Source: Minisyncoccota bacterium
Lineage (GTDB): Bacteria; Patescibacteriota; Minisyncoccia; JAHIHE01; JAGLIN01
Direction: 5' to 3'
Assembly: GCA_023137595.1 (NCBI GenBank)
Contig: JAGLOZ010000013.1
Span: forward strand, 1-35,757
Length of the DNA stretch: 35,757 nt
Under the pieces are notes generated by a model. It saw nothing but the letters and a program-made list of their open reading frames with translations, searched no databases and was not told where the DNA came from. Made by a program: the position numbers and the translations under genes. Shown here one piece after another: positions 1-35,757 of the stretch (position 1 is the stretch's first letter; the number at the start of each line of letters is the position of its first letter).

Positions 1-263
1 TTAAATGATAACTGTGGATAAGTGGGGCTTGACGAGAGTTTTAATTTATAAGATAATACAAATTAGAAGTAATAAATTAAAAAAGCAGTCAATGTCAGTA
101 ATGATCAGAAAAAATAATTTGCGGTTTCTCACCCCTTGTTTTTCTATTTTACATTTATTGTTCATAAAAAGATAATCTCAATTAAGAGGTTATTTTTTTA
201 TGGGCAAAGAATTGTCTAAAAACGAAAATACAAATACAAAAATATTAGATGGAGGAGAGAAAT

Positions 264-560
264 ATGGAAGGAATAGAAGGAGATGTAGTGATAACAGAAG
301 ATGTAGTGACAATAGGAGATGTAGTAACGAATGAATTAATTGAAGAAATCGTTAATAATTCAGAGAATCCTTTAACGATCTCAGAATTAGCGGCGATAAT
401 AAAAGAAAAAACAAGGACTGTGTTTATTCGCCGTAAAATAATTGAGTACTTAAGACAAGTAGAAAAATTAGAGTTTTTTTATCTTGAAGAAGGTAAAATC
501 GTTGTTGGTCAATGTCAACACGACAAAGCTACTTGTCTAAATTTGCAGAGATTATCATAA
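264..560 (+). CDS. hypothetical small protein, possibly winged-helix-like
   Basis: ORF 249-560; the internal ATG at 264 is preceded by a GGAGGAGAG Shine-Dalgarno, so this start is preferred. Confidence 0.55.
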   Translation: MEGIEGDVVITEDVVTIGDVVTNELIEEIVNNSENPLTISELAAIIKEKTRTVFIRRKIIEYLRQVEKLEFFYLEEGKIVVGQCQHDKATCLNLQRLS

Positions 561-658
561 TCTTCTGCTTTTTATTTATAAAATTAATTTTTTTTAATCT
601 TTTTTATGGAAATCTTTACTATGAAAGATAACGGACGCTTTTTGGATTTGTAACGGTT

Positions 659-719
659 TTGAAATCCTAAAGGGTAAATTCCTAACTCAATTTTGGAATT
701 TACCCTTTAGGGTTTTATT
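659..719. repeat. dispersed hairpin repeat (aaatcctaaagggtaaattcc ... ggaatttaccctttagggttttattt)
   Basis: Inverted arms; related copy with arms in the opposite order at about 4648-4711. Confidence 0.7.
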
Positions 720-720
720 T

Positions 721-1103
721 GTTGGTTCAATATTTCCGGCTTGAACCATTTATTTTCTTTAAACCGTTTGCTTAACATAATTTTTCTGAAATCACAAAAG
801 GCTCCAGTCGGGAGACTGGAGTCAACGACGCAAATCTCTGTTGGCTCCATACTCTGTGTGGAGCCTCTTGTGATTTCGGGGAAGAATTATTTTATAACCA
901 ACCCAACTTTCTTTTTCCTCGTTGGTTCAATGTCTCCGACTTGAACCATTTATTTCTTTAAACCGTTTGCTTAACATAATTTTTCTGAAATCACAAAAGG
1001 CTCCAGTCGGGAGACTGGAGCCAACGACGCAAATCTCTGTTGGCTCCATACTCTGTGTGGAGCCTCTTGTGACTTCGGGGAAGAATTATTCTATAACCAA
1101 CCC
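721..1103. repeat. about 200-bp tandem duplication (721-920 and 921-1103) overlapping the 3' end of trpS
   Basis: Both copies start gttggttcaat.t..ccg.cttgaaccattt and end gaagaattatt.tataaccaaccc.a.tttct.t. Confidence 0.85.
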
Positions 1104-2240
1104 GATTTTCTCTTTCACTTCTTTCATTGTTTTTTGCGCGATTTCCCTTGCTTTTTGGGTGCCATCATTTAAAACCTTTTTCACTTCTTCAGGATTTTTT
1201 TCAAGCTCTCTTCTTTTCTCTCTAAAGTTTTTGAAGTGACTGGCGATATCTTTCGCAAGCGCATTTTTTAATTTAGAGAATTCTGTATCTTGGGCTAAAA
1301 AGTTGTCTTTAAAGGATTCTTTTTCTTTTTTGTCTTCTATAAAAATATTTAACAGTGTGGAATAGTGTGCAATAATATAAGCAGCTCTTTGACTTTCTTT
1401 TGTGATAAATTTATTGTCTATATATCTTGTAAGTAAATTTCCTCTTTTTGTCGGTCCTATAGAAATAATACCAAACCCGTCCATAATATTTTTTATTGTT
1501 TCTGGTTTACCTTCAATTACATCAATTAATTCTTTGACATCCTTTTTTTCTATTTCAGTATTAGACAGTGAAACAGCTTTTTTCATTTTTTCTGTAATAG
1601 TATTTTCATTATCATTAATTCCAATATATGATTTTGGTCCATGCGACTTACTCATCTTTTTGGTCGGATCGGTGAGCGACATAATTTTTGGTGTTTCGGT
1701 GATTATATCACATGGCTCTGGAAAAGTCTCCCCAAACTTATTATTGAAAAATCGCGCGATCTTTCTGGTCAACTCAATGTGTTGGATTTGATCCTGTCCG
1801 ACGGGCACGCCATAAGCTTTATACATCAAGATATCCGCTGCTTGTAAGACGGGATAATCAAACAGACCCATATTGATATTCTTCTCTTGATCTTGCGATT
1901 TGTCTTTGAATTGCGTCATTCTTTGCAGTTCTGAAATCGGAGTGATAGTATTAAATATCCAAGCAAGCTCCGTATGTTCCGGAACTTGCGATTGAACTGC
2001 GATCGTGCATTTTTTAGGATCCAGTCCAATTGCCAAAAAATCCAGCGCCAGATCAAAAATTTGCTTTGATTTTTCTTTGGGATCATAATTTCCGGTAATT
2101 GAATGATAGTCGGCAATAAAGAAAAAGCAGTTATATTTATCCTGAAGCTCCACAAAGTTTTTAAGCGCCCCGAGATAATTCCCAATATGCAACTCTCCCG
2201 AAGGCTGAATCGCACTGAAGATCGTTTGTTTTTTGTTCAT
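1086..2240 (-). CDS. trpS: tryptophan--tRNA ligase
   Basis: 384 aa; AIQPSGELHIGNYLGA, PVGQDQIQHIELTRKIA and KMSKS motifs. Confidence 0.95.
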   Translation of the reverse strand: MNKKQTIFSAIQPSGELHIGNYLGALKNFVELQDKYNCFFFIADYHSITGNYDPKEKSKQIFDLALDFLAIGLDPKKCTIAVQSQVPEHTELAWIFNTITPISELQRMTQFKDKSQDQEKNINMGLFDYPVLQAADILMYKAYGVPVGQDQIQHIELTRKIARFFNNKFGETFPEPCDIITETPKIMSLTDPTKKMSKSHGPKSYIGINDNENTITEKMKKAVSLSNTEIEKKDVKELIDVIEGKPETIKNIMDGFGIISIGPTKRGNLLTRYIDNKFITKESQRAAYIIAHYSTLLNIFIEDKKEKESFKDNFLAQDTEFSKLKNALAKDIASHFKNFREKRRELEKNPEEVKKVLNDGTQKAREIAQKTMKEVKEKIGLVIE

Positions 2241-2275
2241 GGGTTTTAATGATTATTGGATTATTTGGAATACTG

Positions 2276-2343
2276 ATTCTAAAACCTATTCTGAAACCTG
2301 GTTTCGGATACCCGAAACCAGGTTTCAGAATAGGTTTTAGAAT
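2276..2343. repeat. near-perfect 68-bp palindrome (32-nt arms) between the RAYT-like gene and trpS
   Basis: attctaaaacctattctgaaacctggtttcgg-atac-ccgaaaccaggtttcagaataggttttagaat. Confidence 0.9.
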
Positions 2344-2364
2344 TACAGTGTTAACTTAAGATTT

Positions 2365-3051
2365 CTAAATTTTCTCAATAAAATATTTTTCTAAATCTTT
2401 TCTACTACTTGATTCTTTCATTACTATCTCAACATATTTTTGATATTCTTTCGTATTTTTAAACTGCGATAAAATAATTTCTTTGTTGCAAAGCGTTCCA
2501 CTCCGTAATCCTAGATAATCTTGATAACTGCACCATTTGTAATTTTCAGCTTTGGCTATTTTATGTATTTTTGCGTTCCCATTCACATAGCCTGAAAGCC
2601 AGAGAAGATACTCATTGGTGTCGATGTGAATTGATTTGAACGGACCTTGAAATAACGAGCCGGAGCGATTATTTCGAGTGTTAAAATATTTAACATAGCC
2701 AAGACTAAGCTTGTGCATAAACTTTTCTATTCCATTATCCATTAATTGTTTTGAAATAAAGTGGTAATGGTTTGGATTGAAGCAATAGCAGATAATTTCA
2801 ACCAGCTTGGGCATATCTAAGAATCTGAAACCTGGTTTCGGGTACCCGAAACCAGGTTTCAGATTCTGTCCATTTTTTTCAGCTTTTCTTTTCTCGTAAT
2901 CCCTTTGAGCATCACTTGATTCATTATTAAACTCCCTCATACTTACCAAAAACCTCAAATAATCTTTCTCATCACAAAATATCTCGCGTTTATCTGTTCC
3001 ACGATTGTAGATGTGATAATATTCGTTATTAGCGAATTTTGTTTTTCGCAT
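2365..3051 (-). mobile_element. IS200-like / REP-associated tyrosine transposase (RAYT)-type Y1 transposase CDS
   Basis: 228 aa; N-terminal YYHIYNRGTDKREIF, HUH motif NPNHYHF, YVKYFNTRNNRSGSLFQGPFKS. Confidence 0.88.
2820..2867. repeat. perfect 48-bp palindrome in frame inside the RAYT-like CDS
   Basis: agaatctgaaacctggtttcgggt/acccgaaaccaggtttcagattct; shares its core with 2276-2343. Confidence 0.93.
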
Positions 3052-3154
3052 ATTTATTTTATTCAGATTCTATAATTATTATAGCTTTATATCTGAACTT
3101 TATCAATTTTAAAAAAGGAAGTTAAAAAAGAAAGGGGATTTTATTTTTTATCCC

Positions 3155-3523
3155 CTAAGTTTCAGTTATCTCTTCATAATCATTTTCTCCGCTCGAAAAA
3201 CTTTTGTACTTAGTTTTTTTTAATTTTATTTCGTTTTGATTGTTTTTGCAATCAGGATTAATACAAAAATAATGTATTCCTCCGCTAAAAGGATAATGTA
3301 ATTCGGTTTCAAGGCCATGACCGCAATTCGGACAGTATTCACTTGTTTCGTCAACATATAATATGGAGTACTTTTCACCAAATCTTTTTACTATTTTTCT
3401 TTTGAGCTTATGATTACAACAAGGACAAACATATTTTGATAATTCCTTTATAATTTTTATTGCTTTGTTGCAAAAGGGACAATAGTAATATCCTTTTTTT
3501 GTTTTTATTAATTCTTGTGTCAT
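3155..3523 (-). CDS. zinc-ribbon hypothetical protein
   Basis: 122 aa with CPFC, CPCC, CPNC and CINPDC motifs; SD-like ggagagat just upstream of the ATG. Confidence 0.7.
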   Translation of the reverse strand: MTQELIKTKKGYYYCPFCNKAIKIIKELSKYVCPCCNHKLKRKIVKRFGEKYSILYVDETSEYCPNCGHGLETELHYPFSGGIHYFCINPDCKNNQNEIKLKKTKYKSFSSGENDYEEITET

Positions 3524-3724
3524 CTATCTCTCCTCCATAACTAAAAAACAGTTTTTAGGCTGTTTTGCATTCACTCAATTTTTCTAAAATATAAGAAAAA
3601 CCAAAACAGCTCAAATGTTGATTTGGTTATGCCAATGGTTTAGTTTTTGTGTTGCTATGTTTTTTCTCATAGTGTTTGGTTCGTGAATATTATATACTTT
3701 GCATCACGAAATGTATAATTTTAT

Positions 3725-3823
3725 TGTCATTGCGAGGGAGGTACGACCGAAGCAATCCCGTAATTTAGCTCTTTGCGCGTAGTTATGGGATTGCTTCAGT
3801 CGCTATCGCTCCTTCGCAATGAC
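3725..3823. repeat. MITE-like inverted repeat, gtcattgcgagg...cttcgcaatgac family
   Basis: Terminal inverted repeats; related copies near 10468, 16195, 21647, 25642 and 34508. Confidence 0.8.
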
Positions 3824-3887
3824 ATTTTATAATACAAAGTATATAGAAACTTTGTTAATTTGAAGTAGGGAAGGGGGCTTTGTTTTT

Positions 3888-4070
3888 TCATGCCCCCGCT
3901 TCTATTAATATAGTTGCTCCTCCATATGTTGATTTGTAGAATTTTTTCAAACAATCTTTATTTTGACATTGCCGTACTATTCCAAATGCGAAGGGATATT
4001 GTTCTATTGTTTTTAGGGTAGTACAACATTTTGGGCAAAAAATATCTTGATCATAGTTCATTTTATTCAC
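3888..4070 (-). CDS. short zinc-ribbon hypothetical protein (60 aa)
   Basis: CPKC...CQNKDC; SD aaaggtg upstream of the ATG; directly downstream of a T-box leader. Confidence 0.6.
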   Translation of the reverse strand: MNKMNYDQDIFCPKCCTTLKTIEQYPFAFGIVRQCQNKDCLKKFYKSTYGGATILIEAGA

Positions 4071-4090
4071 CTTTTATTTTTGTGAGAATA

Positions 4091-4149
4091 AAAAAACTTC
4101 TCATCTTTGCATACATCAAAAAAATTGATGCATACAAGGACGAGAAGTT
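4091..4149 (-). terminator. T-box intrinsic terminator hairpin
   Basis: ACTTCTCGTCCTTGTATGCATCAA-loop-TTGATGTATGCAAAGATGAGAAGT followed by TTTTTT on the minus strand. Confidence 0.85.
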
Positions 4150-4445
4150 ATCCCGTGGTGCCACCTTGATTGTTCTAAGTCTTAACTAACGAATAAAATC
4201 CGCTAGTAAAACGGACTTAGAACCACTTTGCTGACTCTGACTTTTGCAAGAAGCAAAACGACATCAGTTTATCCCATGATTACGGGGGAGACCGAATTTC
4301 CACTAATGCAGAAATCATCCTTTCGCAACCCTCTGACCCCTTTATCAAGGGGAAAAGTTGGAGCGAAGAAACTAGACCCAGCCCCGAACAATACATTCGG
4401 GATCTAGTTTATGGATTTTGCGATTATTCAAAGAGCTTCCATTTC
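4091..4445 (-). promoter_or_regulatory. T-box leader (tRNA-sensing riboswitch) with antiterminator and terminator; 5' boundary approximate
   Basis: Minus strand at 4167-4152 reads AAGGTGGCACCACGGG (T-box), followed by CTTCTCGTCCTTG and a strong terminator hairpin; upstream stem GTTCTAAGTC...GACTTAGAAC. Confidence 0.88.
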
Positions 4446-4480
4446 TGAGATAAGAATATCATATATATTTTTTATGTCAA

Positions 4481-4582
4481 CCCCGCTCTAAATTTTATAA
4501 AACAGTATAACAAAAACAAACTATCAGAATAACTTGGGATAGTTTGGCGATAACAAACAGTATTATAAAATTTAGAGCGGGG
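4481..4582. mobile_element. 102-bp MITE-like element, 20-bp TIRs, flanking TCAA direct repeat
   Basis: ccccgctctaaattttataa ... ttataaaatttagagcgggg; TCAA at 4477-4480 and 4583-4586. Confidence 0.7.
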
Positions 4583-4765
4583 TCAAGAGAACGCAAAATA
4601 AAAATTCAGTCAAGAGAAGGAGTGTTATTAAGTTCTGTGTGTCATTGGAATTTACCCTTTAGGGTTTTATTTAAATAATGCTTTTTTGAAATCCTAAAGG
4701 ATAAATTCCGTAGATTGTAGGTCTTTGTAATGTTGCCCTTGGGAGCAGAATGTAGGCAGTTGTTG

Positions 4766-4794
4766 TTGACAGAAGCTTACAAATGATGTATAAT
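4766..4794 (+). promoter_or_regulatory. consensus sigma70-type promoter upstream of the 4824 ORF
   Basis: TTGACA (4766-4771), 17 bp, TATAAT (4789-4794). Confidence 0.75.
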
Positions 4795-4823
4795 GCATTG
4801 TAGCTAATCAATAATAGAAAAAT

Positions 4824-5630
4824 ATGAATTTTGAAAATAATAAAGGCACAGAAGGGTTGGGAGAAGCTTATGCGAGTGATATGGGAGAAATTGGCGACGA
4901 AAAGGAAAAGAGCGGTTACGATGAACTAGAAAGAGCTTATGCAAAAGATTTGGGAATGGATGAAAACCCTAGCAGTTTAAAAGAGGCCTATGCAAAAGAT
5001 TTGGGAATTGAGATTAGTAAAGAAAGAGATTATGAAGATAATGAAAATCCAATAGAAACTTCATCTTTTGTAGAATTTGGAATGGAACAATTAGGAATAG
5101 CGTCTGAAAAAGCTTCTGCTTTTTTTGGTAATTTAGTTAATAAAGGGAAGGAAAAAATTCAAGAGGCAACGGGAGTTGATTTTGAGTCAACAGGAACAAC
5201 CGAAGAAACTGGAAAAGTTGTTTATGGGAAAGCAAAAGAGGTTTTTACTGGTGCGGTAGATTCCGCTAAAGGAAAAGTACAAGAAGTAAAGATTGATTTA
5301 GTTAAAAGAGCTGAGAAAGTAAAAACAAGTTTTTTTGAAAGAATTATAAAAACGAAGGATGAATATGTTGATAAAGCTGTCAAATTGACAGCTAAGGGAG
5401 CTGTTTGGGGAATCGACAGGGGCATAGAAGTGACAGATAAAATAGTAAAAACTTATGATAGAGTTGCTGAAGCTATGCGCGATGCAAGATTTGAGGCACT
5501 TAAAAATGATGTGGAGAAAGGTAAAGTTGCTGAGATTAAACTAGAAATATTAAAAGAGGAAATAGCAGCTAGGGAAAATGCATCTTCTATGGCTGAGGCT
5601 TTTAACAATGCGGATAAGCTGTCAGTCTAA
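4824..5630 (+). CDS. hypothetical protein with N-terminal AYAKDLG repeats and a long helical region
   Basis: 268 aa; three repeats (EAYASDMG, RAYAKDLG, EAYAKDLG); consensus promoter upstream. Confidence 0.75.
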   Translation: MNFENNKGTEGLGEAYASDMGEIGDEKEKSGYDELERAYAKDLGMDENPSSLKEAYAKDLGIEISKERDYEDNENPIETSSFVEFGMEQLGIASEKASAFFGNLVNKGKEKIQEATGVDFESTGTTEETGKVVYGKAKEVFTGAVDSAKGKVQEVKIDLVKRAEKVKTSFFERIIKTKDEYVDKAVKLTAKGAVWGIDRGIEVTDKIVKTYDRVAEAMRDARFEALKNDVEKGKVAEIKLEILKEEIAARENASSMAEAFNNADKLSV

Positions 5631-5660
5631 ATTTTAATAATCATAATTGATCTTAAAAAT

Positions 5661-6014
5661 ATGAAATTACAACAGTTCAAAGAGGAAATTAATAAAATCA
5701 ATTTTTCACAAGATGCTCTCAATGTTATGAATGATATTTTAGATAAAGCGATTGAGAAGAAAGAAATAACCGACGACCAGAAGAATGAAATTTCTGAGAT
5801 AATTAGATTGGAAATGGACTCTTCAAATGTTTTGGCGGACGCTTTAAAAGAATTCTCTCAGTCAATAAAAGAATATGATGATGAATTAGGAAAAATTGCA
5901 GAAGACGCTGAAAAAAATATGAAGGAAATTGAAGATGATTTTTCCAGTGATGTAAATGGCGTTATAAATGATGTGCAACTAGCACAAACTAGAGATAAGC
6001 TTGAAAATTTGTAA
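5661..6014 (+). CDS. hypothetical acidic coiled-coil protein
   Basis: 117 aa, charged helical composition, follows the 4824 ORF in the same orientation. Confidence 0.65.
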   Translation: MKLQQFKEEINKINFSQDALNVMNDILDKAIEKKEITDDQKNEISEIIRLEMDSSNVLADALKEFSQSIKEYDDELGKIAEDAEKNMKEIEDDFSSDVNGVINDVQLAQTRDKLENL

Positions 6015-6036
6015 AAATTCCGCTTATATTTATTTA

Positions 6037-6070
6037 TATAAAACACAATATTATAATATTGTGTTTTATA
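6037..6070. terminator. perfect 34-bp palindrome, probable terminator
   Basis: tataaaacacaatatta/taatattgtgttttata just after the stop of the 5661 ORF. Confidence 0.65.
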
Positions 6071-6119
6071 TTCTTTGTATTATTGGGAATTTGGTTTTTA
6101 CAGATTGGCTAATAACTTT

Positions 6120-6225
6120 ACTGGGTAGGTTAAAGCCCTCGCTTTAATCTCTTGCCTGGCTCAATTAAAATTTGAGCGAGGGCTCAAATCTACCCGAATA
6201 TGGACTTTTAGACAGTCTGTTTAGG
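6120..6225. repeat. composite palindromic repeat (gggtagatttgagccctcgctcaaa / ttaaagcgagggctttaa family)
   Basis: Reverse-complement copy at about 24627-24737. Confidence 0.75.
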
Positions 6226-6258
6226 TTTTCATTTAAATGAGAATTTTTTAATTCTATT

Positions 6259-6297
6259 GAAATCACAAAAGGCTCCACACAGAGTATGGAGCCAACG
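6259..6297. repeat. gaaatcacaaaaggctcca...tggagccaacg hairpin half-unit
   Basis: Matches units at 788, 987, 10388 (reverse) and 14352. Confidence 0.85.
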
Positions 6298-6350
6298 AAT
6301 AAATTTCTAAATAAAAACAATTTAACAATACAACAATTTAACAATATAAT

Positions 6351-8072
6351 TTACACCTCAATCACCACTGGCAAGATCATCGGTCGTCTTTGGGTCTTAT
6401 TGAACAGGAATTGTCCGATTTGGTCTCTAATATTGTCTTTTACATAAGCCCAGTTTGTATCGTGTTCCGGCGCGGCTTTCTTGTTCACTATTTCAACAAC
6501 TTTGTTTTTTGTTTCTTTGATAAGCTCAGTCGATCCTTTCATATATATGAAACCGCGGGAAATTATATCAGGAGAACCAACAATTTTTCCCGTTTTGCTG
6601 TCTGCTACAATCACGATAGTGAACATTCCGTCTTCGCTCATTTGTTGGCGATCGCGAAGGACGATATTTCCGACATCGCCGACTCCAAGTCCGTCAACCA
6701 TAACATAATTGGAAGGTATTTTTTCCTTTGTTATAGCAGTTGAATTTTTTGTAAGTTCAATGACATTCCCGTTTCCCGCTACGATCGTATTTGTTGGCGG
6801 TATTCCTAGGTTCTCTGCAATATTGGCGTGCAGTCTAAGCATATAATAGTTTCCATGGATGGGCATAAAGAATTTTGGCTTAATGAGATTGATCATCATT
6901 TTAAGGTCCTCAATTTGGGCGTGTCCTCCGACATGGACATCCATCATTTTATAATGCACAACATCTGCTCCTTGCCTATAAAGTTGATCTTTCAGGTTTT
7001 GTACAGTTCTTTCATTTCCCGGAACTACGGACGAAGAAAAGATAACAGTATCCGCTTTTTTGATTTGAACATGTCTGTGCTCTTTGTTTACGATTCTCAT
7101 TAAAACCGCTTTTCCTTCTCCCTGCGCTCCTGTGCACATTAGGGAAATTTTGTCGTCAGGATAATTTTTCATTTGTTCCGGTCTGATGATCGTTCCTCTT
7201 CTGAATTTTAGGTAGCCCAGCTTATTCGCAATTTCAATATTAGTTCTCATGCTGTAGCCGTCAATAGCAACTTTTCTTCCGTATTTTTCGGAAATAGTGA
7301 TAATTTGCTGAATTCTGCTGATGAGCGATGAAAAAGTCGCTACGATAATTCTTCCTTTTGCTTTTGAAATAATTATATCAATAGTTTTTTGTATTTCCTG
7401 TTCGCTTACGGAGTGGCCGGGGTGCTCAGCTCCAGTGCTGTCAGACATCAAAGCAAGGACGCCTTGTGATCCAAGCTGGGCAATGCGCCCAATATCTGCC
7501 GGTTTATCTGTTGTCGGGCTGTGATCAAATTTGAAATCCCCGGTATGGATAACGAGTCCTTCCGGCGTGTAAATTGCCATACCCAAAACATCAGGAATGT
7601 TATGATTTACATGAAAAAATTCAACTCTGAAATTTCCCAGACTAACTTTGCTTTCAAAATTTACAACTTTTAAATTAAGAGAACTTACATTTGGATAATC
7701 TTCTTGTTTCTTTTTTATAATTCCCGCGGTCAGCGCGGCTGTGAACATTGGAGGATTTCCAAGTCTCGGCATAAGGTGGGGGATAGCTCCAATATGGTCC
7801 ATATGTCCATGAGTGATAAAGACGCCTTTTATATTTCGCTCTTTTCCCTTTAGATATTTTATATTTGGAATGATGTAATCAATTCCAGGCATATCTTCTT
7901 CCGGAAATTGCAATCCCATATCAATGATTATAATATCATTGCCATATTCAAATAAGGTCATATTTCTGCCGACCTCTTCAAGTCCGCCAAGAGGAATGAT
8001 GCGTAATTTTTTGGCAGTTTGCCTTGTAGGTGTTATTTTTCTAAAAGGTTTTGTTTGTTTTTGTTGAATCAT
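6351..8072 (-). CDS. rnj: ribonuclease J
   Basis: 573 aa; LRIIPLGGLEEVGRNMTLFEY, THGHMDHIGA, SDSTGAEHPGHS, PIHGNYYMLRLHA. Confidence 0.95.
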   Translation of the reverse strand: MIQQKQTKPFRKITPTRQTAKKLRIIPLGGLEEVGRNMTLFEYGNDIIIIDMGLQFPEEDMPGIDYIIPNIKYLKGKERNIKGVFITHGHMDHIGAIPHLMPRLGNPPMFTAALTAGIIKKKQEDYPNVSSLNLKVVNFESKVSLGNFRVEFFHVNHNIPDVLGMAIYTPEGLVIHTGDFKFDHSPTTDKPADIGRIAQLGSQGVLALMSDSTGAEHPGHSVSEQEIQKTIDIIISKAKGRIIVATFSSLISRIQQIITISEKYGRKVAIDGYSMRTNIEIANKLGYLKFRRGTIIRPEQMKNYPDDKISLMCTGAQGEGKAVLMRIVNKEHRHVQIKKADTVIFSSSVVPGNERTVQNLKDQLYRQGADVVHYKMMDVHVGGHAQIEDLKMMINLIKPKFFMPIHGNYYMLRLHANIAENLGIPPTNTIVAGNGNVIELTKNSTAITKEKIPSNYVMVDGLGVGDVGNIVLRDRQQMSEDGMFTIVIVADSKTGKIVGSPDIISRGFIYMKGSTELIKETKNKVVEIVNKKAAPEHDTNWAYVKDNIRDQIGQFLFNKTQRRPMILPVVIEV

Positions 8073-8349
8073 AATTTAGTATTTATTGGTTAGTATTTAA
8101 TTTGTCATCCTGAATTTGTCTGCCAATAGGCAAGCTTGCTTCAGGATCTTTGTTATATTACATTTTGACTTATCCTATTTACGCCATACTTTCATTTACG
8201 ACGCAAATATAATTTTTTTTAATACAATTGTTGCATTTTTAGTTTATTCAAAAGCTTAATGTCTTGTAGTTTTAATTGATGTAAAGGAAAGTAGATTCTG
8301 AAACAAGTTCAGAATGACAATAATGGTTATAGTTGTTTGATATTGCTCT

Positions 8350-8427
8350 GCGCCGGAGAGAGGACTTGAACCTCCATGGGATTTAAGTCCACAGCGACCT
8401 GAACGCGGAGACTGCCCCGCACTTTTG
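8350..8427 (-). other. tRNA-like 3' half, noncanonical or degenerate; identity not resolved
   Basis: T-arm GGAGGTTCAAGTCCTCT and a possible CTTAAAT anticodon loop, but no convincing 5' acceptor strand. Confidence 0.4.
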
Positions 8428-8432
8428 AATTG

Positions 8433-8516
8433 TGGGGATGGGGAGAGTCGAACTCCCACGATATTGCTATCACTGGCACCTGAAGCCAGCGCGTCTGCCA
8501 ATTCCGCCACACCCCC
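8433..8516 (-). tRNA. tRNA-Leu(CAG), CCA not encoded
   Basis: GGGGGTGTGGCGGAATTGGCAGACGCGCTGGCTTCAGGTGCCAGTGATAGCAATATCGTGGGAGTTCGACTCTCCCCATCCCCA; type II variable arm. Confidence 0.93.
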
Positions 8517-8777
8517 GAATTAACTTATAACTAATAACAAATAACTGATAACAGTTGGATTCAGTCCCTGGTTCTCTGTATTGGTTTAATGTCTCTGACT
8601 TGAAACCAATATTTCTTTTTTAATAATTTTTCACAGAAACTTTTGGCTCAGGTTGAAGAAATTGAACTAACGATAAATTCAAGAATATATATTTAATATT
8701 TTTTGCAAATTAACAATAAATAATATTTTAATTAAAATATTATTAAATAAAAATAAGGGGGTCTAAAAATAATAAAC

Positions 8778-9086
8778 GTGAATGATATGGATGAATTGGC
8801 TGAATATGAATCCTCCGATATTTTAAAAACAAAAAATATTGAAGAAATTGTAAGTAAAATCTCAAAAATAAAAGAACTTCTATTACTAAAAAAAGAATGG
8901 TTTTTAGTAGATGATGGAAATAAAATAGAAATTAAAATCTTTAAAATAAAAAACAAAATCCATTGTCAGATTGAAGATACAAAACAGCGTGATTATCTGT
9001 CGTTATTATTGGCAAAATTGGAGGAATTATTAAACACAAAAGAAAATTTGTTGTTTGATAAAATAGATAAAGAAATAACTAACTAA
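8778..9086 (+). CDS. hypothetical protein
   Basis: 102 aa, charged/helical; ggggg upstream; ends at (aact)n microsatellite. Confidence 0.55.
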   Translation: MNDMDELAEYESSDILKTKNIEEIVSKISKIKELLLLKKEWFLVDDGNKIEIKIFKIKNKIHCQIEDTKQRDYLSLLLAKLEELLNTKENLLFDKIDKEITN

Positions 9087-9139
9087 CTAACTAACAAAGA
9101 TAATTATCTGTTTGATAAACTTTATTTCTTTGTTCATTT

Positions 9140-10360
9140 TTATTTCCCAATCTTCTCCACAATCCCAAAAATATTTTCCTTGCTTTTCTCAACTCCCGGT
9201 TGGTCGCAAGGATTGACGCCTCGCAATAGAGCGGAATAGAAAGTGAAATAATAAAAGAAGGCCATAAATTTGCCAATCGTATATGGTGAAATTTCATCAA
9301 GTTCAAGGTGGATCGCTGGAATATTATTATCAATGACATCCTGCCATGTTCCTTGAAACTCGGCTTTGATCATATCTTGAAGAGAAAGATCATCTAAACT
9401 TTCCAAAGTTATATTTCGGCATTTGATATTTTTCAAATTATCTTCAACCTTTAGATTTTCCTTGTGAACAGGATTTTTAACAGTAATAAAAAATCCCAGC
9501 GAATTTTTTCTTCCGGAAATAAATCGTTGCAGAGTGTGGTGCTGGTTTTCCGGCGCTTCTCCGCCATAGATCGTTTGTCCAAGCTCTTTCTTGCAAACAC
9601 TTTCATGGTAGAGTTGGACAATAAGATTGTAAAAACCGAATAATTTTTTTGAATAAACTGACAAGAATAGTTCAGTGTATCCTACTTTTTCAAGTTTGTC
9701 AAGAGTAAGGGCAAGTTGTAGAGCTGGATTATTTTCAAGCTCTGATCGCAGACCGCAAGTCAAATACATATCTTTTCCGCCTTTTACCATTTTTTTTGCG
9801 TCTATGCCGATAATTTCAGTCGTAGTAAGGGCAGATTCTGTCAGGCCTGTGTATCTGTCAGTTATCTCTGTTTTTGGATAAAAAGAAACATCAAGATCTT
9901 TTGCTTTTCTGATCTGATTCAACGCGCCGTCGTTGTCTTCGGTAATTGCCAGAATCGGATAATCTTTGAAGGCGAAATAGTTGGCAAGCACTTGAATCCT
10001 TGTCCCTGATTTGCTGGTTAAAATGACAAGCGTATTTTCAGGAGAGCATTTCTTTTTTAATTTGTGAATATAAGCGGGATCTTCCGTGTCTAACAAATAC
10101 ACATTTTTATCGCTTATTTCTCCTAGCGTGCTGTAAATCCCCCGAAAATTGGAAATCGCTCCGCCATTTCCTTCCACAATAATATTTTTTGTATTCTTAT
10201 ATTTCTCTTTCTTTCTTTTTAGCTCATCTAAATTTGGAGTGTATTTCGCAAATCTCGGCACAGGCGTATTCTTTATTTTCTCAATCTCTTTTTTAAATTC
10301 TGGAAAAGATAAATCTATAGTGGAATGATTGAGATTTAAATTGAGTTTTGAGGTTGACAT
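9140..10360 (-). CDS. pgi: glucose-6-phosphate isomerase-like SIS-domain protein
   Basis: 406 aa; VEGNGGAISNFRGIYS, TSKSGTRIQVLANYFAF, GGEAPENQHHTLQRF, C-terminal LLRGVNPCDQPGVEKSKE. Confidence 0.85.
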   Translation of the reverse strand: MSTSKLNLNLNHSTIDLSFPEFKKEIEKIKNTPVPRFAKYTPNLDELKRKKEKYKNTKNIIVEGNGGAISNFRGIYSTLGEISDKNVYLLDTEDPAYIHKLKKKCSPENTLVILTSKSGTRIQVLANYFAFKDYPILAITEDNDGALNQIRKAKDLDVSFYPKTEITDRYTGLTESALTTTEIIGIDAKKMVKGGKDMYLTCGLRSELENNPALQLALTLDKLEKVGYTELFLSVYSKKLFGFYNLIVQLYHESVCKKELGQTIYGGEAPENQHHTLQRFISGRKNSLGFFITVKNPVHKENLKVEDNLKNIKCRNITLESLDDLSLQDMIKAEFQGTWQDVIDNNIPAIHLELDEISPYTIGKFMAFFYYFTFYSALLRGVNPCDQPGVEKSKENIFGIVEKIGK

Positions 10361-10387
10361 GGGACTATATTGTTAAATTGTTAAATC

Positions 10388-10426
10388 CGTTGGCTTCATA
10401 TTCTGTGTGGAGCCTTTTGTGATTTC
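10388..10426. repeat. gaaatcacaaaaggctcca-family half-unit, reverse orientation
   Basis: cgttggcttcatattctgtgtggagccttttgtgatttc. Confidence 0.8.
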
Positions 10427-10467
10427 AGGAAAGATTATCCCAAGTCGATGAATTATGCGAAACTAAA

Positions 10468-10553
10468 TTCGGGATTGCCAGAGCCTGCCCTCCGCGATAG
10501 CCGAATGGGTCGTCTTCTCACTCGCTACGCTCATTTAGGCTCCTCACAATGAC
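10468..10553. repeat. gtcattgcgagg-family MITE-like copy
   Basis: cgggattgcc...ctcctcacaatgac. Confidence 0.7.
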
Positions 10554-10592
10554 AGAATACAACAGAATCCTAAAAAGCTACATCCTAAAAAG

Positions 10593-12209
10593 CTAACCCT
10601 GCTTCCAAATCCTCTTCGTTTTCACATACCATTTTTCAATTCCATTGAATCTGTCAGATGGAATTATGATATTTTCAAGTTGGACTCCTTGGATTGAATT
10701 ATTATGCAAGTATAAATAATTTGGACTGTACAAGAAGATCGCTGGAATGTCTTCAATGACAAGTTCCTGAAACTTTTTGTATTTTTCTATTTTAATTTCT
10801 TTATCTGTTTCTTGTCTTGCTTCTTCCAGAAGTTTGTCAACTTCCAGATTATCATATAAGGATAAATTCAAGCCGGATTCTTTTTTCTGTGAAGAGTGCC
10901 AAAAAGCAAACGGGTCAGGGTCATAGTTGAGAATTTGCGCGAATAGAATTGCTTCATATTCGCGAGGTTTTATATAGTCGTTTCTAAGTTCGTTTGTCTG
11001 AACGGTTTTTATTTCAACTGAAGCGCCTATTTCTTTCCACATTTGCTGGATTATTTTTGCAGTTTCAGAAAGCTCGGTCTGGTCGTGTGTAATTAAAGTA
11101 AATTCTATTTTAATATCTTCTTTTTCTCTAATTCCATCATTATCAGAATCAATCCATTCTGCCGCGTCAAGAGTATTTTGGGCATGTTCTTGCGCGTAAT
11201 CATAAACTTTTATATTTGGATCATGTCCTAATAATTGTGGCGGTATTGGAGATTCTGACGTGCTTCCTTCTCCTGTCAGTATTTCTTCTATCAGTTTATT
11301 CTTGTCTATTGCGTGCGCGAGAGCTAAGCGCACTTTTTTGTCTGAAAGCGCTTTATTTTTTGTTTGATTAAAGAACACCGCAAAATATCGCGGGATTTTG
11401 AGTCTGTATAAATTTGAATTTTCAAAATCCGCAACTTTTTTTTTGTTTTTTGGAGAAAGATAATTTATTCCCTTGATCTCTTTTCGATTAAATGCTGATA
11501 TTGCGTCTTCTTCTTTTTGAAAAAATTTAAATACTAATTTTTCTATGTATGGTTTTTCGGCGTAGTATTCGTCATTTTTGATAAATTCCATAGAACTTAT
11601 CTTTCCGTCCTTGTCTTTAGCAAATTGACTGAATTTATACGGGCCGGTTCCTATCGGTCTCAAATTATATTCGGCTAAAGGAAAATTATTTATTTCCTTA
11701 GGTTCCCATAAATGTTTGGGCAATATTCCAAAATTAAGATTATTCAAGAAAGGAGAGTAGGCATTTTTTAAGACAAACTTTATTGTATAATTATCTATTT
11801 TTTCCGCTCTTATGCCTATCCAGCTTGATCTCAAGATACTGTTGTAGTCGGGATTTTGTATAGTTTGAATTGTATATATTATATCGTCTACGGTAAGTTC
11901 TTCTCCACTATGCCATTTCACACCTCTTTTTATGTGAAAAGTATAGCTTAATTTATCTTCTCCTATTTCGTAATCTTTTGCAAGATCATTGATTAGGTTT
12001 CCTTCTGTATCAAGCTTTAGCAGGCTGGAGTATATAATAGATGAAAGGTCTGAGTCAATGTCATTTGATTGAGATAATACTGGGTTTATAAATCTTGGCT
12101 GTCCTATCATTCCTTCTATATATTCTCCGCCAAAATCAGGAACTTCCTCGGTGTTTTGTATATAGTAAGAAAAACCCAAATAGGCGCTGCTAATGACAAT
12201 TAATAACAA
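10593..12209 (-). CDS. ABC transporter solute-binding protein, family 5 (peptide-binding type), membrane anchored
   Basis: 538 aa; KDYEIGEDKLSYTFHIKRGVKWHSGEELTVDDIIYT, VRLALAHAIDKNKLI; start uncertain because the anchor appears to extend upstream. Confidence 0.88.
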   Translation of the reverse strand: MLLIVISSAYLGFSYYIQNTEEVPDFGGEYIEGMIGQPRFINPVLSQSNDIDSDLSSIIYSSLLKLDTEGNLINDLAKDYEIGEDKLSYTFHIKRGVKWHSGEELTVDDIIYTIQTIQNPDYNSILRSSWIGIRAEKIDNYTIKFVLKNAYSPFLNNLNFGILPKHLWEPKEINNFPLAEYNLRPIGTGPYKFSQFAKDKDGKISSMEFIKNDEYYAEKPYIEKLVFKFFQKEEDAISAFNRKEIKGINYLSPKNKKKVADFENSNLYRLKIPRYFAVFFNQTKNKALSDKKVRLALAHAIDKNKLIEEILTGEGSTSESPIPPQLLGHDPNIKVYDYAQEHAQNTLDAAEWIDSDNDGIREKEDIKIEFTLITHDQTELSETAKIIQQMWKEIGASVEIKTVQTNELRNDYIKPREYEAILFAQILNYDPDPFAFWHSSQKKESGLNLSLYDNLEVDKLLEEARQETDKEIKIEKYKKFQELVIEDIPAIFLYSPNYLYLHNNSIQGVQLENIIIPSDRFNGIEKWYVKTKRIWKQG

Positions 12210-12342
12210 TAAAAACCAAATAAGCCTTCGCTCTTTTTTGCTTAAGACATAAAAAATTTTATTTAATTTTCCTAAAAAACCTTTTATATTTTTTATTAAT
12301 GTTTATTTTAATCAAGACAGGACTTTAATTCTCTGGTCTTGT

Positions 12343-12561
12343 TTAATGTTGCATGAAACTGTAAAAAGCAGTGCCTAAAAATAGGATAGCAAGAATTACT
12401 GTTGCGATAAAAAGAAATTTATCAAACCCTCTTTTGGTTTGATACACATTCCCACTTCCGCCAAAAGTTTCGCTAAGTCCGGCTCCTCTGTTTTGAAGCA
12501 AAATCGCTATGATTAATAATATTGATACTATTATTTGAATTGTGCCTAGTGCTTTGTCCAT
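12343..12561 (-). CDS. secG: preprotein translocase subunit SecG
   Basis: 72 aa, two TM segments, LLQNRGAGLSETFGG. Confidence 0.9.
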   Translation of the reverse strand: MDKALGTIQIIVSILLIIAILLQNRGAGLSETFGGSGNVYQTKRGFDKFLFIATVILAILFLGTAFYSFMQH

Positions 12562-12610
12562 ATTGATTTAGTATTTAGTATTTAATATTAAGCTTGATCC
12601 TTAATACTTG

Positions 12611-12961
12611 CTACTTTTTAGAAAATGTTCCGATGAAGATGTTGACGGCGCTAATTACGATCATTCCCCAAAAAGCTGCGGATAAGCTTTCTATATTCAT
12701 TTCCTGGACAAAATAGTCCAATAAAAGAAGCATAGCAATATTTATTACGATTGTAAAGAGTCCGAATGTAAAAAGAATGATTGGCATTGAAATTAGTTTG
12801 AGAATAGGTTTTATGAAGAAGTTTATTAAACCGAAGATAAATCCTATAGTAAGCAAGGTCATAAAACTGTCTTCTGCCAGAGTAAATCCAGAAACTATTT
12901 TTGCCGCAATAAAAATTGCAATTGAATTTGTTAGGATTTGAATTATAAGTTTTGTAATCAT
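12611..12961 (-). CDS. phage holin 4 superfamily / YvlD-like membrane protein
   Basis: 116 aa; LLTIGFIFGLINFFIKPILKLISMPIILFTFGLFTIVINIAMLLLLDYFV. Confidence 0.8.
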   Translation of the reverse strand: MITKLIIQILTNSIAIFIAAKIVSGFTLAEDSFMTLLTIGFIFGLINFFIKPILKLISMPIILFTFGLFTIVINIAMLLLLDYFVQEMNIESLSAAFWGMIVISAVNIFIGTFSKK

Positions 12962-13245
12962 AAAGATGAATAATGAATAATGAATACCTTAATATCAAAG
13001 TAGCATATTTTGGGAAAGCTGTCTATTGTTTTTTTGTGTTTTTTGTTGCAAAATTGCCAAAGATAATTAAAATGTGTGACAATTTAACAATTAGTGTTAA
13101 GCATTAAGTAGCGCCAATGCTATCGCATTTGACGCTTAATACTGAATACTGAATACTGAATACTTTATACTCAATACTATCTCCCTTGATTTATTCTGAA
13201 ACTGTGATACAATTTTATACAGTTTATTTTTCATTTTATATAAAT

Positions 13246-16104
13246 ATGAATAAGGGGAAAATATCAATAAAAGGAGCGAGAGTTCACAATTTAAAAAATA
13301 TTGACATAGAAATACCGAGAGGAAAGCTTGTGGTTATAACTGGTCCTTCGGGGTCTGGAAAATCATCTCTTGCGTTTGATACTATTTATGCTGAAGGACA
13401 GAGGAGGTACTTGGAAAATATATCAAACTATCCAAAGCAGTTTATGAATTTTATGAGCAAGCCGGACGTGGATCAGATTGAAGGATTATCTCCGGCAATT
13501 TCAATTGATGATAAAAGCGCTGCCAAGACGCCTCGTTCAACTGTGGGGACTATGACTGAAATTTATAATTATTTAAGAATTCTTTTCTCATCTTGCGGAG
13601 AGGTTCATTGCGTGAAATGCAATGGAGAGTTGAGCAAACAAAATCCCGGAAAAATTGTTGATATTATAAATAATTTTCCAAAAGATTCTCGCGTTGTAAT
13701 TATGGCTCCCGTTTTACAGCGGGAAATTACTGATTGTTATTCTTTAATAAAGAAATATTGTAAATTCGGGTATCAGAGAATTAGAATAGACGGAGAAATA
13801 AAACAAATAAAAGAAGCGTTAAAAGGAGACATCAAAGAAGACAAGCCTCATAATATTGATATCATTGTAGATAGATTTTCTTTTGCTGAGAATAAAGTAA
13901 GTTACGAGAGCATCTTAGATTCTGTGGAAACAGCTATAAATCTTTCTTCCGGTTTTGTCGCAGTAAATTATTTTTCTTTGGAAAAAAATGAAAATAAAGA
14001 ATTTTTCTTTTCTAATCATCTTTATTGCAAAAACTGTAAAAATGCTTTTCCAAACATAGAACCAAAACTTTTTTCTTTCAATAGTCCTTACGGAGCTTGC
14101 AGCGATTGCACCGGTCTTGGGGTCAAACTTGAGATAGATTCTAATCTTATTATCCCAAACAAATCTCTGACTTTATCCGAAGGCGCTATCAGGCCTTGGG
14201 CCAACTTATTAAACAAATGGGATGAATATATAGAAACTTTGAAATATATCAATAAAACATATAAAATTAATATAAACATCCCAGTTGATAAAATGAGCAA
14301 GAGGGATTTGGATATAATATATTATGGGGCTGGAAGTCAAAAGTTTGTTCAGAAATCACAAAAGGCTCCAGTCAGGAGACCGGAGCCAACAAAAAAGTTG
14401 ACTGAAGATGATTTTCAGGGAGCGGTAAAAATCTTAGAACAGAAATATTACGAAACAAATTCTGAGTATATAAGAAATGAGCTGGAAAAATATATGACAA
14501 AAAAACTTTGTCCAAGCTGTTTAGGAGACAGGCTCAGCGACAATGCCCTTGCTGTAAAGATTAATGGAAAGTCTATTAGCGATATAACCAAAATGACTGT
14601 TGCTGAAGAAATCGAATTTTTAAAAAATCTTCCTGATTCTCATTTAAAGAGGTCAAAACAAATAGTGGAAGAAATTATCAAGAGACTCAAACTTCTTGAA
14701 GATATCGGACTTGACTATCTTTCTCTCTCAAGATCTTCTGAAACTATTTCGGCTGGTGAAGCAAGAAGAATAAAACTTGCCACTCAGCTAAGCTCTAGAT
14801 TGAATGGGATTCTCTATGTTTTAGACGAGCCGTCAATTGGACTTCACAGGAAAGACAATAACAAACTGTTTGACGCGATGAAAAAATTGAGAGATCTTGG
14901 AAATTCGGTTATAGTTGTTGAACATGATGATTTTTTCATTAAAAACGCGGATTATATAATAGATATGGGTCCGAAATCAGGTGAAGCTGGTGGAGAAGTT
15001 GTCGCGGTTGGAACGCTAAAACAAATTATGAAATCAAATTGTATTACCGGTTGTTATCTTTCGGGAAAGAGGAAGATAGAAGTTCCCAGAAGACAAAGAA
15101 AAGGAAACGGATTTGAAATAATCATAAAAGGGGCCAGTGAAAATAATTTGAAGAACATAGATGTCAAAATTCCGCTTGGCAAATTTGTGTGTGTGACCGG
15201 AGTTTCCGGCTCAGGAAAATCTACTTTGATAAATGATATTCTTTCAAAAGTTCTCTTGAAAAAACTGCACAGAGCTCAAACAGAATCGGGAAAGTATAAG
15301 GCTATAATTGGTGATAAAAAGATAAGTAAAATTATAAGTATTGATCAATCTCCAATAGGCAGGACTCCCAGAAGCAATCCGGCGACCTATACTGGAATTT
15401 TTACACATATCAGAGACCTGTTTGCCGATACAAGCGAGGCGAAAAACAGGAAATATAAGGTGGGTCATTTTAGCTTTAATGTCCGAGGAGGCAGATGTGA
15501 AAATTGTAAAGGTGACGGGGTAACAAAAATAGAAATGTATTTCTTGCCTGATGTGTATGTTGAATGCGAGCAGTGTCAAGGAAAGAGATATAACAATGAA
15601 ACTCTTGAAATTGAATATAAGGGTGTCAGAATTTCAGAAGTTTTGAACATGTCCGTGCGTCAGGCTCTCGGTTTTTTCAAAGACACTCCGGTTTTGCATA
15701 GCAAGCTGTCAATTCTAAACGATGTTGGGCTTGGTTATATGAGATTAGGGCAATCCGCAACAACTCTTTCTGGAGGAGAAGCACAGAGAATAAAGCTTTC
15801 CACTGAGCTTGCCAGGCCTGTCAAAGAAGGGAAAACTTTATATATTCTTGATGAGCCAACCGTAGGACTTCATTTTGAAGACACAAGAAAATTGTTAGGT
15901 GTTTTGAATAAGCTGGTTGACAGAGGGAATACGGTCATTGTTATTGAACATAATCTTGAAGTAGTGAAATGCGCTGACTGGATCATTGACCTCGGTCCCG
16001 AAGGAGGGGATAAGGGCGGATATATCGTTGCCGAAGGAACACCGAAGCAAGTTGTGAAATGCAAAGAAAGCTGGACGGGGAAGTATTTGGAAGAGCTATT
16101 ATAA
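13246..16104 (+). CDS. uvrA: excinuclease ABC subunit A
   Basis: [41 protein letters not shown], two ABC signatures, zinc fingers CPSCLGDRL and [11 protein letters not shown] track starts at TTG 13186, which overlaps a putative -35. Confidence 0.95.
14352..14390 (+). repeat. gaaatcacaaaaggctcca-family repeat inside uvrA, in frame
   Basis: gaaatcacaaaaggctccagtcaggagaccggagccaac, encoding [13 protein letters not shown]. Confidence 0.9.
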
Positions 16105-16194
16105 AATTTCCAATTCTCAATTTCTAATTTTCAATCAATTTTCAATGACTCAATTTTCAAATTGTCAAGACTTGCTATTCTGTTCTGCTATTCT

Positions 16195-16310
16195 GTTATT
16201 GCGAGGAGACTGAACGAGTTCCGAGTATCCGGGACGAGAGAAATGTCGACCCATTCGGCTATCGCTCAGGGCAGGCTCTGGCAATCCCGAATCTAGCCCA
16301 CTTAATTATT
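16195..16310. repeat. gtcattgcgagg-family MITE-like copy
   Basis: ttattgcgaggagactgaacgag...ggcaatcccgaat. Confidence 0.7.
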
Positions 16311-16422
16311 GGTTTTTCAGTTGATTCACGGTAAATCTGGAGTTCAGACTTTAGTCTGTAAGGTTTTTGGAATAAAAAAAGAAACCTCTATAAAAATGAA
16401 AATAATTTCAAGCTTATAAAGG

Positions 16423-16869
16423 TTATGGTTGCGTTTCTTTAATGGTGCCGTAAACATTTCTTATGTTTTTGTTTAATAATTCAGAAAAGCTTTCGGTTCT
16501 TTCGAAAACAGTGATTGGTAGTTTATAAGCAGTGGTTGCGTTTTTTTCCGATTCAAGAAGTATAATGATTTTCTTTTCATTTCCTTCCATAATCATTCTT
16601 ATATAACCAACTTTAAACACCTTGTTTCTTGGCGGCATAGAATCTTTTGGCTTTCCCAATCCCATAACCAGTCCTATTATAAGAAATGTCAAGGGAAAGA
16701 TTATTATGGCAGGAATAGTAATCAAAGGGAAATTTCTAATTCCTTGCTCAGGTATTTGATGCCAATCAATCCATAACTGTACAAGCTCAAATACTACAAA
16801 AAACAACCATAAATGTACAAGAATTTTTTTATAATTCGTCATTATATCCTCCGCGTTAGGTAGGTCCAT
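16423..16869 (-). CDS. hypothetical membrane protein
   Basis: 148 aa, two hydrophobic segments; hairpin plus T-run at about 16370-16430 as possible terminator. Confidence 0.65.
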   Translation of the reverse strand: MDLPNAEDIMTNYKKILVHLWLFFVVFELVQLWIDWHQIPEQGIRNFPLITIPAIIIFPLTFLIIGLVMGLGKPKDSMPPRNKVFKVGYIRMIMEGNEKKIIILLESEKNATTAYKLPITVFERTESFSELLNKNIRNVYGTIKETQP

Positions 16870-16953
16870 ATTCTCAAACTACTTATTTCAAGCAATTTGT
16901 CTTGTAATTTTTTACAAGAAACTAACAGTGAATGTTATCATCTAATCAAATAT

Positions 16954-18084
16954 ATGTCAACTCCAACTTTTCTCGAAAAACAAATTCTCGCGACGGTTGT
17001 TTATTATGATATCTTGGATCATCCTCTGACGAATTTTGAGGTTTTTTTGTATTTGGTAAAAGGTAATATGGAGTCCCGACGAAAGTCGGGGGTGGAAGAT
17101 GGCATAATCTCTTCTGACTTTCGTCAGGACTCCAGTGTTGTTTGGGAATTATTAAATAACAGCGAATATTTAAAAAAATATATTGGACAGAAATTAGGAT
17201 TTTATTTTTTGAAAAAACAACCTCCTTCTCCCCCTTATCAGGGAGGTATAGATATTGTTGAGCAACGCTTGGACCGAAAAAAACTTGCTGACCAAAAATG
17301 GAAGAAAATAAAAAAGATATTCTGGATTATGCAGGTTACGCCGTTTATGAAAATGGTTTTGGTTTCGGGATCGTTGGCGCTTGGAAACAGCAAAAAAGAA
17401 TCGGATATAGATATTATAATAACAGCGAAAAAAGGAAGAATTTGGACGGTGAGAACCATTGTTACTTTCTTGACTTCTATTTTGGGAGTGCGAAGATATA
17501 AAAATAAAACAAAGAATAAAATTTGCTTAAATCATTATATCACGGACAAGTCTCTGAAAATTCCGTTTGAGAGTTTATACAACGCGCAAAGCTATTTGCA
17601 TTTGATAAATGTTTATGATAACGAAGAAGATAAAAAATTATTTAGAAAATTTCAAGAGGAAAATAAGTGGATAGGGGAATATGTTCAGAATTATGAATAT
17701 TCTAAACTAGGAAGTTCCAGAAGCATAAAAAGAAGCAGAATACTCGGTTTTATTTCCGGATTCTTTGAGTTTGTATTGTCAGGAAATTTAGTTGAAGCTG
17801 AGCTTTCAACTGGAGGCTCAGCTTCTTTGGTTTGCCGAAAGATTAATTTATTCAAAAAATTTGGCAATTATTTTGAAAAAAAATTATCTCAGATCCAAAG
17901 TGAAAGAATTAAAAAAGACAAATTATACGAAAAAAGCGGAGGAAGAATTACGATAAGTAACAATCAACTAGAGTTTCATCCTTCTTCACATGAAGCCAAT
18001 ATTATTCCAGAATTTAATAGAAGAATGAAAGAACTAAAGTTATTTGAATTTGAAGGACAGAAAGATTCGGGACTGAATACTTAG
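16954..18084 (+). CDS. nucleotidyltransferase-domain protein
   Basis: VSGSLALGNSKKESDIDIII (GS...DxD nucleotidyltransferase motif); start at MSTPTFLEKQILATVVYYDILDHPLT preferred. Confidence 0.78.
   Translation: MSTPTFLEKQILATVVYYDILDHPLTNFEVFLYLVKGNMESRRKSGVEDGIISSDFRQDSSVVWELLNNSEYLKKYIGQKLGFYFLKKQPPSPPYQGGIDIVEQRLDRKKLADQKWKKIKKIFWIMQVTPFMKMVLVSGSLALGNSKKESDIDIIITAKKGRIWTVRTIVTFLTSILGVRRYKNKTKNKICLNHYITDKSLKIPFESLYNAQSYLHLINVYDNEEDKKLFRKFQEENKWIGEYVQNYEYSKLGSSRSIKRSRILGFISGFFEFVLSGNLVEAELSTGGSASLVCRKINLFKKFGNYFEKKLSQIQSERIKKDKLYEKSGGRITISNNQLEFHPSSHEANIIPEFNRRMKELKLFEFEGQKDSGLNT
17070..17133. repeat. inverted repeat within the nucleotidyltransferase CDS (20-nt arms)
   Basis: ggagtcccgacgaaagtcgg ... 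ctgactttcgtcaggactcc. Confidence 0.85.
17794..17825. repeat. inverted repeat within the nucleotidyltransferase CDS
   Basis: gaagctgagc-tttcaactggag-gctcagcttc; similar sequence near 27796-27822. Confidence 0.7.
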
Positions 18085-18174
18085 CTTCCTAGGTTGTAGC
18101 TTTTTAGAAGTTTAAATATTCGAACTATTATTTCTAAGAAGCTAAGAAGCTACAGCCTAAAAAGCTAGATAGCC

Positions 18175-18202
18175 TTGACATATCTCATAAATCAAATATA
18201 AT
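18175..18202 (+). promoter_or_regulatory. groESL promoter
   Basis: TTGACA (18175-18180), 16 bp, TATAAT (18197-18202). Confidence 0.85.
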
Positions 18203-18206
18203 GTCA

Positions 18207-18233
18207 TTAGCACTCAATAAGGTAGAGTGCTAA
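18207..18233 (+). promoter_or_regulatory. CIRCE element (HrcA operator)
   Basis: TTAGCACTC-aataaggta-GAGTGCTAA, perfect consensus with 9-nt spacer. Confidence 0.96.
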
Positions 18234-18312
18234 AAAAATCATTATTTAATAAATCTAATAATTTGTTTGTTTTATATTTATTAAAGACAAGCAAAAAGAA
18301 AGGGTAGGTTCT

Positions 18313-18603
18313 ATGAAACTAAGACCTCTTGGGAACAAAGTTATTTTAGAGGCGGTCTCTAAAGAAGAAACAACAAAAAGTGGAATCATTATTCCGGATA
18401 CTGTTGATAAAGAAAAACCGGAACAAGCAAAAGTTTTGGCAGTTGGTCCTGGAAGAGCTAATAAAGATGGAAGCAGGGTGCAGATGGATGTCAAAGTCGG
18501 CGATACTGTTTTATTCTCAAAATACAGTCCGACAGAGATTAAGCTGGATGGAAAGGAATATTTGGTTGTTTCGGACGAGGATATAATGGCGGTTGTGGAA
18601 TAA
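18313..18603 (+). CDS. groES: co-chaperonin GroES
   Basis: 96 aa; MKLRPLGNKVILE, SGIIIPDT, GDTVLFSKYSPTEIKLDGKEYLVVSDEDIMAVVE. Confidence 0.97.
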   Translation: MKLRPLGNKVILEAVSKEETTKSGIIIPDTVDKEKPEQAKVLAVGPGRANKDGSRVQMDVKVGDTVLFSKYSPTEIKLDGKEYLVVSDEDIMAVVE

Positions 18604-18620
18604 TTTAATACGACGTGTTT

Positions 18621-18777
18621 ATCATTCTGAATTTATTTCAGAATCCTTCGCATATTGCATTGATCATAGCCCATAAATCATTCAATATAGCCTACACTGT
18701 ATACAAAATATTAGTGTTAAATAGTAGAGTTTAGATCCCATTATACAAAAGATCCTGAAACAAGTTCAGGATGACAT
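18621..18777. repeat. gtcattctgaa-family palindromic element between groES and groEL
   Basis: tcattctgaatttatttcagaatcc ... gatcctgaaacaagttcaggatgac. Confidence 0.7.
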
Positions 18778-18794
18778 GATAATTAATAAGTTAA

Positions 18795-20507
<1,713 letters not shown>

Positions 20508-20538
20508 AGTGTTAGATATTGATCGATTTAAGAATATA

Positions 20539-20568
20539 GCCACGAGCATTCTGATGCTTGTGGCTTTT
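20539..20568 (+). terminator. intrinsic terminator after groEL
   Basis: gccacgagca-ttctga-tgcttgtggc-tttt. Confidence 0.85.
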
Positions 20569-21062
20569 GCGTTAGACGAATAATGAATTAAGAATTTTTC
20601 TGCCCGAGGCGGACCAGCCTCGGGCTGGGAATTATGAATATTTCTTATCATAATCACATTGTTTTTTTCTAATTCCTAATTTATTGTTCTAATACATTTT
20701 CTTGTATTAAAATATAATTGTGTTAAAATATAATTGTGAATTGAAAAATTAATTAAATTAATAAATTTAGGACTTTCTTGCTTTAACTCATAAAAAATTT
20801 GTCATTCTGAATACTGAACTAAATTCAGCACAGGCCCGTTTCAGAATCTATTTTCTGTTGCATTAAACAAACCTACAGCCCTTTTAATGCTTTATTTAAA
20901 TTGAAAACACAACAGTTGTAATAAATTATTAATATTGTTGTATATAGGCTGAATTAAGCGTAATATAAAAAAGATTTTAAACTAAGCTTGTCCTCGTGAA
21001 GACGGGGATTCATAATGACACAAAGAGTATAAGTCCCAAAATTAAAGAAAGGAAATAAAAAT

Positions 21063-21620
21063 ATGGAAACTTATCTATTGCTAATTCTCGTGGTTTTAAT
21101 CGTTCTTGGGTTGTGGATCGTAAAAATTTACAACGGGCTGATTAGATTAAGGGTGAGAACTAATGAAGCATGGTCTGACATTGATGTACAGCTCAAAAGA
21201 AGGTATGATTTAATTCCAAATTTAATAAATACAGTAAAGGGGTATGCAACTCATGAAAAAGAGCTTTTTGAGAATGTTACCAAGGCAAGAGCGAACGCAA
21301 TGAACGCTCAAAACCCCGGAGAAAAAGGACAAACAGAGAATATGCTGACGGACGCTTTGAAAAGTCTGTTTGCGGTCAGTGAAAACTATCCGCAATTAAG
21401 AGCCAATGAAAATTTCCTTGAACTTCAAAGAGAGCTTTCTGATACAGAAAACAAAATTCAAGCCTCAAGAAGATTTTACAACGGTAATGTTCGCGATCTT
21501 AACACTAAAATTCAAGTATTTCCGGACAGTATTGTCGCCAATATGCTGAAAATCGGGAAAAGAGAATTTTTTGAAGTTGAAGACGAAAAAGAAAAAGAAA
21601 CACCGAAAGTTGAGTTTTAG
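21063..21620 (+). CDS. lemA: LemA family protein
   Basis: 185 aa; N-terminal TM, YNGLIRLRVRTNEAWSDIDVQLKRRYDLIPNLINTVKGYATHEKELFE. Confidence 0.95.
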   Translation: METYLLLILVVLIVLGLWIVKIYNGLIRLRVRTNEAWSDIDVQLKRRYDLIPNLINTVKGYATHEKELFENVTKARANAMNAQNPGEKGQTENMLTDALKSLFAVSENYPQLRANENFLELQRELSDTENKIQASRRFYNGNVRDLNTKIQVFPDSIVANMLKIGKREFFEVEDEKEKETPKVEF

Positions 21621-21646
21621 AGTTTATTGAAATATAAAATATTACT

Positions 21647-21758
21647 GTCATTGCGAGGGCGATAGCCCGTGCAATCCCGTAACTATGCGCACAGAGCCGT
21701 AGCATAAGGTTTTGTGTAAGTAAATTCGGGATTCACGACTCTTTGGAGTCTCACAATG
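21647..21758. repeat. gtcattgcgagg-family MITE-like copy
   Basis: gtcattgcgagggcgatagcccgtgcaatcccg ... gagtctcacaatga. Confidence 0.75.
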
Positions 21759-21839
21759 AAATTCAATTATAACATTTCGTGATCAAAATAAGTTTATAAT
21801 ATAAAAATAACAGATAATTAAAAAAATAAAATAAAAATT

Positions 21840-24494
21840 ATGGCAAAAAAATGTATAAGGGTCGTTTTTAACATCTTGAATCAGATAAATAAAAAGATAT
21901 TTTTGTTTGTGTTTTTAGCGATGATTTTTTCTTTATTCGTTTCTTTCCAAAATACTGAAAAAATAACGGTGAATGCCGTATTGATTCCCTGCACTTTTCC
22001 TGGTTGTGGCGGTTGTCCTGATAAATTCAGAAATCATCCTGTCAATGGATACGCGCAAAAAAAGAATTGTCATTGTAATGTGGGTTGTCATTCTTCCAGC
22101 TGTGGTTGTGGTGCTTGGTTCTATATTGACTGGTGCGGAGATGGCGATAATAACAATGGTGAAGATTGTGATGGGGCGACTTCTCCGCCAGCGAATCCAT
22201 GTTTTTATGAAGGATACAATGGATTGTTCTTGTGCGATCGTTGTGATTGGCAACATACGGTCGTAGACGCTATTGACTGCTCCGCTAATATTCCCTGGGT
22301 GTCATACGATAGAAATGATTGTTCTTGGGAAGCATTTTGCACGCCTATTGACTGGTGCGGAGACGGCATCGTAAACGGGGTAGCAGCTGCAGGGGGTGAA
22401 GAATTATATTGCGATATATCTCCCTGGGGAGCCAGCGATTTTAGCGGGCAAACTTGCGCGAGTAAAATTTGTAATGATATTGATCCGACAAACCTTATAG
22501 ACGGAAGTTCGTTTTCGCGAAATCCTGCTTGTCTAGCGGAAATGGCGGCTTATGGCGGGAATTTAATATGCGCCAATACTTGCAGGCATATTTATACGGT
22601 TCCCGCGTGCGATTTTCCGTTGGATGCTACCGGGATTGCTCTTTCCGATGACGGTCTTCATGTTTTCGTGACAGATTCGTCTTTGTGGAGCCTTCAGGTG
22701 TTTTCTATTGCTGATCCGACAACAGTGCTCGCAATTTATTATTTTAACGCAGAGCCTTTGAGTGTTGATGTTGTTGGGAGTATTGGCGCTGCCGGAAGTT
22801 ATGCGTATGTTGGCACTAAAGGAGAATTTTCAATTATTAATATCAATCAGATTGGTGGCACGCCGGATCTTGACGCTGCTGACGCTTTCGGACAACCTTG
22901 GCCTCCTAAGCTGAACAAGGACTATCTCTATGACTTCAAAGAAGAACAAGTTAATTTGCTTGCGTTGCCAAGTGTCGCTGCTTTAGGCGAAATCAATGAT
23001 GTTCATATTGATGGCAATTATGCTTATCTGGCAATCGGGACCGAAGGAGCTGTTGGTCCATCGGCGCTTCAAATTATTGACATTTCTGCCCCGGCCGCTT
23101 CTTTCTCCGTAGGAAGCTTCTCACATGCTGATACAATGACTGGCGTTCAGAGCGTTGATGTTTCCGGAAATTATGCCTATGTGTCCTATACTGACGGAAA
23201 CAGTGGCGTGGGATATTTTGAATATTTTAATGTTACGAATAAGGCGGCTCCAATGCCGATAAAATTGATTGACATTGGCACTACATCCAGTAGTATTGTT
23301 GTCTCCGGAAATTATGCCTATATAGACGGTTTTTCTACTCAAAGTACCATTAATATTGCCACTCCCGGCAATCCTGCGTCGGTGCTTGCAGTTGATAATA
23401 TTAACACAGGATTTGAGACTTTTACTTTTGATATTTTTGGAGATAATGCTTATGCTAGCGTTGAAGGCGTAGGACTTAGGGCGGTTGACATTTCTGTTCC
23501 GGAAGATGTTGTTTTGGGTGAAACTTATGTTGTTTCAAATGATGTTGTTAATGAGATTATGGTGGATGTTGTCGTTGATGCTGTCGGTCATTATGCCTAC
23601 GCGGCTGCCGGAGAAGCAGGTATTAGGATTATTGATCTATGGGCTGTTTGCGGTGATGGTGTTTTGAACGGGCTTGAAGTTTGCGATGGGTTGGATTTAG
23701 GAGGAGAAACTTGCGTTACTCAGGGTTTCGCGCAAGGAGATTTATCGTGTAATCCTTTTTGCACTGCTTTTGATACAAGCGCTTGCGTTGATTGTGGAAC
23801 TACTGATGGGATCTGTCCCGTGGGATGTACTAATCCTCCTGATCTAGACTGTCCATCCTGCGAAGGTGTTGTCTGCAACACTCCCGGTTTTTGTGAAATT
23901 GGAACTGGGGTTTGCAAGAATGTGGGCGGTAGTGCTGTTTGTGTTTATCCTGACGATCCTAACGTCTGCAATACTCCCGGTTTTTGCCAAGTAGAACCTG
24001 GAAGATGTGATAAGTCGGATGGCAGTTGCCGCTATTCCGATGATCCGGGTTTTTGTGATTCAGGAGATGGTGATATTTGCACGGGTGACAGATGTGTATC
24101 AACAGATGGCGGGCTTAGCAGTAATTGCGTGGTGGGATCTGACATTTGTAGCGGTATCGTTCCTTGTGAGAGAATGGTTAATAATCCCGCGACACTATGG
24201 GATGATACAGAGTCATGTGAATTTTGTCATGGTGTTATGCTTTTGAACCAGGGAATGAATTTTTTGATGAAAATAGCATCTCTGATAGCTGTTTTAGCTA
24301 TTATAATAACAGGATTTTTGTTTATAACTTCTGCGGGAAATCCGGAAAGAAAAAATAAAGCAAAGGCCGCGCTTAAATGGGTTATTGTTGGATTTTTGAT
24401 ATTATCTTTGTCGTGGCTGATCGTTGACTTTTTGCTTAGCGCATGGGGATATTTAGATCCCCTTGGAGGAGAGTGGAATGTTATTTGTGATTAA
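21840..24494 (+). CDS. secreted Cys-rich / LVIVD-type beta-propeller protein with C-terminal two-TM pilin-like (VirB2/TrbC-like) domain
   Basis: 884 aa; N-terminal TM; repeated GNYAYV...IIDIS units; CGDGxxNGxExCD motifs; C-terminal ESCEFCHGVMLLNQGMNFLMKIASLIAVLAIIITGFLFITSAGNPERKNKAKAALKWVIVGFLILSLSWLIVDFLL. Confidence 0.85.
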   Translation: MAKKCIRVVFNILNQINKKIFLFVFLAMIFSLFVSFQNTEKITVNAVLIPCTFPGCGGCPDKFRNHPVNGYAQKKNCHCNVGCHSSSCGCGAWFYIDWCGDGDNNNGEDCDGATSPPANPCFYEGYNGLFLCDRCDWQHTVVDAIDCSANIPWVSYDRNDCSWEAFCTPIDWCGDGIVNGVAAAGGEELYCDISPWGASDFSGQTCASKICNDIDPTNLIDGSSFSRNPACLAEMAAYGGNLICANTCRHIYTVPACDFPLDATGIALSDDGLHVFVTDSSLWSLQVFSIADPTTVLAIYYFNAEPLSVDVVGSIGAAGSYAYVGTKGEFSIININQIGGTPDLDAADAFGQPWPPKLNKDYLYDFKEEQVNLLALPSVAALGEINDVHIDGNYAYLAIGTEGAVGPSALQIIDISAPAASFSVGSFSHADTMTGVQSVDVSGNYAYVSYTDGNSGVGYFEYFNVTNKAAPMPIKLIDIGTTSSSIVVSGNYAYIDGFSTQSTINIATPGNPASVLAVDNINTGFETFTFDIFGDNAYASVEGVGLRAVDISVPEDVVLGETYVVSNDVVNEIMVDVVVDAVGHYAYAAAGEAGIRIIDLWAVCGDGVLNGLEVCDGLDLGGETCVTQGFAQGDLSCNPFCTAFDTSACVDCGTTDGICPVGCTNPPDLDCPSCEGVVCNTPGFCEIGTGVCKNVGGSAVCVYPDDPNVCNTPGFCQVEPGRCDKSDGSCRYSDDPGFCDSGDGDICTGDRCVSTDGGLSSNCVVGSDICSGIVPCERMVNNPATLWDDTESCEFCHGVMLLNQGMNFLMKIASLIAVLAIIITGFLFITSAGNPERKNKAKAALKWVIVGFLILSLSWLIVDFLLSAWGYLDPLGGEWNVICD

Positions 24495-24601
24495 ATTCTA
24501 TTGCTAAACTCTCAGCTAAAACCGGGTGGGCAACAGATCATACGCGATTCAACTCTAGTTTGATGATCTTACCGTTTTATTTCACGGTTCTCTGAAAATT
24601 C

Positions 24602-24770
24602 GTCATTCTGAACTTGTCTACCCAAGCTGTCTAAAAAGTTCCCATCCGGGTAGATTTGAGCCCTCGCTCAAATTTAAAATGGCTTAGGAGAAATTAAAGC
24701 GAGGGCTTTAATCTACTCGGTATAGTTATTAGACAGCCTGTACAGACAGGCAGGCTTGTTTCAGAATGAC
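24602..24770. repeat. nested repeat: gtcattctgaa-family element interrupted by a ctgtctaa...ttagacag element (24627-24737)
   Basis: Outer gtcattctgaacttgt...caggcttgtttcagaatgac; inner element matches 6120-6225 in reverse complement. Confidence 0.8.
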
Positions 24771-24857
24771 GATTTATAATAAAGCTTTGATTGTTAAATA
24801 TGATTAAATCGCGCATAATCCGCTTTTCGATCGGCAATATAAAAATATTATAAGCAT

Positions 24858-25496
24858 ATGTCAGGTAATTTAAAGAAAATCATTATTGCTGTTGTCGTAA
24901 TCATTTCTATCTTACTTTCTTTTTTAGTAGGTATAGTTTTTTTTCTAAAAGAAAAAAATGAAGGAATCCCAAACCAAAACAACAAACAAGAAGAACAGCG
25001 ATCAAAAGATCCTGAAAAAACAGAATTAACAGGGAAAGAAGAATTAACGGAGAAAGAAAAAGCAAAGATATTCGCAGAAAATTTTGCTGTATTTTACCAC
25101 ACTTATAATTGGGGAGATTTTTCAAACATTGAATCGCTATATGATTCCATGACCGATGGAATGAAAAACAAAGAAAAAAACAGAGTAGAACGAATGAAGA
25201 AAGAAACAGAAGCTCAGCCACGAAAATATTTTTCTGCAAAGGCAAAATTAATAGATTCCTCGTTTTTATTATACAATGAAAATAGGGCGGAGGTCATTGC
25301 AGATATAAACATTGATGACTTTGCTGGCGCGATTATCCAAAGAGAAACTATCCTTTGGGTAGATGAAAAAGGAGATCCTTATTTGGGCGAGATAGATGAT
25401 TTAGTTATAAGTTCAAAAAATAAAAAAGTTAAAATTAATTCTATCAAGGTTTATGATGAATGGAAAATAAGCGCAATAGAAAATATTGATGAATAG
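24858..25496 (+). CDS. hypothetical protein with N-terminal TM anchor
   Basis: 212 aa; KKIIIAVVVIISILLSFLVGIVFFL followed by a charged soluble region. Confidence 0.7.
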   Translation: MSGNLKKIIIAVVVIISILLSFLVGIVFFLKEKNEGIPNQNNKQEEQRSKDPEKTELTGKEELTEKEKAKIFAENFAVFYHTYNWGDFSNIESLYDSMTDGMKNKEKNRVERMKKETEAQPRKYFSAKAKLIDSSFLLYNENRAEVIADINIDDFAGAIIQRETILWVDEKGDPYLGEIDDLVISSKNKKVKINSIKVYDEWKISAIENIDE

Positions 25497-25542
25497 ATCT
25501 TGATTTTGTTTAGTAATTTATTGCTAAGGAATTAAAACATGA

Positions 25543-25580
25543 GCATTGTAGAAACGCGATTAATCGCGTTTCTACAATGC
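25543..25580. repeat. perfect 38-bp palindrome
   Basis: gcattgtagaaacgcgatt/aatcgcgtttctacaatgc. Confidence 0.9.
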
Positions 25581-25641
25581 GCGCTTTGCGTTTGTGTTTG
25601 TAAAACCTAATTTCTTTGAATTACGAAATACAAATTTTTAT

Positions 25642-25737
25642 GTCATTCCAAGTCTTAAGCGAGGAATCCCTTCAGTATTATTTGAAGCTTACAATATTTA
25701 AGGGATTTCTCAGTCGTTATCACTCCATCAAAATGAT
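25642..25737. repeat. degenerate gtcattgcgagg-family MITE-like copy
   Basis: gtcattccaagtcttaagcgaggaatccc ... gggatttctcagtcgttatcactccatcaaaatga. Confidence 0.55.
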
Positions 25738-25787
25738 AAAAAGGAACATTTCATAATTCAAAGTAATTTATTCGTTAAATAGGATCT

Positions 25788-27761
25788 ATGAGAAAAATAA
25801 AATTTTTGGCATGCTTTGCAGTTTTGTTGATGTTATTTTCTGTAGCAGGCAGTAGAATCATAAATGCTTTTAGTCTTGTAACTGAGTGCCAGCCGGTGCT
25901 TGATGAGTTTTCAAATGGTGATCCAATGTCTGGAGATCGAACTTTCAATATTACTTTTCCTCCCGGAGGAGGAACGACTTGTGATACACTCGCGGATTGT
26001 CCCAAAATATCTCTTCCTTCCGGGTCAACTGTTTTTAGTGTTAAAGTTGATATGGTCATTGCTGATCCGAGCTCGGAGATTAAAACGCCTTATATTTGGA
26101 TACCCGTTACGTATCTTCCTGATGGCGTTACCGAGAATAATAAATTAAAACAGGTAAGCATAAATGATTGCGGCGTAATTGAAACATATGATGTTGTTTT
26201 CGCTCCTTCGCGCACATATGTTGTTCCCGGAGGAGATGTCTGGGTAGCGAGTGAAACAGGAACAGATGTTTCAAAATTGTCGCCTCTTACGGGAACCGCT
26301 CCTGCCGGAGGAACTTGCGGCAATGCGTTATGCGGAATTGATGAAACAATATATCTTTGTCCGGCAGATTGTTCCGGGAATGTATGCGGAGCTGTCGGAA
26401 ATGAACCTTGCGTAAAATATGAAGTATTGGGTAATTTCTCTCCCGCTATCGTTGGCGGAGTAAAAGGAATAACAGGTGATTTTGACGGAAACATCTGGAC
26501 TGGTAATTGCGGAGATCTTGATGTTTCAAAGTTAGACAAGGATACTTGGCCAACTTTCAAATTAGTTCCTGATGTTAATACGGGAGGATGTCCGTTCGGA
26601 GTAATAGGAGATTTCTTTGGTCATGTTTGGGTCTCTAATAGAGGAAATTCTTTGCAGTGCATAGACTCTTCAACCGGTGTGCTAAGAAATGTAGATATAA
26701 TAAATTCTCCTTATGGTATTAGCGTAGACAAAGACAGCAATATCTATGTATCTTGCTATGAAGACGGAACGGTTCTCAAATATGATTTTGTAACCGGAAA
26801 TTGTCCCGGCGCGCTTGCTCCTTCGTCAATCTATGACACCAAAGTGCTTTCGGGAACTGGCGGAGTGGCTGTTGACAGTAAAGGATATGTTTGGACTGCA
26901 AATTCGCATGATGATGAATTCTATATATTCATTAATCCTACTACTTGGTTTAATGTTCATCCCGGTACGACAAATTTAATCGGAGTGTCCGCTGATTCTG
27001 ACGATTATGGCTGGGTTGTAAGTTATGATGACGGAGTGGCTCATAAATATGAATTTGATGACATTACTAATAAATTTAATATGCATTGCCAGACACCGTA
27101 TCTGGGAGGAAAGCTCTTTGGTTATACGGATATGACAGGACTCAGATTGTTTCCGAAGGTTATTTCGTCCCAAGGCACGCCAGAAGCCCCCCTCTCTTCT
27201 TCCGGAAATTTTACGGTTTGTTCGGATGGAACGGGAACTTGCACAAATGGAGCAAATTGCGCGGTAATTAACGCTTTTTTAGCGGGTTGCGTGCCGGATG
27301 AATCCGGTAATTGCGAGATTTCACTTGAAATTTCTTCCATACAGGCTGGCAAATTTACATTAAAAAATTTAGAAGTAATATATAACGATGATGTTGTCGT
27401 AACAACGGGAGGTCTTATTCCGTGTGACAGAAAATGGAATGACCCGGCAACTACATGGGACGATACAGAATCTTGTCGGTTATGCCATATGATCATTCTT
27501 GCGAATTCAATAATAAATTTCTTAATGAAATTAGTTATTTTGATCACTGTATTGGCGTTAGTTGTCGGAGGATTGATCTATGTAAAAACTTCCGGAGACG
27601 CAAGCTTGATCGTATCAGCGAAACAAAATGTTAATAAGATTTTATATGGTTTTGTGCTGATCTTTATCGTCTGGGTCGTTGTAAATTTAATTATGGTTTT
27701 ATTTGGCTTTGTGGATCCTTTAGGAGACGGAAATTGGGCGGTGTTTAGCTGTGATCTATAA
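25788..27761 (+). CDS. secreted Vgb/NHL-like beta-propeller protein with C-terminal two-TM pilin-like domain
   Basis: 657 aa; signal sequence; repeats such as GITGDFDGNIWTGN, GVIGDFFGHVWVSNRG, GISVDKDSNIYVSC, GVAVDSKGYVWTAN; C-terminal WDDTESCRLCHMIILANSIINFLMKLVILITVLALVVGGLIYV. Confidence 0.85.
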   Translation: MRKIKFLACFAVLLMLFSVAGSRIINAFSLVTECQPVLDEFSNGDPMSGDRTFNITFPPGGGTTCDTLADCPKISLPSGSTVFSVKVDMVIADPSSEIKTPYIWIPVTYLPDGVTENNKLKQVSINDCGVIETYDVVFAPSRTYVVPGGDVWVASETGTDVSKLSPLTGTAPAGGTCGNALCGIDETIYLCPADCSGNVCGAVGNEPCVKYEVLGNFSPAIVGGVKGITGDFDGNIWTGNCGDLDVSKLDKDTWPTFKLVPDVNTGGCPFGVIGDFFGHVWVSNRGNSLQCIDSSTGVLRNVDIINSPYGISVDKDSNIYVSCYEDGTVLKYDFVTGNCPGALAPSSIYDTKVLSGTGGVAVDSKGYVWTANSHDDEFYIFINPTTWFNVHPGTTNLIGVSADSDDYGWVVSYDDGVAHKYEFDDITNKFNMHCQTPYLGGKLFGYTDMTGLRLFPKVISSQGTPEAPLSSSGNFTVCSDGTGTCTNGANCAVINAFLAGCVPDESGNCEISLEISSIQAGKFTLKNLEVIYNDDVVVTTGGLIPCDRKWNDPATTWDDTESCRLCHMIILANSIINFLMKLVILITVLALVVGGLIYVKTSGDASLIVSAKQNVNKILYGFVLIFIVWVVVNLIMVLFGFVDPLGDGNWAVFSCDL

Positions 27762-27885
27762 ATTAATTGTGAATGTTATTTTGAAACAGAGCCTTAGCTT
27801 TCAATCGGAAGTTCAGCTTCCGGAACGCACACAGCTTAATCCATCGCTTTATACTTCTAACTTTATAAATTTTTAACTTATAATT

Positions 27886-28788
27886 ATGCCAACACTATAT
27901 ACTCAATCAGATAGAAACACTCGCAACACTTACATTCTAATGTCAGTGTTTTTGGTCTTCGTGATTGCGATAGGCTGGGTTTTTTCAGAGGCGATGGGAT
28001 CAAGCGCGATTCTTTGGTTTGCGGTGATCTTTAGTATTTTAATGAGTATTGGAAGTTATTGGTATTCGGATAAAATAGTTTTGAAAATGAGCAAAGCGCG
28101 TCTTGTTGAATTTGAAGATAACAAAGAACTATATCGCTTGGTGGAAAATCTTTGCATTACAGCCGGACTTCCTCTTCCTAAAATATATATCATAAATGAT
28201 ACCGCGCCAAACGCTTTTGCAACGGGACGGGATCCGGAACATGCTGTTGTGGCGGTAACGAGCGGGATTTTGCAGAAATTAAATAGAAGCGAGCTGGAAG
28301 GAGTGATCGCTCACGAACTTTCGCATATTGGCAATCGAGATATTCTGTTAGCAACTGTTGTTGTTGTCCTAGTTGGAATCGTGGCTCTTCTCGCTGATTC
28401 TTTCAGATATTCTTTGTGGTTTGGAGGAGGAAATCGAGATAATAATAAAGGAGGAGGTTGGATAATAGTTGTCGCAATTTTACTTTCTATTCTTGCTCCA
28501 TTTTTTGCGCTGCTCATTCAACTGGCAATTTCGAGAAAGAGAGAATTTCTCGCCGATGCCGATGCTGCGCTTCTAACTCGTTATCCGGAAGGACTGGCAA
28601 GCGCTCTCAAAAAAATTTCTGCTGATCCTGAAAAGCTTGAAGTTGCCAATCGCGCTACCGCGCATCTTTATATTGCCAATCCATTTAAAGGAAAAAAAGT
28701 AAGCAAAATGTTTATGACTCATCCGCCGATTGAAGAGAGAATTGCAGCTTTGACGGGGATGGATGTGAAAGATATCGTCAAAAGTTAA
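27886..28788 (+). CDS. htpX: HtpX-family M48 zinc metalloprotease
   Basis: 300 aa; IAHELSHIGNRD, AISRKREFLADADAA, MTHPPIEERIAAL. Confidence 0.95.
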   Translation: MPTLYTQSDRNTRNTYILMSVFLVFVIAIGWVFSEAMGSSAILWFAVIFSILMSIGSYWYSDKIVLKMSKARLVEFEDNKELYRLVENLCITAGLPLPKIYIINDTAPNAFATGRDPEHAVVAVTSGILQKLNRSELEGVIAHELSHIGNRDILLATVVVVLVGIVALLADSFRYSLWFGGGNRDNNKGGGWIIVVAILLSILAPFFALLIQLAISRKREFLADADAALLTRYPEGLASALKKISADPEKLEVANRATAHLYIANPFKGKKVSKMFMTHPPIEERIAALTGMDVKDIVKS

Positions 28789-28808
28789 AATAATTAATAA
28801 TAAAAATT

Positions 28809-29717
28809 ATGGATAAAAAAAGACTAGTAATTCCAGTTATTTTGCTTTTTTTAGTTTTGATGATAAGTCTTTTTTTTAACATCAAATTCTTTATGCAAAA
28901 TGAAGATTTTAAAGCACAAAATGGTTTATTAAATCAAAATGCTGGTTCATTAAACAAAGAAAATGAAGCGTTGTGTCAAAAGATCAATTCATTAAATCAG
29001 GAAATTAGCGGAATTGAAATTGAAATGTATGAGCTTGAAGGGACTAAGCAAGGGAAAATTATCTCAGAGATGAATTATAATTGCAAATGGAATTGTTCAA
29101 ATTATCTGATCCAAAAAGATTATCAGAATAAGACCAATTTTAATAATAGATGCCACGAAGATTGTCGGCGTGAATTAGATAGAATTGCCGCTGAAATCCG
29201 TATTAGTCCGAATATGGATTTGGAAGCTGAATATGACATTAAATTTTTTCTTAATTATATCAAAGAAGATAAACCGGTTATATTTAAACTTATCAATCAA
29301 GATTTGGGAAACCTAACTGGAGATAGTGAGTATGACTCGGTCTTTGCAAGAAGCGTGTATGAAGTTGCTAATATGGGATATCGAGTTGTTCCATTTCCAT
29401 TTATTGAAAAAAATGGTGAAATAAAGGAGCTAAATAATTTAAACGATCTATATTTTAATAAAAATGGGGATTTGATAGATTGTGAATCAAGTGAAATCAA
29501 TGTCGAGCTGTGCGATACTTTAAAAAAATTCAGCGCAAATGACAGGGCGGAAGGAATGCTTCTTGATTGCGGATCAAAACATTGCAATTTTTTAGAAGCG
29601 ATCAGAACAAAAAATACTAAGCATTGTTCTGGTATAAGCAAATATTCTTTATCGCCAAATGATGGCAAATGGATTCAGCTTTGCGAGGAAATGATCAAAG
29701 AATTAAAAGAACAGTAA
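28809..29717 (+). CDS. hypothetical membrane-anchored coiled-coil protein
   Basis: 302 aa; N-terminal TM, then Asn/Gln-rich heptad-like region, Cys-containing C-terminus. Confidence 0.7.
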   Translation: MDKKRLVIPVILLFLVLMISLFFNIKFFMQNEDFKAQNGLLNQNAGSLNKENEALCQKINSLNQEISGIEIEMYELEGTKQGKIISEMNYNCKWNCSNYLIQKDYQNKTNFNNRCHEDCRRELDRIAAEIRISPNMDLEAEYDIKFFLNYIKEDKPVIFKLINQDLGNLTGDSEYDSVFARSVYEVANMGYRVVPFPFIEKNGEIKELNNLNDLYFNKNGDLIDCESSEINVELCDTLKKFSANDRAEGMLLDCGSKHCNFLEAIRTKNTKHCSGISKYSLSPNDGKWIQLCEEMIKELKEQ

Positions 29718-29776
29718 AATGCTTATAATCCATCTGCCGATTGAAGAAAGGATTGTGGTTTTGAATATGAAATAGA
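29717..29776 (+). pseudogene. degenerate fragment resembling the 3' end of htpX
   Basis: aaatgcttataatccatctgccgattgaagaaaggattgtggttttgaatatg vs htpX aaatgtttatgactcatccgccgattgaagagagaattgcagctttgacggggatg. Confidence 0.75.
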
Positions 29777-29933
29777 CTTCTTGCGTAATTAATTTTGTGA
29801 CGAAATTTTCAGATTTTGAGGCAAATTTTTCAAATAATTTTTGAAGCCTAGCCTAGCATAAGCTGAAAAAATTTTTGGGGGATTTGATCAAAATCTGGAA
29901 ATTGCAGTAGGAATTAATTACGCAAGAGGTCTA
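29773..29933. mobile_element. 161-bp MITE-like element, about 22-bp TIRs starting tagacYtcttgcgtaattaatt
   Basis: tagacttcttgcgtaattaatt ... aattaattacgcaagaggtcta with a long imperfect internal palindrome. Confidence 0.8.
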
Positions 29934-30151
29934 ATATAGAAAACGCACGGAGTGTAGAGTGCAGTGATAGCGGAGTTTTACCTGAAAGCGGGATCAAGCG
30001 ATACTTCAGGTTGAACTCTGCTCCACTACGCTCAACACTCCAAGATTACAGTTAAACTTCACTCTTCCTTTTGTAAGGAGTCCAACGCTCACGCTAGCGT
30101 TCGTGTCTATAAATAATATTAAAATACGCAATCTATTAACAATAAAAATAT

Positions 30152-31174
30152 ATGGATCAATTTGATGAAATAGATTCGAAAAACAAAAAAATAATCAAGA
30201 TAATAATAGCCCTGGTCTCTTTTCTTGTTATTAGCATTATATCGCCTCTTTCTTTTTTTATTTACGCTAATGTTACGCTAAATAATATTATGACGGATGT
30301 TGATTATGAATTTATAGAAAAAGGTGAGATTTCAAAAAATAAAGGTGTCGAATATGCCGAAAAACTGGAAAATATTCCCCTCAAGTTTATTTTTGAAGAC
30401 CAATATCATTATAATTATTATTTATCTGAAGCTTATGGCGCTGCCGGTGAGTATGATAAAATGATTCTTAGCGCTCAAAAGATGATAGAAAGCGGAGACG
30501 AGCATCCCGTTTCGCATTATTATTTGGGAATGGCTCATTATAACAGTGGCAATTATGATAATGCGGAAAAAGAATTTGATAGAACAATTTCTATGATGGA
30601 TGATTTGATTACAGAAGACGAATATATTCTTTATGAACTTGATTCGATCTATTTAGAAGAAGAAATGGAAATTCACAGGGCTTTGGCATATATAAATGTT
30701 AAAAAAGAAAATTTAAATGAGGTTAAGATACAGCTCGCATTTGCTGTTAGCGACAAGATATATTCTTTATCTGAAGAATATATAAACAGTTTTAACGAAA
30801 ATCTGTATTATAATTATTACGGGAGTTATGATTTTATGCCAAAAGTAAATGAAGTTCCCTTAGATGAAAAAAAGGAAGCAATTGTAATTGAATTTGCGGA
30901 TAAAATCGCCAGAGGACATAGTGTTCATCTTGATAATGCTGAAATTAAAAAAATAAAAAATTCTGATTATTTATCTGATAGCGATAACGATGGATTAAGC
31001 GATAATTTGGAAAAAGTGCTTGGTACCAGCGAATATAAAAAAGACACGGACAAAGACGGGTTTGACGATAAAAAAGAGCTTATTGGCGGATATGATCCGC
31101 TTGTAAAATCTCCGCTTGGGGTAATGGATGGTCTTGATTATTATAATTTATATTTGAAAATTATAGATCTATAA
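30152..31174 (+). CDS. membrane-anchored protein with TPR-like region and C-terminal thrombospondin type 3 Ca-binding repeats
   Basis: 340 aa; HYYLGMAHYNSGNYDNAEKEFDR; DSDNDGLSDNLEKVLGTSEYKKDTDKDGFDD. Confidence 0.78.
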   Translation: MDQFDEIDSKNKKIIKIIIALVSFLVISIISPLSFFIYANVTLNNIMTDVDYEFIEKGEISKNKGVEYAEKLENIPLKFIFEDQYHYNYYLSEAYGAAGEYDKMILSAQKMIESGDEHPVSHYYLGMAHYNSGNYDNAEKEFDRTISMMDDLITEDEYILYELDSIYLEEEMEIHRALAYINVKKENLNEVKIQLAFAVSDKIYSLSEEYINSFNENLYYNYYGSYDFMPKVNEVPLDEKKEAIVIEFADKIARGHSVHLDNAEIKKIKNSDYLSDSDNDGLSDNLEKVLGTSEYKKDTDKDGFDDKKELIGGYDPLVKSPLGVMDGLDYYNLYLKIIDL

Positions 31175-31409
31175 TTTTGCGCCAAGCTTAATTGAAAGCA
31201 TGATAATTTCAATATAAACTATATAGTGGAGTGACAAACGCAATGAAATGGAGCTTGTTATCGTCAAGGAAATTATTTAATGAGATTGCTACGCATAACA
31301 TACTCCGCGGAGTTTATTCTGATGCATGTCAGGGCTTTGTATGTCATTCCAGTAACATAAATACGCTTTGCGTATGTTTTCGTAATATCTAACCAATAAT
31401 CTAAAAACT

Positions 31410-33506
31410 ATGACCACAAAATTTGCCAGTTTGATAACGCTTGGAGCTATTGCTTCTATGGTTTTTACGATTTTTGCAACCGTTGCTTTTCTGTTGGATT
31501 TTGTAAATGCGCAGTTCTTGATTGCTTTTACAATAGCCATAAATATAATTATGTGGCTCATATCTCCAATCATCAGTGATTGGATGTTTAAGATCTTTTA
31601 TAAGATAAAATTTTACAAGCAAGAAGAATTTAAAAGTCTATATCCGGAACTTGCTGATTTTATACATAAAACCTGCTTGAATAATAATGCCAAATTTCCA
31701 AAGATTGGAATCATAAATGACGACAACCCAACTGCTTTTACTTATGGCTCCTTGCCTTCAAATGCAAGAATAGTTTTTTCAAAAGGAATTTTTACTTATC
31801 TTAATCCGAATGAAGTTGAGGCGATAGCAGCGCATGAAATCGGACATATTGTTCATTATGATTTTATAGTAATGACAATTGCCTCTACCATGGTGCAAAT
31901 TTTATATGAACTGTATTTTATATTCTATAAAAGAAACAAAAGCGGGCAGAGAAGAGATAATAATATATTTGCTGTGATTGGAATTATTTCTTATGTTTTT
32001 TATGTTATTGCCGGTTATATTCTGTTGTTCTTGAGCCGTACCAGGGAATATTATGCTGATGAATTTTCAGCGAATACGACAAGAAGACCAAATGATCTTT
32101 CTTCAGCGCTTATCAAGATCGCTTATGGTATGGTGGCAAAAAAATCTGATAGCAAAACTAACAGGCTAATGGAAAGCACGAGGTCTCTTGGCGCTATGGA
32201 TCCGCATTTGTCAAAGGGAGTCGGTGTTGTGTCGGAAATTTCAGGAAACAATAGTCATCAAATAGGACAGGTTATGGCGTTTGATTTTGTCAGTCCATGG
32301 GCAGTAATTTTGGAACTTAGCTCCACGCATCCTCTTACTGGAAAGAGGATAAGAAAAATGGATGTTATGGCGCAGAAAATGGGGCAAGAAAAGCTTTATG
32401 ACATAAAGAAAGTCATAAATAATATGGTTATTGACAGAAGCAGACTTTATTCAGGGTTCTATAAAGGAGTTTTAATTTATTATTTACCGCATATCGCGGT
32501 ATTCTTGGGATTGCTACTAAATTATTTCCTTGGAAATCCTGTTTATATTTTTGTGTTTTTGGGATTGGGCATGATCGGAAAAGCTTTGTACAGGTTTCCT
32601 AATTCTTCTGCCGAGAATGTTTCACTTTTGGATCTAATGATGGATATTTATGCTTCGCCGGTTCGGGGGAAAAAGATCGCGGTTCAAGGAAAAATAATCG
32701 GCAAAGGAGAAGCTGGAGCCTATTTCTCTGAAGATCTGATGTTTGAAGATAATACCGGAATTATCTATCTTGATTACAGCTCAAAAATCGGTTTTGTGGG
32801 CAACTTATTTTTTGCTTTAAGCAAAATTAAAAGAATTTTAGGAAAAAGTGTTTCTGCTGAAGGATGGTTTTTTAGAGGAAATTCACAAATGATCTCATTA
32901 AAAAATCTTAGAACTGATTCTTTGGAAGTTAAAAGTTATCCGAAATTGTGGTCGCTATTAAGCGGGATCGCTTTGGCTGTGGGCGGTTTTTTTCTTTTTG
33001 GAGTAAGCGAAGAGGTAAGTGGTATTTTTATATTCCTTATTGGTCTTGTTGTGTTGATATTTCTTGCTGCTTATTCACTTCGCAAATGGTTGGGTTTAAA
33101 AGCGTTGAAAGGAAAAAGTTTCACGAAAATTGCAGAAGGTCTTGAAATTGATCAAAACGTAAAAGAGGAAATTGAAAATAGTGAAAATGTAATATTGTAT
33201 TTCCTAAGCGATAAGCTTCTCTTTAAAAGCGGTTTTGGAGAAAAAATTTCAGAAAAGAAATCGGATAAAAATAAACAAAAAATTAATTCTTTGTTTGAAG
33301 AGCTGAAATCAAAATATAATTTAACGGTTATCGTTTTAGATCCTGCAAATAATGTTGGATTGAGTCAAGAGCTAAAATTGCCGATTGATTCAAAAATAAA
33401 TCCAAATATTGTTTTCCTCAAGAACGGAACGATCAAGCGTATTGCGACTGGCTATCAGAAAAGCCGTAGTTTTTTGAAAAAAATAAATCCGGGAAAGTAT
33501 AAATAA
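31410..33506 (+). CDS. multidomain M48 family metalloprotease (M48 + OB-like + TM + thioredoxin-like C-terminus)
   Basis: 698 aa; AAHEIGHIVHYD, LSRTREYYADEFSA, STHPLTGKRI; YASPVRGKKIAVQGKIIGKGEAG; C-terminal LTVIVLDPANNV...NPNIVFLKNGTIKRIATG. Confidence 0.85.
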   Translation: MTTKFASLITLGAIASMVFTIFATVAFLLDFVNAQFLIAFTIAINIIMWLISPIISDWMFKIFYKIKFYKQEEFKSLYPELADFIHKTCLNNNAKFPKIGIINDDNPTAFTYGSLPSNARIVFSKGIFTYLNPNEVEAIAAHEIGHIVHYDFIVMTIASTMVQILYELYFIFYKRNKSGQRRDNNIFAVIGIISYVFYVIAGYILLFLSRTREYYADEFSANTTRRPNDLSSALIKIAYGMVAKKSDSKTNRLMESTRSLGAMDPHLSKGVGVVSEISGNNSHQIGQVMAFDFVSPWAVILELSSTHPLTGKRIRKMDVMAQKMGQEKLYDIKKVINNMVIDRSRLYSGFYKGVLIYYLPHIAVFLGLLLNYFLGNPVYIFVFLGLGMIGKALYRFPNSSAENVSLLDLMMDIYASPVRGKKIAVQGKIIGKGEAGAYFSEDLMFEDNTGIIYLDYSSKIGFVGNLFFALSKIKRILGKSVSAEGWFFRGNSQMISLKNLRTDSLEVKSYPKLWSLLSGIALAVGGFFLFGVSEEVSGIFIFLIGLVVLIFLAAYSLRKWLGLKALKGKSFTKIAEGLEIDQNVKEEIENSENVILYFLSDKLLFKSGFGEKISEKKSDKNKQKINSLFEELKSKYNLTVIVLDPANNVGLSQELKLPIDSKINPNIVFLKNGTIKRIATGYQKSRSFLKKINPGKYK

Positions 33507-33661
33507 GCATCATTAAAATTTAGGAATTTCAATCCAGTGTTTTAGAAGCTAAGTTTCTAAAATGCGCGAAGCCTAATTTGTTGTATGGAAATTTGAATAA
33601 TTCAAACGCAATAGCATATGCATTGATACATCTATCTATTATTTAATTAAATTAAGAAAGT

Positions 33662-34150
33662 ATGAAAAACAACAAAGCAATTATTTTAGTGTTATTATTA
33701 ATTACCGTTCTTTCTTTTTCAGGATGCTCAATAAGGAAAGCTGAAGAAGAAACGGAAAATAAAGCGCCAGAGATAAAAGAGAACAAAGAAATTAAAATTA
33801 TTGATACAGACGGAGATGGGCTAAAGGACGAGGAAGAGAAAGTTTTAGGAACTGACATTGATAAATTTGATACAGACGATGATGGACTGAATGATTTTGA
33901 AGAAGTGAAAAAATGGAAAACAGATCCGCTGAAAGCTGATACGGATGGAGATGGTTATCTTGATGGACAGGAAGTTGAAGGCGGATATGATCCATTGGGC
34001 TCAGAACAGCTGGATTCTGACAATGATGGGCTTGGTGATGCTGATGAGAAAAAAATTGGAACGGATCCTGAGAAATTTGACACGGACGGCGATGGCTTGA
34101 GCGATAAAGAAGAAATTGACGCAGGACGCGATCCGTTGATAGCAGAGTAA
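33662..34150 (+). CDS. lipoprotein with thrombospondin type 3 repeats
   Basis: 162 aa; lipobox LSFSGC; DTDGDGLKDEEEKVLGTD, DTDDDGLNDFEE, DTDGDGYLDGQE and similar. Confidence 0.88.
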   Translation: MKNNKAIILVLLLITVLSFSGCSIRKAEEETENKAPEIKENKEIKIIDTDGDGLKDEEEKVLGTDIDKFDTDDDGLNDFEEVKKWKTDPLKADTDGDGYLDGQEVEGGYDPLGSEQLDSDNDGLGDADEKKIGTDPEKFDTDGDGLSDKEEIDAGRDPLIAE

Positions 34151-34259
34151 GGAATAATTCTTTTATATTTCTTGTATAGGATTCACGTTCTGAAGAGCGA
34201 ATTACAATAAGTTTTAATTTTTAAATCTTTAATCTGATGCTGTGAAATGGCGAAATAGC

Positions 34260-34287
34260 TTGACATATCTAAAAAAGATGTTATACT
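34260..34287 (+). promoter_or_regulatory. sigma70-type promoter
   Basis: TTGACA (34260-34265), 16 bp, TATACT (34282-34287). Confidence 0.65.
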
Positions 34288-34507
34288 GTTGTTACTTTAA
34301 ATAAACATATGAACAATGTTTCTCTAAAATCAAATAATCTCTACACAAGCCGAATTATGGGCTGTGTTATTATGTATGTTCGTGACTTGCCTGTTAAATA
34401 GGTGGATTGTTTTTTGTCGCGCTGTTTTGCGGAATAATTTGCGCAAGATAGCAAATAAAGCGAGAAACAAAACATTGTTTAGCAGGTTTTTGATTGGAAA
34501 AAAAGTT

Positions 34508-34625
34508 GTCATTGTGAGGAGTCTGAGCGAGCGCAGTGAGCGAAAAGGCGACAAAGCAATCCCGTAACTACGCGCAAAGAATTAAACTTGGGATTGCCAC
34601 AGTCGTTCCACTCTTTCGCGATGAC
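34508..34625. repeat. gtcattgcgagg-family MITE-like copy
   Basis: gtcattgtgaggagtctgagcgag...ctctttcgcgatgac. Confidence 0.75.
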
Positions 34626-34682
34626 AGTGAAATTTTGAGTTTCGTAATTCAAGATAATTGTAAAAATAATAAATTCAAATAT

Positions 34683-35757
34683 ATGTTAAAAAATAATATA
34701 ATAATTAAAAGCAAGCCAGTTGAGGGTTCTCTTGTGATTTTGAGTAATGTTTCAAAAAAATTTGGAACAGAGGAGATCTTTTCAGGCATAGATATGGTTG
34801 TGAATGGTAATGATCGGATCGCGATTGTTGGTCCAAATGGAATGGGAAAAAGTACTCTTGTAAAAATCATTCTGGGACAAGAGGAAATTGAAAGTGGCGA
34901 TGTGCAGAAAAATAAAGATCTTAGCATTGGATATTTGCCTCAAGAAACACATTGGAATTCTCTTAACAATACAATTTTAGAAGAAATGATTTCCGCAGAT
35001 GAAATTATTTATAAGTTAATTGCCGGCAAGAGAAAACTAGAAATTTTGATGTCTGATGATAAGAGAGTTGATATGGATGAAAAAATCAAAGAATATGGAG
35101 AAATAGTTTCTGATTATGAGGATAGAAGGGGATATGAATATGAAGAATTAGCAGAAGATGTTTTGGAGAAATTTAATTTTCCCGAGAGTGAGTGGGAAAG
35201 AAAAGTGAAATCACTTTCAGGCGGTGAAAAAACGAGATTAGCGCTTGCAAAAATTGTTCTTCAAAAACCAAACATATTTATCCTTGATGAACCGACTAAT
35301 CATCTTGATCTGGATACGATTAATTGGCTGGAAAACTTTCTTGTTAATTGGGACGGAGCAATTGTTGCTATTTCTCACGACAAGAGATTTCTTGATTTGG
35401 TCTGCGATAAAACTTTTGAGCTTCAGCGTGGCGGACTTGAGAAATATTTCTGCAATTATTCCGGTTATCTGGAAGAAAGGAGTGAACGCGAAAAAAGAAA
35501 GGGAGAAGAATATAAAAGACAGCAGAAATATCTGGAAGAGCAAAATGAATGGATTGAGCGATTTCGGTATAAACCGACTAAGGCTAGAGCTGTACAAAGT
35601 AGGATAAAATTACTTGATAGGATGGATAAAGTTCCAGAGCCAATTGAGAATAAGAAAAAAGTCAAAATTAAATTCAATATTGCAAAGAGACTTCCGCAGA
35701 AAGTTTTGGAAATTAAGGATCTTTTTGTTGGCGGAGAGGATTTTCCATTGGCAGTCT
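34683..35757 (+). CDS. ABC-F family ATPase, truncated by window end
   Basis: Manual translation MLKNNIIIKSKPVEGSLVILSNVSKKFG...IVGPNGMGKSTLVKIILG...LSGGEKTRLALAKIVLQKPNIFILDEPTNHLDLDTINWLENFL; no stop before the window end. Confidence 0.92.
   Translation, partial: MLKNNIIIKSKPVEGSLVILSNVSKKFGTEEIFSGIDMVVNGNDRIAIVGPNGMGKSTLVKIILGQEEIESGDVQKNKDLSIGYLPQETHWNSLNNTILEEMISADEIIYKLIAGKRKLEILMSDDKRVDMDEKIKEYGEIVSDYEDRRGYEYEELAEDVLEKFNFPESEWERKVKSLSGGEKTRLALAKIVLQKPNIFILDEPTNHLDLDTINWLENFLVNWDGAIVAISHDKRFLDLVCDKTFELQRGGLEKYFCNYSGYLEERSEREKRKGEEYKRQQKYLEEQNEWIERFRYKPTKARAVQSRIKLLDRMDKVPEPIENKKKVKIKFNIAKRLPQKVLEIKDLFVGGEDFPLAV

Follow-up and report, generated by a model that had tools for sequence, protein, structure and literature searches.

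Putative modular type IV secretion pilins with beta-propeller heads and a candidate VirB8-like protein encoded in a gene cassette of Patescibacteria

How ultrasmall episymbionts recognize and hold their host cells is an open question, and the locus described here raises it in a specific form: what are two large beta-propeller proteins that end in the same two-helix module, and does this module identify them as pilins? The locus lies in a stretch of 35,757 nucleotides (the whole DNA analysed, called the window in the following) from a genome of 1.1 Mb, whose source is probably a tiny, host-dependent bacterium; homologues of the window proteins occur in MAGs of Candidatus Parcubacteria, Paceibacterota and Patescibacteria. 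Arrays of VirB2-like pilins have been described in Patescibacteria and are thought to aid host range, according to a survey of 3,035 genomes, in which VirB8 homologues were very scarce and adhesins of the PrgB type were not found (PMC12102498). The pilins described are small and arranged in arrays of 2-11, and in the text consulted there is no mention of large ectodomains or propellers (PMC12102498, PMC10633639). S. epibionticum, the one genetically tractable case, cannot grow as an epibiont without the T4SS and its VirB2-like pilins (PMC10633639). The reading favoured here, with moderate confidence, is that the two propeller proteins (ORF A and ORF B) are modular minor pilins of a Patescibacteria type IV secretion system (T4SS), and that X1, the gene between them, codes for a divergent VirB8/PrgL-like component encoded together with them. 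What the computations themselves show is that both proteins have a pilin module and a propeller, that relatives exchange the ectodomains, that the cassette is conserved and that an operon for VirB4, PrgI and a VirB6-like protein lies elsewhere in the genome.

The genes follow each other on the + strand in the order lemA, ORF A, X1, ORF B and htpX, with the following features:

21063..21620, + strand: lemA, an ordinary gene (PF04011, 213 bits) at the conserved upstream border of the cassette, context only
21840..24494, + strand: ORF A (884 aa), with signal peptide, Cys-rich region, LVIVD beta-propeller, second Cys-rich region and T4SS-pilin module
21990..22583 (approximate), + strand: N-terminal Cys-rich ectodomain of ORF A (Cys positions 51-248)
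22587..23640 (approximate), + strand: LVIVD beta-propeller of ORF A (PF08309, 37.6 bits, cut-off 20.2)
23649..24149 (approximate), + strand: second Cys-rich stalk of ORF A (Cys positions 604-770)
24150..24491, + strand: T4SS-pilin module of ORF A (collar C776, C793 and C796; TM1 804-835; loop; TM2 842-872; final C883)
24858..25496, + strand: X1 (212 aa), one N-terminal TM and an extracytoplasmic NTF2-like domain, VirB8/PrgL-like
25543..25580, no strand: perfect inverted repeat with 17-bp arms and a 4-nt loop in the gap between X1 and ORF B
25788..27761, + strand: ORF B (657 aa), with signal peptide, Vgb/NHL-like beta-propeller, beta domain and T4SS-pilin module
26085..27107, + strand: beta-propeller of ORF B (about residues 100-440; AlphaFold and Foldseek)
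27408..27758, + strand: T4SS-pilin module of ORF B (collar C546, C563 and C566; TM1 565-603; loop; TM2 613-648; final C655)
27886..28788, + strand: htpX (M48 peptidase), an ordinary gene (PF01435, 114.8 bits) at the downstream border of the cassette, context only

Some further elements of the window were noted in passing. The palindrome at 25543-25580 occurs as a single copy in the genome, so its interpretation as a mobile repeat is unsupported. The gap between ORF A and X1 (24582-24790) contains nested imperfect inverted repeats with arms of 23-31 nt, which resemble a degenerate repeat element, and a 228-aa protein encoded on the minus strand at 2365-3051 matches the IS200-like/Y1 transposases (PF01797) at 20.4 bits, below the cut-off of 23, and is possibly REP-associated. 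The region 27886-34150 codes for two M48 metallopeptidases (300 and 698 aa), proteins with TSP3-type calcium-binding repeats and a TPR protein, a block which is kept beside htpX in relatives. PADLOC matched no defence system in the window, and the search for structured RNAs there returned nothing beyond the known tRNA.

The ends common to ORF A and ORF B consist of the motif string PC-R--N-PAT-WDD-SC--CH, a first TM helix, a short basic polar loop, a second TM helix and the terminal motif G(Y/F)xDPLG-W-C. Together with the signal peptides, the two hydrophobic helices and the short basic loop represent the layout of the T4SS_pilin family, which is thus present in both proteins. ORF A matches the family profile PF18895 over residues 801-865 with 40.4 bits (cut-off 26.6), and each of the 10 A-type sequences matches it too; ORF B by itself reaches 17.9 bits, below the same cut-off, and the members of its family match without exception (7/7 homologues, best E 6.4e-13). 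A further profile was derived from nine pilins of this genome which stand alone, with the four-Cys subtype of ORF A and ORF B excluded. Against this profile, ORF A obtains 49.9 bits (E 1.7e-14), ORF B 32.7 bits (E 3.9e-9) and the next best ORF of the window 4.5 bits. When each C-terminus was shuffled locally 500 times, the best copy reached 25.2 bits (A) and 11.7 bits (B). Composition therefore contributes part of the score of ORF A, since shuffles preserving it reach 25 bits, and this value and the sub-threshold Pfam score of ORF B alone are what could be said for a generic TM hairpin resembling pilins by chance. However, the unshuffled proteins score roughly twofold the best shuffle or higher, every member of the families gives a match, the motifs and collar cysteines are invariant, and stand-alone homologues occur in pilin arrays. 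A chance hairpin is excluded by the leave-subtype-out profile and the shuffles, being refuted at the level of sequence, and deserves hardly any credence.

The module had been likened to VirB2/TrbC pilins in the first-pass annotation. This view stood as far as the assignment to T4SS_pilin is concerned; the part referring to VirB2/TrbC proper (PF04956) did not, with matches staying below the cut-off (12.4 bits for ORF A against 27.9 required, up to 25.4 in relatives). A sequence search with the module found none of the solved VirB2 pilins either, and because of these two results no direct VirB2 membership is claimed. As judged from the profiles, the module belongs to PF18895 and is only remotely related to the VirB2 of proteobacteria. 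No type IV pilin family (IPR012902, class III signal and fold) was among the Pfam matches, and the module is a two-TM T4SS pilin. It contains four cysteines, three in the collar preceding TM1 and one following TM2, and because all four are invariant across 15 aligned modules, the pattern suggests that they form disulfides tying both outside ends together. The hydropathy and charge pattern, with five K/R residues in the loop of ORF A, three in that of ORF B and an acidic collar, would place both ends of the module outside and the basic loop in the cytoplasm.

The ectodomains preceding the module are of different kinds. The first-pass annotation had described an 884-aa protein with a Cys-rich and LVIVD-like ectodomain and a 657-aa protein with a Vgb/NHL-like one, and both descriptions were confirmed, the former at the length and position listed above and with PF08309 exceeding its cut-off. 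The propeller of ORF A is encoded by DNA with six 26-nt repeats (22783-23600), one per G-x-Y-A-Y blade, and its orthologues have 938 aa (L048/L086) and 1034 aa (L087). The propeller of ORF B matches the Vgb_lyase/NHL families of Pfam weakly, and it is recovered in an AlphaFold model, a check which had been proposed for both proteins and was run on ORF B. The full model has a mean pLDDT of 63.6 and predicts a propeller head and a C-terminal pair of helices: the propeller mostly shows pLDDT values of 70-92 with residues 168-207 at low confidence, and the hairpin helices (H564-600 and H605-638) are of moderate confidence. Foldseek matches of this propeller include the NHL domain of PknD (1rwi) and virginiamycin B lyase (2z2p). 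The propeller type of PilY1 (IPR008707) was not matched by either head, the matches being LVIVD and Vgb/NHL. In a comparison of the window with a relative of another genus (G001/L048), dN/dS is about 0.28 for ORF A and about 0.18 for ORF B, indicating purifying selection. The identity values of the modules exceed those of the ectodomains (83% versus 65% in ORF A, 92% versus 78% in ORF B), and hence the two are real genes with a conserved carrier and heads that diverge faster.

The low-confidence linkers flanking the collar in the model of ORF B, together with the membrane-bound M48 protease HtpX encoded next to the cassette, might indicate that the proteins are precursors, from which the propeller is cut off and released, perhaps by that protease, and the pilin module set free to polymerise. 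This appears quite improbable, since no conserved cleavage motif is seen ahead of the collar in the aligned modules and htpX is not specific to the cassette: lemA and htpX are directly joined without it in three relatives (G002, G005 and G015) of the 14 genomes containing lemA. For the same reason, htpX and lemA were both rejected as functional partners of the cassette. A pilin-module gene adjoins lemA in 11 of these 14 genomes, and htpX was confirmed on its other side in 10.

The composition of this site differs among relatives. The neighbour of X1 and ORF B carries an LVIVD head in the window, G001 and G010, a head of Dictyostelium-type repeats in G016 and a C-terminally extended pilin in G004, and it is missing in G008; in other genomic contexts, the partner of X1 is either a short pilin or a fusion with a MopE or VWA-like head. 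Ectodomains are thus swapped at syntenic positions. The pattern extends beyond this site, as at least 26 of the approximately 150 best-scoring modules from 38 relatives searched, found in 18 genomes, lie in stop-to-stop frames of 300 aa or more (a hand count), and pilin-module frames of up to about 1,500 aa, again counted from stop to stop, were found in a sample of the phylum. The Pfam names of the ectodomains comprise LVIVD, NHL/Vgb, VWA, right-handed beta-helix, PKD, FN3, Big_7 (Ig), MopE, DUF2341 and a Dictyostelium-type repeat, and some fusions carry the pilin module at the N-terminus instead. Because relatives fuse the same module to so many different domains, the ectodomains are regarded as exchangeable. 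Two fusions show peculiarities of their own. A 429-aa protein encoded between lemA and htpX in G014 (L159:2180-3469) has the htpX leader (MPTLYTQLDKNTHNRYIL) duplicated at its start, which looks as though its signal region had been acquired from the 5' end of htpX, and an intact htpX follows downstream. In another fusion (L057:3-1721, G019), the N-terminal part resembles by eye a ComEC-type metallo-beta-lactamase fold, which Pfam does not confirm.

Further members of the same pilin family and parts of a secretion machine are encoded in the genome of the window itself. A profile search of its contigs located PF18895 in 12 places at E<=0.001, 11 of them exceeding the cut-off, corresponding to about ten further pilin loci besides ORF A and ORF B. 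Most of these places are small pilins in arrays (contigs C44, C74 and C35), and the third gene of one three-pilin array codes for a stand-alone pilin of the four-Cys subtype (188 aa, L015:10314-10880). The only VirB4 of the genome, which is split, is encoded in a T4SS operon on contig C43 (PF19044 P-loop_TraG, 91.7 bits; CagE_TrbE_VirB, 21.4 bits), along with PrgI (38.1 bits), a giant TrbL/VirB6-like protein with a weak match (17.7 bits) and a 412-aa pilin at the end. The latter (L017:8728-9966) shows a reversed layout, with the module first and a Cys-containing ectodomain at the C-terminus. The shared module predicted in the first-pass annotation is present in both proteins with the same motif string and with profile scores above those of the shuffles, and neither of the two doubts attached to it was borne out: the module is a PF18895 pilin by the leave-subtype-out profile and the shuffles rather than a generic hairpin, and it is conserved elsewhere, since this genome also has it in pilins that stand alone and fusions containing it occur throughout the class and the phylum. 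The searches suggested at the same time were likewise productive, with further module-bearing ORFs at all three of these levels and VirB4/VirB6-type genes on contig C43.

Note that the cassette has no virB4 beside it in the genome of the window. This distance and the size of the heads, which extend over about 540 and 770 residues ahead of the module, would be consistent with the pilin-derived module serving as a membrane anchor only, the proteins being single adhesins, receptors or enzymes outside any T4SS; the fusions are also more numerous than one pilus tip needs, and in part of them the module is N-terminal. We nevertheless consider this explanation rather unlikely. The pilin-specific motifs are kept well beyond what a plain anchor demands and the module is the most conserved part of the proteins, and one helix or a lipid anchor would suffice for simple anchoring. 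Moreover, relatives contain the four-Cys subtype as short pilins in arrays, and X1 in a virB4 operon.

X1, which had been left unmentioned in the first-pass annotation, bears on the favoured assignment of ORF A and ORF B to a T4SS. Its AlphaFold model (mean pLDDT 78.8, with the core in the 90s) shows an NTF2-like fold, and only the fold search was informative, as comparison with the PDB by sequence yielded no useful match. Among the matches listed by Foldseek against the PDB, the highest target-normalised TM-score belongs to the VirB8 domain of PrgL (7aed_A, 0.64), and further VirB8-type domains are those of R. typhi (0.61), an IcmL-like protein (0.59), CagV (0.57) and TraM (0.55). When sorted by E-value, ARC6 comes first, and ARC6 and CaMKII hubs score similarly, the NTF2 fold being common. 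Because of the lead of ARC6, the fold alone does not prove X1 to be a VirB8, and no VirB8-type Pfam family is listed for any of 12 members of the X1 family at E up to 1.

The stronger argument for a VirB8-like nature of X1 is its genomic linkage. At each of the 12 loci examined it has a pilin-module gene as neighbour, and these loci represent four or more genomic contexts: between lemA and htpX (the window, G001, G004, G008, G010 and G016), near gyrA (G002, G005 and G013), near eno (G014) and, in G015 only (L101), in a virB4 operon directly after VirB4; elsewhere it stands beside modular pilins. X1 occurs in 10 of the 238 genomes of the class, all within the order of the window, and it is not universal, since it is absent from three near-complete genomes which have pilin fusions (G003, G006 and G007). 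In comparison with the VirB8 proteins of Gram-positive T4SS (PrgL of pCF10, TraM of pIP501), it shares the alpha-class layout of one N-terminal TM and one NTF2-like domain, but differs in having no sequence-profile match and in its position beside modular pilins instead of virB4, except at L101. X1 is thus a candidate for the VirB8 that is scarce in Patescibacteria.

The favoured reading implies the following mechanism. The VirB2-like two-helix module at the C-terminus would act as the carrier and the N-terminal beta-propeller as cargo displayed outside the cell. ORF A and ORF B would be exported by Sec, and the hairpin would insert into the membrane with both ends out and the basic loop in. 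A few copies would then become part of the T4SS pilus or channel or be attached to it, the tip being the most likely place, so that the short pilins would be joined by minor, tip or base subunits. A propeller is by estimate wider than the share of the pilus surface available to one VirB2 subunit, and since propellers on every subunit would clash, a minor or tip position is to be expected. The propellers may bind the surface of a host or partner cell, and X1 may belong to a ring that spans the envelope and is coupled to the assembly of the pilus. By swapping heads, a lineage could change its binding target and keep the machine. The domain architecture fits a role in a decorated appendage or as an anchored adhesin, and the propellers may also serve another function, e.g. 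an enzymatic or sensory one.

Compared with the known pilin arrays of Patescibacteria (PF18895), ORF A and ORF B share the pilin module, its multiplicity in the genome and the VirB4/PrgI/VirB6-like type of T4SS, but differ in the large propeller ectodomains attached to the module. They share their design with PilB and PilC of Streptococcus sanguinis, in which a small pilin carries a bulky grafted module (PMC8179133). An adhesin function is proven for modular type IV pilins onto which VWA modules are grafted, with PilB of Streptococcus sanguinis as proof of principle, and pilins of the PilB/PilC type are widespread, diverse (VWA, lectin and others) and thought to be located at the tip (PMC8179133). 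They possess an N-terminal class III signal and type IV pilin fold (IPR012902) and are assembled by the T4P machine, whereas the carrier of ORF A and ORF B is a T4SS/VirB2-like pair of helices in a usually C-terminal position. Because this carrier is an unrelated pilin fold, the two proteins would work like modular type IV pilins without being any. A propeller at the pilus tip, as proposed here, is also known from PilY1, often combined with VWA, in type IVa pili (PMC8179133). The PilY1/PilC tip adhesin is no pilin itself and depends on minor pilins, in contrast to the propellers described here, which are covalently fused to a pilin. The adhesins of the PrgB type in Gram-positive conjugation offer a parallel in the contact to a mating partner or host proposed for a monoderm T4SS. 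PrgB is LPxTG-anchored and unrelated to ORF A and ORF B, in which the adhesin would sit on the pilin itself. In the literature searched, from which many subscription papers are missing, no account was found of a T4SS pilin bearing a grafted module.

We tentatively propose, as a possibility rather than a probability, that Patescibacteria of the order of the window (and members of the phylum at large, there with different heads) possess a T4SS contact apparatus whose exchangeable adhesin heads are fused to a VirB2-like pilin and which is coupled to a hitherto unrecognised VirB8-like protein. If this is true, the grafting of a binding module onto a pilin would have arisen independently in an unrelated pilin fold, and the apparatus would supply the adhesins and the VirB8 which surveys of Patescibacteria T4SS reported as missing or scarce. 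The modular T4SS pilins and the linked VirB8-like gene are now named candidates for these two gaps, and the pilin-fused heads would decide which host cell is gripped.
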